Shown one piece after another: positions 1 through 64,000 of a stretch of DNA of 64,000 nucleotides. Source of the stretch: Lysobacter sp. MMG2 (GTDB taxonomy: Bacteria > Pseudomonadota > Gammaproteobacteria > Xanthomonadales > Xanthomonadaceae); assembly GCF_016735495.2 (NCBI RefSeq), contig NZ_JAERQY020000003.1, forward strand, positions 310,001-374,000. The letters are read 5' to 3'. Each line of letters begins with the position of its first letter. Position 1 is the stretch's first letter. Below the pieces are notes generated by a model. It searched no databases, was not told where the DNA came from, and was given only the letters and a program-made list of their open reading frames with translations. The position numbers and the translations under genes are program-made.

Positions 1-395
1 AGCGCCCACGGCTTGAGGGCGTCGTCGCCCGACAGGTACGCCCGCAACGGCGCGAACGCCCGCCCGCCCAGCGCGGCCGGTTCGCTCAACTGCGCGTACA
101 AACGCCACTGGAGCGCGGCGGCGTCGAGGTCGTCGCTGGCGCCGGGCACGTTGGCGTCGAGGGTCTCGCGCACGAACTCGCCCGGCGTGAGGAAGCGCAG
201 GTTCGCGGCAATGCCGTGGCGCTGCGCCAGCGTCGACTGCAACCAGCGGCGCATCGCCACCTGCGGGATCAGCACCACCTCGGGCGCGAGCAAGGCCTGG
301 CCCGGCACGGGCTCGCGCAGCTGGTTGGCGAACAGCTCCGCCAGCACGTCCAGTGCATTGGAGTAGTAGAGGCGGAAGTCGGAGCGGCCGGGCAT
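1..395 (-). CDS. recC: RecC, exodeoxyribonuclease V gamma subunit (N-terminal part, cut by window edge)
   Basis: The minus strand from the ATG at 395 reads MPGRSDFRLYYSNALDVLAE and runs open off the left edge. The opening LYYSN...LAELFA, followed by VVLIPQVAMRRWLQ and LRFLTPGEFV, is the characteristic start of RecC, the Chi-recognising subunit of the RecBCD helicase-nuclease that processes double-strand ends. About 131 of roughly 1,100 residues are present. recB and recD would be expected beyond the left edge. It is transcribed away from mlaF, with 226 bp between the two starts. The family call rests on the N-terminus only. Confidence 0.85.
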   Translation of the reverse strand, partial: MPGRSDFRLYYSNALDVLAELFANQLREPVPGQALLAPEVVLIPQVAMRRWLQSTLAQRHGIAANLRFLTPGEFVRETLDANVPGASDDLDAAALQWRLYAQLSEPAALGGRAFAPLRAYLSGDDALKPWA

Positions 396-621
396 CGCCG
401 GTATCTTGCCGGAGTGCGGTCGCGCACGACGAGATGCGTTCTTTAAGGCGTCCCCAAAACCTCCTCGCCATGCTGGCCCTCGCCGTGCAGCGCCGACCCT
501 GCCGATCGTCAGGCGGGCAAAGTGCAGCGAACCTGCGACAATGCCGGTCTTCCGGTTCCCATTCAGCCCTAACCGGCCATCCTGCCAGGCTTCACGGCAG
601 CCGGCCGAACACGCCCCGCGC

Positions 622-1410
622 ATGACGAACGAAACCCCCATCGTCAGTCTTCGCCAGCTCCGCCTCGATCGCGGCGGACGCACCGTGCTGCGCGACATCA
701 CGCTGGACGTGCCGCGCGGCAGCATCGTCGCGGTGCTGGGCCCCTCGGGCAGCGGCAAGTCCACGCTGCTGGCTGCGCTGACCGGCGAACTCGAACCCAC
801 GTCCGGCTCGGTCGAAGTCTTCGGCCAGCCCGTGCCGCAGGGCCGTCGCGCGCTGCTCGAGCTGCGCAAGGGCATCGGCGTGCTGCTGCAGGGCAACGGC
901 CTGCTGACCGACCTCACCGCCGCCGAGAACGTGGCCCTGCCCCTGCGCGCGCACACCAAGCTGCCCGACGCGGTGATCCGCCAGCTGGTGCTGATGAAGC
1001 TGCATGCGGTGGGCCTGCGCGCGGTGGCCGATTCGTTCCCGCGCGAGCTCTCCGGCGGCATGGCGCGTCGCGTCGCGCTGGCCCGCGCGCTGGCGCTGGA
1101 TCCGCCGCTGATGATCTACGACGAACCGCTGACCGGCCTGGATCCGATCGCCTCGGGCGTGGTGATGGAGCTGGTCCGGCGCCTCAACGACACCCTGGGC
1201 CTGACCAGCATCGTGGTCACCCATCACGTGCACGAGACCCTGCCCGTCGCCGACCACGCCATCGTGATCGCCAACGGCGGGATCGTCTTTTCCGGCACGC
1301 CGGACCAGCTGCAGGGCAGCGACGACCCGTTCGTGCGCCAGTTCCTCAACGGCGAGCCCGACGGCCCGATCGCCTTCGACGCCGCGCCGCGCAACTCGGA
1401 GGCCGCCTGA
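622..1410 (+). CDS. mlaF: MlaF, ATPase of the Mla phospholipid transporter
   Basis: This is a 262-residue ABC ATPase with Walker A GPSGSGKST (40-48), a Q-loop near residue 90, signature LSGGM (143-147), Walker B LMIYDEP (163-169) and switch His201. In the family it powers MlaE in the inner membrane, moving phospholipid between the inner membrane and periplasmic MlaC to keep outer-membrane lipid asymmetry. The ATG at 622 is chosen because homology begins there; the frame is open further upstream, but that part is not protein-like. Its last base starts mlaE (TGATG overlap), which indicates translational coupling. The LDPIASGVV stretch after Walker B fits MlaF rather than a generic exporter. Confidence 0.93.
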   Translation: MTNETPIVSLRQLRLDRGGRTVLRDITLDVPRGSIVAVLGPSGSGKSTLLAALTGELEPTSGSVEVFGQPVPQGRRALLELRKGIGVLLQGNGLLTDLTAAENVALPLRAHTKLPDAVIRQLVLMKLHAVGLRAVADSFPRELSGGMARRVALARALALDPPLMIYDEPLTGLDPIASGVVMELVRRLNDTLGLTSIVVTHHVHETLPVADHAIVIANGGIVFSGTPDQLQGSDDPFVRQFLNGEPDGPIAFDAAPRNSEAA

Positions 1411-2159
1411 TGCCCTTCGTCGCCGCCACCCGCTCCCTGGGTCGGGCCGGGCTGTTCTCGCTGTCCGTGCTGCGGGCGTCCAAGCCGACCGCCGACTTTT
1501 GGCGCGAGCTGACTCGCGAGATTTACAAGATCGGCGCACGTTCGCTGCCGATCATCGCCGTTGGCGGCGCGTTCGTCGGCCTTTCGGTGACGCTGTTGGG
1601 CTATCGCGCGCTCGAGACCTACGGCGCCACCGCCCAGGTCAGCGCCCTGCTCGGCCTGGGCCTGTACCGCGAACTGGGCCCCGTGCTGACCGCCCTGCTC
1701 TTCGTCGGCCGCGCGGGCAGCTCGATCGCCGCCGAACTGGGCCTGATGCGCGCCACCGACCAGATCACCGCGCTCGGCCTGATGGCCATCGACCCGGTCG
1801 GCAAGGCCGTGGCGCCGCGCTTCTGGGCGGCGGTGATTTCCGTGCCGCTGCTCACCGCGTTCTTCATCAGCTTTGCCATCGCTGCCAGCTACTTCGAGTC
1901 GGTCCACGTGATCGGCCTGGACAACGGCACTTTCTGGCAGGTGCTCAAGGACAGCGTCGACTTCGCCGACGACTTCGTCATGGCCTTCGTGAAGGCGGCG
2001 GTGTTCGGCGGCACCTCGGCGCTGGTCGCGGCCTACGTGGGCTACCACGCGGAGCCGACCATCGAGGGCACCTCGGTGGCCACGACCCGCGCCGTGGTGA
2101 ATGCCTCGCTGCTGGTCCTGATGTTCAATTTCGTGATGTCGGCCTTCCTGTTCCAGTAG
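1410..2159 (+). CDS. mlaE: MlaE, permease of the Mla phospholipid transporter
   Basis: This 249-residue polytopic inner-membrane protein belongs to the MlaE/YrbE family. It carries the hallmark GGAFVGLSVTLLGY segment and the ELGPVLTALLFVGRAGSSIAAELG block around the central helices, then several hydrophobic helices to the C-terminus. It forms the membrane core that the MlaD ring sits on and MlaF/MlaB drive from the cytoplasm. The start overlaps the mlaF stop by one base. The next gene, mlaD, lies about 100 bp on because a repeat is inserted between them. Confidence 0.93.
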   Translation: MPFVAATRSLGRAGLFSLSVLRASKPTADFWRELTREIYKIGARSLPIIAVGGAFVGLSVTLLGYRALETYGATAQVSALLGLGLYRELGPVLTALLFVGRAGSSIAAELGLMRATDQITALGLMAIDPVGKAVAPRFWAAVISVPLLTAFFISFAIAASYFESVHVIGLDNGTFWQVLKDSVDFADDFVMAFVKAAVFGGTSALVAAYVGYHAEPTIEGTSVATTRAVVNASLLVLMFNFVMSAFLFQ

Positions 2160-2160
2160 C

Positions 2161-2261
2161 CGGGATTCGGGATTGGAGATTCGGGATTCGTAGAAGCCCG
2201 CTCCAGCCCGGTCCGTCACCCTCGCTCTTGCGAATCCCCAATCCCGAATCCCGAATCCCGC
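2161..2261. repeat. Imperfect inverted repeat (GGGATTCGGGATT type) between mlaE and mlaD
   Basis: The left arm (2161-2190) is built of GGGATTC/GGGATTG units and the right arm (2231-2261) is nearly its reverse complement, separated by about 40 bases. It starts directly after the mlaE stop codon and ends one base before the mlaD ATG. It therefore fills the whole intercistronic gap and replaces any ordinary ribosome-binding site. It looks like a short palindromic intergenic element of the kind dispersed in xanthomonad genomes. Confidence 0.75.
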
Positions 2262-2262
2262 C

Positions 2263-2826
2263 ATGACCGTCCGAGCCCCAAGAATCGAATTCGCCGTTGG
2301 CGCCTTCCTGCTGCTGGCCCTGGCCTCGCTGCTGGTCCTGGCGCTGGCCTCGACCAATGGCCGCTGGGGCGTGGGCGGCGACACCTACGAGGTGACGGCC
2401 CGCTTCTCGACCATCGGCGCCCTGCGGCCCAACGCGCCGATCAAGATCGGCGGCGTGGCGATAGGACATGTCGCCAAGATCGACGTCGATCCCGTCAAGT
2501 TCGACACCGTTGTCACCCTGGCGATCAACAAGCGCTACGACAAGCTGCCGGCCGACACCGCCGCCAGCATCCTCACCAGCGGCCTGCTGGGCGAGAGCTA
2601 CGTGAACCTGGCGCCGGGTGGCGATCCCGAGAACCTGAAGCCCGGCGACGAGCTCTACCTGACCCAATCGGCGGTGGACCTGATCCAGCTGGTGGGCAAG
2701 TACATGTTCAGCGGCGGTGGCGCGAAGCCTGCCGACAATGCCGGCCAGGCTCCGGACCCGAACGCCGGCGTTCCCGATTACCTCCAGGGCGAAGCCGCCC
2801 CCAAGGAAGAGACCAAGACCCCATGA
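2263..2826 (+). CDS. mlaD: MlaD, MCE-domain substrate-binding protein
   Basis: This 187-residue protein has one N-terminal membrane helix (about 10-30) and an MCE domain (about 42-120) with VTARFSTIGALRPNAPIKIGGVAIG at its start. This is the periplasmic hexameric ring that passes phospholipid between MlaE and MlaC. The length is normal for the family (about 180). The C-terminal tail (140-187) is Pro/Ala/Gly-rich and probably disordered. No Shine-Dalgarno is visible because the preceding repeat runs up to the ATG. The stop overlaps the mlaC start by four bases (ATGA). Confidence 0.93.
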   Translation: MTVRAPRIEFAVGAFLLLALASLLVLALASTNGRWGVGGDTYEVTARFSTIGALRPNAPIKIGGVAIGHVAKIDVDPVKFDTVVTLAINKRYDKLPADTAASILTSGLLGESYVNLAPGGDPENLKPGDELYLTQSAVDLIQLVGKYMFSGGGAKPADNAGQAPDPNAGVPDYLQGEAAPKEETKTP

Positions 2827-3503
2827 AGCGCATCCCCCACCGCTCCTTGACCGTTTTCATTGCCGCCGCCCTGGCCGTCGCCGCGCCGGGCGCCGTGCTG
2901 GCCCAGGCCGCCGACGCGGCGGCCCCGGCCGCCGCGAGCGCCGCCCCGGCCGGCTCGCCGAGCCAGCTGGTGCTGAGCAATTCGACCCGCATCCTGGCGA
3001 CGCTGGAATCGCGCCGCGCCGAGTTCACCCAGAACCGCGCCGCCCTGCGTGACTTCATCGCCAGCGAGTTCAACGCGATGTTCGACCGCGACTACTCCGC
3101 CCGCCTGGTGCTGGGCGTGCACGGCCGCGGCGCGTCCGACGCCGACGTGAAGGTGTTCGCCGACGCGCTCGCCGACAGCCTGATGCAGCGTTACGGCTCC
3201 TCGCTGCTGGACCTCAACACCAAGCTCAAGGTGCGCGTGAAGTCGGAAACCCCGCTGCGCGGCGGCGCCATCGTCAAGGTGTCCAGCGAGTACCTGCGCC
3301 AGGGCAACGAAGCCGTGCCGGTGGACTACCTCATGCGCAAGGTCGGCACGCAGTGGAAGGTGTTCGACGTGATGGTGGAAGGCGTCAGCTTCGTGCAGAC
3401 CTTCCGCAACCAGTTCGACGCGCCGCTGAAGCAGAAGTCGATCCCGCAGGTCGCCGCCGACATCAAGGCCGGCAAGCTGCAGGCACAGGCGGCCAGCAAC
3501 TGA
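2823..3503 (+). CDS. mlaC: MlaC, periplasmic phospholipid shuttle
   Basis: This 226-residue protein has a cleavable signal peptide (hydrophobic core about 10-24, probable cut after AQA near residue 29), followed by an Ala-rich stretch and the MlaC/Ttg2D fold. Typical features are the N-terminal helices (TRILATLESRRAEF) and the central KVSSEYLRQGNEAVPVDYLM region. It ferries phospholipids across the periplasm between the MlaA-porin complex and MlaFEDB. It overlaps mlaD by four bases and is followed two bases later by mlaB. Confidence 0.92.
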   Translation: MKRIPHRSLTVFIAAALAVAAPGAVLAQAADAAAPAAASAAPAGSPSQLVLSNSTRILATLESRRAEFTQNRAALRDFIASEFNAMFDRDYSARLVLGVHGRGASDADVKVFADALADSLMQRYGSSLLDLNTKLKVRVKSETPLRGGAIVKVSSEYLRQGNEAVPVDYLMRKVGTQWKVFDVMVEGVSFVQTFRNQFDAPLKQKSIPQVAADIKAGKLQAQAASN

Positions 3504-3505
3504 CC

Positions 3506-3781
3506 ATGGCCGCTGCGACGGTCCGCCAGGACGGTGACACCCTCGCCTTCGGCGGCGTGCTCGAGCGCGCCGCCGTTGCCTCGTTGTGGTCGCAGCTGCG
3601 CGCGGCGAAGGCGCGACGGCTCGACCTGAGCGCCGTGGAATCGGTCGACAGCGCGGGACTGGCGCTGCTGGCCGAGCTCAGCGCGCGCCTGGGGATCGTC
3701 GAAGTCGTCGGTTCGCCGCCCGGTCTGTCCGAACTGCGCAGCGCGTACCGCCTGGATTCCACGCTCGCCTTCGCCGGCTGA
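3506..3781 (+). CDS. mlaB: MlaB, STAS-domain subunit of the Mla transporter
   Basis: This 91-residue cytoplasmic protein is a single STAS domain with the diagnostic LSAVESVDSAGLALLAEL segment (about 41-58; conserved Ser49). MlaB binds MlaF and is needed for assembly and activity of the ABC complex. The ATG at 3506 lies two bases after the mlaC stop and gives the usual MlaB length; the frame upstream is an open overlap with mlaC and is not used. Its position as fifth gene of mlaFEDCB supports the call. Confidence 0.88.
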   Translation: MAAATVRQDGDTLAFGGVLERAAVASLWSQLRAAKARRLDLSAVESVDSAGLALLAELSARLGIVEVVGSPPGLSELRSAYRLDSTLAFAG

Positions 3782-3843
3782 GCCGCGACACTCCGTTCCG
3801 GTCGTGGCCGCGGGCCCGGCCGGCCGAGCATTTCCCGAGCCTT

Positions 3844-3849
3844 TACACT
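3844..3849 (+). promoter_or_regulatory. Candidate -10 element of a leaderless mlaA promoter
   Basis: TACACT at 3844-3849 is followed by only seven bases before the mlaA ATG, so a transcript starting at the usual distance would begin at or next to the start codon. No convincing -35 hexamer or Shine-Dalgarno is visible. The same TACACTGCG string occurs upstream of several other genes here. Confidence 0.4.
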
Positions 3850-3856
3850 GCGACCC

Positions 3857-5071
3857 ATGCGCCCCCACGCACCCCTCATCGCATTCGTGCTCGCCGCCGC
3901 GCCGCTGCTCGGCCAGGCGCAGATCATTACCCGTCCGCTGTCCGGCGCGCAGAGCGAGGAATTCGATCGCTGCATGAAGGCCGCCGGCACCGACGCCGCG
4001 GCCGCGCGCAAGTGCGTGGCCGCAACCATCGACGGCGAGACCGGCCGACCGCCGGCCGAGGCCCAGCCGCCGTCGACGCCGACGCCACCGCCGACGGATG
4101 AAACGCAGCCGCCCGCCACGCCGACCGTGCCGCCGCCGTCCGAACCCGTGCCGCCTCCGGTCCCGCCGACCGAGCCGGCCACGACGCCGCCGACGGAGCA
4201 GGTGACGCCGCCCGATGCACCGGTGCCGACCGACATCCCGCCCACGCCCGTCGATGCGCCCGAACCGGGCGCCGACGTGCAGGGCGAACCGACCCAGGCC
4301 GAGCGCGACTTCGACGACATCTACGGCCAGTACGGCGATCCGAACCTGCCCACGCCGATGGCGCCGCCTGCGGTCTACGACCCGTGGGAGCGCTACAACC
4401 GCGGCATGCACAAGTTCAACAATGCGGTCGACCGCACCGTCGCGCGTCCGCTCGCGCGCGGCTACGTGAAAGTGGTGCCGCGCCCGTTCCGCCTGGGCGT
4501 CAGCAACTTCTTCAACAACCTCGGCCAGCCGGTGTCGGCGATCAACGCGCTGTTGCAGGGCAAGCCGAAGCAGGCGGGGCAGTCGCTGGGGCGTTTCCTG
4601 CTCAACTCGACGCTGGGCATCGGCGGCATCTTCGACCCGGCGTCGGACGCCAAGCTGCCCAACAAGAGCGAGGATTTCGGCCAGACGCTGGGCATCTGGG
4701 GCTGGAAGAACTCGCGCTTCGTCGAACTGCCGCTGTTCGGCCCCCGCACGCTGCGCGACAGCTTCGGCATGGTCGGCGACGCGCCGCTGAGCCCGCTGCG
4801 CCAGGTCGAGGCCGACCGCGTGCGCATCCCGCTGCAGGGCCTGCAGCTGGTGGACGTGCGCGCGCAGCTGCTGGCGACCGACAGCTTCCGCGAAGGCGCC
4901 GAAGACGACTACACGCTGGTGCGCGATGCGTGGATCCAGCGCCGCAACTACCAGATCTTCGGCGACCGCATGCGCGATGAAGACCAGTCGCTGCCGGATT
5001 ACCTGCGCGACGACACCAACCCGCAGGTGCCGGTGGATGCGATGCCGGTGATGCCGACGGACGGCAGCTGA
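3857..5071 (+). CDS. mlaA: MlaA/VacJ-family protein with a Pro-rich N-terminal extension and no lipobox
   Basis: This 404-residue protein has a C-terminal MlaA domain (about 174-385) beginning YDPWERYNRGMHKFN and containing the GVSNFFNNLGQPV and FLLNSTLGIGG blocks. MlaA normally is an outer-membrane lipoprotein that removes mislocalised phospholipid from the outer leaflet, working with a porin. Here the signal peptide (about 1-21) ends GQA-Q with no lipobox Cys. It is followed by a short Cys39...Cys53 segment and a long Pro/Thr linker (about 63-140). E. coli MlaA is about 250 residues. It follows mlaB by 75 bp, probably with its own promoter as well as read-through. Confidence 0.88.
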   Translation: MRPHAPLIAFVLAAAPLLGQAQIITRPLSGAQSEEFDRCMKAAGTDAAAARKCVAATIDGETGRPPAEAQPPSTPTPPPTDETQPPATPTVPPPSEPVPPPVPPTEPATTPPTEQVTPPDAPVPTDIPPTPVDAPEPGADVQGEPTQAERDFDDIYGQYGDPNLPTPMAPPAVYDPWERYNRGMHKFNNAVDRTVARPLARGYVKVVPRPFRLGVSNFFNNLGQPVSAINALLQGKPKQAGQSLGRFLLNSTLGIGGIFDPASDAKLPNKSEDFGQTLGIWGWKNSRFVELPLFGPRTLRDSFGMVGDAPLSPLRQVEADRVRIPLQGLQLVDVRAQLLATDSFREGAEDDYTLVRDAWIQRRNYQIFGDRMRDEDQSLPDYLRDDTNPQVPVDAMPVMPTDGS

Positions 5072-5101
5072 GTGCGGCCCTTACTGTCGCGATGAAATGC
5101 G

Positions 5102-5134
5102 AAAGCCCCGGTGGAAACGCCGGGGCTTTTCTCT
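5102..5134 (+). terminator. Rho-independent terminator after mlaA
   Basis: Stem AAAGCCCCGG (5102-5111) pairs with CCGGGGCTTT (5120-5129) across an 8-base loop, followed by a short T-rich run. It lies 31 bases past the mlaA stop and closes the mla operon. Confidence 0.85.
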
Positions 5135-5177
5135 TGAGGACGGGCTTGTGCAGCGCGGCCGCGGCGGCTCGCTTACA

Positions 5178-5271
5178 CCGTCATTCCATCTACCGTCACC
5201 GCACCTACCGTCATCCCGCGAAGGCCGGGATCCAGGCCGTCACGCTTCGGACTTCTGTACGGAATGACGGG
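5178..5271. repeat. CGTCATCCCGCGAAGG-type palindromic repeat between mlaA and rmuC
   Basis: Several CCGTCAT starts (5178, 5193, 5208) precede a CGAAGGCCGGGATCC core, and the unit ends in GGAATGACGG on the opposite orientation (5261-5270). It sits in the gap between the convergent 3' ends of mlaA and rmuC. Related copies lie at 13858, 21437, 27887 and 62800. Confidence 0.75.
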
Positions 5272-5300
5272 AAGGGCAGGGCGCAGACGGATGCCGCGCC

Positions 5301-6857
5301 TCAATCGCCCGATCCCGACCGCTCCAGCGTCAGCGGAAGCACCTGTTCGTCCGGCGCCAGTTCGGCCGACAACGCCTTCTTCCCCTTCACGCCAAGCTCG
5401 ACGAGTCGGCGCGCGCGCGGGATCACCGCATGCGTCGATTCCGACAGCTTGTTGCGCGCGTTGACGAAGGAGGTGTTGGCTTCGTTGAGCTTGCGGCCCA
5501 CCTGGTCGAACTCCGTCAGGAAGTTCTGCAACGCGTCGAGCACGCGGCCGCCAGCGTCGCTGATGTCGATGGCCTGGCGCTGGATCTTGTCGCGCGTCCA
5601 CAGGCGCTCGATCACGCGCAGCACCGCCATCAACGTATTGGGCGAGGCGAACACGATGCCGCGCGCGAACGCGTCCGTCTGCAGCGCAGGATCGGTGCCC
5701 AGCGCGGCCGACAGCGCGCCTTCGATCGGCACGAAGGCGACGGTGACTTCCAGCGCCGAATCGCCGACGGCCTTGGGGTAGTTCTTGTCGGCCAGGTCCT
5801 TCATGTGCTGGCGCAGCGCGACCGCGTGGCGCCGCAGCGCGTCCTCGTGCTCTTCCGGGGTCTGCGCGTTCATCGCCTGCTCCCAGTCGATGAGGTTGAC
5901 CTTGCTGTCGACCACGATGCGGCGGTCGCCGGGCAGGCGCACGACCACGTCCGGACGCAAGCGACGGCCTTCGTCGTCCTCGCTGGAGGCCTGGCGATCG
6001 TAATGCGTGCCGTCTTCCAGCCCGGAACTGCGCAGCACGCTTTCCAGCATCAGCTCGCCCCAGTCGCCGCGCACCTTGGCGCTGCCCTTGAGCGCGCGCG
6101 TCAGCGCCGACGCCTGCGCCGCCATGTCCTGGTTGAGCGTCTTGAGCTCGTTGACCGCGCCGGCAAGCGAGGCGCGCTCCTTGGCTTCCTCGCCGTAGAC
6201 GGTGTCCACGCGCGTGCGGAATTCGTTGAGCTGGTTGGCGAAGGGCTTGAGCAGCGTCTCGAAGTCGGTGCGCGACTGCTGCGTGGCGGTGCGCACGTTG
6301 TTCTCGAACTGGGCGCCGCGTTCCTCGAAGGTCTTGCCGGCCAGTTCGGCGAAGGTGGCCGACAGCTTCGTCTGCGCGGATTCCAGGAAGCCCTTGATCT
6401 CGGCCTTGGCCTGCTCGGCATGGGCGAGGTTGGCTTCGGTCTGCGCGGAGCGCTCGCGTTGCAGTGCCAGTTCGGCGCGCAAATGCGACAGCTCACCGCG
6501 CTCGGCGTCCAGGCGGGCGCGCAGGTCGGCCAGCTCAGTGTCGCGGGCGCGCAGGTTGGCGTTGAGTTCCGCCGCCGCCGTGCCGTGCCGCTCCGCGCGG
6601 GCCTGTGCTTCGCCGCACTCCTGCGCCAGTCGCGAGAGATCGCGCTCGCGCGACGCCAGGTCGGCGTCGCGCTCGGCCAGCCGCACGGTCAGCGCGGACA
6701 GTTCGATCGCCTTGGCGCGCTCGGCTTCGCGCAGCGCGGACAGCTCCGCGGCGTTCGCGCTATCGCCCTGGCCGCGCGAGAGCCGCGTCAGCTGCCAGGC
6801 CACGTAGGCCAGCATGAGCACGATGACGGCGCCCGCCGCGTAGATCAGCGTGTCCAT
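5301..6857 (-). CDS. rmuC: RmuC-family DNA recombination protein
   Basis: This 518-residue protein starts at the ATG at 6857 with an N-terminal membrane helix (MDTLIYAAGAVIVLMLAYVA). A long Glu/Ala/Arg-rich coiled coil (about 30-200) follows, then the RmuC domain with KGSAKVRGDWGELMLESVL, the DVVVRLPGDRRIVVDSKV strand and FASPNTLMAVLRVIE. RmuC is linked to limiting inversions and recombination at short repeats and has a restriction-endonuclease-like core. The D...DSK motif of that core is present. An upstream in-frame start (6914) is possible but would extend past the putative -10 at 6893-6898. Confidence 0.9.
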   Translation of the reverse strand: MDTLIYAAGAVIVLMLAYVAWQLTRLSRGQGDSANAAELSALREAERAKAIELSALTVRLAERDADLASRERDLSRLAQECGEAQARAERHGTAAAELNANLRARDTELADLRARLDAERGELSHLRAELALQRERSAQTEANLAHAEQAKAEIKGFLESAQTKLSATFAELAGKTFEERGAQFENNVRTATQQSRTDFETLLKPFANQLNEFRTRVDTVYGEEAKERASLAGAVNELKTLNQDMAAQASALTRALKGSAKVRGDWGELMLESVLRSSGLEDGTHYDRQASSEDDEGRRLRPDVVVRLPGDRRIVVDSKVNLIDWEQAMNAQTPEEHEDALRRHAVALRQHMKDLADKNYPKAVGDSALEVTVAFVPIEGALSAALGTDPALQTDAFARGIVFASPNTLMAVLRVIERLWTRDKIQRQAIDISDAGGRVLDALQNFLTEFDQVGRKLNEANTSFVNARNKLSESTHAVIPRARRLVELGVKGKKALSAELAPDEQVLPLTLERSGSGD

Positions 6858-6892
6858 GGAAGGTTGGCCTCGTGCGGTTCGATACAGGGTCC

Positions 6893-6898
6893 AGTGTA
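6893..6898 (-). promoter_or_regulatory. Candidate -10 element upstream of rmuC, inside a short palindrome
   Basis: The minus strand carries TACACT 35 bases before the rmuC ATG. It lies within an inverted repeat with arms GATACA (6881-6886) and TGTATC (6895-6900). No clear -35 is seen. Confidence 0.35.
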
Positions 6899-6903
6899 TC
6901 GGT

Positions 6904-6928
6904 GCGCGTCTCAATGGGTGAGACGCGC
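6904..6928 (-). terminator. Hairpin after rlmI, weak terminator candidate
   Basis: GCGCGTCTCA (6904-6913) and TGAGACGCGC (6919-6928) form a perfect 10-bp stem with a 5-base loop, about 20 bases past the rlmI stop. There is no T-run, so it may be a Rho-assisted or RNA-stabilising hairpin. Confidence 0.45.
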
Positions 6929-6947
6929 CACGCGTAGCGAAGCCGCG

Positions 6948-8117
6948 TCAGTCCACCACGCGGCAGAACACCGCCTTGAGGTAGCGCGATTCCTGCACCT
7001 GCGCGAGCCACGGGTGGTCCGCACCGGCGCCCGCGACCTTGAGCACCTGCACCGTGCGCCCGGAATAGAACGCGGCGCGACGCAGCATGTCGAGGAACTG
7101 GTCCTCGGCGACCAGGCCGGTGCACGAGAACGTCGCGAACAGGCCGCCCGGCTTCACCACGCCCAGCGCCAGCTTGTTCATGTCCAGGTACTTCTTCAGC
7201 GCGGGAATGACCTGCTCGCGGTCGCGCGTCATCTTGGCCGGGTCGAGGATGACCACGTCGTACTGGTCGCCGCGGATGCCGGCGTCGCGCAGCCACGGGA
7301 AGATGTCGGCCTGCACGAAGCGCGGGCGCACGTTGTTGAGCTTGGCGTTGCCCTTGGCGATTTCGATCACGTCGGCGTCGATGTCCACGCCGGTCACTTC
7401 GGAGGCGCCACGCACGGCTGAGTACACCGCGAAACCGCCGGTGTTGCAGCACAGGTCAAGCACGGTCTTGTCCTTCACCTGCTGCGACAGCCACTCGCGG
7501 TTCTCGCGCTGGTCGGCGAAGAAACCGGTCTTGTGCGCGCCGGCCGGGTCGGCGCGGAACTTGATGCCGTATTCGGTGATGACCGCCGGCGGTACGGCTT
7601 CGCTGCCGCGGAAGTCGAAGGATTCCTGCTTCTGCACGTGCTCGTCGGCGAAGCTGTAGAAGCGGCAGCCGGGGAACTGCGCCTTGAGCGCCTCGTAGAT
7701 CCACTCGCGATGGCGGAACATGCCGGCGCTGAAGAACTCCACCACCAGCAGGTCGCCGTAGCGGTCCACGACCAGGCCGGAGAGCCCGTCGCCCTCGCTG
7801 TGCACCACGCGCCAGGCGTCGCTCACCTCGTCGAGCTTGAGCACGTCGCGGCGCAGCGAGACGGCCGCGGCGATCTTGCGGGCGAACCAGCCGGCGTCGA
7901 CCTCGACGTCCGGGTTCGCTTCCAGGATGCGCACGGCGATGCGCGAGTGGCCGTTGTAGAAGCCGCGGCCGATCCAGTCGCCCTCTACGCCCACGACATC
8001 GACGATGGCGCCGGGCTTGGGCCGCTGGGCGGGCTTGTCGACGAGGCGCTGGAAGATCCAGGGGTGGGTGGATTTCCAGGCGTTCTTGAGGCGTACGGTG
8101 GGGAGTTCGGCGTTCAT
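6948..8117 (-). CDS. rlmI: RlmI-like 23S rRNA (cytosine-C5) methyltransferase
   Basis: This 389-residue protein has an N-terminal PUA domain (about 1-75, beginning VRLKNAWKSTHPWIFQ), a middle EEHEA-like domain and a C-terminal Rossmann methyltransferase with SAM loop LDLCCNTGGFAVYSA. Asp in the GVDIDADVIE strand, DPAK, and the TFSC segment (Cys332) are visible. E. coli RlmI makes m5C1962 in 23S rRNA and is 396 residues, so the length fits. It is divergent from the rhomboid gene. The distinction from other RlmI/RlmL-like enzymes is by overall layout. Confidence 0.85.
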   Translation of the reverse strand: MNAELPTVRLKNAWKSTHPWIFQRLVDKPAQRPKPGAIVDVVGVEGDWIGRGFYNGHSRIAVRILEANPDVEVDAGWFARKIAAAVSLRRDVLKLDEVSDAWRVVHSEGDGLSGLVVDRYGDLLVVEFFSAGMFRHREWIYEALKAQFPGCRFYSFADEHVQKQESFDFRGSEAVPPAVITEYGIKFRADPAGAHKTGFFADQRENREWLSQQVKDKTVLDLCCNTGGFAVYSAVRGASEVTGVDIDADVIEIAKGNAKLNNVRPRFVQADIFPWLRDAGIRGDQYDVVILDPAKMTRDREQVIPALKKYLDMNKLALGVVKPGGLFATFSCTGLVAEDQFLDMLRRAAFYSGRTVQVLKVAGAGADHPWLAQVQESRYLKAVFCRVVD

Positions 8118-8123
8118 CCGGGC

Positions 8124-8129
8124 ATTTTA
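8124..8129 (-). promoter_or_regulatory. Candidate -10 element of a leaderless rlmI promoter
   Basis: On the minus strand TAAAAT is followed by six bases and then the rlmI ATG, so transcription would begin at about the start codon. There is no Shine-Dalgarno, and the -35 region is GC-rich without a recognisable hexamer. Confidence 0.35.
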
Positions 8130-8221
8130 CGTGCGCGCCGTCGCATCCGGCCGCATCGACCCGTCGACGGGACGAATCGGCCCGTCCTGGCCGGCTTGCA
8201 TTCACGCCCGGCGGTCGCAAT

Positions 8222-8992
8222 GTGCTCGGTATGCACCTGCCCACGCCCGAAGCCCTCCCCGACACGCCCGAGCAGCGAAAGGCCGACAAGCGCCGCTGGC
8301 TGCGCGCCTTCAACCTCAGTCTGGGCTTCGTCCTGCTGCTGTTCGCGGTGTTCACCGCGCAGGGGCTGTTCGACGTGGCCGCCTGGACGGTGCAGCCGTG
8401 GTCGGTCGAGGGGCTTCTGGGCATCCTCACCGCGCCGCTGCTGCACGGCTCCTTCGAGCACGTCGCCGCGAACGCGATCGCCTTGCTGATGCTGGGCACG
8501 CTGGCCGGCGGCCTGTACCCGAAGGCGACGATCCGCGCGCTGCCGCTGCTGTGGCTGGGCTCGGGCCTGGGCGCGTGGCTGCTGGGCGATCCCGGCACCC
8601 GCCACCTGGGCGCGAGCGGCCTGACCCACGGCCTGATGTTCCTGGTGTTCGTGCTCGGCCTGCTGCGCCGCGACCGCGCCTCGATCGCAGCCGCGATGCT
8701 CGCCTTCATGTTTTACGGCGGCATGCTGCTGACGATCCTGCCGCGCGAGCCGGGCGTGTCCTGGCAGGCGCACCTGGGCGGCGCGGTCGCGGGCGTCTTC
8801 GCCGCGTGGCTGCTGCGCCGCACCGACCCGCTGGCGCCGCGCAAGCGGTACAGCTGGGAGGACGAGGAGGAGGGCACGATCGCGCCGTTGTCGGATGAGC
8901 TGGAGCCGCCCCGGCCGGATGAGGTCCCCGTGCTGTGGCACCGTCCGTCGACAACCCGTGGCGTGGTGAGGCGACTTTCGGACAAGTCCTAG
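8222..8992 (+). CDS. Rhomboid-family intramembrane serine protease
   Basis: This 256-residue multi-pass membrane protein has rhomboid signatures: HGSFEHVAANA (75-85), the active-site GASG with Ser132, and His184 in SWQAHLGG. These residues form the Ser-His dyad that cleaves transmembrane substrates within the membrane. Both ends are soluble; the C-terminal 55 residues are acidic then basic (WEDEEEGT...RLSDKS). A second ATG nine bases downstream (8231) is an equally good start. It stands alone, divergent from rlmI. The substrate cannot be told from the sequence. Confidence 0.87.
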   Translation: MLGMHLPTPEALPDTPEQRKADKRRWLRAFNLSLGFVLLLFAVFTAQGLFDVAAWTVQPWSVEGLLGILTAPLLHGSFEHVAANAIALLMLGTLAGGLYPKATIRALPLLWLGSGLGAWLLGDPGTRHLGASGLTHGLMFLVFVLGLLRRDRASIAAAMLAFMFYGGMLLTILPREPGVSWQAHLGGAVAGVFAAWLLRRTDPLAPRKRYSWEDEEEGTIAPLSDELEPPRPDEVPVLWHRPSTTRGVVRRLSDKS

Positions 8993-9052
8993 GGTTTCCC
9001 CAGGGGGGCGTCGCTAGATTGCGCATTCCCTTCCTGCCCCCCGCGCTTGTGC

Positions 9053-9634
9053 ATGAGCGAGAACCTCTACGCGCCGCCCGCCGCGCCGCTCATCGATCCG
9101 GCCCCGCTTGCGTCGCAAGGCAACGAATTCTTCGTCGTCAGCCCCAGGAAGTTCCTGCTGCTGTTCGTGACAACGCTCGGCATGTACCAGCTCTACTGGT
9201 TCTACATGCACTGGGCGCGGTTCCGTACGGTGAACCGTCAGAAGATGCTGCCGATCGCGCGCGCCGCCTTCAGCATCTTCTTCACCCATGCCCTGACCCG
9301 GCAGATCGACAACCGCCTGCAACGCGATGACCGGCCCTACCCGTGGTCTGCTTCGGGCGTGGCGACCGTGTATGTCGCCCTGGCCGTCACGATGAACATC
9401 TTCGACCGCCTGGCATTCCGGGAGATCGGTTCGCCGATCACGGACCTGATCGGGATGGCGCTGGTGCCCGTGCTGGCGGTGACGGGAGTGCGGATCCAGA
9501 AGGCCGCCAACCTCGCTTGCGGCGACCCCGAGGGCGAGTCGAACCAGCACCTGACCTGGGCCAACTGGATCTGGCTGGTCATCGGGGCGCTGTTCTGGAT
9601 CCTCTGCCTGTTGGGATTCTTCCTCCCCGAGTGA
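9053..9634 (+). CDS. Membrane protein of unknown function (about 193 aa)
   Basis: The protein starts MSENLYAPP and has a hydrophobic segment at about 35-50 (FLLLFVTTLGMYQLYWFYMHW) followed by a basic amphipathic stretch and three further hydrophobic segments. The TLGMYQLYWFY motif resembles small integral proteins annotated as DUF4234-like or as hypothetical membrane proteins in xanthomonads; I cannot assign a function. A TAGATTGCG string at 9015-9023 is a possible -10 about 32 bases upstream of the ATG. It appears monocistronic. Confidence 0.75.
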   Translation: MSENLYAPPAAPLIDPAPLASQGNEFFVVSPRKFLLLFVTTLGMYQLYWFYMHWARFRTVNRQKMLPIARAAFSIFFTHALTRQIDNRLQRDDRPYPWSASGVATVYVALAVTMNIFDRLAFREIGSPITDLIGMALVPVLAVTGVRIQKAANLACGDPEGESNQHLTWANWIWLVIGALFWILCLLGFFLPE

Positions 9635-9710
9635 TGGCGGGTGCCTTGAGGCACTGGCATGGGAGGTGCGGGATGTTAGCGTCGCCGCTAACCAGACACC
9701 GGGTCGTTCC

Positions 9711-11378
9711 ATGCGCCGCCTCACGCTGATCAGCCTCGCCCTCGTCCTCGCGGCATGCCAGCGCGAGCAAGCGTCCACCGCACCGGCCAATGCGCCGGTG
9801 AAAGAGACTTACGACGCCTCCGCCAGCGCCGACGCGCGCCGCATCGAGGCCGATGTGCGCTTCCTCGCCGACGACCTGCTCGAGGGCCGCGAGGCCGGCA
9901 CGCGCGGGTACGACCTGGCCTCGCTCTACGTCGCTCAGCGTTTCCGTGCGATCGGGCTGGCACCCGCGGGCGATGACGCAAGCTTCTTCCAGCGCGTGCC
10001 GATGCTGCGCGGCGTGCGCCAGGCCGACGGCAACGCACTGGTGATCGTGCGCGACGGCCGCGAGCGGGCGTTGGCCTTCCGCGACGACTTCCTTCCCGGC
10101 ATCAACTTCAACGAAGCGCAGGCGAGCGTGGAAGCGCCGGCGGTGTTCGTGGGGCAGGGCGTGCACGCGCCGGAACTGCAGCACGACGATTTCGCCGGCG
10201 TGGACGTGAAGGGCAAGATCGCCGTGATGTTCAACGGCGCGCCGGCGCGCTTCGACAACGATCGTCGCGCCTTCCATTCTTCCTCGCGCACCAAGGCGGA
10301 GGAGTTGGTGCGACGCGGCGCGGTCGGCATCGTGGTGGTGCAGACCGACGACGAGCAGAAGCAGTCGCCGTGGACGCGTACCGCCGGAAACTGGGACCGC
10401 CCCGGCATGCGCCTGCGCGGCGAGGACGGCAAGGGCATCGACACGTTCCCGCAGCTGCGCGTGACGGCCACGGTCTCCACCGCACAGGCCGATGCGATGC
10501 TGTCCGCGGGCGGGCATATGGCGAAACAGCTCTTCCAGGACCTGCGCGACGGCAAGCTGCGCGCGTTCGACCTTCCCGGGACGCTCCGCCTGGCCGCGCA
10601 TACGGCGATCACGCCGGTGGATTCACGCAACGTCGTCGCCCGCCTCGACGGTAGCGATGCGGCGCTGAAGAACGAACACGTCGTCTTCAGCGCCCACCTG
10701 GACCATGTCGGCATCGGCGCGCCCGTCAACGGCGATGCGATCTACAACGGCGCGCTCGACAACGCGCTGGGCATCGCGGTGATGCTGGAAGCCGCCAATC
10801 GCCTGGCCCACGATGCGGCGCCGCCGAAGCGCTCGGTGCTGTTCGTCGCGGTGACGGCGGAGGAGAAGGGCCTGCTCGGCGCGGAGTGGTTCGCGCGCCA
10901 TCCGACGGTGCCCGCCGGCTCGCTGGTCGCCAACGTCAACATGGACATGCCGATGCTGCTGGCGCCGACGAAGGACGTGGTGCCGATCGGCCTGGAGCAT
11001 TCCACGCTGCAGCCGCTGGTGCAGCAGGCGGCGAAGGAGATCGGTGTGTCGCTGTCGCCGGATCCGTCGCCGGAGGAAGTGGTGTTCGTGCGCAGCGATC
11101 AGTACGCCTTCATCCGCGCGGGTGTGCCGGCGGTGTACCTCGATGGCGGCTACACGGGCGTGGACGGCGATGCGAAGGCGATCCAGGACGCGTTCCTGCG
11201 CGATCGTTATCACCAGCCCGGCGACGATCTCACCCAGCCGATCCAATGGGCCGACGCGGCGCGACTGGCCAAGCTAAACGCGCGCATCGGCCAGCTCATC
11301 GCCGACGCACCGCAACGGCCGGTGTGGAACGAGGGCGATTTCTTCGGCGAGAAGTTCGGTAAGGCGGCTGCTCGATGA
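9711..11378 (+). CDS. M28-family zinc aminopeptidase-like lipoprotein with PA domain
   Basis: The 555-residue protein starts at the ATG at 9711, giving a lipoprotein signal with lipobox LAAC (Cys16). A PA-domain region (about 125-290) is inserted before the catalytic core, as in many secreted M28 enzymes. Metal-ligand motifs are visible: AHLDHVG, GALDNALG, TAEEKGL with the general-base Glu, NVNMD, and RYHQPGD near the C-terminus. The protein should cleave N-terminal residues from peptides at the cell envelope. The ABC exporter genes follow 13 bp later on the same strand. Confidence 0.88.
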   Translation: MRRLTLISLALVLAACQREQASTAPANAPVKETYDASASADARRIEADVRFLADDLLEGREAGTRGYDLASLYVAQRFRAIGLAPAGDDASFFQRVPMLRGVRQADGNALVIVRDGRERALAFRDDFLPGINFNEAQASVEAPAVFVGQGVHAPELQHDDFAGVDVKGKIAVMFNGAPARFDNDRRAFHSSSRTKAEELVRRGAVGIVVVQTDDEQKQSPWTRTAGNWDRPGMRLRGEDGKGIDTFPQLRVTATVSTAQADAMLSAGGHMAKQLFQDLRDGKLRAFDLPGTLRLAAHTAITPVDSRNVVARLDGSDAALKNEHVVFSAHLDHVGIGAPVNGDAIYNGALDNALGIAVMLEAANRLAHDAAPPKRSVLFVAVTAEEKGLLGAEWFARHPTVPAGSLVANVNMDMPMLLAPTKDVVPIGLEHSTLQPLVQQAAKEIGVSLSPDPSPEEVVFVRSDQYAFIRAGVPAVYLDGGYTGVDGDAKAIQDAFLRDRYHQPGDDLTQPIQWADAARLAKLNARIGQLIADAPQRPVWNEGDFFGEKFGKAAAR

Positions 11379-11391
11379 TCGAAAGAGCCAG

Positions 11392-12399
11392 GTGTTGCGC
11401 TTGAGCCTGACGGCCTTGCACCCCTGGTTCGGGCAGCGCTGCGAGACGCTGCTGCGGTCCCGTCCCTCGTTGCGAGGCGGGTTGATTTGGACCGCGGCGT
11501 TCGCGGGCAGCGCCGGGCTGCTGATGGCGCTGGGTGCGTCGCCTGCGGGCTTCGCGAGCGGATGTCTGCGGCTGATCGCCACATGGCCCTTCGCGAGCGC
11601 GATTGTCATTGCGCTGGTGATCGAGACCGTGGCGTCACGCCGGCTTTCACTCCTGGCTTGCGAGCTTCGCTCGGGATGGTTCGCGGCGCTGCCGATCTCG
11701 TCGCTGCGCGCTCGCATGGCGCTGCTTGTCGTCGCCATCGGATACGGGCTGATCGGGCTGGGCGCATGGTCGGCCGTGATGGTCGCGGCGTGGTTCGATG
11801 CAAGCCGCTTCGTTTCGGGCTCGATGTTGCCGAGCATGACGGGGCTCACGGCCGGTATCGGCATCGGCCTTTGGCGTTCGTTGCGCCCGCCGGCCACGGA
11901 CCGCACGCATCACGCCGGTCGCCGCGAGCCTTTGTTCACCCGCGCGTTCGTGACAGACGCGTCGCTTGCAGGCGTGTCGCAATGGCAACGTCGTGCTGTC
12001 GTCCTGCGCTGGCGGCGGGGGCAGGGCGGGCACTTCTGGATCGTCGGTTCGATGTTCCTGCTGCTGCCCGATCGCTTGGGCCTGAAGCTTGCGGCGGGCG
12101 CAGTGTTGATGGTCGTGCCCTGGCTCTGGGCCAGCCTCGCATTGCGCATGAGCCTCGACGTAGCCGGCGAGGCGTGTCAGCTGCTGCGTGCCACGCCGAT
12201 CCAGGCGCGTGACGGACGCAGGGCAGCGGTGGGCTATCCGTTGATCGCGCTTGCGTGCGCAACGGCGATCGCCTTGCTTGGCAATCTCGTGCTGGGATTT
12301 TCCTGGATGCGCATGGTGTGCTGGTTGACCGCGCTGGCGCTGACCTGCCTTCCCGCCGCGTGGCGTCTGCGGCATGCCAGCGGGAGCGCAGGCCGATGA
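11392..12399 (+). CDS. ABC exporter membrane subunit, unassigned family
   Basis: This 335-residue protein has about eight hydrophobic segments (30-50, 62-80, 107-130, 143-160, 218-235, 240-262, 283-303, 308-325) and no soluble domain of known type. The next gene is an ABC ATPase that overlaps its stop by four bases, so this is most likely the permease partner. The GTG at 11392 is the probable start, preceded by GAAAGAGCC, with TTG alternatives just downstream. I do not recognise a named family, and the substrate is unknown. Confidence 0.7.
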   Translation: MLRLSLTALHPWFGQRCETLLRSRPSLRGGLIWTAAFAGSAGLLMALGASPAGFASGCLRLIATWPFASAIVIALVIETVASRRLSLLACELRSGWFAALPISSLRARMALLVVAIGYGLIGLGAWSAVMVAAWFDASRFVSGSMLPSMTGLTAGIGIGLWRSLRPPATDRTHHAGRREPLFTRAFVTDASLAGVSQWQRRAVVLRWRRGQGGHFWIVGSMFLLLPDRLGLKLAAGAVLMVVPWLWASLALRMSLDVAGEACQLLRATPIQARDGRRAAVGYPLIALACATAIALLGNLVLGFSWMRMVCWLTALALTCLPAAWRLRHASGSAGR

Positions 12400-13118
12400 G
12401 CGCGCTGCACGTCGAGGCCCTGCGCTACAGCATCCATCGCCAGCCGATCCTGCGCGGCATCGATCTCGTCCTGGCGCCGGGCGAGTTCGCCGCGCTGATC
12501 GGACCCAACGGCGCAGGAAAAACCACGCTCATGCAGTGCCTGTCGGGCGTGACCGCAGCCGATTCCGGCCGCGTCCGGATCGGTGGACACGATCTGGTCG
12601 CCGATCCCGTGGCGGCCAAGCGCCTGCTCGGAATGTCGATCGATCCGGCCCGCCTTCCACCGCTGCTCAGTGTGCGCGAGTGCCTGCGGCTGTTCGCCGG
12701 TGCGCGCGGCCTGCCCGGGATTCCTTCGGCGACGTTGGCCTTGTGCGAGGCGCTTTCGCTGACGCCCATGCTCGACCGCTGGATCGGGCATTGCTCGCTG
12801 GGGACCCGGCAGAAAGTCGGCATCGTGCTGGGATTGCTCGGTGAACCGCCGTTGCTGATCCTGGACGAACCGCTCAATGGGCTGGACCCACTCAGCGCCT
12901 ACGCGTTGAAGGAGCACCTGCGGCGGTTGACGGGCGAACACGGAACGGCGGTGCTGCTGGCTACGCACGCGCTCGACATCGCCGAACGCTTCATCAACCG
13001 TGCGATGCTGATGGTGGATGGCACGATGCATCACGACTGGTCACGCCAGGAGTTGAAGGCCATCCGCGACGATCCGGACCGTTGCCTGGAACAGGCGATG
13101 GTCGAGGCGATGCGATGA
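12396..13118 (+). CDS. ABC transporter ATP-binding protein
   Basis: This 240-residue ATPase has Walker A GPNGAGKTT, a switch His in ATHALDIAE, Walker B LLILDEP and a D-loop LNGLDP. The signature is the degenerate CSLGTRQKVG, as in CcmA/NatA-type exporters rather than importers. The ATG overlaps the preceding permease stop (ATGA), so the two are translationally coupled. No solute-binding protein is nearby, which again fits export. The substrate is unknown; the nearby M28 peptidase and racemase suggest but do not prove a peptide or amino-acid theme. Confidence 0.85.
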   Translation: MSALHVEALRYSIHRQPILRGIDLVLAPGEFAALIGPNGAGKTTLMQCLSGVTAADSGRVRIGGHDLVADPVAAKRLLGMSIDPARLPPLLSVRECLRLFAGARGLPGIPSATLALCEALSLTPMLDRWIGHCSLGTRQKVGIVLGLLGEPPLLILDEPLNGLDPLSAYALKEHLRRLTGEHGTAVLLATHALDIAERFINRAMLMVDGTMHHDWSRQELKAIRDDPDRCLEQAMVEAMR

Positions 13119-13128
13119 GGAGGTCGCG

Positions 13129-13824
13129 ATGAAGACGCTGGGCCTGATCGGCGGCATGAGCTGGGAATCCACCGTGCCGTACTACCGCTTGATCAATCAG
13201 ACGGTGAAGGAGCGGCTCGGCGGGCTGCATTCGGCGCGGCTGCTGCTGTACAGCGTGGACTTCGCGCAGATCGAGAAGCTGCAGCATGCCGGTGATTGGG
13301 ATGCAGCGGGCGCGGTGCTCGCCGACGCGGCGCGTTCGTTGAAGGCCGGCGGTGCGCAGCTGCTGGTGATCTGCACGAACACGATGCACAAGGTCGCCGA
13401 CGCGGTGGAAGCCGCCAGCGGCCTGCCGCTGCTGCACATCGCCGACGCGACGGGCGAAGAGATCCGGCGTGCAGGGTTGCAACGCATCGGCCTGCTCGGG
13501 ACGCGTTTCACCATGGAGCAGGATTTCTATCGGAAGCGGTTGATCGAACGGCACGGGCTCGACGTGCTGGTGCCCGAGGCCGACGAGCGCGAGATCGTCC
13601 ACCGCGTGATCTACGACGAGTTGTGCCAGGGCGCCATCCGCGAAGAATCCCGCGCGCAGTACCGGCGCATCATGGCCGCGCTGGTCGAACGCGGTGCGCA
13701 GGGGATCATCCTGGGCTGTACCGAGATCGGTCTGCTGGTGGGGCAGGGCGATGCCAGTGTTCCGCTGTTCGACACCACGGCGCTGCATGCGCGCCACGCG
13801 GCGCTGGCGGCGTTGGCCGAGTAG
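13129..13824 (+). CDS. Aspartate/glutamate racemase family protein (YgeA-like)
   Basis: This 231-residue protein has the family start GLIGGMSWEST and two catalytic cysteines: Cys82 in ICTNTMH and Cys197 in ILGCTEIG. PLP-independent racemases use this pair to invert the alpha-carbon of an amino acid. The full length and both Cys motifs indicate an active enzyme; substrate (Asp, Glu or broad) is not resolvable. A strong Shine-Dalgarno GAGGAGG lies just upstream, overlapping the end of the ABC ATPase gene, so it is probably the last gene of that unit. Confidence 0.88.
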   Translation: MKTLGLIGGMSWESTVPYYRLINQTVKERLGGLHSARLLLYSVDFAQIEKLQHAGDWDAAGAVLADAARSLKAGGAQLLVICTNTMHKVADAVEAASGLPLLHIADATGEEIRRAGLQRIGLLGTRFTMEQDFYRKRLIERHGLDVLVPEADEREIVHRVIYDELCQGAIREESRAQYRRIMAALVERGAQGIILGCTEIGLLVGQGDASVPLFDTTALHARHAALAALAE

Positions 13825-13857
13825 GTCGTTGGCGCGCTGATGGCGCGCGAAACATCA

Positions 13858-13967
13858 CGTCATTCCAACGAAAGCTGGGCTTCGCGGGAATGACGGTGAG
13901 GTCGTTTGCCGGCGTGGGAGTGCCCCCGCGTTGCGGGCTTGGGTCCCGGCCTTCGCCGGGATGACGA
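13858..13967. repeat. Two CGTCATTCC/CGTCATCCC-type palindromic repeat units after the racemase gene
   Basis: The first unit has arms CGTCATTCC (13858-13866) and GGAATGACG (13887-13895). A second, partial unit on the other orientation (CCCGGCCTTCGCCGGGATGACG, split over 13946-13967) follows about 50 bases on. Both subtypes recur elsewhere in the window. Confidence 0.75.
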
Positions 13968-14071
13968 GGGTGTGGGATGCGGGATGCGGCAACGCTGGAC
14001 GGCAGTCGACGAGACGATGTTTTCCCGGCGTACCAGTGACCTCCCGCCCATGCGTCGTCAACCGCCGCCGC

Positions 14072-14077
14072 TACACT
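14072..14077 (+). promoter_or_regulatory. Candidate -10 element for the AIM24-like gene
   Basis: TACACT lies 31 bases before the ATG at 14109. A purine-rich GCAGGA about 13 bases before the ATG may serve as ribosome-binding site. The -35 is not clear. Confidence 0.35.
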
Positions 14078-14108
14078 CGCCGCTTCCGACTTCCGCAGGA
14101 CTTCCCCC

Positions 14109-15131
14109 ATGACCCAGTGGTACTTCGTTTCCGCCGGCAACAGCCAGCGCGTCGGTCCGCTCGATGCCGATTCGGCGCAGGCGCACGCGCGCAGGCATCC
14201 TGATGACCTGTGCTGGCGCGAGGGCCTGTCGGGCTGGCAGGCGGTGAAGTCGATGCCCGAATTCGCCGAAGCCACCGGCGTGCAACCCGCGCACGTGCCA
14301 CCGCCGACGCCGTCCGCGGCCGGCCGGCGCAGCGACGACATCGACTTCCGCATCGTCGGCAACGACATGCAGTTCGTCGAAGTGGAACTGGACCCGGGCG
14401 AGTGCGCGATCGCCGAGGCCGGCGCGCTGATGTACAAGGACGCGACCATCCAGATGGACACCGTGTTCGGCAACGGCCAGCACACGGGGCAGGGCGGCGG
14501 CCTCATGGACAAGATCTTCTCCGCCGGCAAGCGTGTGCTGACTGGCGAGAGCCTGTTCACCACGATGTTCACCCACGCCGGAACCGGCAAGGCGCGCGTG
14601 GCCTTCGCCGCGCCGTACCCGGGCACGGTGCTGGCGATGAAGCTGGACGAACACGGCGGTCGCCTGATCTGTCAGAAGGACAGCTTCCTGGCCGGCGCGC
14701 GCGGCGTATCGGTGGGCATCGCCTTCCAGAAGCGCATCCTCACCGGCCTGTTCGGCGGCGAGGGTTTCATCATGCAGAAGCTGGAAGGCGACGGCTGGGT
14801 GTTCGTGCACGCCGGCGGCACCGTGATCGAGCGCGAACTGCGCGCCGGCGAGCGCCTGGACGTGGACACCGGCTGCGTCATGGCCTACCACCACACCGTG
14901 CAGATGGACGTGCGCGCGGTGGGCGGCATCAAGAGCATGCTGTTCGGCGGCGAGGGCATGTTCCTGGCCACGCTGACCGGCCCGGGCAAGGTGTGGCTGC
15001 AGTCGCTGCCCTTCTCGCGCATGGCCGGGCGAATGCTCGCGGCCGCGCCGCAGGGCGGCGGGCAGAATCGCGGCGAAGGTTCGGTGCTGGGCGGACTGGG
15101 CCGCATCCTGGACGGCGACAACAACTTCTGA
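14109..15131 (+). CDS. GYF_2 domain plus AIM24/TIGR00266-family protein
   Basis: This 340-residue soluble protein opens with a GYF_2-type domain (about 1-55, WYFVSAGNSQRVGPLD...REGLSGWQAV). A Pro/Ala linker then leads to an AIM24/TIGR00266 beta-sandwich (about 78-310) with the repeated Gly-rich signatures AEAGALMYKD, LTGESLFTTMF and GGEGMF. AIM24-like proteins are widespread but their bacterial role is not established. It is followed 10 bp later by a DUF3052 gene, probably co-transcribed. The GYF_2 module suggests protein-protein contact at the membrane face. Confidence 0.8.
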   Translation: MTQWYFVSAGNSQRVGPLDADSAQAHARRHPDDLCWREGLSGWQAVKSMPEFAEATGVQPAHVPPPTPSAAGRRSDDIDFRIVGNDMQFVEVELDPGECAIAEAGALMYKDATIQMDTVFGNGQHTGQGGGLMDKIFSAGKRVLTGESLFTTMFTHAGTGKARVAFAAPYPGTVLAMKLDEHGGRLICQKDSFLAGARGVSVGIAFQKRILTGLFGGEGFIMQKLEGDGWVFVHAGGTVIERELRAGERLDVDTGCVMAYHHTVQMDVRAVGGIKSMLFGGEGMFLATLTGPGKVWLQSLPFSRMAGRMLAAAPQGGGQNRGEGSVLGGLGRILDGDNNF

Positions 15132-15141
15132 GGACGGTGCG

Positions 15142-15546
15142 ATGAGCGGCTACTCCGGCACGCCATTGGCGAAGAAGCTCGGCTTCCGCGATGGCGCGAC
15201 CGCGTGGACGCTCGCCGCACCGGAGCACTACCGCGCATTGCTGGATCCCCTGCCGCCGGGCGTGCGCTTCGTCGCGCGACTGGCGAAGGGCGTCGACATC
15301 GCCCATGTGTTCTGCCGCGAACGCGCCGTGCTGGCCGATGCCCTGGGCAAGTGCCGGAGCACGCTTGCGCCGGACGCGACCGTGTGGGTGTCGTGGCCGA
15401 AGAAGGCCTCGAAAGTCCCCACCGACATCACCGAGGACACGGTGCGCGAGGTGGCGCTGCCGCTGGGCTTCGTCGACGTGAAGGTCTGCGCGGTCGACGA
15501 GGTCTGGTCGGGGTTGAAGCTGGTGGTTCGCAAGGAATTGCGTTGA
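15142..15546 (+). CDS. DUF3052-family small protein
   Basis: This 134-residue cytoplasmic protein begins MSGYSGTPLAKKLGFRDG, the typical start of DUF3052 proteins, with the internal VWVSWPKKASKVPTDITED and C-terminal DEVWSGLKLVVRKELR blocks. No catalytic motif is evident and no function is established for the family. An AGGACGG ribosome-binding site sits in the 10-bp gap after the AIM24-like gene, indicating an operon. Confidence 0.8.
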   Translation: MSGYSGTPLAKKLGFRDGATAWTLAAPEHYRALLDPLPPGVRFVARLAKGVDIAHVFCRERAVLADALGKCRSTLAPDATVWVSWPKKASKVPTDITEDTVREVALPLGFVDVKVCAVDEVWSGLKLVVRKELR

Positions 15547-15751
15547 GCGTGTGCGCCGGAACGTTCGCCGCTGCGCGGCCTCGCTACCCCTCGCCAGGGC
15601 TCCCCTGAAAGCAAGGCAGGACGTTTGGGCGGACGGGCGATGAATGCTCGCCCAGCCTTCCATCGTTCCGCCAAATCCGCCCCGCTATCGCGCCTTGTGC
15701 CACGTGTATCCTGCGCCGCTGACCGCCCATCCATCCCACGCCATCGTGACC

Positions 15752-16816
15752 ATGAACCCGCTCCGTTCCCTGCGCCCCGTGCTGCTGGCCTCGCTCGCCG
15801 TCCTGCTGGGCGCGTGTGGCGGTGAAGCAGTCAAGCCGACGCCACCGCCGTCCCTCTCGGCTCCGCCCGTGCAGGCACCGAAGGTGCGCATCGGCGTCGC
15901 GCTGGGCGGAGGCGCGGCGAAAGGCTTCGCGCACATCGGCGTGATCAAGATGCTGGAGGCCAACGGCTTCCAGCCCGAAGTCGTCTCCGGCACCAGCGCC
16001 GGCAGCGTGGTCGGTGCGCTCTATGCCAGCGGCATGGACGCCTTCGCCATGCAGAAGCAGGCCTTCGCGCTGGACGAGGCGTCCATCCGTGACGTCAGCC
16101 TGTTCTCCGGCGGCGTTGTGAAGGGGCAGAAGTTGCAGGACTACGTCAACGAGCTGGTCGGCGGCAAGACGATCGAGCGCATGCGCAGGCCGTTCGCGGC
16201 CGTGGCGACCAACCTGGAAACCGGCGACCGCACGGTGTTCGTGCGCGGCAACACCGGCCAGGCGGTGCGCGCGTCCAGCAGCATTCCGGGCGTGTTCGAG
16301 CCGGTGGCGATCGGCAAGTTCCACTACGTCGACGGCGGCGTCGTCAGCCCGGTGCCGGTGGACGCGGCGCGCCAGCTGGGCGCGGACCTCGTGATCGCCG
16401 TGGACATCTCCAGCAAGGCCAGCGGCAAGAACCCGGGCAGCATGCTGGGCAACGTCAACCAGTCGATCACGATCATGGGCCAGCGCCTGGGCGCGCAGGA
16501 ACTCGCGCGTGCGGACGTGGTGATCCGCCCGAGCGTCAACGAGATCGGCCCGGCCGACTTCGAACAGCGCAACAACGCGATCATGGAAGGCGAGCGCGCC
16601 GCGCTGGCGGCGATGCCGCAGATCCGCGCGAAGGTGGCGCAGTGGCAGAAGGCGCGCACCGACGAGGCGAACGCGACGCGACGCGCCGCCGAACTCAAGG
16701 CCGAACAGGCCAAGCTGCGCGCGTTCTGCGAAGAGGAAGACCGCAAGTGGCTGTCGAAGCTGCGCCGCGATCCGCAGTGCAAGGCGCTGGCGGATCAGGG
16801 CGTGCTGTCGAACTAA
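15752..16816 (+). CDS. Patatin-like phospholipase lipoprotein (RssA/NTE-like)
   Basis: Translation from the ATG at 15752 gives 354 residues with a lipobox LLGAC (Cys22) and a patatin domain (about 46-260). The domain has the oxyanion loop GGGAAKG (52-58), nucleophile Ser82 in GTSAG and catalytic Asp194 in DGG. Together they form the Ser-Asp dyad of a membrane-anchored acyl hydrolase. The C-terminal 90 residues are charged and helical (QKARTDEANATRRAAELKAE). A TATCCTGCG string at 15707 may be the -10. Whether it faces the periplasm from the inner or outer membrane is not resolved. Confidence 0.87.
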   Translation: MNPLRSLRPVLLASLAVLLGACGGEAVKPTPPPSLSAPPVQAPKVRIGVALGGGAAKGFAHIGVIKMLEANGFQPEVVSGTSAGSVVGALYASGMDAFAMQKQAFALDEASIRDVSLFSGGVVKGQKLQDYVNELVGGKTIERMRRPFAAVATNLETGDRTVFVRGNTGQAVRASSSIPGVFEPVAIGKFHYVDGGVVSPVPVDAARQLGADLVIAVDISSKASGKNPGSMLGNVNQSITIMGQRLGAQELARADVVIRPSVNEIGPADFEQRNNAIMEGERAALAAMPQIRAKVAQWQKARTDEANATRRAAELKAEQAKLRAFCEEEDRKWLSKLRRDPQCKALADQGVLSN

Positions 16817-16826
16817 GTGCGCTTTC

Positions 16827-16907
16827 GTAGCCCGGGTAAGCGAAGCGCACCCGGGGTGAAGGTGTGATGCGTCCCCGGGTGCGGCCTTCGGCCCTACCCG
16901 GGGCTAC
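16827..16907. repeat. GTAGCCCGGGTAAGCG-type inverted repeat
   Basis: The left arm GTAGCCCGGGTAAGCGAAGC (16827-16846, continuing to CACCCGGG at 16855) is mirrored by CCCGGGTGCGGCC...GGCCCTACCCGGGGCTAC ending at 16907. It fills the gap between the patatin and desaturase genes, which converge. It belongs to a different family from the CGTCAT repeats. Confidence 0.75.
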
Positions 16908-16914
16908 AGGTTTT

Positions 16915-18045
16915 TCAGGCCGCGTCGGTATTCAACACCAGCGGCGCCGCCTTGCGCGGCCGGCTCGGGAACGCGTGGCGCACGATCCGCCAGATCACCT
17001 GGCCGAACTGCTTCGGCAACGAACCGGTGTTGTAGTGCTGGCCGTAGCGCGCGCAGATCTCGCGCACCGTCGGCGCCACTTCGGCGTAACGGTTGGCCGG
17101 CACGTCCGGGTAGAAATGGTGCTCGATCTGGTGGCTCAGGTTGCCCGAGAGCACATCGATCAGGCGACCGCCGGAGATGTTCGACGAGCCGCGCAGCTGG
17201 CGCAGGTACCAGTGGCCGCGCGATTCGTTGCGGATGCATTCCTTCGGGAACGTCTCGGCGTCCGTGGTGAAGTGGCCGCAGAAGATGATCGTGTAGGTCC
17301 ACAGGTTGCGGATCACGTTGGCCACGACATTGCCCAGCAGCACCGGCAGGAAGAACGGGCCGGCCAGCGCGGGGAACACGACGTAGTCCTTCACGATCTG
17401 CCGCCCCATCTTGCGGCCGACCGGCACGAACTTGCGCCACATCTGGCGGTGCGTGATCTTGCCGGCGATCCAGCGGCCGAGCTTGAGGTTCTGGATCGCC
17501 ACGCCCCACTCGAACAGCACCGCGAACACCACCGCGATCACCGGCTGCGCCAGGTAATACGGGCGCCAGCGCTGTTCCGGGAAGATGCGCAGCAGGCCGT
17601 AGCCGATGTCGTCATCCAGGCCGCGCACGTTGGTGTAGGTGTGGTGGCGGTAGTTGTGCGTGTAGCGCCAGTTCTCGGCGGTGCCGACGATGTCCCACTC
17701 GTAGCTGCGGCCGTCCAGGTGCGGGTCGCGCATCCAGTCGTACTGGCCGTGGATGACGTTGTGGCCCAGCTCCATGTTCTCGAGGATCTTCGACAGGCCC
17801 AGTACCACCGCGCCCAGCACGCACAGCGGCCACAGCAGCGCGGGTGCGAACAGCAGCGAGAATGCGCCGACGTAGAGCAGGCCGCGACCGGCGACTTCGC
17901 TCCAGCGCACCCAGGCGACGATGCGCCGGATGTAGTTGGCGTCGCGCTGGCCGAGCGTGGCGACGGTGCGGGCACGCAGGGCGTCGAGCTCTTCGCCGAA
18001 GCGGTCGAGTTCGGCAGGGCTGAGGGCGCGGTTGCGGGACGTCAT
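16915..18045 (-). CDS. Membrane fatty acid desaturase (acyl-lipid/acyl-CoA type)
   Basis: This 376-residue integral membrane protein has the three histidine boxes of di-iron desaturases: HNVIHG (95-100), HNYRHH (130-135) and HQIEHH (305-310). The HNYRHHTYTN form with a final HQIEHH places it among desaturases that take electrons from a ferredoxin-type partner. The partner gene lies 10 bp upstream in the same operon. Introducing double bonds would adjust membrane fluidity. The operon is divergent from a FabR/DesT-type repressor, as in the DesCB-DesT arrangement. The exact substrate and double-bond position are not resolvable. Confidence 0.9.
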   Translation of the reverse strand: MTSRNRALSPAELDRFGEELDALRARTVATLGQRDANYIRRIVAWVRWSEVAGRGLLYVGAFSLLFAPALLWPLCVLGAVVLGLSKILENMELGHNVIHGQYDWMRDPHLDGRSYEWDIVGTAENWRYTHNYRHHTYTNVRGLDDDIGYGLLRIFPEQRWRPYYLAQPVIAVVFAVLFEWGVAIQNLKLGRWIAGKITHRQMWRKFVPVGRKMGRQIVKDYVVFPALAGPFFLPVLLGNVVANVIRNLWTYTIIFCGHFTTDAETFPKECIRNESRGHWYLRQLRGSSNISGGRLIDVLSGNLSHQIEHHFYPDVPANRYAEVAPTVREICARYGQHYNTGSLPKQFGQVIWRIVRHAFPSRPRKAAPLVLNTDAA

Positions 18046-18055
18046 GTCGGGGGGC

Positions 18056-19153
18056 TCACAGATCGAGTTCGAGATCGCCGGCGGCGGCGTTGATGCACAG
18101 GCGCAGCGCCGAAACGGGTTCGGTGCCGACCTTGCCGGTGTTGAGGTCGCGCGTGACGCCGGCGGACTTGCCGCAGGCGCAGGTGTTGCAAATGCCCATG
18201 CGGCAGCCCGAGGCGGGCTTGAGGCCCTGTGCCTCCAGCGCCGTCAGCAGCGGCTGTCCGCGCGGCACGGTGAGTGTGCGGCCGCTGCGTTTCAGTGTGA
18301 TGAGCGCTTCGCCGGTGTCTTCGAGCGAGACCTGCGGCGGCGTGAACGCCTCGGCATGGAAGCTGCGCGCCTGCGTTCCGGTCACCGCGCGCGCGGTCTC
18401 GACGAAGCCGCGCGGACCACAGGCGTAGACGTGGCGCTGCTCCGCGTCGGGCACGAGCGAGGCGAGCTGCGCGACGTCGAGGCGACCGGTCGGTGCACCG
18501 TCGGTGTCGGATTCGCGCGTGAGGATGCAGTGGACTGCGAAGTCCGGGTGCGCATCGGCCAGCGCCAGCAGTTCGTCTGCGAAGCACAGTTCATCGCGCG
18601 TGCGCGCCCAATACAGCAGCGTCAGTGGCGCGGGCATACCGCGCCGGGCGTGTTCGCGCACCAGCGACATCAGCGGCGTGATGCCGCTGCCTGCGGCGAG
18701 GAACAGCCAGCCGGCCTCGTTCGCCTGAGGCCAGGTCATCTCGCCGAACGCCGGCCCGACGCGCAGGACGTCGCCGACGCCGGCGCGTTCGAACAGATGG
18801 ACGCTGAGCTTGCCGCCTTCGATCCGCTTGACGGTGATGGCGACGCGGCCGTCATCGCGCGGTGCGTCGCTGAGGCTGTAGCTGCGCGTGACCGCGACGC
18901 CGTCGATCTCGACGCTGATGTTCAGATGCTGGCCCGCGTGGAAGCCGCGCCAGTGACGGTTGGGCTTGAGCACGAGGGTGACGGCATCGCGCGATTCGAC
19001 GCGACGCTCGACGATGCGGGCCAGCGGGCGGTCCCAGGTCCAGGTGCGATCCAGGCGGGACGCCCAGAAATCGAACACGCTCGGGGCGACGCAGGCATTC
19101 AGTAGGCGCCGCAGACCACGCGGACGCTTCGGGGGACGGACGACGGCACTCAT
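18056..19153 (-). CDS. Ferredoxin reductase with C-terminal [2Fe-2S] domain, desaturase electron donor
   Basis: This 365-residue flavoprotein starts at the ATG at 19153. It has an FAD-binding barrel with RSYSLSD, an NAD(P) domain with GSGITPLMS, and a plant-type ferredoxin domain whose cluster ligands are Cys317, Cys322, Cys325 and Cys353. It should carry electrons from NAD(P)H to the desaturase encoded immediately downstream. The frame is open for about 80 codons farther upstream, but that stretch covers the promoter and the opposite gene, so the ATG at 19153 is preferred. Confidence 0.9.
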   Translation of the reverse strand: MSAVVRPPKRPRGLRRLLNACVAPSVFDFWASRLDRTWTWDRPLARIVERRVESRDAVTLVLKPNRHWRGFHAGQHLNISVEIDGVAVTRSYSLSDAPRDDGRVAITVKRIEGGKLSVHLFERAGVGDVLRVGPAFGEMTWPQANEAGWLFLAAGSGITPLMSLVREHARRGMPAPLTLLYWARTRDELCFADELLALADAHPDFAVHCILTRESDTDGAPTGRLDVAQLASLVPDAEQRHVYACGPRGFVETARAVTGTQARSFHAEAFTPPQVSLEDTGEALITLKRSGRTLTVPRGQPLLTALEAQGLKPASGCRMGICNTCACGKSAGVTRDLNTGKVGTEPVSALRLCINAAAGDLELDL

Positions 19154-19160
19154 GACTGGC

Positions 19161-19188
19161 ACTATACAGACAAGCGCACAGATGTCTA
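19161..19188 (-). promoter_or_regulatory. Promoter of the reductase-desaturase operon, apparently leaderless
   Basis: On the minus strand TAGACA (19188-19183) and TATAGT (19166-19161) are separated by 16 bases, and only seven bases separate the -10 from the ATG at 19153. Transcription should therefore start at or one base from the start codon. No Shine-Dalgarno is present. Confidence 0.6.
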
Positions 19189-19200
19189 TACGACTGTATA
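19163..19200. promoter_or_regulatory. Candidate operator for the FabR/DesT-type repressor
   Basis: TATACAG (19163-19169) and CTGTATA (19194-19200) are perfect inverted repeats, and TATAC-GACT-GTATA (19187-19200) nests inside. The site overlaps both promoter hexamers of the reductase-desaturase operon and sits just upstream of the repressor gene, so one bound repressor could control both directions. Confidence 0.5.
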
Positions 19201-19248
19201 TTGAGTCCCCGATATGATGTTCAGTCATCCGCCGCCGTGCACGCCCTC

Positions 19249-19911
19249 GTGAGCCCACAGACCCAGTTCCACGCTGAATCCGAGCACGCGGCAGCCCGAA
19301 AGGGCGCGATCTCGCGCGAGGACCTGCTGGCCGCGGCGCTGAAGCTGATCGGCCCGCACCGCAGCGTGTCCACGCTGAGCCTGCGCGAGGTCGCACGCGA
19401 AGCCGGGATCGCGCCGAACAGCTTCTACCGGCAGTTCCGGGACATGGACGAGCTGGCCGTGGCCTTGATCGACCTGGCCGGCCTGTCGCTGCAGAAGATC
19501 ATCGACGCGGCCCGCCTGCGCGCGGCCAGGGACCGCAGCGCGGTGCGCGGCGCGGTCGAGGCGTTCGTGGAGCAGCTACGCGCCGACGACCAGCTGCTGC
19601 ACGTGCTGCTGCGCGAAGGCACCGCCGGCTCGGACTCATTCAAGCACGCCGTGGACCGGCAGCTGAGCTTCTTCGAAGAGGAGCTGCGCATCAGCCTCAT
19701 CCAGATCAACGCCGCGCAGGGCGTGGTCCTGCGCGAACCGGCGCTGGTGGCCAAGGCGATCACCCGCCTGGTCTTCGCCATGGGCGCCACGGCCATGGAC
19801 CTGCCGCGCGAGAAGGACCCGGAGCTGGTCCGTCAGCTCACCTTGATGGTTCGCATGATCATCGCCGGATCCCGGACGTTGGCGACAGAAAACGGCCTAA
19901 ACCCGACCTGA
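19249..19911 (+). CDS. fabR: TetR-family regulator of the FabR/DesT type
   Basis: From the GTG at 19249 the protein is 220 residues. The N-terminal helix-turn-helix (about 18-65; ISREDLLAAALKLIG...LSLREVAREAGIAPNSFYRQF) matches FabR/DesT, repressors of unsaturated fatty acid genes that respond to acyl-CoA. An in-frame TTG at 19201 would add 16 residues but lies in the operator, so it is less likely. The gene is divergent from the desaturase operon, which it probably controls. The symbol is by family, as it could equally be called desT. Confidence 0.82.
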   Translation: MSPQTQFHAESEHAAARKGAISREDLLAAALKLIGPHRSVSTLSLREVAREAGIAPNSFYRQFRDMDELAVALIDLAGLSLQKIIDAARLRAARDRSAVRGAVEAFVEQLRADDQLLHVLLREGTAGSDSFKHAVDRQLSFFEEELRISLIQINAAQGVVLREPALVAKAITRLVFAMGATAMDLPREKDPELVRQLTLMVRMIIAGSRTLATENGLNPT

Positions 19912-19916
19912 TCGCC

Positions 19917-20393
19917 TCAGCGCGCGGGCAACGGCACGCCGCTCAGGGCCTTCACGGTCCTCAGCACGAAACTGGAATTCACGTCCGCCACGCCGGCCTG
20001 GTTGAGCAGGCGGTCGAGCAGGAACCGCGAAAAATGCTCCAGGTCCTGCACGACGATCTGCAGCAGGTAGTCCATGTCGCCGGTCAGGGCATGGCAGGCG
20101 ACGACCTCGTCCCACTGGTTCACGAAGTCGCGAAAAGCGGCGATCGCGTCGGCATCGTGCCGTGAAAGCTGCACGCGGACGAAGGCCTGGAGCCCGAGGC
20201 CCAGACGCTCGGGATCCACTTCGGCCCGATAGCCCGAGATCACCCCTTCCCGCTCCAGCCGCTGCACTCGTCGCAAGCAGGCGGAGGCGGACAGGTGCAC
20301 GCGTTCGGCCAGTTCGGCGTTGGTCAGGCGGCCCTGGCGCTGGAGTTCGGCGAGGACGAGCAGGTCGGTGCGATCGAGGTCGACGGCGGGCAT
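19917..20393 (-). CDS. Lrp/AsnC-family transcriptional regulator
   Basis: This 158-residue protein has an N-terminal winged helix-turn-helix (about 5-65; LDRTDLLVLAELQRQGRLTNAELAERVHLSASACLRRV) and a C-terminal RAM/effector domain (about 70-150). Such proteins bind DNA as dimers or octamers and sense amino acids. It is divergent from phhA with a 122-bp gap holding a 21-bp palindrome, so it probably controls phenylalanine hydroxylation and its own gene. It converges with the FabR-type gene, whose stop is five bases away. Confidence 0.88.
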   Translation of the reverse strand: MPAVDLDRTDLLVLAELQRQGRLTNAELAERVHLSASACLRRVQRLEREGVISGYRAEVDPERLGLGLQAFVRVQLSRHDADAIAAFRDFVNQWDEVVACHALTGDMDYLLQIVVQDLEHFSRFLLDRLLNQAGVADVNSSFVLRTVKALSGVPLPAR

Positions 20394-20415
20394 CGGATTG
20401 CGTCAGTTCGTTATT

Positions 20416-20436
20416 CGGCGCAATGATCTTGCGCCG
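20416..20436. promoter_or_regulatory. Candidate Lrp-type operator between the regulator and phhA
   Basis: Perfect 8-bp arms CGGCGCAA (20416-20423) and TTGCGCCG (20429-20436) flank a 5-base centre. It lies 23 bases upstream of the lrp-like start and 80 bases upstream of phhA. A second small palindrome, GTCGAA-T-TTCGAC, is at 20490-20502, next to the phhA ribosome-binding site. Confidence 0.5.
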
Positions 20437-20515
20437 TAGCCCATCATGCGCGCAACAACGCAAGCCCATTGCGCGGCGAGGCCGGTAAAGTCGAATTTCG
20501 ACACAGGAGCGCCGC

Positions 20516-21409
20516 ATGAACCTCGGGACCCCCTCTCGCGTGGAACACCAGCTCACCGACAAGGGCTACGTTCCGGTGTACACGACGGCGGTCGTCGAGC
20601 AGCCGTGGTCCTCCTACAGCGCCACCGACCACGAGGTGTGGAGCACGCTGTTCAAGCGCCAGCGCGAGATCCTGGTGGGCCGCGCCAGCGACGAATTCCT
20701 GCGCACCCAGGAAGCGATGGGCATGACGCCCGACCGCATCCCCAAGTACGAAGACCTCAACCGCCTGCTGCGCAAGGCAACGGGCTGGGAGCTGGTCGGC
20801 GTCGAGGGCCTGCTGCCGGAGCTCACGTTCTTCGACCATCTCGCCAACCGCCGTTTCCCGGTGACGTGGTGGATCCGCAAGCCCGAGCAGCTGGATTACC
20901 TGGCCGAGCCGGACCTGTTCCACGACCTGTTCGGCCACGTGCCGCTGCTGATGAACCCCGTCTTCGCCGACTACATGCAGGCCTACGGCCGCGGCGGCGT
21001 GAAGGCACACGGGATCGGCCCGGAAGCACTGGTCAATCTGACGCGCCTGTACTGGTACACGGTCGAGTTCGGCCTGATCAAACAGGACGACGGCCTGCGC
21101 ATCTACGGCAGCGGCATCGTGTCGTCGAAGGGCGAATCCATCCACTGCCTGGAGAGCGCCGCGCCGAACCGCATCGGGTTCGACCTGGAGCGCATCATGC
21201 GCACGCGTTACCGCATCGACACCTTCCAGAAGACCTACTTCGTCATCGACAGCTACGAGCAGTTGATGGACGCGACGCGACCAGACTTCACGCCGATCTA
21301 CGAGCGACTGGGGCAGCAGGAATCCATCCCCGCCGGCAACGTGCTCGCCACCGACACCGTGTTCAACCGCGGCACGGGCGAGGGCTGGGCGACGGATGGG
21401 GATGTCTGA
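20516..21409 (+). CDS. phhA: Phenylalanine 4-monooxygenase
   Basis: This 297-residue monomeric aromatic amino acid hydroxylase has the iron ligands His136 and His141 in HDLFGH and Glu184 in YWYTVEFG. It converts phenylalanine to tyrosine using tetrahydropterin and O2. It lacks the regulatory ACT domain of animal enzymes, as is normal in bacteria. ACAGGAG nine bases before the ATG is a good ribosome-binding site. No pterin carbinolamine dehydratase gene (phhB) is adjacent, unlike in Pseudomonas. Confidence 0.95.
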   Translation: MNLGTPSRVEHQLTDKGYVPVYTTAVVEQPWSSYSATDHEVWSTLFKRQREILVGRASDEFLRTQEAMGMTPDRIPKYEDLNRLLRKATGWELVGVEGLLPELTFFDHLANRRFPVTWWIRKPEQLDYLAEPDLFHDLFGHVPLLMNPVFADYMQAYGRGGVKAHGIGPEALVNLTRLYWYTVEFGLIKQDDGLRIYGSGIVSSKGESIHCLESAAPNRIGFDLERIMRTRYRIDTFQKTYFVIDSYEQLMDATRPDFTPIYERLGQQESIPAGNVLATDTVFNRGTGEGWATDGDV

Positions 21410-21436
21410 GGACGCTGGCGTTCCGTAGGGACGAAG

Positions 21437-21565
21437 CCGTCATCCCCGCGAAGGCGGGGATCCAACTTCCAGGCGAACCACGTTCGACGGAAAGCTTGAG
21501 GTAGTTCGCCGTGGATGGTGCGGCCGTTCGGCAGCCCAAAAGCCCCGCCTTCGCGGGAATGACAG
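21437..21565. repeat. CGTCATCCCCGCGAAGG-type palindromic repeat after phhA
   Basis: CCGTCATCCCCGCGAAGGCG begins at 21437, and the opposite-orientation arm CGCCTTCGCGGGAATGAC ends at 21563, with about 90 bases between. It lies between the convergent phhA and FAD-protein genes. Confidence 0.7.
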
Positions 21566-21627
21566 CATGGGCACTCCAGCGCATCCCTCACGCGCGGGAG
21601 AAGGTCGTCCCAGCGAACGATGGCACC

Positions 21628-23040
21628 TCACGGCCGCGCCAGCGCCTCCATCCCACGCTGGATCTCCACGCTCGCACGACGCTCCTGTTGCAGCAGCTGT
21701 TTCGCCAGCGCGCGCGCGGCCACGCGCAGCTCCGGCACGGCCGTGATTTCCCACAACTGCGCTCGCAGCAGCGGGCCGAGCGCATAGAGCCCGCGCACGG
21801 GCAGCCCACTCCCGTCCAATGCTTCGAAGCGCGGTGAGGCTTCGATGCCCAGCCCCAGCGGATCGGCGGTGATCAGCCCGGAGTCGCGAAGCTGCGCGAT
21901 CAACGGATGGCTCGTGCGGTCTACATCGGTGTCGAAGCCGGTGGCGCGGATCACCACATCGAACTCCTCGCGGCTGGCGTGCGAGAAGCCGCGCTCGCGG
22001 ATCAGCACTTCGACCGCGTCGCTGGTACGCCGCGCACGCAACAGCCGGCCCGCGCGCACGCGCAGGCGACCGCGCGTGCGCAGCTCCTCCAGCTCGTGCG
22101 CGAGCGTTGGTGCAAGGCGGTGACGCAACACCTCCCAATGCGAGCGCAGGTGACGCAGGAAACGCGCACGCTCCGGCGTGGCCAGGCCGCGCCAGAAGCC
22201 CTGCAGGTACGGACGCAATGCATCGATCAGGCTGCGCCAGTCGGGGACGATCGGCGTCAGCGCGCGCAGGGCGCGCACCAGTTCCGGCAGATCGTGCGTG
22301 TTGATCGCGTGCAGCACGGTGGGCGGCAATGCGATCGGCGCCGCCGGTTCGTCCGTGTGCGACTGCGGCAGAAGACCATGACGCGACAGCGCGGTGATCG
22401 GCCCGCGATGGCCGCGCCGGTGCAGCGTGGCGACCACGTCGGCCATCGTCAGTCCCGTGCCGATGATGAGCACGCGCTGGTTGGGCGCGATGTGGTCGAT
22501 CGCGCCAATGCCGTCCAGCCCGTTCTGCCACGGCCAGGCGACGTAGCTGGGATGCACCGCCAGGCGCGGCCCGATGCCCGCCAGCGGCTGCGGCGGCAGC
22601 GCGCCGACGGTGAGCACGACGCGATCGCTGAGGAAATCCGAACCGTCCGCCAGATGCACGCGGAACGCGCTGCCTGCGCGATCGATCGCGATGGCTTCCT
22701 GCGGGATTCGATTGAAGCCGGCCAGCGACAGCTGCGCCGCCGCCTGCAGGCGCGAATGCAGGTACTCGCCATAGACCAGGCGCGGCAGGAAGCTGGTGCG
22801 TGCACGCTCGGTCAGATTGAGCCAGTCGGCGAACTCGCCGGGATGATCCGCCGTCGCACCCAGATCGCGTGCGCGCACGTTGAGCAGATGCTCCGGTCGC
22901 GCCTCGCCGTAGGCCACGCCTCGGCCGAAGCTGTCGGACACCCCGACCAACTGGATGTCCACGCCGGCGGGTGCGGCGCGGGCCAGTTCGGTGGCCAGCG
23001 CGCATCCGCTGAAGCCCGCGCCGATGATGCTGATCCGCAT
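21628..23040 (-). CDS. FAD/NAD(P)-binding oxidoreductase of unknown substrate
   Basis: This 470-residue protein has an N-terminal dinucleotide fold (ISIIGAGFSGCALATEL) and a second one at about 185 (VLIIGTGLTMADVVATL). The GRGVAYGEARPEHLLNVRA block is typical of the NAD_binding_9 group of FAD-dependent proteins. The ATRATGFDTDVDR segment (about 370) is the monooxygenase-like ATG motif seen in flavin N-oxygenases. No substrate-specific motif is recognisable. GGGAGAAACGAC before the ATG is a usable ribosome-binding site. It is a single-gene unit as far as can be seen. Confidence 0.75.
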   Translation of the reverse strand: MRISIIGAGFSGCALATELARAAPAGVDIQLVGVSDSFGRGVAYGEARPEHLLNVRARDLGATADHPGEFADWLNLTERARTSFLPRLVYGEYLHSRLQAAAQLSLAGFNRIPQEAIAIDRAGSAFRVHLADGSDFLSDRVVLTVGALPPQPLAGIGPRLAVHPSYVAWPWQNGLDGIGAIDHIAPNQRVLIIGTGLTMADVVATLHRRGHRGPITALSRHGLLPQSHTDEPAAPIALPPTVLHAINTHDLPELVRALRALTPIVPDWRSLIDALRPYLQGFWRGLATPERARFLRHLRSHWEVLRHRLAPTLAHELEELRTRGRLRVRAGRLLRARRTSDAVEVLIRERGFSHASREEFDVVIRATGFDTDVDRTSHPLIAQLRDSGLITADPLGLGIEASPRFEALDGSGLPVRGLYALGPLLRAQLWEITAVPELRVAARALAKQLLQQERRASVEIQRGMEALARP

Positions 23041-23173
23041 GTCGTTTCTCCCGGGGTCGTCGTGCGCCTATTGGTAGGCGATCGCCGGACGGCGGAAGTA
23101 AACGGTGGGTTATGCGGCCGCGTGTTTCACGCAACGCTTCGTCAGTGCTTCATAACCGATCGGAATCTGTCCT

Positions 23174-23890
23174 TCACGCGCCCTGCGCGCGCGCCGTTGC
23201 CGGCCCCGGCGCGCGGGTGGCACGCGGCTTCCAGCGGCGGTCGAGCAGCACCTTGGCGACGATCGCCAGCGCCAGCGGACCGAACCACGCGACGTAGTGG
23301 AGCGCGGTGCCGTTCACCGACGGCAGCAGGCGCGGCAGGCCGATGCCGAGGAAGGCGATGTGCGTGGCGATGCCGTTGCCGATCATCGCGGTGTAATGCT
23401 CGCTCATCCACCAGCGCGGCGTCGTGCCGAGCGTGGCGTGGCGCAGTCGGCGGCGCAGCATGTCCACGCCGGTGAACAGGCCCACCGCCGAGAAACCGAT
23501 CAGCAATGCCGCGCCCACCTTCAGGCCCAGCACGAGCACGCCCGCGCCGGACAGCAGCGACAACACGGCGAGCGAGACATAGACCGGCCCCGTAAAGCGC
23601 GCCGCGGACGCCTTGTCGCGTATCGCGCGCCACGACACCCACACGCCGGTCGAAGTGATGACGACCAGATACCCAAGGAACGCGGAGGTGACGACGTGCC
23701 CGTCCATCCAGCGCGCAATCGCCATCGGCGCGGCGGTCAGGATGATGCCGACCATCGCCAGCAGATAGACACGGCCCGCGCCGCGGTGCGCCGGCGTGCC
23801 CTTGCGCAGCAGGCCGGCGGTCCAGAAGGTGATCAGGGCGATGACGCCCACCAGCACATGCACGGCAACCAGCAGCTTGTACGCGGTCAT
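23174..23890 (-). CDS. Multi-pass membrane protein of unknown function (DUF2306-like layout)
   Basis: The 238-residue protein from the ATG at 23890 has about seven hydrophobic segments. Conserved-looking His residues lie in the first helix (LLVAVHVLVGVIALI), in PAHRGAGR and in SEHYTAMIGNGIATHIAF. Such a pattern is seen in haem-binding or DUF2306-like membrane proteins, but I cannot assign a function. AGGAAT lies upstream of the ATG. It is divergent from the histidine kinase gene 162 bp away, so it could be a target of that system. Confidence 0.68.
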   Translation of the reverse strand: MTAYKLLVAVHVLVGVIALITFWTAGLLRKGTPAHRGAGRVYLLAMVGIILTAAPMAIARWMDGHVVTSAFLGYLVVITSTGVWVSWRAIRDKASAARFTGPVYVSLAVLSLLSGAGVLVLGLKVGAALLIGFSAVGLFTGVDMLRRRLRHATLGTTPRWWMSEHYTAMIGNGIATHIAFLGIGLPRLLPSVNGTALHYVAWFGPLALAIVAKVLLDRRWKPRATRAPGPATARAQGA

Positions 23891-24051
23891 GACGGCGATT
23901 CCTGTCGCTGCGTCCTGTGCGGACGTTGACGACACGATGCGCGCCGGCCGCGACGCATCGCAGTGCCCGCCGTCATCCCGCCGACCTGCCGGAAGTCACT
24001 TCCTGCATCGGCGGCATTGCGGTGGCGCAGCAGCGGTCGCAGCATGGCGGC

Positions 24052-25158
24052 ATGAACGAACGCGCCCGCCAGGCCCTGCAACCGCTCAATTTCGCCGCCG
24101 CCGCCACGCTGCTGGCGGTGGGCTATGGCATGCAGTACGAACTCCAGGGCGCGCGGATGACGCTGGCGTGGGTGCTGCTCGGCCTCACCATGCTGAGCAT
24201 CCTCGCGCTGGACTGGCTGCCGCGCCGGCCGGTGGCGCGCGCGCTCCTGTACGCGTTGCAGGCGGCGATCGCCTACACGCTGATCGCGCTGGCGCCGCGC
24301 CTGGGCATCGCGCCGGTGCTGCTGGTGGTGCTGATCGCCGAGTTGGCGATGGAGTATCGGCCGCGCGTGGTGGTCGCGTTGGCGCTCGCGCTCAACGCGG
24401 GCCTGTACTTCGCGCTGGAGAGGGGCGGCCATGCCGCGCCGCTGTTGCAGCTGTCGTTGTATATCGGCTTCCAGTCGTTCGCCGCATTGACCACGCACTA
24501 CGCGCGCAGTGCCGAGTTGGCGCGCGACCGCCTGGCCCTGGTCAACGCCGACCTGCTCGCCACGCGCGCCCTCCTCGCCGACAGCGCCCGCGACAACGAA
24601 CGCCTGCGCGTGGCGCGCGAACTGCACGATGTCGCTGGCCACAAGCTCACCGCGATGACCCTCAACCTGCGCGCGCTGGCCGCCGATCCGGCGTTCGCCG
24701 GACGGCAGGAGATCGCGCTGGCGCAACAGCTCTCCAGTGAGTTGCTCAGCGACATCCGCGGCATCGTCCAGGCGATGCGCCACGACCAGGGCCTGGACCT
24801 GGGCACGGCACTGCGCGCACTCGCTGCGCCGATGCCGAGACCGTCGTTGCGCCTGCGCATCGACGATGCGGTGCGCGTCACCGATCCGGCCACCGCCGAG
24901 GCCGTCCTGCGCCTGGTGCAGGAAGCGCTGACCAACAGCGCGCGCCACGGCGATGCCGACGTGGTGGACGTGTCCATCGGTGCGGGCGATGGACGCCTGC
25001 GCATCCGCGTGGAAGACAACGGCCAGCTGCGCGGCGCGATCCGCGAGGGCAACGGGCTGTCGGGGATGCGCGAACGCGTGACGGCCGCCGGCGGCGAGCT
25101 GGCGCTGAGCCGCTCCGAACACGGTGCGTTGCGCATCGACGCGAGCCTGCCCGCATGA
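24052..25158 (+). CDS. NarL-type sensor histidine kinase with membrane N-terminus
   Basis: This 368-residue protein has about five to six membrane helices (16-150) with almost no periplasmic loops. A coiled segment follows, then a HisKA_3 domain with phospho-acceptor His192 in ARELHDVAGHKL, and a HATPase with the N-box QEALTNSARH and G-box GNGLSGMRERV. The layout matches DesK-like kinases, which sense membrane state through their helices. The ATG at 24052 is chosen because coding character begins there. Its stop overlaps the response regulator start by four bases. Confidence 0.87.
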   Translation: MNERARQALQPLNFAAAATLLAVGYGMQYELQGARMTLAWVLLGLTMLSILALDWLPRRPVARALLYALQAAIAYTLIALAPRLGIAPVLLVVLIAELAMEYRPRVVVALALALNAGLYFALERGGHAAPLLQLSLYIGFQSFAALTTHYARSAELARDRLALVNADLLATRALLADSARDNERLRVARELHDVAGHKLTAMTLNLRALAADPAFAGRQEIALAQQLSSELLSDIRGIVQAMRHDQGLDLGTALRALAAPMPRPSLRLRIDDAVRVTDPATAEAVLRLVQEALTNSARHGDADVVDVSIGAGDGRLRIRVEDNGQLRGAIREGNGLSGMRERVTAAGGELALSRSEHGALRIDASLPA

Positions 25159-25787
25159 CGGCGCCGCGCATCGCGCTGGCCGACGACCAGGCCATCGTCC
25201 GCGCCGGCCTGCGCGCCTTGCTGGAGCGCCAGGGCATCACGGTCGTCTTCGAGGCCGCCGACGGCGCGCAGCTGCTGGAACAGTTGGAACACACGCACGT
25301 CGACGTCGTCCTCAGCGACATCCGCATGGCCGGGCTGGATGGCATCGAAGCCCTGCGCCGCCTGCGCGCGCGTGGCGACAGCACGCCCGTGCTGCTGCTC
25401 ACCACGTTCGACGAAAGCGAGCTGCTGCTGCAGGCGACGCAGGCCGGTGCGCAGGGTTTCCTGCTCAAGGACGCCGCACCGGAAGACCTGCGCGACGCGA
25501 TCGCCCGCGTGGCCGCCGGCGAGACGCTGCTGCAACCGGTCAGCACCGACCCGGTGCGCGCTCGCTACCAGTACCACCAGCAGGAAGCGCCGCGCGAGAC
25601 CTTCACCGAGCGCGAAGTGGCGATCCTGCGCCTGCTGGCCGGCGGCTATTCGAACAAGGAGATCGCGCGCGCGATGTTCCTCGCCGAAGGAACGGTGAAG
25701 AACTATGTGTCGGTGATCCTGGAGAAGCTCGGCACGCGCGATCGTACGCGCGCGGTGCTCAAGGCGATCACGCTGCGTGTGATCTGA
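25155..25787 (+). CDS. NarL/LuxR-family response regulator
   Basis: This 210-residue protein has a receiver domain (about 4-120) with phospho-acceptor Asp55 in LSDIRM and Lys105 in FLLKD, and a C-terminal LuxR-type helix-turn-helix (about 145-205; FTEREVAILRLLAGGYSNKEIA). It is the partner of the kinase that overlaps its start by ATGA. DesR-type targets such as desaturase genes are one possibility, but none is adjacent; the nearest candidate is the divergent membrane protein upstream of the kinase. Confidence 0.9.
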   Translation: MTAPRIALADDQAIVRAGLRALLERQGITVVFEAADGAQLLEQLEHTHVDVVLSDIRMAGLDGIEALRRLRARGDSTPVLLLTTFDESELLLQATQAGAQGFLLKDAAPEDLRDAIARVAAGETLLQPVSTDPVRARYQYHQQEAPRETFTEREVAILRLLAGGYSNKEIARAMFLAEGTVKNYVSVILEKLGTRDRTRAVLKAITLRVI

Positions 25788-25800
25788 AAGCCGCGCGGCT

Positions 25801-26181
25801 TCAGCTCGCCACGACTTTCACCGTCCACAGCCCCAGCCCCGTCATCGCCAGCGACCCCAGCAGGTGCAGCGCGATCACGCCGAACGCCCAGGCGTAGTCC
25901 TGACGCTGCAGCAGATCCACCGTTTCGGCGGAGAACGTGGAGAACGTGGTCAGTCCGCCCAGCAGCCCCGTGATGACGAACAACCGCCATTCCGGCGCCA
26001 GCTGCGGCATCTGGGCGAAGCCCGCGACCGCCAGCCCGATGAGGTAACCGCCAACGAGGTTCGCCGCCAACGTGCCCATCGGCACCGCGTGGTGCAGCGG
26101 ATTCAGCCACAGGCTCAGGCCCCAGCGTGCCCACGCGCCGAACGCGGCTCCGACGGCGATGGCGACCAGCGAGTAGAGCAT
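25801..26181 (-). CDS. crcB: Fluoride channel FluC/CrcB
   Basis: This 126-residue protein has four membrane helices and the family signatures GAWARWGLS near the N-terminus, [12 protein letters not shown] (about 44-55), and [13 protein letters not shown] (about 75-87) with the Phe-rich fluoride pathway. Dual-topology homodimers export fluoride passively. The ATG at 26181 has GAGGTTCC directly upstream, an adequate ribosome-binding site, and gives the normal family length. I looked for a fluoride riboswitch upstream and do not see one. Confidence 0.92.
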
Positions 26182-26293
26182 CGGAACCTCCTTCAGTGCG
26201 CAGGTGCGAGCGTACGCGTGCCGCCGCCACCTCGGCCAGTCACGGCAAGCGATCCGCCTCGCACACGGCAAGCCGCCTGCACGGACGCGGGAC

Positions 26294-26299
26294 TAGACT
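26294..26299 (+). promoter_or_regulatory. Candidate -10 element for the CoA-transferase gene
   Basis: TAGACT followed by GCG lies 28 bases before the ATG at 26328, in the 146-bp gap divergent from crcB. It resembles the TACACTGCG strings upstream of other genes here. Confidence 0.3.
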
Positions 26300-26327
26300 G
26301 CGGCTTCCCCCGCACGTGTACGCCCCC

Positions 26328-27839
26328 ATGAACGACCGCATCCGCCACGCCGGCCTGCGCGAAAAGCGCATGTCCGCCGAGCACGCCGCCGCCCTGATCC
26401 AGCCCGGCATGACCGTGGCGATGAGCGGCTTCACCGGCGCCGGTTATCCCAAGGCCGTGCCGCAGGCCCTCGCGGCCCACATCGAGGACGCCCACGCACG
26501 CGGCGAGGCCTTCCGCGTGAAGGTGCTGACCGGCGCCTCGACCGCGCCGGAGCTCGACGGCGTTCTCGCCCGTGCCGAGGGCATCGAGCTGCGCCTGCCC
26601 TACCAGTCCGACCCCAGCCTGCGCGAGCGCATCAACGCCGGCGATCTTCACTACATCGACATGCATCTGAGCCATGTCGCGCAGCACACCTGGTTCGGGT
26701 TCTTCGGTGCGGTGGACGTGGCCGTGGTGGAGGTCACCGCGATCACCGACGACGGCCACCTCGTGCCGTCCTCGTCGGTGGGCAACAACAAGACGTGGCT
26801 GGAGCAGGCCGACAAGGTCATCCTCGAAGTGAACCGCTGGCAGCCGGCTGCACTGGAAGGCATGCACGACGTCTACTACGGCACCGCGCTGCCGCCGAAC
26901 CGCAAGCCGATCCCGTTGCTGCACCCGGACGACCGCATCGGCGAGCCGTGGCTGCGCTGCGATCCGTCGAAGGTCATCGCCGTGGTCGAGACCGACGCGC
27001 CGGATCGCAATTCGCCGTTCACGCCGCCGGATGCGACCTCGCGCCAGATCGCCGCGCACCTGCTCGACTTCCTCGCCCACGAAGTGCGTCGCGGCCGCCT
27101 TTCGCCGCAGCTGCTGCCGTTGCAATCGGGCGTGGGCAACATCACCAACGCGGTGCTGGCCGGACTGGGCGAGGCGGGTTACCGCGACCTCACCGCCTTC
27201 ACCGAGGTGATCCAGGACGGCATGCTCGACCTGCTCAAGCGCGGCGTGGTGCGCGTGGCCTCGGCGACGTCGTTCTCGCTCAGCCCGGCGGCGATCGACG
27301 AATTCCTCGATCACGTCGACTTCTATCGCGAGCGCATCGTGCTGCGCACGCAGGAGATCTCCAACCACCCCGAACTCGTGCGCCGCCTGGGCTGCATCGC
27401 GATGAACGGCATGATCGAGGTCGACCTGTACGGCAACGTCAACTCCACGCACGTTGCCGGCACGAAGATCATGAACGGCATCGGCGGCAGCGGCGACTTC
27501 GCGCGCAACGCGTACCTGTCGGTGTTCATGTCTCCGAGCACGGCGAAGAACGGCGCGATTTCCTCGATCGTGCCGATGGCCAGCCACGTCGACCACACCG
27601 AGCACGACGTGATGGTGATCGTCACCGAACAAGGCGTCGCCGACCTGCGCGGCCTGTCGCCGAAGCAGCGTGCGCAACGCGTCATCGACTCGTGCGCGCA
27701 TCCGGACTATCGGCCGATGCTGCAGGACTACTTCGACCGCGCCCGACGCGAGAGCTTCGGCAAGCACACGCCGCACCTGCTGGGCGAAGCGCTGTCGTGG
27801 CATGAGCGGTTCGTGGAGACGGGGTCGATGCGGGTGTAG
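26328..27839 (+). CDS. Acetyl-CoA hydrolase / succinyl-CoA:acetate CoA-transferase family
   Basis: This 503-residue class I CoA-transferase has the catalytic glutamate Glu293 in AFTEVIQDGML, the SGVGNITNAVL loop (267-277) and the late block VPMASHVDHTEHDVMVIVTEQGVADLRGLSP. It matches the succinate CoA-transferase branch (AarC/Cat1-like), which moves CoA between succinyl-CoA and acetate. Hydrolase annotations for this family are often transferase activities in practice. The ATG at 26328 starts the homology. It is monocistronic, with repeats immediately downstream. Confidence 0.87.
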   Translation: MNDRIRHAGLREKRMSAEHAAALIQPGMTVAMSGFTGAGYPKAVPQALAAHIEDAHARGEAFRVKVLTGASTAPELDGVLARAEGIELRLPYQSDPSLRERINAGDLHYIDMHLSHVAQHTWFGFFGAVDVAVVEVTAITDDGHLVPSSSVGNNKTWLEQADKVILEVNRWQPAALEGMHDVYYGTALPPNRKPIPLLHPDDRIGEPWLRCDPSKVIAVVETDAPDRNSPFTPPDATSRQIAAHLLDFLAHEVRRGRLSPQLLPLQSGVGNITNAVLAGLGEAGYRDLTAFTEVIQDGMLDLLKRGVVRVASATSFSLSPAAIDEFLDHVDFYRERIVLRTQEISNHPELVRRLGCIAMNGMIEVDLYGNVNSTHVAGTKIMNGIGGSGDFARNAYLSVFMSPSTAKNGAISSIVPMASHVDHTEHDVMVIVTEQGVADLRGLSPKQRAQRVIDSCAHPDYRPMLQDYFDRARRESFGKHTPHLLGEALSWHERFVETGSMRV

Positions 27840-27886
27840 TGCGTGCCAGTGCGTCGTCCCTGCCAATAGCGTCATCCGCTCAAGTA

Positions 27887-28040
27887 CCGTCATCCCGGCG
27901 AAGGCCGGGATCCAGGCTGTCACGCCCTCCGACACATCACGTCATTACCAGCGAAAGCTGGAATCCATTTCGCTCCGCTGCTCACAGGCCACGGGGATGC
28001 GTGGAAAGCCGCTGGATTCCAGCCTTCGCGGGAATGACGG
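27887..28040. repeat. Cluster of CGTCATCCC and CGTCATTAC-type repeats after the CoA-transferase gene
   Basis: One unit, CCGTCATCCCGGCGAAGGCC, begins at 27887. A second, larger unit has arms CGTCATTACCAGCGAAAGCTGG near 27940 and the mirrored GCTGGATTCC...GGAATGACGG ending at 28040. The gap 27840-28109 holds no other feature that I can see. Confidence 0.72.
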
Positions 28041-28109
28041 TGCGGTAGTCACCGGAGAAGGAGTGCCCGCGGGTTGCATGCGTAAGTCACCCGCACGCGT
28101 CGAGTCGAA

Positions 28110-28790
28110 TCACGACCCACTCACCGCCTTCAAGTACGCCGCCAACCCCCGCTCCCGCGTCTCGACGAACGTCTCCCCCGTCGGCGAATAGCTGACGATG
28201 CGATCGGGGCGGAAATTGCGGAAGTCGGCGCGCAGCCGGCACCACGCGCCCAGCGTCCAGCTGCCGCCCCAGAAGGCCAGGCACAGCGGTTCGATCTCAC
28301 GCTCCGTCGGGCGCGCATCGTTGTCGCGATAGCTCATGCGCAGCACCAGCGCGCCGGTCACCGCCGCGTGCAGATCATCGATGAGCCCGCTGTTCTCGAG
28401 CCGGTCCACTTCCGGCGCGAAGATACGCGTGCGCGAACTGCGTTCGCGCAGCTCCGGCGGCAACACTGCTTCGATCTTCAGCAACGCCGCCGCGGCCTCG
28501 CGCCCCAGCCGCTTGCCGCCGAAGGCACGCACGAAGCGCGTGCCGACCACCAGGGCTTCGAGCTCGTCGGGCGTGAACATCAGCGGCGGGATGTCCGAGC
28601 CTTTACGCAGCAGATAGCCCACGCCCGCTTCGCCTTCGATGGGAACACCGGAGCGCTGCAGGTCGGCGACGTCGCGGTACACCGTTCGCAACGACACGCC
28701 GAGCTCCTCGGCCAGTCGCTGTGCGGTGAGAGCGGAACGGCGTCCACGCAGGGCATGGATCAACAGGAAGAGGCGGTCGGCGCGGCGCAT
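28110..28790 (-). CDS. YafY-type transcriptional regulator (HTH_11 + WYL domain)
   Basis: This 226-residue protein has an N-terminal DeoR-like helix-turn-helix (about 3-60; ADRLFLLIHALRGRR...LGVSLRTVYRDVADLQ) and a WYL-type domain (about 125-215) with PLCLAFWGGSWTLGAWCRLR. The WYL triplet is replaced by an LAFWGGSWTLGAW form, common in this subfamily. WYL proteins bind ligands or nucleic acid. The ATG at 28790 is preferred over one 30 bases upstream. It lies 64 bp downstream of the two-domain DUF1579-like gene on the same strand. Confidence 0.83.
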   Translation of the reverse strand: MRRADRLFLLIHALRGRRSALTAQRLAEELGVSLRTVYRDVADLQRSGVPIEGEAGVGYLLRKGSDIPPLMFTPDELEALVVGTRFVRAFGGKRLGREAAAALLKIEAVLPPELRERSSRTRIFAPEVDRLENSGLIDDLHAAVTGALVLRMSYRDNDARPTEREIEPLCLAFWGGSWTLGAWCRLRADFRNFRPDRIVSYSPTGETFVETRERGLAAYLKAVSGS

Positions 28791-28854
28791 GCGCCATGAT
28801 CGCGCGCCGACGCGCCGCACTCAATCGGCACGACGACGCAGGACGCGACGGCGA

Positions 28855-30261
28855 TCACGCACGCAGCTCCGAACGCTGCGTCGGCGTCAGGCGCAGCCGT
28901 TGCGGCGGCTGCTTCAAGCCGTGCAGCAGCGATTGCGCGACGCCGCTTCGCCATTCGCCATCGACCAGCAGCGCGGCTTCGTAGCGATGGTGCGCGTCCG
29001 CGTCGGCGAAGCGCGCGAACCACACCAGCGCCTGTTCGCCTTCGCGCACCGGCAGTCGCGGATAGGTGTTAGCGCTCCCTTCGGTGACATACACACCGAT
29101 CAGCTCCGCACCGGCGGAGCGCAGACGCGGTGCGAGCTGCTCTTCGAAGCGCGCGAGGAAGCCGGCATCGGCCGGTGCATCGAGCAGGCAGATGCCCGCT
29201 TCGATCAGACCATCGTCCGTGCGGGCGTCGCCAAGCGCGGGGCGCGGCGATGGATTCGGCGCGAAGCCGGAATCGCGCCGCGCCGGTCGCAGCAGCAGCA
29301 CGTCGTCGCTGTCGACGATGGTGGCATTGGCTGCTTCACGATGGCGCTTCCAGGTTGGACCGGAATAGAAGCCCTCCAGCGCCTCGGCCCGCACCGGCAT
29401 GTCGGCGAAGCCACGCAGCCAGACGAAGCGGTCCTGCGCGTCGAGGTCGCGGAACTGCCCGATGACGTGCATGCCCACCGCTTCCTGCGGTTCGATGAAT
29501 TCACGCTCGAACAGTTCGATCAGCTCGTCGCGGCGCGCGGGCTGCATCGCGTACTGGCGCAGTTCGATCACGCCGTCCTCGTGCAGCAGGCGGCCGTCGT
29601 CGTCGGTGCGACGGAACCACATGTGCCAGTTCGTCTCCCACGTTGCGCCCTCGTCGATGGAAAACGCCTGCTGCCAGTGCGCGGTGTTCGCACTCGCCTG
29701 GCTCCAGCGGAAGCGAACGCGCACCGGGCGACCTTCGTGCTCGTCGGCACCAAAGAACGTGCCCACGCGCGTGCCTTGCGGCGTGGTATCGAAGGCGCCC
29801 GTCATCGGTGCATCGAGCACGCCGTCGTGGTTTCCGGCCCAGTAGATCGACCATTGCTTCGAGTCGGGACTGAACAAGCGCAGCGTCATGCCGATGAAGC
29901 GCTCGTCGCTGCCGGGGCGCGTCCAGTCGCTGACGAAGTCGTCGACATTGCCCATGCCGCCGAGCAACGGCTGGCACAGCTGCGTGGCGTGGAAGATATC
30001 CCAGTCCCCGGAACCGGCGAGGCGCTGCGTCAGGCGCTCGTTGCGGATGTGCCAGCGGCCGTGGAGGAAGTCGAAGTCGTGCCGGCCGTCCTGGCCGGTG
30101 GCGGTGATCATGGTGCTGGTGTCCCCGGTGGTTGCAACGGCGCGCGCCGCCGCGCGGAACGGCAGCAGCCATGCGGTCTGCGCCATCGTGGCCAGTTGCA
30201 GGAACAGCCGGCGCTGGCGGCGCCACGCGGGCTCGAGAACGGCGTCGAAGGCGTTGCCCAT
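28855..30261 (-). CDS. Two-domain protein: DUF1579-like plus NIPSNAP-like, unknown function
   Basis: Starting at the ATG at 30261 (preceded by CGGAG) the protein is 468 residues. An Arg-rich N-terminus (1-50) leads to a lipocalin-like DUF1579-type domain (about 55-205; HDFDFLHGRWHIRNERL). A NIPSNAP-like ferredoxin-fold domain follows (about 215-320; VIELRQYAMQPARRDELIELF) and a second, similar segment fills the C-terminus (about 350-440). An internal ATG at 30111 would remove the basic leader. No catalytic residues are recognised. It lies downstream of the OmpR-type kinase gene. Confidence 0.7.
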   Translation of the reverse strand: MGNAFDAVLEPAWRRQRRLFLQLATMAQTAWLLPFRAAARAVATTGDTSTMITATGQDGRHDFDFLHGRWHIRNERLTQRLAGSGDWDIFHATQLCQPLLGGMGNVDDFVSDWTRPGSDERFIGMTLRLFSPDSKQWSIYWAGNHDGVLDAPMTGAFDTTPQGTRVGTFFGADEHEGRPVRVRFRWSQASANTAHWQQAFSIDEGATWETNWHMWFRRTDDDGRLLHEDGVIELRQYAMQPARRDELIELFEREFIEPQEAVGMHVIGQFRDLDAQDRFVWLRGFADMPVRAEALEGFYSGPTWKRHREAANATIVDSDDVLLLRPARRDSGFAPNPSPRPALGDARTDDGLIEAGICLLDAPADAGFLARFEEQLAPRLRSAGAELIGVYVTEGSANTYPRLPVREGEQALVWFARFADADAHHRYEAALLVDGEWRSGVAQSLLHGLKQPPQRLRLTPTQRSELRA

Positions 30262-30277
30262 GGCGGGCTCCGTTACA

Positions 30278-30297
30278 GTCGTGCGCAATCGCACGAC
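30278..30297. promoter_or_regulatory. Perfect palindrome upstream of the DUF1579/NIPSNAP-like gene
   Basis: Arms GTCGTGCG (30278-30285) and CGCACGAC (30290-30297) flank CAAT. It is 17 bases before the start codon and has no T-run, which favours a protein-binding site over a terminator. Confidence 0.45.
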
Positions 30298-30314
30298 CGC
30301 AGAATGGACGGGCG

Positions 30315-30338
30315 CTGCTGACAGGGTCCTGTCAGCAG
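30315..30338. other. 24-bp near-perfect palindrome just after the OmpR-type kinase gene
   Basis: Arms CTGCTGACAGG (30315-30325) and CCTGTCAGCAG (30328-30338) are exact 11-bp inverted repeats around GT. It begins seven bases past the kinase stop. The tiny loop and lack of a T-run make a standard terminator doubtful; an operator or Rho-linked hairpin is possible. Confidence 0.5.
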
Positions 30339-30344
30339 GCGCAC

Positions 30345-31694
30345 TCAGACCGCCGGGAAGAACACCGTGACCGCCAGGCCCTTGCCGTCCAGGCCGTCGT
30401 CGACATGGATCGTCGCGTGATGGGTGCGGGCGATGCGCGCCACCAGCGACAGGCCGATGCCGCTGCCGCGCTCTGCTCCGCCATTGGCCCGATAGAAGCG
30501 ATGGAAGATGCTCTCGCGCTCCGCCGCGGGAACCCCCGGGCCGTCGTCGGCCACGCACAGCGCGATGCCGCCGACGCCATCGCGCACGTCGCGGCGGCAC
30601 ATCACTTCGATGCGCCCGCCTTCACCGGCGTAGCGCACGGCGTTGTCGACGAGGTTGCGGATCAGGATGCCGAGCTGGTCGACATCGCCACGGATGCGGC
30701 CGTCCTCGGTGCGCAGGCCGATGCGCTGGTGGCGCTCGCGCGCAAGCGTTTCGAAATCGCGCACGACCAGCACCAGCAGCGGCGCCAGGTCCAGCGGCGC
30801 GAGCGTGGGCGAGGCGACGGCCGCGTCGATGCGCGCCAGGTCGAGCAGCTGTTCCGACAAGCGCGCCGCGCGCGATACGCCGGCGCTCAGGCGGCGCAGC
30901 GCGGTGTTGCGTTCTTCTTCCGTCGCGGCACGGCGGGCGAGGTCGGCGTGCGCGCTCAGCACGGCCAGCGGCGTGCGCAGTTCATGCGCGGCATCGGCGA
31001 TGAAGCGGCGTTCGTTCTGCACCGCCTGGTCCACGCGCGTGAGCTGGTCGTTGAACGCGTCGACCAGCGGGCTGAATTCGGTGGGAAGTCCCGGCGCCTG
31101 CAGCGGCGTGAGATCCAGCGGCTGGCGCGCGCGCAATGCCTCGCGCAACGCCGCGACCGGCCGCAGCGAGCGGCCGATCACCACCCACACCGTCAGCAAG
31201 AAGAGCACGAAGATCAGACCCGCCGCGAGCAGACTCAGGCCGATCCAGCGCGCCACTTCGTTGGCGATCATTTCCTTGGAACGTCCCACCTGCACGGTGA
31301 GGCCACGGCGTGGATCGGTCAGGCTGTAGACGTGCCAGACCTGACCGGAAATAGTGCGTCGCGCGAAGCCATCGCGAAAATCGGGCTTGAGCGGTTCGTC
31401 GGGCGCGGCGATGGAATACACCACGTTGTTGCCCTTCACCCACACCTGCCAGCTCATCTTGTGGTCGCGCTGGCCGGCCGGCAGCGCGGGGCGCTCGCGG
31501 GCGGGCAGCAGTTCCAGGCCGTCGGGCATCGACTCCAGGATCTGCGAGGCCACCTCGCGTTGCGACTCGTCCCAGAAGCCGTAGTGCGCGCGCGAAAGCT
31601 GCCACGCCTGGCAGCCGAGCCAGATCAGCCAGGCCACCAGCACGCATTTCACCGACACCCACGTCAGCCGCCACCGCAGCGAACGCGCCTTCAC
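30345..31694 (-). CDS. OmpR-partner sensor histidine kinase (QseC/PmrB/TctE-like)
   Basis: This 449-residue protein has a first membrane helix (about 10-33), a periplasmic domain (about 34-150), a second helix (about 151-173) and a HAMP-like linker. Then come HisKA with His237 in ADAAHELRTPL and a HATPase with N-box RNLVDNAVRYA and G boxes DDGPGV and GSGIGLS. The GTG at 31694 overlaps the response regulator stop (GTGA), so the pair is coupled. The signal is unknown; the acid/basic periplasmic segment contains no obvious metal-binding ExxE pair. Confidence 0.87.
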   Translation of the reverse strand: MKARSLRWRLTWVSVKCVLVAWLIWLGCQAWQLSRAHYGFWDESQREVASQILESMPDGLELLPARERPALPAGQRDHKMSWQVWVKGNNVVYSIAAPDEPLKPDFRDGFARRTISGQVWHVYSLTDPRRGLTVQVGRSKEMIANEVARWIGLSLLAAGLIFVLFLLTVWVVIGRSLRPVAALREALRARQPLDLTPLQAPGLPTEFSPLVDAFNDQLTRVDQAVQNERRFIADAAHELRTPLAVLSAHADLARRAATEEERNTALRRLSAGVSRAARLSEQLLDLARIDAAVASPTLAPLDLAPLLVLVVRDFETLARERHQRIGLRTEDGRIRGDVDQLGILIRNLVDNAVRYAGEGGRIEVMCRRDVRDGVGGIALCVADDGPGVPAAERESIFHRFYRANGGAERGSGIGLSLVARIARTHHATIHVDDGLDGKGLAVTVFFPAV

Positions 31695-32359
31695 GACGAC
31701 GCTCCTCCGTTGATGCGATAGCCCTGGCCGTGCACGGTGACGATCAGCTGCTCGCCGAGCTTGCGTCGCAACTGGTGCACGTAGACGGCGATGGTGTTGC
31801 TCTCGATCGTGCCGGAGCTGCCGTACACCGCTTCCTCCAGTTGTTCGCGCGTGACCACGCGGCCCTGGCGCTCCATCAGCAGCAGCAGGGTGCGGAACTC
31901 GTGCGCGCTCAGCGCGACCTGTGTGCCGTCGCGCGTGACTTCGCGGCGCGCGGGATCGAGCACCACGCCGTTGAAGCTCAGCACGGGCGAGACGCGCCCC
32001 TGCGTGCGACGCATCACCGCGCGCAGGCGCGCGAAGAGCTCGTCGGGCTGGAAGGGTTTGACGATGTAGTCGTCGGCACCGGCGTCGAGGCCGGCGATGC
32101 GGTCGCTGAGCTTGTCGCGCGCGGTGAGGATGATCACCGGCGTCGCGTCGTAGCGGCCGCGCAGATACGTGAGCACGGTCAGGCCGGAACTGCCCGGCAG
32201 ACCCAGGTCGAGCAGGACGGCGTCGAAGTCGTGTTCGACCAGCGCCGTGCGCGCGAGCGCGGCGTCGCCGGCGGTGTCGACACGGAAGCCGTGCGCGCGC
32301 AAGCCGGCGCACAGCGCCTCGGCCAGCATCGTGTCGTCTTCCACCAGGAGCAGGTTCAT
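31691..32359 (-). CDS. OmpR-family response regulator (QseB/PmrA-like)
   Basis: This 222-residue protein has a receiver domain with Asp51 in LLDLGLPG and Lys101 in YIVKPF, and a C-terminal winged helix (about 125-218; VALSAHEFRTLLLLMERQG, IAVYVHQLRRKLGE). The form closely resembles the QseB/PmrA/TctD group. It is first in an operon with its kinase (GTGA overlap). A TTTAAG-N5-TTTAAA direct repeat about 45-62 bases upstream may be its own binding site. Confidence 0.9.
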   Translation of the reverse strand: MNLLLVEDDTMLAEALCAGLRAHGFRVDTAGDAALARTALVEHDFDAVLLDLGLPGSSGLTVLTYLRGRYDATPVIILTARDKLSDRIAGLDAGADDYIVKPFQPDELFARLRAVMRRTQGRVSPVLSFNGVVLDPARREVTRDGTQVALSAHEFRTLLLLMERQGRVVTREQLEEAVYGSSGTIESNTIAVYVHQLRRKLGEQLIVTVHGQGYRINGGASS

Positions 32360-32404
32360 CGCGGTCCAGTCGTCTCGTGCAGGCGGTCAGTGTCGCCGGT
32401 CGCG

Positions 32405-32421
32405 TTTAAAAAGTTCTTAAA
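32405..32421. promoter_or_regulatory. Candidate direct-repeat binding site for the OmpR-type regulator
   Basis: TTTAAA (32405-32410) and CTTAAA (32416-32421) are spaced by five bases, giving an 11-bp period on one DNA face. The arrangement resembles the (C/T)TTAA-N5-(C/T)TTAA sites of PmrA/QseB-type regulators. It lies between the regulator gene and the divergent GNAT gene. Confidence 0.45.
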
Positions 32422-32526
32422 GGACGGCGCGCAGGCTGTGCCTCCCATGCGCCGCGCTCCGCATCGTACCGGGAGGCCACATCCCGGAGATCGCGCGGCG
32501 GTCGCTTTTCGCTCCCCCGGTGACCC

Positions 32527-32997
32527 ATGACCGCCACATCCCTGCTGTTCCGCATGCCCGCGCCGGCCGTTTCGCCCGTGTCGGTGCGACCGGTTCGCCC
32601 CGAGGACTCGCATACGCTGCTGCGCCTGGCGCGCGCATCGAACCACGACGATGCGGCGTGGACGGACCTGCTGGAGTTCAACGAGGCGCTGTTCGAGGCG
32701 CCGGTGCGCGCCTGGGCGTGGCTCGCCTTCGCGGGCGACGCAGCGGTGGGGCATGCGGTCGCGACGGTCGGCTTCTCCCTGCGCGCACGCGGGTACTGCC
32801 TGCAGCTGGATTCGCTGCACGCCAGCGAAGAATGGGCGGACGCCGCCGAATCGGCATTGTTCGACGAAGTGCGTGCGATGGCGCGTCGGCTCGGCTGCGT
32901 GCAGCTGCACTGGTACGGGCCGCATGACGATGCCGCACGTTTCGACACTCCCGACGCACGGCGCGATGGCCAGCGCCATGTGCTCTCCCTCCTCTGA
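32527..32997 (+). CDS. GNAT-family N-acetyltransferase-like protein
   Basis: This 156-residue protein has a GNAT-type fold outline: VSVRPVRPEDSHTLLRL at the N-terminus, AWLAFAGDAAVGHAVATVGF (beta-4 region) and LQLDSLHASEEW..AAESALFDEVRAMARRLGCVQLHW. The classic acetyl-CoA loop (Q/RxxGxG/A) is degenerate, so acceptor and activity are uncertain. It is followed seven bp later by the metallo-beta-lactamase lipoprotein gene, probably co-transcribed. It is divergent from the two-component operon. Confidence 0.72.
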   Translation: MTATSLLFRMPAPAVSPVSVRPVRPEDSHTLLRLARASNHDDAAWTDLLEFNEALFEAPVRAWAWLAFAGDAAVGHAVATVGFSLRARGYCLQLDSLHASEEWADAAESALFDEVRAMARRLGCVQLHWYGPHDDAARFDTPDARRDGQRHVLSLL

Positions 32998-33004
32998 TCG
33001 CGCC

Positions 33005-34063
33005 ATGCCGCGCCTATTGCTGGTTGCACTGATGACCACCGGACTGCTTGCTTCCTGCTCCACCACGTCGCCCTATGCCGCCTCGCCACAGTTCCGTGAC
33101 GGCGGTTTCCGCAATCCCGTCGCGCCGAAACAGGCGGGGCTCGGGCAGATGCCGCGCATGCTGTGGCGCTTCCTGTTCGACAAGCCCGATGACGCGCGAC
33201 CCGAAGCGCCGCCGCCGGTGAAGCCGCTCACGCGTGCGCAACTGCTGGCCGCGCCGGACGGAACGCTGTTCCGCTTGGGCCATTCGACGATGCTGTTGAA
33301 GTTGTCCGGCGGTTTCTGGCTCACCGATCCGGTGTTTTCCGAGCGCGCATCGCCCGTGCAATGGGCCGGGCCGAAGCGCTTCCACGCGCCGCCGATCGCG
33401 ATGGACCAGCTGCCGCCGATCGAAGGCGTGATTCTTTCCCACGACCATTACGACCACCTGGACCGAGCGGCCGTGCTGGCCCTGGCGGAGAAGACCCGGC
33501 ATTTCATCGCGCCGCTGGGCGTGGGCGATCTGCTGGTGGAATGGGGCGTGGACCCGGCCAAGGTGCAGCACCTGGACTGGTGGCAGGAGACGCGCATCGC
33601 CGGCGTGCGCCTGGTCGCTACGCCCGCGCAGCATTTCTCCGGACGCGGCCTGCTGGCGAAAAACCCGACGCTGTGGGCGTCATGGGTGATCGAGGCCGAT
33701 GGGTTGCGCGTGTTCTTCAGCGGCGACAGCGGCTATTTCGATGGCTTCCGTACGATCGGCGACCGGTTCGGCCCGTTCGACCTCACGCTGGTGGAATGCG
33801 GCGCCTACGACGCGATGTGGAGCGGCGTGCACATGCAGCCGGAGGAAACCGTACAGGCGCACCTGGACCTGCGCGGGCGCCGACTGCTTCCGGTGCACAA
33901 CGGCACCTTCGATCTGGCGCTGCACGGCTGGCAGGAACCGTTTACACGGGTCAGCGCGAGTGCTGCGCAACACGGTGTCGCGGTCACAACGCCGGGCTTC
34001 GGTGAAGCGGTGGACATCCGCAATCCGCCTGCGGAACGCGCGTGGTGGCTGCCCTCGCCGTAG
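33005..34063 (+). CDS. Metallo-beta-lactamase-fold lipoprotein (UlaG/NAPE-PLD-like)
   Basis: This 352-residue protein has a lipobox LLASC (Cys18) and an MBL fold with the metal motif HDHYDH (146-151), further ligands in PAQHFSGRG and GDSGYF, and [12 protein letters not shown] near the C-terminus. The [11 protein letters not shown] opening is typical of the UlaG/NAPE-PLD branch, which hydrolyses phosphodiester or lactone substrates, including N-acyl phospholipids. A phospholipase D-like role at the envelope is an inference. The true start is the ATG at 33005, after the GNAT stop. Confidence 0.83.
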
Positions 34064-34106
34064 TCATCGGCGACAATGGCGGTCCGTTTCCATCGCGGCA
34101 CCGCCC

Positions 34107-35147
34107 ATGACGAACACCCCGCAGTCGATTTCCCTCACCCGCTATCTCATCGAAGAGCAGCGTGCCGGCCGCATCAACGCCGACCTGCGCCTGCTGATCG
34201 AAGTGGTGGCGCGCGCGTGCAAGACCATCTCCATCGCCGTGGGCAAGGGCGCGCTCGGCGGCGTGCTGGGCGATGCGGGCAGCGCCGGTGAGGCGTCCAT
34301 CAACGTCCAGGGCGAAGCGCAGAAGAAGCTCGACGTGTTGTCCAACGAGATCCTGCTGGAAGCCAACGCCTGGGGCGGCCACCTTGCCGGCCTGGCGTCG
34401 GAGGAGATGGACACCTCGCAGCCGATTCCCGACGTCTATCCGCGCGGCAATTACCTGCTGCTGTTCGATCCCCTGGACGGCAGCTCCAACATCGACGTGA
34501 ACATTTCCGTCGGCACCATCTTCTCCGTGCTGCGCGCGCCCGATGGCGTGGCCCAGGCGCAGGATGAGGATTTCCTGCAGCCCGGCACGGCGCAGGTTGC
34601 CGCGGGCTATTGCACCTACGGGCCGAGCACGATGCTGGTGCTCACCGTCGGCAACGGCACGCACGCCTTCACGCTGGACCGCGAGATCGGCAGCTTCGTG
34701 ATGACCACGCGCGGCATGCGGATTCCGGAGGAGACGAAGGAGTTCGCCGTGAACATGTCGAACCAGCGTTTCTGGGAAGCGCCGATGCAGCGCTACGTCG
34801 GCGACCTGCTCGCCGGCAAGGAAGGCCCGCGCGGCAAGGACTTCAACATGCGCTGGGTGGCCTCGATGGTCGCCGACGTGCACCGCATCCTCACCCGCGG
34901 CGGCATCTTCAGCTATCCGCTGGACAGCAAGTGCGCGGCCAAGGGCGGCAAGTTGCGCCTGATGTACGAGGCCAACCCGATGTCGCTGCTGGTCGAACAA
35001 GCCGGTGGCGCGGCGAGCACGGGTCGCCAGCGCATGCTGGAAGTGCAGCCGACCGGATTGCACCAGCGCGTGCCGGTGTTCCTGGGCTCGAAGCTCGAAG
35101 TCGAAGCCGCGGTGCGTTATCACGCCGAGCACGACGCGTCCGCATGA
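34107..35147 (+). CDS. fbp: Class I fructose-1,6-bisphosphatase
   Basis: This 346-residue enzyme has the metal and phosphate-binding sequence [13 protein letters not shown] (about 120-132) and the late [11 protein letters not shown] and [18 protein letters not shown] blocks of class I FBPase. It removes the 1-phosphate in gluconeogenesis. E. coli Fbp is 332 residues. The ATG at 34107 begins the homology. It is followed by a hairpin at 35170, so it appears to be a single-gene unit. Confidence 0.95.
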
Positions 35148-35169
35148 CGGCATCGCACTGCGTTTGATT

Positions 35170-35198
35170 GAGTGGCGCCCGCCAAGGCGGCGCCACTC
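35170..35198 (+). terminator. Hairpin terminator after fbp
   Basis: GAGTGGCGCC (35170-35179) pairs exactly with GGCGCCACTC (35189-35198) across nine bases, 22 bases past the fbp stop. The T-run is missing, so confidence is moderate. Confidence 0.55.
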
Positions 35199-35361
35199 AC
35201 GAACGTGAATCGCATTGGCGCGTTTCATGTCACGTGCCCACACACGGATTCAGAATCACAACGCGTCGTTCTTGACCGCTCATCGTCGGACGGCCCGTTG
35301 AATACACTGCGTAACTTCCCGCAGTGGCAGCATCGGTTGCCTCGGATACGCCAGGTATGAC

Positions 35362-36777
35362 ATGCCGATGGACGGAATGCAGGAATCCGAAGCGGCGCAG
35401 TCCGACGGCCGCGAACTGATCTACGTGACCCGTGGCGGTGCCGGACGCGTGCTGGCGCTGGGTGGCCTGCAGCAGATGGGGTGGAACCTCCGGCGCGCGC
35501 CCGATGCGCGCACCGTGCTGCGCATCCTGCACAGCGATGCGCGCAAGCCGCATGCGGCGCTGCTCGACCTGCGTGAAGGCTTCACGCAGCAGGACCTGGC
35601 CGAGTTCGGCGTGGCGTTGTCGGCCGGCAATGTCGGTTGGGTGGCGGGCATCGACGCACGCCAGCTCGACGATGGGCCCGTTCGCGATCTCATCCGCGAC
35701 TACTGCTACGACTACCTCACGCTGCCCTGCCCCGAGTCCGTGCTCAACACGGTCATCGGCCACGCACACGGCATGGCCAGCCTCGCCTGCGAGCGCGGCG
35801 ACGCGACGAGCGAGGCCGGCTTCGACGGCATGATCGGCGAGAGCCCGGCGATGCGCACCTTGTGCCGCACGCTGCGCAAGGCGGCGTTGACGGAAGCGCC
35901 GGTGTTCATCGCCGGCGAGACCGGCACGGGCAAGGAACTGGCGGCGATGGCGGTGCACCGGCATTCGCGCCGCCACGCGCATCCGTTCGTCGCGATCAAC
36001 TGCGGCGCGATTCCCCACAGCCTGATCCAGTCCGAACTGTTCGGTTACGAGCGCGGCGCCTTCACCGGCGCGCAGCAGCGCAAGCTGGGCCGCATCGAGA
36101 TGGCCAACAGCGGCACGCTCTTCCTGGACGAGATCGGCGATCTTCCGCTGGAAAGCCAGGCGTCACTGTTGCGCTTCCTACAGCAGGGGAGCATCGAGCG
36201 TCTCGGCGGACACGAGCAGATTCCGGTCGATGTTCGCGTCATCTCGGCGACTCACCACGACCTGGACCGCGCGGTCGCCGAAGGCCGCTTCCGCGCCGAC
36301 CTGTATCACCGCCTGTGCGTGCTGCGCCTGCAGCAGCCGCCGCTTCGCGATCGCGGCAGCGACATCGACCGCCTGGCCGAGTATTCGCTGCAGCGCTATT
36401 CGCAGGAAGGCCACCGCACGCTCAAGGGCTTCGCGCCCTGCGCGCGGCAGGCGCTGCACAGCCACACCTGGCCGGGCAACGTGCGCGAGCTGATCAACCG
36501 CGTGCGCCAGGCGGTGGTGATGGCGGAAGGGCGCCTCATCACGGCGGCCGATCTGCACATCGAAAGTTCGCTCACGACGCCACCGCCGACACTGGATGAA
36601 GTGCGCGACGCGGCCACGCGCGCGGCGATCGAGCGCTCGCTGCATCGCAATCGCGGGCGCCTGGTGGACGTGGCGCGCGAGCTGGGCGTGTCGCGCGTGA
36701 CGCTGTACCGCCTCATGCAGCGCCACGGCCTGCGTGCGCACGAACCCGAGGCGCCGGGGACGATCCACGTCGCATAG
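35362..36777 (+). CDS. Sigma-54-dependent activator of the VpsR/FleQ-like type
   Basis: This 471-residue protein has a receiver-like N-terminal domain (about 15-135) lacking the usual acidic phospho-acceptor cluster, as in VpsR. An AAA+ sigma-54 interaction domain follows (about 155-385) with Walker A GETGTGKE (185-192), the RpoN-contact loop GAFTGA (232-237) and Walker B TLFLDEIGD. A Fis-type helix-turn-helix ends it (about 425-455; RLVDVARELGVSRVTLYRLM). VpsR-type proteins respond to c-di-GMP and activate exopolysaccharide genes. No such genes are adjacent here. Confidence 0.87.
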   Translation: MPMDGMQESEAAQSDGRELIYVTRGGAGRVLALGGLQQMGWNLRRAPDARTVLRILHSDARKPHAALLDLREGFTQQDLAEFGVALSAGNVGWVAGIDARQLDDGPVRDLIRDYCYDYLTLPCPESVLNTVIGHAHGMASLACERGDATSEAGFDGMIGESPAMRTLCRTLRKAALTEAPVFIAGETGTGKELAAMAVHRHSRRHAHPFVAINCGAIPHSLIQSELFGYERGAFTGAQQRKLGRIEMANSGTLFLDEIGDLPLESQASLLRFLQQGSIERLGGHEQIPVDVRVISATHHDLDRAVAEGRFRADLYHRLCVLRLQQPPLRDRGSDIDRLAEYSLQRYSQEGHRTLKGFAPCARQALHSHTWPGNVRELINRVRQAVVMAEGRLITAADLHIESSLTTPPPTLDEVRDAATRAAIERSLHRNRGRLVDVARELGVSRVTLYRLMQRHGLRAHEPEAPGTIHVA

Positions 36778-36852
36778 TGCGACCCTGGCGCGTTTGCGCG
36801 CCGCTGCGGGCATGCGAGGATGCCGCATCGCCCCTCCAGACGACCCTTGCGC

Positions 36853-37575
36853 ATGCACAGCCAGGACGCTGACGCCGCCGCGGCGGACTTCATCGAGGTC
36901 TACGACGATGCGCTCGACCGGGCGCAGTGCGCACGACTGGTGGAACGCTTCAGCGCCAGCGGCGACGCGGTGCCGGGCCGCATCGGCGGCGGCGTACTGC
37001 CGGAACTGAAGGACAGCCGCGACCTCACCATCACCGGCCGTGATGACTGGCGCGAAGACGTGGAGTTGCTGCACCGCGTGGTGTTCAAGGGACTGTTGTC
37101 GTACCTGCGCCGCTATCCGCACACGCTCATCGCGCCGGTGATGCTGGAAGTGCCGGGCGAAGGCGAAGCGCGTCACCGCCTGACGGCCGAGCGGCTGATC
37201 GCGATGGACGACACCGCGCTCGCGCCGGTGGTGCAGACGGTGCTGCGACCGGGCGCGATCAACCTGCAGCGTTACACGGCCGATCGTGGCGGATATCCGT
37301 ACTGGCATTGCGAGCTGTACCCGCGCGATGCGGCGGGCGAAACGCTGCATCGCCACCTGCTGTGGACGATGTATCTCAACGATGGCTTCCAGGCCGGCGA
37401 AACGGAGTTCCTGTATCAGCGCCGGAAGATTGCCCCGCGTACCGGCAGCCTGCTGATCGCGCCGGCGGCGTTCACGCATACGCATCGCGGCAATCGGCCC
37501 AGCGGCGGGGACAAGTTCATCGCGACGAGCTGGATCCTGTTCCAGCGGGCGGAGACGTTGTACGGGGCGGGGTAG
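36853..37575 (+). CDS. 2OG-Fe(II) oxygenase family protein
   Basis: This 240-residue protein has a double-stranded beta-helix outline: GAINLQRYTADRGGYPYWHCE (likely first Fe ligand His and nearby Glu), YLNDGFQAGETEF, and THTHRGNRPSGGDKF with the distal His and a 2OG-binding Arg. The form resembles PKHD-type/prolyl-hydroxylase-like proteins. The substrate is not known. The ATG at 36853 is preferred over one 33 bases upstream. It lies 75 bp after the VpsR-like gene on the same strand. Confidence 0.75.
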   Translation: MHSQDADAAAADFIEVYDDALDRAQCARLVERFSASGDAVPGRIGGGVLPELKDSRDLTITGRDDWREDVELLHRVVFKGLLSYLRRYPHTLIAPVMLEVPGEGEARHRLTAERLIAMDDTALAPVVQTVLRPGAINLQRYTADRGGYPYWHCELYPRDAAGETLHRHLLWTMYLNDGFQAGETEFLYQRRKIAPRTGSLLIAPAAFTHTHRGNRPSGGDKFIATSWILFQRAETLYGAG

Positions 37576-37617
37576 GCGGGACCCCGACTTCACCTCGCCT
37601 GTGCAGGCACTCCGCCC

Positions 37618-38052
37618 TCACACATGCCGCGGATGGTTCAGCACCAGCCAGTACAGGCCCACCTGCTTGACGGCCCACACGAACTGCTCGAAATCCACCG
37701 GCTTCTGGATGTAGCTGTTCACGCCCAGCGCATAGCTGGCTTCCACGTCGAACGGCTCCGCGCTGGTGGTGAGCACGACGACCGGCAGCGTGCGCGTGGC
37801 CTCGTTGGCTCGCACGGCCTGCAGCACTTCGCGGCCGTCGACCTTGGGCAGGTTGAGGTCCAGCAGCATGATCGACGGCAGATCATCCGGATCCCGGTCG
37901 GCGTACTTGCCGCGCGCGAACAGGTAGTCGAGCGCTTCGGCGCCATCGTTCACCACGACGAGGCGGTTGGCGATCTTGGCCTCGTCGAAGGCGATGCGAG
38001 TGAGCTCGACATCGTCCGGGTTGTCCTCGACCAGCAGGATTTCCTTGTGCAT
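37618..38052 (-). CDS. Stand-alone response regulator receiver (Rcp1-like)
   Basis: This 144-residue single receiver domain has ILLVEDNPDD, phospho-acceptor Asp65 in LLDLNLPKVDG and a late Lys in SYIQKPVDFEQF. It has no output domain. The form matches Rcp1-type receivers, which accept phosphate from PAS or phytochrome kinases. The kinase gene is immediately upstream, sharing one base of overlap (TGATG-type junction). The output partner must lie elsewhere. Confidence 0.9.
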   Translation of the reverse strand: MHKEILLVEDNPDDVELTRIAFDEAKIANRLVVVNDGAEALDYLFARGKYADRDPDDLPSIMLLDLNLPKVDGREVLQAVRANEATRTLPVVVLTTSAEPFDVEASYALGVNSYIQKPVDFEQFVWAVKQVGLYWLVLNHPRHV

Positions 38053-39188
38053 CAGGCGTTCTCCTCCGCCACCGCTCGGGCTGGCAATTCGAGGGTGAAC
38101 GTGGCGCCGGACTCGGGTCGCGAATCGGCGCGAACGCTGCCGCCATGGCGCTCGGCGATGCGTCGGACGATCGCCAGCCCCAGACCGTGACCACCCCCCT
38201 GGTCCGGTCCGTGCAGTCGCTGGAAAGGCTCGAACAGCTTGTGCGCGTAGCGCATGTCGAAACCGATGCCCTCGTCACGAATCTCGACATGCAGCATGTC
38301 GCCGTCGTCACGACCGGAGACGCGGATGCGGATGGGTTCACGCTCGCGCGAGAACTTCCACGCGTTGTCCATCAGCTGGGTGAGAAGCAGCTTGAGCAGG
38401 CGTTCGTCGCCCCAGGCGTGCAGGCTCGGCTGCACCTGGATCTCGGCGCGGCGGCGCGGTTCGGCGTCCTGGAGTTCGGCGCCGACCCAGTCCGCCAGCA
38501 GGCTCAGGTCCACATCGGCGGCCTTGAGTTCGGTGCGCGTGACGTAGGACAACTCGTTCAGCGCGCTCAGCAGCCCGCTCATGCGCGAGGCCGCGGCGCG
38601 TATGCGGGTAAGGTAATCGCGATCGGTCTCGTCCAGACGTTCACCGGCGCGATCGGCCAGCAAGGCCGAGAAGCTCTCGATCGAACGCAGCGGCGCGCGC
38701 AGGTCGTGCGCCACGGCATCGGCGAACAGCTGCAGCTGATGATTGGCGGCGTAGCGCCCGGCGTACTCGGCGTCCGCGCGGGACTTCAACGCCAGTTCCG
38801 CCGCATGCTGCGCGCTGATGTCGCGCAACTGCACGAGCAGGAACAGCGGCTGCGCGTGTTCGTCGCGCATCACCGAGACATTGACCTGCGCCCAGATGGT
38901 CTCGCCATCGCGACGCACGTAACGCTTCTGGGCATCGAGCACCGGGATGCTGCCGTCCACCAGGCCGCGCAGAAAATGGCGGCTCATGGCGACGTCGTCG
39001 GGATGGGTCAGCGAGGACGCGGGCGTGCCGATTACATCGTGCGCGCTGTAGCCGAACATGCGCTCGAAAGCGGGGTTCACTTCAAGCCAGCGGCCGTGCA
39101 GATCGACGATCGCCATGCCGACGCCGGAGGCATCCATCGCGAGACGGAAGCGGTCGACGCCCGTGTCCTGACGGGGGGTGTGGCTCAT
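38052..39188 (-). CDS. PAS-domain sensor histidine kinase
   Basis: This 378-residue soluble kinase has one PAS domain (about 10-125; FRLAMDASGVGMAIVDLHGRWLEVNPAFERMFG plus its C-terminal cap). A HisKA domain with His161 in AVAHDLRAPLRS and a HATPase with QLMDNAWKFS, DEGIGFD and GGHGLGLAIV follow. There are no membrane helices, so it senses a cytoplasmic signal. The VAHDLRAPL and WKFS forms are typical of phytochrome-like kinases. It is coupled to the receiver gene downstream. Confidence 0.88.
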   Translation of the reverse strand: MSHTPRQDTGVDRFRLAMDASGVGMAIVDLHGRWLEVNPAFERMFGYSAHDVIGTPASSLTHPDDVAMSRHFLRGLVDGSIPVLDAQKRYVRRDGETIWAQVNVSVMRDEHAQPLFLLVQLRDISAQHAAELALKSRADAEYAGRYAANHQLQLFADAVAHDLRAPLRSIESFSALLADRAGERLDETDRDYLTRIRAAASRMSGLLSALNELSYVTRTELKAADVDLSLLADWVGAELQDAEPRRRAEIQVQPSLHAWGDERLLKLLLTQLMDNAWKFSREREPIRIRVSGRDDGDMLHVEIRDEGIGFDMRYAHKLFEPFQRLHGPDQGGGHGLGLAIVRRIAERHGGSVRADSRPESGATFTLELPARAVAEENA

Positions 39189-39348
39189 CGAGAGTGTGAC
39201 TCACGCCGTTTGTCGCGCAGCTAGTGTAGCCAAGGCTGTCGTGACGGTGTGGTGCACGTGCCGGCGCGGCCGTGGCGGCGCATTGCGCGTCCGGGCCGCA
39301 CTGCAACGCGTGTCGTCGGAATGCCCGCAGCCTCGGCGGCCGTGTCGC

Positions 39349-40437
39349 TCAGAATAATTCGCCCTGCGGCGACGGTTTGCGCGGCGGAACGAACTGGCGG
39401 GTGTCCAGCGGCGCAGGCGGGCCAAAGCCCAGCCGCTTGTGCGCCTTGCGGAAACGCTGCGCGATGAGTTGCGCGAACGGCCCTTCGCCGCGCATGCGCG
39501 TGCCGAAGGTGCTGTCGTAATCCTTGCCGCCGCGCATCTGCCGGATCAGGCTCATCACATGATCGGCGCGGTCGGGATAGTGCAGTTGCAGCCATTCGCG
39601 CCACACCTGCTTGAGTTCGTGCGGCAGTCGCAGCAGCACGTAGCCGGCGGAAGTAGCACCGTGATCGCGGCAGGCCTCGAGGATGTGCTCGATCTCGCTG
39701 TCGTTGATCATCGGAATCACCGGCGCGACCATCACGCCCACGGGCACGCCAGCGTCGGCGAGCGTCTTCATCGCCTTCAGGCGCGCGTGCGGGGCGGACG
39801 CGCGCGGCTCCATTCGCGCGGAGAGACGGTTGTCCAGCGAGGTGACCGAGAAGGCGACGCTGGCCAGGCCGCGCCGGGCCATGGGTGCGATGAGGTCGAC
39901 GTCGCGCACGACGCCGGCGTTCTTGGTGATCAGGCCGAAGGGGTGCGAGCAGGCGTCCAGCACTTCGAGCACCGAGCGCGTGACGCGGTAGCGGCGTTCG
40001 ATGGGCTGGTAGGAATCGGTGTTGATGCCCAGCGCGAGCGGTACGCACTGGTAAGACGGCCGCGCGAGCTCGGCCTGCAGGCGCTCGGCGGCGTTGGTCT
40101 TGGCGAATAGGCGGGTTTCGAAATCCAGGCCCGGCGACAGGTCCAGGTAGGCGTGCGAGGGCCGGGCGAAGCAGTAGACGCAACCGTGCTCGCAGCCGCG
40201 ATACGGGTTGATCGATGCGCTGTGGCCGATGTCGGGCGAGTCGTTGCGGCTGATGATGCTGCGCGCCCGTTCCTCGGTGACGCGGGTCTGCGGACTGGGC
40301 GCGTCGGACAGGTCTTCGTAGACCGAGCCCCAGCCGTCGTCCTCGCCGCGCGCGACCGTCACCGCGTAGCGGCCGTCCACGTACGACGCGGCACCGCGAC
40401 CTTTGATCGGGGCCTGGGCTTTGCGGGCGTCATCCAT
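39349..40437 (-). CDS. PA0069-type radical SAM protein
   Basis: This 362-residue protein binds a radical SAM [4Fe-4S] cluster through Cys82, Cys86 and Cys89 (GCEHGCVYCF). It has the family-specific start KGRGAASYVDGRY, NPYRGCEHGC and the LGINTDSYQPIERRY segment of SplB-like and PA0069 proteins. The reaction is not established for this group. The ATG at 40437 begins the conserved region. It is divergent from the cardiolipin synthase gene 112 bp away. It ends 160 bp before the PAS kinase gene. Confidence 0.85.
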   Translation of the reverse strand: MDDARKAQAPIKGRGAASYVDGRYAVTVARGEDDGWGSVYEDLSDAPSPQTRVTEERARSIISRNDSPDIGHSASINPYRGCEHGCVYCFARPSHAYLDLSPGLDFETRLFAKTNAAERLQAELARPSYQCVPLALGINTDSYQPIERRYRVTRSVLEVLDACSHPFGLITKNAGVVRDVDLIAPMARRGLASVAFSVTSLDNRLSARMEPRASAPHARLKAMKTLADAGVPVGVMVAPVIPMINDSEIEHILEACRDHGATSAGYVLLRLPHELKQVWREWLQLHYPDRADHVMSLIRQMRGGKDYDSTFGTRMRGEGPFAQLIAQRFRKAHKRLGFGPPAPLDTRQFVPPRKPSPQGELF

Positions 40438-40549
40438 CGGCCGTAGCCTACGCGCGCTGCGTCGCAGCCCGTGAGACGGGCAGGGGCGCGAAACGACGAC
40501 GCGGCGCCGGTGTCCGGCGCGCCTTGCTGAACGAGGAGATTCGCCCGGC

Positions 40550-41986
40550 ATGCAGGACATCCTGAGCAGCGCATGGAGCGCCTTCACCTCGGTTCCCTAT
40601 CTGGGCCTGTACCTCACGCTTGGGTACCTGGCCTACCTGGTGTGGCTGGGCCTGTGGATCGTGCTGCAGAAGCGCGAACCGGTGGCGACGCTGAGCTGGT
40701 TGATCAGCCTGGCGGCGCTGCCGTACATCGGCTTCGTCATCTATTTCTTCTTCGGCCCGCAGCGGATCCGCCGTCAGCGTCTGCGCCGCGTGCGCGCCCG
40801 CGCGAGCCTGCCGCCACCGCCGGAAGGGCTGGTGCCCACGCCCGATGCCATCGAGCTGGCGCGTCTGGCCCAGTCCACCACCGGCCTGCCGCCGATCACC
40901 TCCACGCGCGCGGATCTGCTCGTGGACGGCGCATCCAAGTACGCCGCGCTCCTGGAAGCGATCGCGCAGGCGCGCGATCACATCCACCTGGAGTACTACA
41001 TCTACCTGCCCGACCGCACCGGCACGGCATTGCGCGATGCGCTGGTCGAACGCGCGCGGGCCGGCGTGCAGGTGCGCCTGCTGCTCGATGCCGTGGGCTC
41101 GGGCAAGACCAAGCGCAAGTTCCTCAAGCCGCTGGTGGAGGCGGGAGCGGAGGTCGCGTGGTTCCATCCGATGAAGTTGCAATGGCTCTGGAAGCGGCCG
41201 TGGCTCAACCTGCGCACGCACCGGAAGATCGTGGTGATCGACGGCGAGATCGGCTTTACCGGCGGCATCAACATCACCGATGCGGAAGACGAGCGCCTGC
41301 GCAAGGACGCCTACCGCGATCTCCACCTGCGCCTGGAAGGCGACGTGGTGCGCGAGCTCCAGCTGGTCTTCGTCGAAGACTGGGCGTACGCGACCGGGCA
41401 GCCGCCGCTGCGCCTGCAACATCCGCCGCCGCGGCGTGGTTCGATTTCGGCACAGGTGGTGGTGTCCGGGCCGGATTCGTCGTGGGAGGCGATCCATCGC
41501 GTGCACGTCGCCGCGATCCACTCCGCTCAGCGGCGCGTATGGCTGGTGACGCCGTATTTCGTTCCCGGCGAGGCGGCACGAATGGCGCTGACCTCCGCCG
41601 CGCTGGGCGGGCTGGATGTGCGCCTGCTCGTGCCCAAGGTGGGCGACAGCCGGCTGGTCACGCTCGCGGCGCGTTCGTATTTCGACGAGTTGCTCGAAGC
41701 CGGGGTGAAAGTGCACGAGTACGGGCCCCGCATGCTGCACAGCAAAGCGCTGCTGTGCGACGACGAGCTGGCGATCATAGGCAGTGCGAATTTCGATCAC
41801 CGCAGCTTTCGGCTGAACTTCGAAGTCTCGGTGTTGTTCCGCGACAAGGGGGTGGCCGGGGAGCTCGCCCAGTTGATCCAGGGCGAATGCAATCTGGCGC
41901 CACGGGTGCGCGCGGACCGGGCGCAACCGCTGTGGCGCACGCGCGTGCCCGAGGGGCTCGCGCGGCTGGTCTCACCGCTGCTGTGA
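40550..41986 (+). CDS. cls: Cardiolipin synthase (phospholipase D family)
   Basis: This 478-residue membrane enzyme has two N-terminal helices (about 18-38 and 47-68) and two HKD motifs: H224-K226-D231 in HRKIVVIDGEIGFTGG, and H397-K399-D404 in HSKALLCDD. It joins phospholipid head groups to make cardiolipin in the inner membrane. Length and layout fit ClsA. The PLD-nuclease segment DLLVDGASKYAALL precedes the first motif as usual. A small membrane protein gene follows 113 bp later. Confidence 0.92.
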   Translation: MQDILSSAWSAFTSVPYLGLYLTLGYLAYLVWLGLWIVLQKREPVATLSWLISLAALPYIGFVIYFFFGPQRIRRQRLRRVRARASLPPPPEGLVPTPDAIELARLAQSTTGLPPITSTRADLLVDGASKYAALLEAIAQARDHIHLEYYIYLPDRTGTALRDALVERARAGVQVRLLLDAVGSGKTKRKFLKPLVEAGAEVAWFHPMKLQWLWKRPWLNLRTHRKIVVIDGEIGFTGGINITDAEDERLRKDAYRDLHLRLEGDVVRELQLVFVEDWAYATGQPPLRLQHPPPRRGSISAQVVVSGPDSSWEAIHRVHVAAIHSAQRRVWLVTPYFVPGEAARMALTSAALGGLDVRLLVPKVGDSRLVTLAARSYFDELLEAGVKVHEYGPRMLHSKALLCDDELAIIGSANFDHRSFRLNFEVSVLFRDKGVAGELAQLIQGECNLAPRVRADRAQPLWRTRVPEGLARLVSPLL

Positions 41987-42059
41987 TGCACGCAGCGCTT
42001 CGGCAGACGGGCGGTCGCCGGCACCCGGCGACCGGACTTCCACCCGTTCGGACGCGCGC

Positions 42060-42065
42060 TACACT
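42060..42065 (+). promoter_or_regulatory. Candidate -10 element for the 88-residue membrane protein
   Basis: TACACT followed by GCG lies 34 bases before the ATG at 42100, and GGAG lies in the leader at a good distance for ribosome binding. No strong -35. Confidence 0.35.
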
Positions 42066-42099
42066 GCGGCCGCTGTCGCACTCACATACGGAGCATCCC

Positions 42100-42366
42100 A
42101 TGCACTGGCTGTATCTGCTGCTGGCCCTGGTCGCGCTGGCGATCGCGTTCAAGACGACGTCGGTGGCCGTGCTGGCGGTGTGCCTGCTGGCGTCGCTGGG
42201 GTTCTTCCTGGCCTGGGTCCTGAAGCTGCTTGCCTCACGCGTGGACAGCCAGAGCCGCGATTCGTCCCTGATCCTCGATCCGGCCGAACTGCGTCGCCTG
42301 CGTGAGCAGGCCGAGGCCTGCCGCGCGGCCGCGGGCACCCCGCCGCCGACCTCGCCGGCCCCCTGA
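42100..42366 (+). CDS. Small membrane protein of unknown function (88 aa)
   Basis: The protein MHWLYLLLALVALAIAFKTT... has two hydrophobic segments (about 3-17 and 22-46) and a polar C-terminal tail (47-88) with LDPAELRRLREQAEACRAA and a Pro-rich end. GGAG seven bases upstream of the ATG supports translation. It is downstream of cls on the same strand but probably has its own promoter. I do not recognise the family; similar small proteins are common in xanthomonads, as far as I recall. Confidence 0.7.
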   Translation: MHWLYLLLALVALAIAFKTTSVAVLAVCLLASLGFFLAWVLKLLASRVDSQSRDSSLILDPAELRRLREQAEACRAAAGTPPPTSPAP

Positions 42367-42496
42367 TTTCGCCGCCCGTGCGCTCACGGGCGCTGCGCTA
42401 GTATCGGCCCGCCGGAAGCCCGGCCAGGCCCGGGCTGTAGTCGCGTTTCCTGCCGCCTGTCGGCGCACCGGCCGCGCCGGCTTCCAGGAGATCGCC

Positions 42497-42970
42497 ATGA
42501 AAGCGTTCGGCTGCGTGCTTGCTCCGCTGTTCTTCGTCGCCGGCGCATGCGCCGCATCCGACCAGGCCACTGCGCCCGCGACCGCCGATGCCGCTCCGGG
42601 TACGGCCTCGAGTTGCGGCCGCGTCAGCATCTTCGACGTGGCGCCGCGCAGCCAGGATCTTTATCGCGCCAGGGTGATGAACATCGACGGCAAGCTCGCC
42701 GGTCCGACCGGGGCGAAGACGTTCCGGCTCGCGCCCGGCAAGCACACATTGCAGGTCGCCGAACTCATCAATTCCGATCAGTTCAACGACGTGCAGCTGC
42801 GCCAGCGCGACATGCGCGCCGATCCGTACAAAGACCTGGTGGTCGACGTAGCGCCCAACACCACCTATCTTCTGGCCGCGCACCTGATCGAAGCCAAGCG
42901 CAACAACATCACCGACGGGTCCTACTGGGAGCCCGTCATCTATCAGAAGAATTCCGAACCGTGCCACTGA
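42497..42970 (+). CDS. Secreted protein of unknown function (157 aa)
   Basis: It has a signal peptide (1-20; likely cut after CAA), then an Ala/Thr/Pro-rich stretch and a compact beta-rich domain (about 38-157). The domain includes [33 protein letters not shown], the pattern of PEGA-like carbohydrate- or envelope-binding folds. The VAGAC near residue 18 is a weak lipobox (Ala at -3), so lipidation is doubtful. AGGAG precedes the ATG. pdxJ follows 40 bp later and may be co-transcribed. Confidence 0.7.
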
Positions 42971-43010
42971 TCCGATCGTGCTGGGCGATGCCCGCCAAGG
43001 GCCTCGTCCG

Positions 43011-43781
43011 ATGACCGTACTGAGCGTCAACGTCAACAAGATCGCGGTGCTGCGCAATTCGCGCGGCGGCAATGAGCCCGACGTGGTGCGCGCCGCGCGC
43101 GCCTGCCTGGACGCGGGTGCGCACGGGATCACCGTGCATCCGCGCCCGGATGCCCGACATATTCGCGCGGACGACGTGTATGCGTTGGCCGAGCTCACGC
43201 GCGAGCGTGGCGTGGAGTTCAACCTCGAGGGCAATCCATTCGCGCCACCGCGCGCAGGCTATCCGGGATTTTTCGCCTTGTGCGAATCGGTGCGTCCCGC
43301 GCAGGCGACGCTGGTACCCGACGGCGACGCGCAGCTGACATCGGACCACGGTTTCGATTTCGTCCGCGATGCGCAGGCGCTGCGTCCGCATGTGGAGGCA
43401 CTCAAGGCGATCGGGTGTCGCGTCAGCCTGTTCGCCGATGCGCACACAAAGGCGGGGCGCGAAGGTATCGCCGGGGCGGCGGAAGTCGGCGCCGATCGCG
43501 TGGAGTTGTACACCGGGCCCTGGGCGGAGGCGTTCGCGCTCGGCGAAGGCGAGGCGATGGCCACGCAGTTCGCCGAGGCGGCGAAGCGCGCGCAGGGAGC
43601 GGGGCTGGGCGTCAACGCCGGGCACGACCTGAGCCAGGAGAACCTGGGCGCGTTCCTGCGCGCCGTGCCTGGAGTGCTCGAAGTGTCGATCGGCCACGCC
43701 CTCGTCGGCGAAGCGCTGTATGAGGGCTTCGCCACCACGATCCGCGGGTATCTGGACATTCTGGAAGACGCCCGCCGCTGA
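43011..43781 (+). CDS. pdxJ: Pyridoxine 5'-phosphate synthase
   Basis: This 256-residue TIM barrel starts [17 protein letters not shown] and contains [43 protein letters not shown] and LGVNAGHDL, the ordered phosphate- and substrate-binding loops of PdxJ. It condenses 1-deoxy-D-xylulose 5-phosphate with 3-amino-2-oxopropyl phosphate. The ATG at 43011 gives a length close to E. coli PdxJ (243). It converges with the third exbD gene. Confidence 0.95.
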
Positions 43782-43799
43782 GGGCGGGCGCCCGGTGCA

Positions 43800-44216
43800 T
43801 CACTGCCAGGCGATGTCGCGCACGCCGTTGTGCTGGGCCTCGGCCAGCGTCCAGGCGAAGTCCTGGTAGTCCGCGTCCGCGTTCGCGCTGATCTGCACGA
43901 TCGGCCGCTGTTCGGCCTGGGCCAGCTCGCGCAGGGCCTGCGGGAGTTCGGCGCGGGTCAGGGCCACGCCGTCGAGCGTGAAGCGGTCATTGCCTTCGAC
44001 CTTGAGCTCCACGCGCGGCGGTGGTTTGGTCCGGGTGGACGAGTCAGTGGCTTGCGGGATGCGAAGGTCGATCTGCCCGGTCATCACGGGCGTGGCCACC
44101 ATGAAGATGACCAACAGGACCAGCATCACGTCGACCAGCGGGGTGATGTTGATCTGGGCGACCTCGACGTGGCCGCGGTGGGAATGCTGGGAATCACGGA
44201 AAACGGAAGCAGCCAT
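43800..44216 (-). CDS. exbD3: ExbD-family biopolymer transport protein, third paralogue
   Basis: This 138-residue protein has one membrane helix (about 26-47) carrying the conserved Asp29 in [16 protein letters not shown], and a periplasmic domain ending DFAWTLAEAQHNGVRDIAWQ. ExbD uses the Asp for proton-driven energisation of TonB-type partners. GGGAGGTT eight bases before the ATG is a strong ribosome-binding site. A terminator at 44335-44364 separates it from exbD2, so it is probably its own unit or a read-through gene. The symbol is positional. Confidence 0.85.
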   Translation of the reverse strand: MAASVFRDSQHSHRGHVEVAQINITPLVDVMLVLLVIFMVATPVMTGQIDLRIPQATDSSTRTKPPPRVELKVEGNDRFTLDGVALTRAELPQALRELAQAEQRPIVQISANADADYQDFAWTLAEAQHNGVRDIAWQ

Positions 44217-44334
44217 TGCAACCTCCCGAGGGCCCCATGCCCGGTTCCACGCTAAACCTGGCGCCGCGAAACCCGCAAGGGGACGGGGACGGGGCACAGC
44301 CAGTCTGCGTTCACACTCCGGCGCTCGGAGCCCC

Positions 44335-44364
44335 AAAAGAAAACGCCGCCCGGAGGCGGCGTTT
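44335..44364 (-). terminator. Rho-independent terminator after the tonB-exbB-exbD1-exbD2 genes
   Basis: On the minus strand AAACGCCGCC (44364-44355) pairs with GGCGGCGTTT (44350-44341) across four bases and is followed by TTTTCTTTT-like sequence to 44332. It lies 20 bases past exbD2. Confidence 0.85.
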
Positions 44365-44384
44365 TCACGACAGGTAAGCGTCAA

Positions 44385-44798
44385 TCAGTTCTGAACAAAG
44401 CCGATCTTTTCCATATCGGCGTTCTTCGCATGCGCCAGCACCTTCGCCAGGATGCCGTAATCGGCGTCCGGGCTGGTGTCGATCTCGAGCATGGGCTGAT
44501 TGCTCGGGTCGCGCTGGACCTCCGCCCTCATCATGTCCTGGATCGCGGTGATCGGCTGCGGTGCGTCATTCCAATACACCTGTCCGGACGCGTCGATACG
44601 CAGCCTGATCGGCGGCGGCGGTTCGCGCGTTTGCGGCGGTGGGTTCAGCGACTTCTGCGGCAGGTTGACGTCGATCGGATACGTCAGCGGGGGCGCCGTC
44701 ACCATGAAGATGATCAGCAGAACCAACATCACGTCCACGAGGGGCGTGACGTTCATGTCCGCCATCGGACCGCCACCGGAATTCGATGCAAATGCCAT
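44385..44798 (-). CDS. exbD2: ExbD-family biopolymer transport protein (second)
   Basis: This 137-residue protein has a short cytoplasmic start, the membrane helix with Asp22 in [15 protein letters not shown], a Pro-rich spacer ([14 protein letters not shown]) and a periplasmic domain. It lies 15 bp after exbD1 and shares its N-terminal MAF(A/S)xxxxGGPMA start, indicating an ancient tandem duplication. In Xanthomonas campestris a second ExbD is needed for some TonB-dependent processes but not for iron uptake. Confidence 0.9.
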
Positions 44799-44813
44799 TA
44801 CTGGGTCTCCGGA

Positions 44814-45233
44814 TCAGCGAGGTTCTTTGAGCGCCATGAAGCCGACCTTGCGCATGCCCTGGGCCTGCGCAATCTGCACCACTTCGGAAACGATGCGGTA
44901 CTTGGTCGTCTTATCGCCGCGGACGTTGATCGCCGGCTGCGGGGTCTTCTGAGCTTCGATCGACAGACGACTCTCAAGCAGATCCTTGGTCACCGGCTCG
45001 TCGTTCCAATACAGGCTGCCGTTGTCTTCCACCGTGATGCTGATCGGCGGAGTGGGCGGAGCCTGATTGTCGCGCTTGTCCAGATTCGCTTCGGGAAGAT
45101 CGACCTGGACCTTATGCGACATCAGGGGCGCGGTGATCATGAAGATGATGAGCAGAACCAGCATCACGTCCACGAGGGGCGTGACATTGATCTCGGCCAT
45201 CGGGCCGCCGCTATCGCCAGTACTGAAGGCCAT
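44814..45233 (-). CDS. exbD1: ExbD-family biopolymer transport protein (first)
   Basis: This 139-residue protein has the ExbD helix with Asp22 in [15 protein letters not shown] and a periplasmic domain with SITVEDNGSLYWNDEPV. With ExbB it forms the proton channel that powers TonB. It lies 46 bp after exbB. Its N-terminus closely matches that of exbD2. The LYWND segment is also shared, so the two are close paralogues. Confidence 0.92.
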   Translation of the reverse strand: MAFSTGDSGGPMAEINVTPLVDVMLVLLIIFMITAPLMSHKVQVDLPEANLDKRDNQAPPTPPISITVEDNGSLYWNDEPVTKDLLESRLSIEAQKTPQPAINVRGDKTTKYRIVSEVVQIAQAQGMRKVGFMALKEPR

Positions 45234-45279
45234 TACGAGACTCCAACCTGCTGCAAGAGGATGTCGTTAGAACGAGTGC

Positions 45280-46032
45280 TTAGCGCTTCGCAGCCACTTC
45301 GCCGACGCGCGAGCCGGTGGCGAAGAAGTCATGCAGGTCGTGCGCGAAGGTATCGAACTTGTTGTTCGTGACGCGGTTGAGGCGGGTGAAGAAGTTGTAC
45401 GCCAGCACCGCCGGGATCGCGACGAACAGACCGATGGCGGTCATGATCAGCGCTTCACCCACGGGACCTGCGACGGCGTCGATCGAAGCCTGGCCGGTCG
45501 CGCTGATGCGGATCAGGGCGTGGTAGATGCCCCACACGGTGCCGAGCAGACCGACGAACGGAGCGGTCGAACCGACGGTGGCGAGCACGGTCAGGCCGGC
45601 TTCCAGCTTCGAGGACTCGCGGGTCACGCCCTGGCGCAGCGCGCGGTCAACGAACTCCGAACGGTTCAGCGACTCGACGAGACGCGAACCTTCGTGACGC
45701 TGGTGGTGGGCAGCCGCCTGGGCGGCGTCGAGGGCGATCTTCGAGAACGGCTCGAAACGGCCCTGCTCTTCCATGAAACGGATGGCGTCCTGCGCGTTCG
45801 GGGTTTCCCAGAACGTGGAGACGACGCGATCCGAACTGGCGCGCAGGCGCAGGTTCTTCACGAAGTTCACAACGATCCAGTAGATCGACAGGATCGACAT
45901 GATCGCCAGAGTGATGAAGACGACCCAGCCGACGAAGTCGAAGTTCTGCAACAGATGCGCGAAGCTCATCTGCTGAAGTGCCTGGGCGTTGGAGCCTCCA
46001 GCAGTCGCAGCGGTGGTGGTTTCCTGCAGCAT
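45280..46032 (-). CDS. exbB: ExbB, proton-channel subunit of the TonB complex
   Basis: This 250-residue MotA/TolQ/ExbB protein has a first helix (about 33-55), a large cytoplasmic loop and two further helices, including the channel signature GLLGTVWGIYHALIRI and EALIMTAIGLFVAIPAVLAYN. It assembles with ExbD in the inner membrane. The N-terminus has a periplasmic Gln/Ala-rich stretch typical of xanthomonad ExbB. It follows tonB by 72 bp in the same operon. Confidence 0.92.
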   Translation of the reverse strand: MLQETTTAATAGGSNAQALQQMSFAHLLQNFDFVGWVVFITLAIMSILSIYWIVVNFVKNLRLRASSDRVVSTFWETPNAQDAIRFMEEQGRFEPFSKIALDAAQAAAHHQRHEGSRLVESLNRSEFVDRALRQGVTRESSKLEAGLTVLATVGSTAPFVGLLGTVWGIYHALIRISATGQASIDAVAGPVGEALIMTAIGLFVAIPAVLAYNFFTRLNRVTNNKFDTFAHDLHDFFATGSRVGEVAAKR

Positions 46033-46104
46033 GACGCTTACCTTTGAAATGTCGTGGAAAAGGAGTGTGTTACGGAGTGCTTGCTACGAATCCCGTGACC
46101 CCGA

Positions 46105-46779
46105 TCAGGTCGGCGGGACGAAATCGACCGGGACGCGGACGCGGCTGGTGACGCCAACGCCGTTCTGCATTTCCGGGTTGAACTTCCACTTCCGGGCGGC
46201 ATCCATCGCAGCACGGTCGAGGTTGCGGTTGCGGCTGGACTTCTCGACCGAGACGTCGAGCACGTTGCCCGAGCCGTCGATGGTGATGATCAGCACGACC
46301 GTGCCACCAATACCCTGACGGGCTTCCGTCGGCGGGTACTTGGGCGGGTTGAGCCGCTTCGAGGACGGGTCGACGCTCGAACCAATCGTCGTGGCCGGTG
46401 CGGGCGGCGACGGGGGGCTCGGCGGCGGCGCCTGGACGTCCACCGGACTCGGGTCGTCCACCACGATCGGCGGCTCTTCCGGAGGCGGCGGCAACGGCGT
46501 CGGTTGCGGCGGAGTGAGCTTCGGCGGTGGCTTCAGCTCCTTCGGCGGTTCCGGCGGCGGCGGCGGCGGCGGCGGGGGCGGCGGCGGCGGCTTGATGAGG
46601 TTGACGAACGTAACCTCCTCTTCCTTCTGCTGCTGGGCCGGAGGCGCCATAGGAGCAAGAAGCAGCAGCAGTGCCGCGACGTGGAAGGCGATCGCGATCG
46701 TGATACCGGCGATACGCGCCCAGTTCAGACCGTCGCGGTCGTCGTCGTTTCTAGCGTGAATTTCGAGGTCTTGCGTCAT
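46105..46779 (-). CDS. tonB: TonB, energy transducer
   Basis: This 224-residue protein has an N-terminal charged cytoplasmic segment, one membrane helix (about 22-43) with the conserved His33, and a Pro-rich periplasmic spacer (about 62-122) including an uninterrupted polyproline stretch. The C-terminal TonB domain (about 140-220) has YPPTEARQGIGGTVVLIITID and the WKFNP motif. It transmits ExbBD energy to TonB-dependent receptors. It heads the tonB-exbB-exbD1-exbD2 operon. Confidence 0.93.
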   Translation of the reverse strand: MTQDLEIHARNDDDRDGLNWARIAGITIAIAFHVAALLLLLAPMAPPAQQQKEEEVTFVNLIKPPPPPPPPPPPPPEPPKELKPPPKLTPPQPTPLPPPPEEPPIVVDDPSPVDVQAPPPSPPSPPAPATTIGSSVDPSSKRLNPPKYPPTEARQGIGGTVVLIITIDGSGNVLDVSVEKSSRNRNLDRAAMDAARKWKFNPEMQNGVGVTSRVRVPVDFVPPT

Positions 46780-46871
46780 GCGCCGTAGCTCGGGAGGTAA
46801 TTCCGGACGCCAGGGCGCCTCGGGCCGTCAGATACGATTCCCGTGACCCATTCGAGTCGCGGGAACCTCCT

Positions 46872-46900
46872 AGCATATACCAATTTGCGGCCGTGGAACC
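46872..46900 (-). promoter_or_regulatory. Candidate promoter of the tonB operon
   Basis: The minus strand has TATGCT (46877-46872) within the AT-richer GGTATATGCT, giving a leader of about 85 bases before tonB. The -35 (near 46895-46900) is weak. No clear Fur box is visible. Confidence 0.3.
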
Positions 46901-46928
46901 ACGCAAATCAGTGGATTCGCTTTGCCGA

Positions 46929-48143
46929 TTACTTGCTTGGCAGCGCGAGGATCTTCTTGGCGTCGTCGGGCTTCTTAACTCCCTTGGCGACGGCCTGTTT
47001 GGCGGCTTCCTTAGCCTCGGGGACGCGATCTTCCTGCCACAGCACTCGGGCGAGGTTCAGGTAAGCCTCACCATCGGGTGCCAGAGGAGCGGCCTTCTTG
47101 TAAGCATCGATCGCCGGGCCGGCCTGATCGGAGAAATAGTACGCCTGCGCCTGGGCCAGGTAGGTCTGGTAGTCGGGCTTGAGGATGCCCTTCTGCAGGC
47201 CGTCGTTGATGACCGAGATGGCCTCCTTCTCCTTGCCGTCCATGTTCAGGTACGTGGCGTAGAGCTGGCGGTACTCCTTGTCTTCGGTCAGCTGGCCGCT
47301 GGCGCGGAGCTTCTCGAGGACAGCGGCCGACTTGTCGTACTGCTCGCCCTGCTGGTAGACGGCGGCCAGGTTGAGCTGGGCACGCTTGTCGTTCGGGTTC
47401 TTGGCAGCGACGGCTTCGGCCATCTTGGCGGCCTCACCGGCGTTGCCGGACTCGGCGTAGGTGGCCATCAGCAACTGCTGCCACTCGGGCTTCGGGTTCG
47501 GGCTGGCGTCGATGGCCTGCTTGAGGACCGCGGCGGCCTCCGGGTAGCGCTCCATGCGGTAGAGGGCGTTGCCCTTCACCACGAGCTGCTCCGGCTTGGT
47601 GCTCTTGGTCTCGGCGAAGAAGGTGTCGAGGGTCTTCAGCGATTCGGCGTACTGCTCATCCTGCAGCTGCAGCTGGGCGAGCATGTACATGGCGCCGAAA
47701 TGGCCGTTGTTGTCCAGGCCGTTGAGGGCGATGGCCTTCTGCAGATAAGCCTTAGCGCCAGCGGTGTCATCGGCGTCGTAGGCAATCTGCGCCGCGATCT
47801 GAGCGGCGAAGGCACGGTCGTATGCGTTGAAGGCTTCGGTGGCGATGATCTCGTCGGCGGCGGCGCGGGCCTCGGCGGCCTTGTCGTCGTCGTACAGCTT
47901 CATCATCTTCTGCAGCTTCGGGCCGCCCTTCGACGAGGCCTTGGCCTCGACCTGGCGCGTGGCGTTCGGGTACTCGTCGGCCGGCTTGCTGGCGGTCTGC
48001 TTGCTTTCCGCGTGGCGCGAGCGGCGCTCCTCGGCGCGATCCTGCGCGGACTGCGCATTGACCTGGCTGACCGCACCGAGCACCAGGACGGCACCAATGG
48101 CCGCGGTCAGGATGCTGCGGTTGCGGAGGGAAAACTTGTTCAT
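46929..48143 (-). CDS. Periplasmic tetratricopeptide-repeat protein
   Basis: This 404-residue protein has a signal peptide (1-30, cut after VNA). A Lys/Ala-rich region precedes about nine TPR-like helical pairs from residue 70 to the C-terminus (AYDADDTAGAKAYLQKAIAL, ALYRMERYPEAAAVLKQAIDA, AYYFSDQAGPAIDAYKKAAPL). TPR proteins serve as scaffolds. Its place directly upstream of tonB on the same strand suggests a role with the TonB system, but the 149-bp gap means a separate promoter is likely. GAGGTG precedes the ATG at 48143. Confidence 0.8.
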   Translation of the reverse strand: MNKFSLRNRSILTAAIGAVLVLGAVSQVNAQSAQDRAEERRSRHAESKQTASKPADEYPNATRQVEAKASSKGGPKLQKMMKLYDDDKAAEARAAADEIIATEAFNAYDRAFAAQIAAQIAYDADDTAGAKAYLQKAIALNGLDNNGHFGAMYMLAQLQLQDEQYAESLKTLDTFFAETKSTKPEQLVVKGNALYRMERYPEAAAVLKQAIDASPNPKPEWQQLLMATYAESGNAGEAAKMAEAVAAKNPNDKRAQLNLAAVYQQGEQYDKSAAVLEKLRASGQLTEDKEYRQLYATYLNMDGKEKEAISVINDGLQKGILKPDYQTYLAQAQAYYFSDQAGPAIDAYKKAAPLAPDGEAYLNLARVLWQEDRVPEAKEAAKQAVAKGVKKPDDAKKILALPSK

Positions 48144-48272
48144 CGAACACCTCAGATCTGCTGCCGCCCGTATGGACAGGGCGGGACGATGGCACCGGGG
48201 CCAGGGGGGCGTCACGCTAACAGAAACTCGCGGGCCTGTGATACGGGGTTGTGTGCCGGATTCGCGGGTTCG

Positions 48273-49076
48273 TTAACCGCACTTCGGCGTATGGCCCGAG
48301 GCGCGGGCCTGCTCGAAGGTCGGCATCAGGCTGCCCGCCCGTGCGCCCAGCTCGCTGATGCGCGATTGCGGGTCCGGGTGGGTCGAGAGCCACTGCGGCG
48401 GGCGGCTGCCCCCCGCGGCGATCATGTTTTCCCACAGATTCACGGCCTGGCGGGGGTCGAAGCCGGCCTTGGCGGCGAGCTGCTGGCCCACCACATCGGC
48501 CTCGGACTCCTGCGTGCGCGAGTTGGGCAGCAGGTAGAAGGTCTGCGCCGCGGCGCCGCCGACCTGGCTGGCCGCATTGCCGGCGCCTGAGCCATAGGCC
48601 GTCCCGAGGATCGCGCTGCCGATGCCCAGCAGCGTGGAGGTGCCCTGCTGGCGCGTGATGCGCTCGTCATGGTGGCGGGACACGACGTGGCCGATCTCGT
48701 GGGCGATCACCGCCGCGAGCTGGTCCTGGTTCTTGGCCACGGTGAAGATGCCGGTGTTCACGCCGATCTTGCCGCCGGGCAGGGCGAAGGCGTTCGGCGA
48801 GCTGTCATCGAACACGGCGACTTCCCACTGGCTCTGCCAGCCGGCCGGCAGCTGGGCCGTGATGGCATTGGCGACGCAGCGCACGTAGGCGTTCTGGCGC
48901 GCATCCGCGCTGAGCTTCTGCTTGGCCTTGGCCTCGGTAAAGGCCTGCGCGCCTAGCTGGTTCAGCTGGTCCTGGGAAACCGCGCCGACGTACTGGGTGC
49001 GGCCGGTGGGTGAGGTTGTGGTCGCGCAGGCGACCACCAGGCTGGCAACGGCAAGGCCAAGCAATACGCGTTTCAT
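48273..49076 (-). CDS. M48-family metalloprotease lipoprotein
   Basis: This 267-residue protein has a lipobox LVVAC (Cys17) and an M48 core with zinc motif HEIGH (126-130) and downstream Glu190 in ESEAD. This is a LoiP/YggG-like envelope protease with no membrane helices apart from the lipid anchor. The late block WLSTHPDPQSRISEL is typical of the group. The ATG at 49076 gives the lipoprotein start. It lies between gyrB and the TPR gene on the same strand, probably with its own promoter. Confidence 0.88.
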   Translation of the reverse strand: MKRVLLGLAVASLVVACATTTSPTGRTQYVGAVSQDQLNQLGAQAFTEAKAKQKLSADARQNAYVRCVANAITAQLPAGWQSQWEVAVFDDSSPNAFALPGGKIGVNTGIFTVAKNQDQLAAVIAHEIGHVVSRHHDERITRQQGTSTLLGIGSAILGTAYGSGAGNAASQVGGAAAQTFYLLPNSRTQESEADVVGQQLAAKAGFDPRQAVNLWENMIAAGGSRPPQWLSTHPDPQSRISELGARAGSLMPTFEQARASGHTPKCG

Positions 49077-49200
49077 GGGGGCACCCTGAAGTGGCTGTTG
49101 GGGTTGTAGCCCCCGCCGGATTAACACGTCGTCAATGGGCTGAACGGCCGCGCGCGGCGGGGCCGGGGCCGTTCAGGCGCCCCGGCATGCAGCGCGGGCA

Positions 49201-51726
<2,526 letters not shown>

Positions 51727-51740
51727 CTATAGTGATTGAG

Positions 51741-51746
51741 AGTATA
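51741..51746 (-). promoter_or_regulatory. Candidate -10 element of the gyrB promoter
   Basis: On the minus strand TATACT lies about 75 bases before the gyrB ATG, in the AT-richer part of the recF-gyrB gap. A second TATAG string follows nearer the gene. Confidence 0.35.
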
Positions 51747-51794
51747 GCAGTCGGACTCCGGACGCTGGTTGACCCAGCAGTCGGGAGGGATGGA

Positions 51795-52907
51795 TCAGGA
51801 TTCAACGGCGACGACTGCGCCTTGTTCCACGTGGAACATATGAATCGGCGTATCCATCGAAAGCCCCGGTGGGCGCTCGGTGCCGGTGATGAACACCTGC
51901 GCGCCGCTGGCCTGGAGGCGAGCCAGGACCCTACCTTGATGGTGGCGATCCAGTTCGGATGCAAGGTCGTCCAGCGCCACCACCGGCCATTCGCCCTGCA
52001 CCGCATCGTGGTGCTCCGCCTGCGCCAGCAAGGCGGCCAGGGCGGTCAGCTTCGATTGCCCGCGCGACAGGGCCTCCCGGCCGGGAAGGGCACCGAACAC
52101 GACCCGCCAATCCGCACGGTGCGGGCCGACACTGGTGAAGCCCGAGGCCACGTCGCGGTCGCGTGCCAGCAGGAGCGCGTCGGCTAACGACATCTCGTCC
52201 CGACGCCAGCCCGGGATGTACTCCATCCGGCTCAGGCCCAACGCCGGGGCCAGCTCGGCGAGCAAGGCTTCGAACCGGGGCTGGAGGAGATCGAGGTAGC
52301 GCTCGCGGAAGCGGCCCAGCGGCTCGCCGGCTTCTGCCAGCTCATGATCCCAGGCATCAAGCTGTGCATCGCGGGCCCGCGCCTTCAGGAGCGCGTTGCG
52401 CTGCTTGAGTGCACGGTTGTAGCGCCGCCAGATCAACAGGAAGTCATGTTCCACGTGGAACAGTCCCCAATCGAGGTACCTCCGGCGGAATTCACCACCG
52501 CCGGTGATAAGCGCATGGCTCCCGGGCTCAAAGGTCACCACTGCCAAGGCCGCACAGAGGTCGCCCAGCTGGCCGACGCTGGCTCCGTCTAGCCGGCCGG
52601 TCCATTCCTGCCCGGTATGTCGAAGGCCCGCGCGGCGCGTCCGTGCGCCTGAAGGCGTTGAAGACAGCGCTCCCAGACGTTCCTGCCATTCGACAAAGAC
52701 CTCCAGGCCCGGTTCGCCCGCCCGGATCAAGCCATCCCGCACGCGCCCCCGGAAACTGCGGCCGTAGGCCATCAGATGCAGGGCTTCGAGCACGGACGTC
52801 TTGCCCGCGCCGTTGTCGCCGGTGATGAGGTTCAGGCCAGGGGCGGGATCGAGGCGGACTTCCTGGAAACGGCGCAGTTGGCGCAGCTCGAGTCGGGTGA
52901 CGTGCAT
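51795..52907 (-). CDS. recF: RecF, DNA replication and repair protein
   Basis: This 370-residue SMC-like ATPase has Walker A GDNGAGKTS (30-38), signature-like LSRGQSKL and Walker B PVVALDDLASELD. It binds single-strand/double-strand junctions and helps load RecA at gaps. The ATG at 52907 begins VTRLELRQLRRF, the standard RecF start. Two parS-like 16-mers lie inside the frame, encoding FHVEH (150-154) and FHVEQ (358-362). The gene follows dnaN after a terminator and is followed by gyrB. Confidence 0.95.
   Translation of the reverse strand: MHVTRLELRQLRRFQEVRLDPAPGLNLITGDNGAGKTSVLEALHLMAYGRSFRGRVRDGLIRAGEPGLEVFVEWQERLGALSSTPSGARTRRAGLRHTGQEWTGRLDGASVGQLGDLCAALAVVTFEPGSHALITGGGEFRRRYLDWGLFHVEHDFLLIWRRYNRALKQRNALLKARARDAQLDAWDHELAEAGEPLGRFRERYLDLLQPRFEALLAELAPALGLSRMEYIPGWRRDEMSLADALLLARDRDVASGFTSVGPHRADWRVVFGALPGREALSRGQSKLTALAALLAQAEHHDAVQGEWPVVALDDLASELDRHHQGRVLARLQASGAQVFITGTERPPGLSMDTPIHMFHVEQGAVVAVES
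51823..51838. other. parS-like site within the 3' end of recF
   Basis: TGTTCCACGTGGAACA is a perfect 16-bp palindrome and one substitution per arm from the canonical ParB-binding consensus TGTTTCACGTGAAACA. It encodes residues 357-362 of RecF. ParB-parS nucleates origin segregation, and the site lies about 4 kb from the putative origin. Confidence 0.85.
52447..52462. other. parS-like site within the middle of recF
   Basis: This is a second identical 16-bp palindrome, TGTTCCACGTGGAACA, encoding the FHVEH stretch at RecF residues 150-154. It lies 624 bp from the first. Confidence 0.85.
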
Positions 52908-52929
52908 TGGGCCCAGTTTAGCGGAGCGA

Positions 52930-52961
52930 CAAAACAAAACGCCCGGCACAAGGCCGGGCGT
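52930..52961 (-). terminator. Rho-independent terminator between dnaN and recF
   Basis: On the minus strand ACGCCCGGC (52961-52953) pairs with GCCGGGCGT (52947-52939) over a five-base loop and runs into TTTTGTTTTG (52939-52930). It lies 25 bases past dnaN and only 23 bases before the recF start, so recF is probably expressed from its own promoter or by partial read-through. Confidence 0.85.
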
Positions 52962-52964
52962 CGA

Positions 52965-52980
52965 TGTTCCACGTGAAACG
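52965..52980. other. parS-like site (imperfect) just after dnaN
   Basis: TGTTCCACGTGAAACG matches the parS consensus with two differences, one of them at an end position. It lies between the dnaN stop (52986) and the terminator. It is the third site within 1.2 kb. Confidence 0.75.
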
Positions 52981-52985
52981 TCGCG

Positions 52986-54086
52986 TCAGAGGCGTAGCGG
53001 CATCACGACATGGCGGCAGCGATCGTTAGCGGCTTCCCGCACCAGGGCCGAGGAGTTGGCGTCGCGCAGGGCGATGACCACGTGCTCGTCCTTCAGCGCG
53101 CTCAGCGCGTCGAGGAGGTAGTTCACGTTGAAGCCCACCGCCAGGTCGTCGACTCGGGTGTCGGCTTCGACTTCTTCCTGCGCCTCTTCCTGCTCCGGGT
53201 TATGGGCGCTGATCTTCAGCTGGCCCGGCGAGACTTCCAGCCTCACGCCGCGGTACTTCTCGTTCGACAGGATCGCAGCGCGCTGCAGCGACGCACGCAG
53301 CACTTCGCGGTCGATGCGGATCTCGCGGTCGGCGCCGATCGGAATCACCGCTTCGTAATCCGGGAAACGGCCATCGATGAGCTTGCTCGTGAAGGTGACA
53401 TCGTCCCGCTTCACGCGCAGATGGCCACGGCCCATCTCCAGTTCCACCTCGCGCTCGCCGCCTTCCAGCAGACGCTGCAGTTCCTGCACACCCTTGCGCG
53501 GCACGATCAGCTGGCGCTTGGTCTGGCCGCCGTTTTCCAGGGGCGACTCGCACAGCGCCAGGCGATGGCCGTCGGTGGCCACGCAGCGCAGGGAGGACTC
53601 GCGCAGGTCGAACAACAACCCGTTGAGGTAGTAGCGCACGTCCTGTTGCGCCATCGCAAACGCGGTGCGCTCGATCAGTTCCTTCAGTGCCGCTTCCGGC
53701 ACGCGGACGCGCTCGTTGGCCTCGACCTCGTCGATCGACGGGAAATCATTGGCCGGCAGGCTCGACAGCGTGAAGCGCGAACGTCCCGCTTGGACGGTGA
53801 TCTTTTCCGCCGACTGCGAGACGGTGACCTTGCTGCCGTCGGGCAGGGCACGAACGATCTCGAACAGCTTGCGTGCCGGGATCGTGGTCTCGCCGTCTTG
53901 CGCGTCGTCCACCAGTACGCGAGAGACCATCTCCACTTCCAGGTCGGTACCGGTCAGCGAGAGCTGTCCGTCCTTCACCTGTACCAGCAGATTGGCCAGC
54001 ACCGGCAGGGTCTGGCGGCGCTCGACGACGTTGACGACTTGAGCGAGCGGCTTGAGAAAGACTTCGCGTTGAAGGGAAAAACGCAT
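52986..54086 (-). CDS. dnaN: DNA polymerase III beta subunit (sliding clamp)
   Basis: This 366-residue protein, the normal length, has the three-domain clamp pattern: MRFSLQREVFLKPLAQVVNVVERRQTLPVLANLL, the middle-domain TDGHRLA and the C-terminal block with FNVNYLLDAL and a final VVMPLRL. It forms the ring that tethers polymerase to DNA. The 301-bp gap to dnaA is unusually long and AT-richer, holding DnaA-box-like sites. Confidence 0.97.
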   Translation of the reverse strand: MRFSLQREVFLKPLAQVVNVVERRQTLPVLANLLVQVKDGQLSLTGTDLEVEMVSRVLVDDAQDGETTIPARKLFEIVRALPDGSKVTVSQSAEKITVQAGRSRFTLSSLPANDFPSIDEVEANERVRVPEAALKELIERTAFAMAQQDVRYYLNGLLFDLRESSLRCVATDGHRLALCESPLENGGQTKRQLIVPRKGVQELQRLLEGGEREVELEMGRGHLRVKRDDVTFTSKLIDGRFPDYEAVIPIGADREIRIDREVLRASLQRAAILSNEKYRGVRLEVSPGQLKISAHNPEQEEAQEEVEADTRVDDLAVGFNVNYLLDALSALKDEHVVIALRDANSSALVREAANDRCRHVVMPLRL

Positions 54087-54387
54087 GCGGACCCCGTCCC
54101 CGTGCCATTACTAAGTATGTGGAATAAATCAAAAGCATGGTGGTGATGGTGTCGCCGAAAATCCGGGAAAACCACCCCAAGCTATTGATTACCAAGATTT
54201 TTATTGCTGTTGAAACTTCGGTAGAACTGGCCCTGCAACCAGCGGACAAACTGTGGACAACTCTAGCGCACCGGCGCGATGTCGAAACTGTCCACAACTT
54301 GTGCCCGCACCATACACGGCTTGCCCCGCGCGAACGGGGATAAGTATGTATCGGCGGCCGCCGCTTTGCGCTGCGACCGCTTCGACC
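54087..54387. other. oriC: Putative oriC lobe 1: dnaN-dnaA intergenic region
   Basis: This 301-bp gap holds DnaA-box-like 9-mers: TTGTCCACA on the minus strand (54252-54260), CTGTCCACA on the plus strand (54288-54296), and weaker ones at 54118-54126 and 54336-54344. They flank an AT-rich run around 54186-54216 (ATTGATTACC, GATTTTTATTG). The combination of boxes with a likely unwinding element marks a replication origin candidate. The region must also hold the dnaN promoter. Confidence 0.65.
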
Positions 54388-55719
54388 TCACTCGCTGAGC
54401 TTGCGGATCAGCTTGTCCCAGTCTTCGCGCAACTTGCCGTCGGTCTCCATCAGCGTGCGGATCTGACGGCAGGCATGCAGCACCGTGGTGTGGTCGCGGC
54501 CGGCGAAGGCGTCGCCGATCTCCGGCAGGCTGTGTTCGGTCAGTTCCTTGGCCAGCGCCATCGCCATCTGGCGCGGGCGCGCCAGCGAGCGCGTGCGGCG
54601 CTTGGACAGCAGATCCTTCATCTGCAGGCCGTAGTAGTCCGCCACGGTCTTCTGGATGTTGGGAATGCCGATGGCCTGCTGCTGTGCGCGCAGCAGGTCG
54701 CGCAGGGTTTCCTGGGCGAACTCCACCGTGATCGCGCGGCCGGTGAAATTGGCGCGCGCGGCAAGCGTGTTGAGCGCACCTTCCAGATCGCGCACGTTGC
54801 TGCGCATCTTCTTGGCGATCAGGAACGCGACTTCCTCGGGAATGTGCGCGCCGCGCTCCTGAGCCTTGGACAGCACGATCTGCGCGCGCGTCTCGAAGTC
54901 CGGCGGCTCGATCGCCACGCTCAGGCCCCAGGCCAGGCGCGACTTCAGGCGCGGCTCCAGGCCTTCGACTTCGCGCGGGTAACGGTCGCAGGTGAGGATG
55001 ATCTGCTGCTTGCCGTCGAACAGCGCGTTGAAGGTGTGGAAAAACTCCTCCTGCGTGCGGTCCTTGCCGGCGAAGAACTGGATGTCGTCGATCAGCAGCG
55101 CGTCGACCTGCTGGAACTGGCGCTTGAACGCGTCCATGGTCTTGTCCTGCAGCGCCTTCATCATCGCGCTGAAGAACTGCTCGCTGCGCAGATAGAGCAC
55201 GCGCATCTTCGGGTTCGCCGCGCGCATGGCGTTGCCGGCGGCGAACATCAGGTGCGTCTTGCCCAGGCCCGTGCCGCCGTACAGCAGCAGCGGGTTGTGG
55301 GAGCGGTCGCCCGGCTTGAGCGAGGCCTGCCAGGCGGCGGCGCGGCCGAGCTGGTTGCTTCGGCCCTCGACGAAATTCTCGAAGGTGTAGTGGTTGTCGA
55401 GGTGGCCGTTGAACGGCTCGCTCGGCACGGCACGCGTGGTGGGCGCGACCAGTGCGGCCGGCTCCGGCGCGGGCGGCGCGGCGCGCGGGAGGGAACCGAT
55501 CTCCAGGCTCACCTCGCCGCTGCCGGCGAAGTAGGCCAGCAGCTCGCGGATACGCGAGAGGTAGCGTTCGCGCACATGTTCGACGACGAAAGCGTTGGGT
55601 GCGTAGAGCACCGTCATGTCATCGCGCTGGGTCGCCTGCAGGGGCTTGAGCCAGGTGTGGACATCCTCGGCCGGGAGTTCGGCTTCAAGGCGTTCGAGGC
55701 AGCGGGGCCAGGCATCCAT
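54388..55719 (-). CDS. dnaA: Chromosomal replication initiator DnaA
   Basis: This 443-residue protein has domain I (about 1-80), a short linker (80-105) and the AAA+ domain with Walker [10 protein letters not shown] (148-156) and Walker [12 protein letters not shown]. The C-terminal DNA-binding domain has [23 protein letters not shown], the DnaA signature. It melts oriC and loads DnaB. Domain II is short compared with E. coli (467 residues), as usual in xanthomonads. The ATG at 55719 begins [11 protein letters not shown]. Confidence 0.97.
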
Positions 55720-55928
55720 CGGTTCGGAAATCTTCTTCTCTTGAGCGACCGGCGACGAAGCGCCGGCAAACCACGGCGAAAAGCATCCCGCCGCGCGATG
55801 TACGAATCGCGGCGAACGGGTCGGGGGGTGGCGGCCAGACTAACACCGCGACCGGGCGCGGAACAGGACTTGTCCACAGGTCCGTTAACAGGTAGTCCAC
55901 AGGCGCGGCCGGCTCCGCCGGCTGCGCC

Positions 55929-55955
55929 CCCAAAGTTCGCGTTGCGAACTTTGGG
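55929..55955. repeat. Perfect 12-bp-arm hairpin in the dnaA-rpmH gap
   Basis: CCCAAAGTTCGC (55929-55940) and GCGAACTTTGGG (55944-55955) are exact inverted repeats around GTT. No T-run follows on either side. Confidence 0.7.
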
Positions 55956-56001
55956 CCCCATGCCCGCACTCCCAGACCCCGCTCCGCGCTGCGCGCGAAG
56001 C

Positions 56002-56020
56002 GCCCCCTGACTCAGGGGGC
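56002..56020. repeat. Perfect 9-bp-arm palindrome in the dnaA-rpmH gap
   Basis: GCCCCCTGA (56002-56010) and TCAGGGGGC (56012-56020) flank a single C. It lies about 50 bases from the preceding hairpin. Confidence 0.65.
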
Positions 56021-56129
56021 TGGGTCCCTTCGTTCCGATCGAGATGCCGCGTCGGCATGTTGTTTCGTGGCGCAATCCGACGAATGGCGTTGCCCTGCGC
56101 GGTTCCCCTTGGGTCGCACGAATCCCCGG

Positions 56130-56208
56130 TACACTGCGCACCCGCGCCGTGCCCGCACGTTGCGGCCCGGACGCCGGGTTGACCGGATTGTCCAAAGCCC
56201 GCTAGAAT
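56130..56208 (+). promoter_or_regulatory. Two candidate promoters for rpmH-rnpA
   Basis: The proximal one has TTGACC (56179-56184), 18 bases, then TAGAAT (56203-56208), 37 bases before the ATG. A distal TACACT with GCG (56130-56135) is another candidate -10. Confidence 0.55.
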
Positions 56209-56245
56209 CCGCGGTCCATTTACGTCGTTTACGCAGAGCCGGACC

Positions 56246-56386
56246 ATGGCCACCAAGCGCACCTATCAGCCCAGCAACCTCAAGCGCAAGCGCGACCACG
56301 GCTTCCGTGCCCGCATGGCGACCGCCGATGGCCGCAAGATTCTTGCCCGTCGTCGCGCCAAGGGCCGCAAGCGTCTCACCGCCTGA
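56246..56386 (+). CDS. rpmH: Large ribosomal subunit protein bL34
   Basis: This 46-residue, highly basic protein is [20 protein letters not shown] followed by the conserved [14 protein letters not shown] and the KGRKRL end. The family start KRTYQPS and the full length are exact matches to L34. It is the first gene of the rpmH-rnpA-yidC-mnmE arm, divergent from dnaA. Confidence 0.97.
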
Positions 56387-56443
56387 GCGCCGCCGCTGCC
56401 GTTTCACGGCAGCAGCCCACCGGCCCCTCGCCGGTAACGCTTC

Positions 56444-56875
56444 ATGACGTCGGCCCGCTTCCCGCGCAGCGCGCGGGTCCGCGCGCGATCCGATTTCGAC
56501 CGCATCTTCCAGCACGGCCGGCGCGTTGCGCTGCCCGTGCTGGCTTTGCATTGGCAAGCCAGCGACGTGCCCGCACGCCTGGGACTGGCCGTGTCGCGCA
56601 AGGTCGATCCTCACGCCGTCGGCCGCAATCGCATCAAGCGCGTCCTACGCGATACCTTCCGTCACCTGCGCGACCAGCTCGCCGCGGGTGATTACGTCGT
56701 GGTCGCACGACCGGCCGCACGCGCCGCCAGCGGCCCGGAACTCGTGGCCGCCTTCCAGGGTCTGCTCCAGCGCAGCGGGGCCCTCACGCCCGCCGCGTTG
56801 CCCCTGTCACCCGCGCCCGGCACAATGCCGGCCGCTTCCCCTTCCGCCCCTGCGCCGCACGTTGATCGCGGCTGA
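56444..56875 (+). CDS. rnpA: Ribonuclease P protein component
   Basis: This 143-residue basic protein has the RnpA signature [27 protein letters not shown], including the RNRIKR helix that binds the P RNA. It is the protein cofactor of RNase P, which matures tRNA 5' ends. The C-terminal 35 residues (Pro/Ala-rich, [15 protein letters not shown]) are an extension beyond the usual 120 residues. It lies 57 bp after rpmH and 15 bp before yidC. Confidence 0.95.
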
Positions 56876-56890
56876 GCCTGCCTGTCGCCC

Positions 56891-58564
56891 ATGAACCAGA
56901 CCCGTGTCTTCCTGATCTTCGCCTGGCTGATGGTGGCGACCCTGCTGTGGATGGAGTGGGGCAAGGAGAAGGCCGCCCCGCCGGTCCAGGCCCAGACGAC
57001 GACCGCCGTCGCCGGCGGGCCCGTTCCCGCCGCGGCCGATGGCACCGGCGCGATTCCGTCCGCATCCGGCGCGCTGCCCGCGGCGACGCCCGCCGCATCC
57101 GCCACGGCGGCCGTGCCCACGGTGACGGTCACCACCGACGTGCTCAAGGTCGTCATGGACGGCGGCGAACTGCGCCAGGCCGATCTGTTGAAGTTCCCGA
57201 TGACGGCCGACCGCGACAGCCCGCCGGTCCGCCTGTTCGCGGACGACGCCACCAACTTCTTCGTTGCCCGCAGCGGCTGGATCGAGCAGGGGCCTGCGGC
57301 GACGCGCTCGGTGTTCGTGCCCGAAGGCGCCGCGCGCGAGTTCACCCTCGCGCAGGGCGAGCGCAACGTCTCCGTGCCGTTCGTGTGGAACGGCCCGAAC
57401 GGCGTGACCATCCGCCGCACCTTCACCTTCACCCGCGGCGATTACGTGGTGAAGATCAAGGATGAAGTCGTCAACGCCGGCACCGCGCCGTGGCAGGGAT
57501 ACGTCTATCGCGATCTCAGCCGCGTCCCGCGCGCGCTGGTGAAGAAGGGCCCGATGAGCGCCGAGCAGTACAGCTTCCAAGGCGCCGCGTGGTACACGAC
57601 CACCGACAAGTACGACCGCCGCAAGTACGAAGACTTCGCCGGCGACGGTCCGCTCGACCAGCAGAGCACCGGCGGCTGGATCGGCATGCTCCAGCACCAC
57701 TTCTTCAGCAGCTGGATCCCGCAGCCCGACCAGGCCGCGCTGTTCTCGCTGAGCCAGGCCGACGGCCGGTACACGATCTCCGCCAAGGGCCCGGCCTTCA
57801 CCGTGGAGCCGGGCAAGTCGGTGGAAACCTCCGCGCGCCTGTGGGTCGGCCCGAAGCTGGTCAAGGCGATCGAAGCGCAGAACGTGCCGGGCCTGGACCG
57901 CGCGATCGACTTCAGCCGCTTCAGCGTGATGGCCACCATCGCCGGCTGGCTGTTCTGGGTGCTGGAGAAGATCTACGGTCTGGTCGGCAATTGGGGCTGG
58001 GCGATCGTCGGCCTGGTGTTCCTGATCAAGCTGGCGATGTACCCGCTGTCGGCCGCGCAGTACAAGTCGATGGCGAAGATGCGCAAGTTCCAGCCGCGCA
58101 TGGCGCAGCTCAAGGAGCGCTACGGCGACGACAAGCAGAAGCTCCAGATGGCGATGATGGAGCTGTACAAGAAAGAGAAGATCAACCCGGTCGGCGGCTG
58201 CCTGCCGATCCTGCTGCAGATGCCGGTGTTCCTGGCGCTGTACTGGATGCTGTCGGAGTCGGTGGAACTGCGCCACGCGCCGTGGATCGGCTGGATCACC
58301 GACCTGACCTCGCGCGACCCGTACTTCATCCTGCCGATCATCAACGTCGCGGTGATGTGGTTCACGCAGAAGCTCAACCCGACCACCGGCATGGACCCCA
58401 TGCAGGCCAAGATGATGCAGTTCATGCCGCTGGTGTTCGGCGTGATGTTCGCCTTCTTCCCGGCCGGTCTGGTGCTGTACTGGGTCACCAACGGCGCGCT
58501 GGGCCTGCTGCAGCAGTGGTGGATGATCAAGAAGTACAGCGACGCGCCGGCCAAGGCGGCCTGA
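56891..58564 (+). CDS. yidC: Membrane protein insertase YidC
   Basis: This 557-residue protein has an N-terminal helix (about 5-22), a Pro/Ala-rich linker, a large periplasmic domain (about 75-340) and a C-terminal insertase core. The core contains [58 protein letters not shown] and the late [16 protein letters not shown] helix. The length matches Gram-negative YidC (548 in E. coli). It follows rnpA by 15 bp without an intervening yidD. A terminator follows. Confidence 0.96.
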
Positions 58565-58589
58565 TCGTCCGGACTGGACAGTGAAGATG

Positions 58590-58619
58590 GAAGCCCGCCG
58601 CAAGGCGGGCTTCTTTTTT
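58590..58619 (+). terminator. Rho-independent terminator after yidC
   Basis: GAAGCCCGCC (58590-58599) and GGCGGGCTTC (58604-58613) form a 10-bp stem with a GCAA loop, followed by six T residues. It lies 25 bases past the yidC stop. Confidence 0.92.
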
Positions 58620-58696
58620 GCGGGCCGAAGCTGTTCTAACTTTGGTCGGCGGATCCGGGCGATAAAAGAACTGTTACTCACATCCGGAGTAACAGC

Positions 58697-58825
58697 ATGG
58701 ATCACCCGTTCGAAGGACGGCCCAACCCGCACGACTGGCTGCACGAAATGGTCTTCGAGGATGAAGAATCGATGGACCAGGCACGCCGATTCCTCACGGA
58801 GTACCCCGACCCCAATGCCGACTGA
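58697..58825 (+). CDS. Small acidic protein overlapping the mnmE start (42 aa), unknown
   Basis: The frame [20 protein letters not shown]... ends ...[13 protein letters not shown] and is 42 codons long. GGAGT nine bases before its ATG is a good ribosome-binding site, better than anything before mnmE. Its last 11 bases overlap the mnmE start, so mnmE is probably translated by coupling to it. Composition is strongly acidic with His/Trp, unlike random GC-rich frames. No family is recognised. Confidence 0.6.
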
Positions 58826-60161
58826 TGCACACCGCGACACCATCGCAGCCATAGCCACCGCACCGGGCGCAGGCGGTGTCGGCATCGTGCGGCTGTCGGG
58901 TCCGCGTTCGCGCACCATCGCCGAAGCCGTGGCCGGCCGCGCGCTCACGCCGCGCCAGGCGCACTACGTCCGCTTCCACGATGCGCAGGGCGAGACCCTC
59001 GACGACGGCATCGCGCTGTTCTTCGCCTCGCCCGCCAGCTACACCGGCGAGGACGTGGTCGAGCTGCAGGCGCACGGCAGTCCCGCGGTGCTGCACGAGC
59101 TGGTCGCGCGTTGCGTCGCGCTCGGCGCACGCCGCGCGCGACCGGGCGAATTCAGCGAGCGCGCCTTCCTCGAAGGCCGCCTCGACCTCGCCCAGGCCGA
59201 AGCCGTCGCCGATCTCATCGCCGCCGCCGACGTGCGCGCCGCGCGTGCGGCACGCCGCGCGCTGGACGGGGAGTTCTCGCGCCGCGTGGACGCCATCGGC
59301 GAGGAACTGCTCGCGATCCGCGTGCATGTCGAAGCCGCGATCGACTTCGCCGACGAACCCATCGACACCCTCGGTGGCGCCCAGCTGCGCGCGCGCCTGG
59401 CCGACACGACGCTCGCGCTCGAGGAACTGCTCAAGGCGGCCGAACGCGGCCGCCGCCTGCGCGACGGTGTCCACGCGGTGATCGTGGGCCCGCCCAATGC
59501 CGGCAAGAGTTCGTTGCTCAACGTGCTCGCCGGCAGCGACCGCGCCATCGTCACCGACATCGCCGGCACCACGCGCGACCTGCTGCACGAGACGATCCGC
59601 ATCGACGGCGTCGAGCTCACCCTGGTCGACACCGCCGGCCTGCGCGACGGCGGTGATGCGATCGAGCGCGAAGGCATGCGCCGCGCACGCGGTGAACTCC
59701 AGCGCGCCGACCTCGCCCTCGTCGTGCTCGATGCACGCGATCCGGGCGGCGGTCGCGCGGCGGTTGCCGACGCCATCGCCGACGTGCCGCTGCGCGTGTG
59801 GATCCACAACAAGGCCGATCTGCTCGACACCGTTGCGCCCGGCGAGCCCGATGCACTGCAGGTGTCCGCGCGCACGGGCGCCGGCATCGACGCGCTGCAC
59901 GCGAAACTGCGCCAGCTCGCACAAGGCAATGCGGAGGAGGCGGGCGAAGGTGCCTTCACCGCACGCGCGCGCCATGTCGACGCGCTCGCCATCGCGCGCG
60001 AACACCTCGCCCAGGCCCGCGTCGAGCTGGACCGTGAAGCACTCGACCTCGCCGCCGAATCGCTGCGCCTGGCGCACGACGCGCTCGGCGAAATCACCGG
60101 CCGCGTCCACGCCGACGATCTGCTGGGCCACATCTTCTCCAGCTTCTGCATCGGGAAATGA
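58815..60161 (+). CDS. mnmE: tRNA modification GTPase MnmE
   Basis: This 448-residue protein has the N-terminal tetrahydrofolate-binding domain (about 1-120; [20 protein letters not shown]), a helical domain and an inserted G domain with G1 GPPNAGKSS (225-233), DTAGLRD and NKADL. The C-terminal CIGK motif is intact. With MnmG it makes the 5-carboxymethylaminomethyl group on wobble U34. The ATG at 58815 overlaps the small ORF; upstream in-frame starts lie beyond the terminator and are less likely. Confidence 0.95.
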
Positions 60162-60248
60162 GGCCCGCCCGGGCGCTTTGACGCGGATCAAGGCACCGGC
60201 AACCCACGCGGGCGCACAGTGCGGGCCGGTTCCCCGCGCGAGTGCGAC

Positions 60249-61523
60249 ATGCAGACCATCGACACCGACGTAACCATCATCGGCGCCGGCCCCGCGGGGC
60301 TGTGCCTGGCCCGCGCGCTTTCCGGGACCGGCCTGCGCATCACCGTGCTGGACCGCGAGCCCGAAGCCGCATTGCGCGCGCCGGCGTTCGACGGCCGCGA
60401 GATCGGCCTCACGCAGCGATCGGTGCGTTTCCTGCAACGGTTGCAGCTGTGGAATCGCTTGCCGGCCGACCAGACGCATCCGCTGCGCCAGGCCCGCGTG
60501 TTCAACGGCGCGAGCCACGACGCACTGGAGATCGGCCCTTCCGATCCCGGCGCCGACCCGCTCGGCTGGCTGGTGCCGAACCACGCGATTCGCGCGGCGG
60601 CGTTCGAGTGCGTAGCCGCCTCGCCCGATGTCGAATTGCGGGCCGGCGTCCGTGTGGCCGCCGTCGACACCGACGCCGCGACCGCCCGGGTCCGCCTCGA
60701 CGACGGGCGCGTGTTCGCCTCCCGCCTGTTGGTCGCCGCCGACGGTCGTTTCTCCGAGACGCGTCGCGCCCTGGGCATCGCCACGCGCATGCACGACTTC
60801 GGCCGTTCCATGCTCGTGTGTCGGGTGACGCACGAGCGACCGCACGAAGACATCGCCTGGGAATGGTTCGATCACGGCCACACGCTCGCGCGCCTGCCGT
60901 TGGGTCGAGCCGCACCGGAAGGCCGCCGCTCGTCGATCGTGCTCACCCTGCCGGGCGCGCAGATGCGCGCTGTGCAGGCGCTGGACGACGAGGCCTTCGC
61001 CACGGAGATCGAGCGCCGGTGCGATGGCCGGCTCGGCGCCGTCTCGGAGGTCGGCACGCGTCACGTCTACCCGCTGGTCGGCGCCTGGGCGACGCGATTC
61101 GCCGCCACGCGCGTGGCGCTGGTGGGCGACGCCGCCGTCGGCATGCATCCGGTCACGGCGCACGGATTCAACCTGGGGCTGCTCGGCGTGGAACGGCTCG
61201 CGGGGCTATTGCGCAATGCGGCCGCCAGCGGCGCCGATCCCGGCGCATCCGCGCTGCTGGACCGCTACGACCGGGGCCATCGCCGGGCCACCGCGCCGTT
61301 GCATCTGGCCACGCGCGGCGTCGTCGGGCTGTTTACCGACGATCGCCCCCCGGCCCGCGCCCTGCGCGCCGGGGTGCTGCGCGCCAGCGCTTCTTTTCCG
61401 CCATTCCGGCGTCTGCTGGCGGCGTTGCTGGCCGATCGGGACCCTGCCGGAAGCCGCGTTACAGGACGCCATGACCGCACTGAACAGGGCGATGGCCGGC
61501 CACGAGCGGCCGACCGATGGTAG
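60249..61523 (+). CDS. ubiM: UbiH/UbiF/UbiM-type FAD monooxygenase, probably UbiM
   Basis: This 424-residue flavoprotein has an N-terminal GAGPAG dinucleotide motif (12-17) and the second FAD motif VALVGDAAVGMHPVTAHGFNLGL (about 289-311). The GMHPVTAHGFNLGL form resembles UbiM rather than UbiH/UbiF, which hydroxylate the ubiquinone ring at other positions. The specific reaction is therefore inferred. The last 30 residues are Arg/Gly/Asp-rich. A shift into another frame near 61440 would give a helix-like end, so a frame error there is possible. Confidence 0.75.
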   Translation: MQTIDTDVTIIGAGPAGLCLARALSGTGLRITVLDREPEAALRAPAFDGREIGLTQRSVRFLQRLQLWNRLPADQTHPLRQARVFNGASHDALEIGPSDPGADPLGWLVPNHAIRAAAFECVAASPDVELRAGVRVAAVDTDAATARVRLDDGRVFASRLLVAADGRFSETRRALGIATRMHDFGRSMLVCRVTHERPHEDIAWEWFDHGHTLARLPLGRAAPEGRRSSIVLTLPGAQMRAVQALDDEAFATEIERRCDGRLGAVSEVGTRHVYPLVGAWATRFAATRVALVGDAAVGMHPVTAHGFNLGLLGVERLAGLLRNAAASGADPGASALLDRYDRGHRRATAPLHLATRGVVGLFTDDRPPARALRAGVLRASASFPPFRRLLAALLADRDPAGSRVTGRHDRTEQGDGRPRAADRW

Positions 61524-61541
61524 GCTCAAGGCGTCGTTCGC

Positions 61542-61571
61542 TTGACAAACATGGGCCGCTCACGCGATCTA
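61542..61571 (+). promoter_or_regulatory. Candidate promoter for the TonB-domain lipoprotein
   Basis: TTGACA (61542-61547) matches the -35 consensus, with GATCTA as a weak -10 18 bases on. Transcription would start about 40 bases before the ATG at 61616. Confidence 0.45.
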
Positions 61572-61615
61572 GTGCCCGTGTGCTCGTGACGGCGCACTTC
61601 AGGGGAGCTTTGCCA

Positions 61616-62662
61616 ATGACGTTCGTTAATCCACAAGACCGGCGTGCGCGCCGATTGTCTGTCGTATCGCAGCTGTCCGTCGCGCTTGCCCTGTGCTGCG
61701 CGCTGGCCGCCTGCCAGAAAGAAGAGCCCGCACCGGAAGGCGCGGCTGCACCGGTCGCCACGGCGGCCGCTCCCGCGGTAACCGCGGAAACCGCGGTATC
61801 GGCCAAGGTGTCGGCCCTGACCGCGGACCAGCTGCGCGAGGCCGCCCGCAAGGCCTACGCGGAGAACCGCCTGTACGCACCGGCCGAGGACAACGCGGTC
61901 GAGTACTACCTGGCGCTGCGCGACAAGGCGCCGGGGGACGCCGCGGTCTCCAGCGCACTCACCGACCTGCTGCCGATGACGGTCATCGCCATCGAACAGA
62001 GCGTCAATCGTGAGGACTTCATCGAAGCCCAGCGACTGGCCGCCCTGCTCGAGAAGGCCGATGCCCAGCATCCGGCCCTGGCCCGACTGAAGACCAGCAT
62101 CGCCGCGCAGCAGGACGCGACGACCAAGCGTGCGGCCCAGCAGCAGCTGACCGCCGAGGAAGAGGCCAAGAAGAAGGTCGAACTCGAGAAGAAGCGCCTG
62201 GAAGACCAGAAGAAGCAGCAGGAAGACGCCGCCAAGCAGCTCGCCGCGCAGCAGGCCGCCAGCAAGCAGGCCGACGACAAGGCCGCCGCCGACCGCGCCG
62301 CCGAACAGCAGCGTGCCGCCGAGGCCCGCGCTGCCGAACAGCGCGCCGCCGACGCCCGTGCCGCCGCCGCCCGCCAGGCCGCCGCGACGCCGGCCACCGC
62401 GGATGCCAGCGACCTGCGTCCGCTGTCGATGCCGCCGCCGCGTTATCCGCCGGAAGCACTCCGCGCCGGCACCTCGGGGGAGGTGCAGGTCGAGTTCACC
62501 GTCGGCACCGACGGCTCGGTCACGGCCGCGCGCGTGGTGCGTTCCAACCCGGCGCGCATCTTCGACCGCGAAGCGGTCAACGCCGTGCGCAAGTGGCGCT
62601 TCCAGCCGGTGGATGCACCGGTCACCACGCGCCGTACCATCGGCTTCAACCCGCAGAGCTGA
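61616..62662 (+). CDS. Lipoprotein with coiled-coil and TonB C-terminal domain
   Basis: This 348-residue protein has a lipoprotein signal (lipobox LAAC, Cys33), an Ala/Glu-rich region, and a long charged coiled coil (about 160-285; EEEAKKKVELEKKRLEDQKK). A TonB-type C-terminal domain follows (about 295-348) with PPPRYPPEALRAGTSGEVQVEFTV and WRFQPV. It has no N-terminal membrane helix, so it cannot be energised by ExbBD in the ordinary way. The role is unknown; a TolA-like envelope linker is possible. GGGGAG precedes the ATG. Confidence 0.8.
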   Translation: MTFVNPQDRRARRLSVVSQLSVALALCCALAACQKEEPAPEGAAAPVATAAAPAVTAETAVSAKVSALTADQLREAARKAYAENRLYAPAEDNAVEYYLALRDKAPGDAAVSSALTDLLPMTVIAIEQSVNREDFIEAQRLAALLEKADAQHPALARLKTSIAAQQDATTKRAAQQQLTAEEEAKKKVELEKKRLEDQKKQQEDAAKQLAAQQAASKQADDKAAADRAAEQQRAAEARAAEQRAADARAAAARQAAATPATADASDLRPLSMPPPRYPPEALRAGTSGEVQVEFTVGTDGSVTAARVVRSNPARIFDREAVNAVRKWRFQPVDAPVTTRRTIGFNPQS

Positions 62663-62733
62663 TCGCCGCGCGGCGAGCGAAGGTTGGGGGACTGACGCTC
62701 ACCGCGGGCGCTCCGCGAAGCACGTTGCAAGGG

Positions 62734-62760
62734 AAGGCCCGGCGCAAGCCGGGCCTTTTT
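62734..62760 (+). terminator. Rho-independent terminator after the TonB-domain lipoprotein
   Basis: AAGGCCCGGC (62734-62743) and GCCGGGCCTT (62748-62757) form a stem with a GCAA loop and are followed by T residues. It lies about 70 bases past the stop. Confidence 0.9.
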
Positions 62761-62799
62761 CTTTGTGCGCATTCCGCGTTAGCGGCGAAGCCCCCTAAA

Positions 62800-62892
62800 C
62801 GTCATCCCGGCGAAGGCCGGGACCCAGGCCCGCAACGTCCGGGCATTTCGCCATGGGCCCTGCCACCGTCATTCCAGCGCAAGCTGGAAACC
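62800..62892. repeat. CGTCATCCC and CGTCATTCC-type repeats before natB
   Basis: CGTCATCCCGGCGAAGGCCG begins at 62800, and a second unit CGTCATTCCAGCGCAAGCTGG begins at 62867. Apart from these repeats, the terminator and the tandem repeat at 63026, the gap 62663-63059 (397 bp) holds nothing that I recognise. Confidence 0.7.
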
Positions 62893-63025
62893 ATCTGCTG
62901 CCGCGTGGTGAAGCAACTTCGAACAGGAGGCTGCCGCCGTCCATGGCGCGACGCACCCGGCCCCGGACAGCCCGGCCCGGCCATCCATGGCCGGTCGTCC
63001 GGCCAAGCACGCGGCAGCGCCGCGT

Positions 63026-63066
63026 AAGCGCTTGGTCTCACCCGCGCAAGCGCTTGGTCTCACCCG
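63026..63066. repeat. 22-bp-period tandem duplication at the natB 3' end
   Basis: AAGCGCTTGGTCTCACCCG occurs at 63026-63044 and again at 63048-63066 with three bases between. The second copy overlaps the last codons and stop (63060-63062) of the natB-like gene. Confidence 0.8.
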
Positions 63067-64000
63067 GAGATCGCCAACCGCTCCTGGTGATAACGCCGCA
63101 CCGCCGCGAACCACAGCAGCGCCGCCACGGCGAATCCCGTGCCCAGGTAAATCGCCCAGGTGCGCAGGTCGATGACCTCGCCGCGGATCACCTTCAGCAG
63201 CATCTGGTTCTGCGCGAGGAAGGGCACCATGAACTGCCACGGCTGCGTCTTCACCGGATTCACCATCAGCGCGATCGTCGGAATCATCGGCAGCAGCATC
63301 AGCCAGGTCATGTGGCTCTGCGCTTCCTTCATGCTCTTGGCCGCGGCCGACAACCACGTCAGCAGCGTGGTACCGATGAACAGCATCGGCAGCAGCACCA
63401 GCAGCATGCGGCCGATCGCGGTGAAGCTCACATCGAACATGCGGCCCACGCCCGTGCCCATCTGCGCACTGATCTTGAATGCCAGCAACGTCAGCACCAG
63501 CGAGAGCAGTCCCATCGCACACGCCGCCGCGATCTTGCCGCTGACGATGGCGCCACGCGAAGCAGGCGTGGCCAGCAACGGTTCGATGGACTGACGTTCG
63601 CGCTCGCCGGCGGTGGCGTCCATGATCAAGTGCGCGCCGCCGATGAAGGACAGCAGGATCAGCAGGTACGGCATGATCGCCGACAGCAGCAGCCCGCGCT
63701 TGGCGTCCTCGCTGGCCAGGTCGCGGCTGCCCACGCTGACGGCGCGCGTGATCGACGGATCGATGCCGCGCGCCAGCAACCGCAGCGCGCCGACCTGATC
63801 GCGGTACGCCGCCAATGCGGCGCGCACGCGCGCGCCGGGAATCTCACTGTCGCGACGCGTCGTATCGGAGACGATCTCCACCAGCGCCGGCTTGCCCGCG
63901 CGCCAGTCGTTGCCGTAGTCCGGATCGATGCGCAACGCCACGTCCACTTCCTGCCGCACGATCGCCGCGTCCACGTCCTCCGGCGCCTTCACCGCGCGGA
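63060..64000 (-). CDS. natB: NatB-like ABC transporter permease (3' part; start beyond window)
   Basis: About 313 residues are visible, and the frame stays open to the right edge. It carries the ABC-2 type permease pattern: a periplasmic-type domain (VALRIDPDYGNDWRAGKPALVEIVSDTT) and about five membrane helices after residue 105. The GGAHLIMDATAGERERQSIEPLLATPASRGAIVSGK stretch is the hallmark of NatB-like sodium/ABC-2 exporters. An in-frame GTG at 63992 is not the start, because the domain begins farther upstream. The ATPase natA would be expected beyond the edge. Confidence 0.8.
   Translation of the reverse strand, partial: RAVKAPEDVDAAIVRQEVDVALRIDPDYGNDWRAGKPALVEIVSDTTRRDSEIPGARVRAALAAYRDQVGALRLLARGIDPSITRAVSVGSRDLASEDAKRGLLLSAIMPYLLILLSFIGGAHLIMDATAGERERQSIEPLLATPASRGAIVSGKIAAACAMGLLSLVLTLLAFKISAQMGTGVGRMFDVSFTAIGRMLLVLLPMLFIGTTLLTWLSAAAKSMKEAQSHMTWLMLLPMIPTIALMVNPVKTQPWQFMVPFLAQNQMLLKVIRGEVIDLRTWAIYLGTGFAVAALLWFAAVRRYHQERLAISG

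Follow-up and report, generated by a model that had tools for sequence, protein, structure and literature searches.

parS-type sites within recF and their probable imprint on the RecF protein in Lysobacter and other Gammaproteobacteria

Genes and parS-Type Sites at the Locus

The window, a stretch of 64,000 nucleotides from Lysobacter sp. MMG2, contained a recF gene at 51795–52907 on the minus strand, which encoded 370 amino acids from an ATG at 52907. Its product matched the TIGR00611 equivalog with 318.3 bits (cut-off 172). ORFs of dnaN (beta clamp, 52986–54086), dnaA (54388–55719), and gyrB (49201–51723) were found on the same strand, and the resulting order dnaA–dnaN–recF–gyrB is the one usual on the origin side; the score and the gene order together identified recF. 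The nearest RecF belonged to a Lysobacteraceae bacterium (87% identical) among 80 named loci, which had been found partly by the pattern FH[VSN]E and served as named examples only. An AlphaFold2 model of RecF, built from 23 RecF sequences, had a mean pLDDT of 91.1.

Two 16-bp palindromes, both exact matches to TGTTCCACGTGGAACA on the minus strand, were located inside recF. Site 1 (52447–52462) encoded F150, H151, V152, and E153 by the codons TTC CAC GTG GAA (DNA 52460–52449), followed by the CA- of H154; in the model, these residues formed the end of helix 138–152 and the turn before helix 156–175. Site 2 (51823–51838) encoded F358, H359, V360, and E361 by the same four codons (DNA 51836–51825), with the ATG of M357 before and the CA- of Q362 after, and fell in strand 355–361 of a C-terminal hairpin. 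A third parS-type site, TGTTCCACGTGAAACG (52965–52980, no strand assigned), lay in the gap that separates the start of recF from the stop of dnaN and had two mismatches to either form of parS, TGTTTCACGTGAAACA or TGTTCCACGTGGAACA. The initial annotation, made from the sequence of the window, had proposed two perfect palindromes in one frame of recF, both reading FHVE, and a third 16-mer beside the gene; pattern matching and the RecF translation confirmed all three.

The three sites stood within 1.2 kb, beside dnaN and dnaA, that is, on the origin side as judged by gene order. With up to three mismatches allowed, 0.07 matches per window were expected by chance, and none of 100 shuffled windows reached three matches. 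The search for further copies suggested in the initial annotation was extended to the whole 4.17-Mb genome; at up to two mismatches, it returned the three sites of the window and, on another contig, a single asymmetric match with two mismatches. The 16-mers are assigned to parS from their sequence, their place, and the genome context.

A profile search of the whole genome gave no ParB match within the window, in line with the earlier statement that parA and parB are absent from it. The sole ParB match of the genome (G000:C4:183455) was encoded on the same contig, about 178 kb from recF; it was above the cut-off of TIGR00180 (5.8e-60) and below that of the Noc model TIGR04285 (225.3 bits, cut-off of 315). 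A ParA-like frame, recognised by its KGGVGKT motif, was found just upstream of parB, and this frame and the TIGR00180 match mark a cognate parA–parB pair.

The two recF sites were present in 29 of 29 loci of the bacterium's own family. A further parS near the recF start occurred in 10 of the 29, at differing distances and within the fetched flanks, and the Xanthomonas and Stenotrophomonas loci carried one further upstream. The place of the third, intergenic site is not conserved.

Samples of RecF Sequences

The genomes compared were species representatives, many of them fragmented. The first set of 221 RecF sequences consisted of the RecF of the window, 60 loci, and 160 genome stretches: 110 sequences were taken from the 297 genomes of the class above the TIGR00611 cut-off, among the higher-scoring matches listed, and the other 110 from the 147 genomes of its own order above the same cut-off. 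A further 50 sequences (271 in total) comprised E. coli RecF and 49 from 52 chosen genomes; these had been picked mostly for having at most one canonical parS or for lacking a ParB match, two of them being comparison genomes, and G144 and G225 were not included, while G344 already belonged to the first set. The last 22 sequences (293 in total) were those above the cut-off among 31 genomes chosen for lacking the site-1 pattern.

Codon Constraint under the Sites

FHVE was encoded at site 1 in 179 and at site 2 in 175 of the 221 RecFs of the first set, and FHVK in 25 and 29, respectively. Thus, FHV[EK] was found in 204 of 221 sequences at either place, and the second stretch is as conserved as the first; the initial annotation had assigned the second to a variable end of RecF, which these counts contradict.

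Synonymous variation was compared across 85 conserved RecF columns (columns in which one residue prevailed in 70% or more of the rows, M and W excluded; n = 221). The lowest values belonged to the six H, V, and E codons of the two sites: the ratio of their synonymous entropy to the pooled value was 0.049–0.154, the next column had 0.515, and the median was 0.98. The F codons, in which parS allows C or T, were ordinary in this respect (0.955 and 0.947 at the two sites). Among 271 RecFs, 433 of the 451 FHV[EK] stretches were written as CAC-GTG-RAA, whereas the codon usage of the individual genes predicted 40.5; in the quartile of lowest GC3, CAC-GTG was kept in 81 of 90 cases versus 11.2 expected. 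Both sites were exact in 193 of the 271 genes. When one gene was taken per group (109 groups, corresponding to families, the window and E. coli each forming one of its own), FHV[EK] was present in 81 representatives at site 1 and 84 at site 2, of which 74 and 72, respectively, had the exact core. The DNA at the recF sites is therefore conserved beyond coding need. The initial annotation had called for such a comparison of synonymous change and had named free synonymous variation under a retained FHVE as the contrary outcome; in the class sample, the result was the opposite.

RecF Residues at Lost and Altered Sites

Part of the association between parS and FHV[EK] follows from the genetic code, because in this fixed frame a parS core can encode nothing but FHV[EK]. 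What is informative is the near absence of FHV[EK] stretches that lack a parS core. The 293 RecFs contained 472 FHV[EK] stretches, of which 446 had the exact core, 25 were within two bases of it, and 1 was beyond. Counted from the DNA, 94 aligned sites differed from the core by more than two bases, and FHV[EK] was encoded at 1 of them; the 94 omit 6 of the 42 site-2 places in the first 271 sequences, where the four residues were unalignable. In these 271 sequences, FHV[EK] was found at none of the 37 lost places at site 1 and at none of the 36 at site 2 whose four residues could be aligned; in the further 22, at 0 of 15 and 1 of 6, respectively. The lone exception (L356, genome G678) had FHVE at site 2 over DNA four bases off. 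At most places without parS DNA, H-V-E was replaced by unrelated residues. Phenylalanine was retained at 33 and valine at 1 of the 37 lost site-1 places in the first 271 sequences, and F150 was present in all 221 RecFs of the first set.

The RecF of E. coli K-12 contained FHNE and FTVE over DNA resembling decayed sites; according to PMC3909081, the Enterobacteriaceae have no chromosomal par genes. Four other RecFs, 74–82% identical to that of E. coli and likely from Enterobacteriaceae (L364, L367, L366, and L358 of genomes G657, G682, G544, and G734), had FRVE at site 2, where the DNA differed from parS by one to three bases, as in TGTTCCGCGTGGAACA. Such near-matches suggest that the decay is slow or that some protein constraint acts at site 2.

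Genomes without a ParB match gave a mixed control for site loss. Eight of them were represented among the RecF sequences: canonical recF sites were absent from four, one had a single site, and three had both. The latter three were assemblies of 190–410 contigs, where parB may be missing. In the group f46 (L236, L227, L223, and L211; genomes G045, G168, G257, and G331), the ParB matches fell far short of the usual strength (E 5e-34 to 2e-37), canonical parS was absent, and RecF had FYLD or FYHK at site 1; these genomes may use a different centromere. A parS-like 14-mer was found inside recF between the usual positions in L245 (G228:C14:147794) and L232 (G307:C56:20315), and G228 had lost both usual recF sites.

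In 13 genomes, the core differed from the canonical one at one recF site or at both. Genome G084 had CATATG at both sites and FHMK in both peptides; G307 and G022 had CACATG at both sites and FHME in both peptides; GTA was found at both sites in G148 and CAT at both sites in G162. The relaxed pattern matched recF alone in 9 of the 13 (G148, G162, G003, G307, G022, G354, G029, G050, and G314) and was also found outside recF in G084, G005, G340, and G196. Three other genomes (G141, G239, and G315) had core variants outside recF only, and their RecF residues at the sites were unrelated.

recF as Carrier of parS in the Class

In the 115 genomes with both a genome-wide parS count and recF, 190 of the 246 canonical parS were at these two recF positions, and in 78 of the 115, all canonical parS were there. 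The site-1 pattern was not found outside the class: all 28 matching genomes of the 249 sampled phylum-wide were Gammaproteobacteria.

Twenty stretches around parS were compared, with the dnaA, dnaN, and gyrB ORFs of the window as queries for origin genes; 14 of them came from 13 recF-less genomes (best RecF-family match 1.4e-11 or weaker). In 9 of the 13, one or two parS were located in the gap between dnaN and gyrB, where no recF match was found: two sites in L272–L278 and L283, one in L282. The parS stretches of the other four (G357, G290, G091, and G351) contained none of the four origin genes. Among the remaining six stretches, four had recF and two had no origin gene. In L283, the two parS were 722 bp apart without a recognisable recF between them; remnants of recF sought in this gap amounted to short weak matches only. 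Canonical parS cores were unusually many for the class in G100 (12), G241 (8), and G290 (7), and four of the copies in G290 (L280) were spaced 62 bp.

Origin of the Conserved Residues

It is very probable that the two origin-side parS, being under selection as DNA, hold CAC-GTG-RAA and hence the H-V-E/K of RecF. ParB would nucleate on the two 16-mers, and ParA would then segregate the origin. Because their frame within recF is fixed, ParB would read the same bases that encode RecF residues 150–153 and 358–361. Selection on this DNA would keep CAC-GTG-RAA and with it H-V-E/K, and the F at site 1 would be held mostly by RecF itself. Once parS is lost or moved, the RecF residues at the site would drift; where the parS core changes, RecF would change with it. 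In Lysobacter, ParB is the probable binder, in view of the presence of parAB and the identity of the 16-mer with a bound site of Pseudomonas aeruginosa, and losing the sites would presumably cost the cell in segregation.

The six least variable codons, the 433 of 451 stretches written as CAC-GTG-RAA, and the near absence of FHV[EK] without parS (1 of 94) give good support to the view that selection on parS has caused the H-V-E/K residues. The proposal that selection for ParB binding has shaped RecF, or fixed its end, accordingly stands as regards the shaping; its limitation to the end falls, as both places are shaped.

A combined history, in which RecF once favoured an FHVE-like stretch that eased the formation of parS, and ParB binding took over the constraint afterwards, seems to us possible but rather unlikely. 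The protein constraint on F at site 1 and the partial motifs FHNE, FTVE, and FRVE that persist in E. coli and its relatives fit it; however, these motifs look equally like decayed parS, and other families without parS rarely keep V at site 1. Very unlikely is a need of the RecF protein for FHVE at both places, with the parS-like DNA as a by-product of codon preference. The invariant F150, the F retained at lost sites, the FHNE and FTVE of E. coli, and the one FHVE standing without parS DNA (L356) would agree with such a need; yet synonymous variation is nearly absent in these six codons only, H-V-E yields to unrelated residues at most places of DNA loss, an exchange of V for M at both sites accompanies changes of the core, and nine of the recF-less genomes keep the sites in the same gap. 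As the sole cause, the protein need is contradicted by the codon entropy, the excess of CAC-GTG-RAA over expectation, and the 1 in 94.

Slighter still is the probability that something else at the DNA or RNA level preserves the palindromes, such as another regulator, an mRNA hairpin, or a methylation site. A self-complementary sequence of 16 bases is in principle readable by other proteins, and no evidence for such a role was found; against it, ParB of P. aeruginosa has been shown to bind this very 16-mer with top affinity (PMC4368675). The sites also stand in the dnaN–gyrB gap of recF-less genomes; they can thus be kept without serving recF mRNA, and a role there was rejected as a necessary one. 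Chance or a recent duplication within this genome, which the identity of the two 16-mers might recall, is practically refuted by the 0.07 expected matches, the 29 of 29 own-family loci, and the 193 of 271 genes with both sites exact.

Comparison with Known Systems

The recF gene of P. aeruginosa contains parS1 and parS2 (PMC5521831, PMC3909081). Its parS2 is TGTTCCACGTGGAACA, the identical 16-mer, and belongs to the top class of ParB affinity; any one of parS1–4 is sufficient for segregation (PMC4368675). The intragenic parS of P. aeruginosa were mutated without changing the protein. In recF of P. aeruginosa PA7, we found two sites 630 bp apart at positions corresponding to sites 1 and 2. Strain PAO1 has ten parS and the Lysobacter genome three by the pattern used. 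In Xanthomonas citri, parS was reported at the 3′ end of dnaN (PMC3937727), which matches the location of the third, intergenic site of Lysobacter. This dnaN-end site is the one named in the text available for X. citri; the loci of X. euvesicatoria and X. albilineans carry two recF sites.

In eukaryotes, duons, or exonic transcription factor sites, are binding sites in coding sequences that constrain codons. The recF sites share with them that one stretch of DNA is both protein code and protein-binding site. They differ from duons in being a bacterial centromere, in their class-wide occurrence, and in being tied to the identity of residues beyond codon choice.

The presence of parS in recF is thus already known from P. 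aeruginosa; the holding of RecF residues by parS is apparently unreported. The accounts of P. aeruginosa, in their available parts, are silent on it, PMC7022226 makes no mention of recF, and no report of parS constraining RecF residues was found in the openly licensed papers searched, and an earlier mention is possible. The recF sites are a natural example, and a clear one, of conserved amino acids that seem to be set by a DNA-binding site and not by the function of the protein; internal controls are given by the loss of parS, its relocation, the change of its core, and the absence of the host gene. They also show how a conserved residue of RecF, and perhaps of other proteins encoded on the origin side, may be mistaken for a functional one.

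Possible Covariation of ParB, parS, and RecF

Position 174 of ParB was leucine in 43 of 43 genomes with the canonical core versus 6 of 15 with a variant core (p 4.7e-7, uncorrected for relatedness); some other ParB columns also differed between the two groups, at weaker p. In phylogenetically independent pairs, the relation between position 174 and a variant core was not significant (3–4 usable pairs), and the co-change stays a lead, as independent pairs on the tree are too few. The position directly follows a conserved asparagine and corresponds by alignment to residue 179 of Caulobacter ParB. In that protein, a lysine at residue 179 was reported to permit the change to the Noc site (PMC7383237).

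A wider reading is that recF doubles as the chromosome centromere across Gammaproteobacteria and that ParB specificity, parS, and the two four-residue stretches of RecF evolve as a unit, with a change at position 174, in the part of ParB that reads DNA, going together with a core change at both sites and a fixed amino-acid exchange in RecF, a repair protein unrelated to ParB; we regard this as equally apt to prove right or wrong. The recF sites can serve as a marker for following the evolution of ParB specificity.

The last residue of the stretches varied with the phenylalanine codon, E accompanying TTC and K accompanying TTT. At site 1, 131 genes had TTC with E, 3 TTC with K, 55 TTT with E, and 29 TTT with K; at site 2, the numbers were 136, 7, 45, and 24, respectively. 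Pooled over GC3 deciles, 53 TTT-K combinations were observed versus 32.2 expected (z 6.3), with p from 7e-5 to 1 in single GC3 strata. In independent pairs, the link was not significant at either site: 3.8 pairs changed the same way and 0.2 the other way at site 1 (median p 0.125), and 2.8 versus 1.4 at site 2 (median p 1). The same E or K stood at both distant sites in 182 of the 193 genes in which both were exact.
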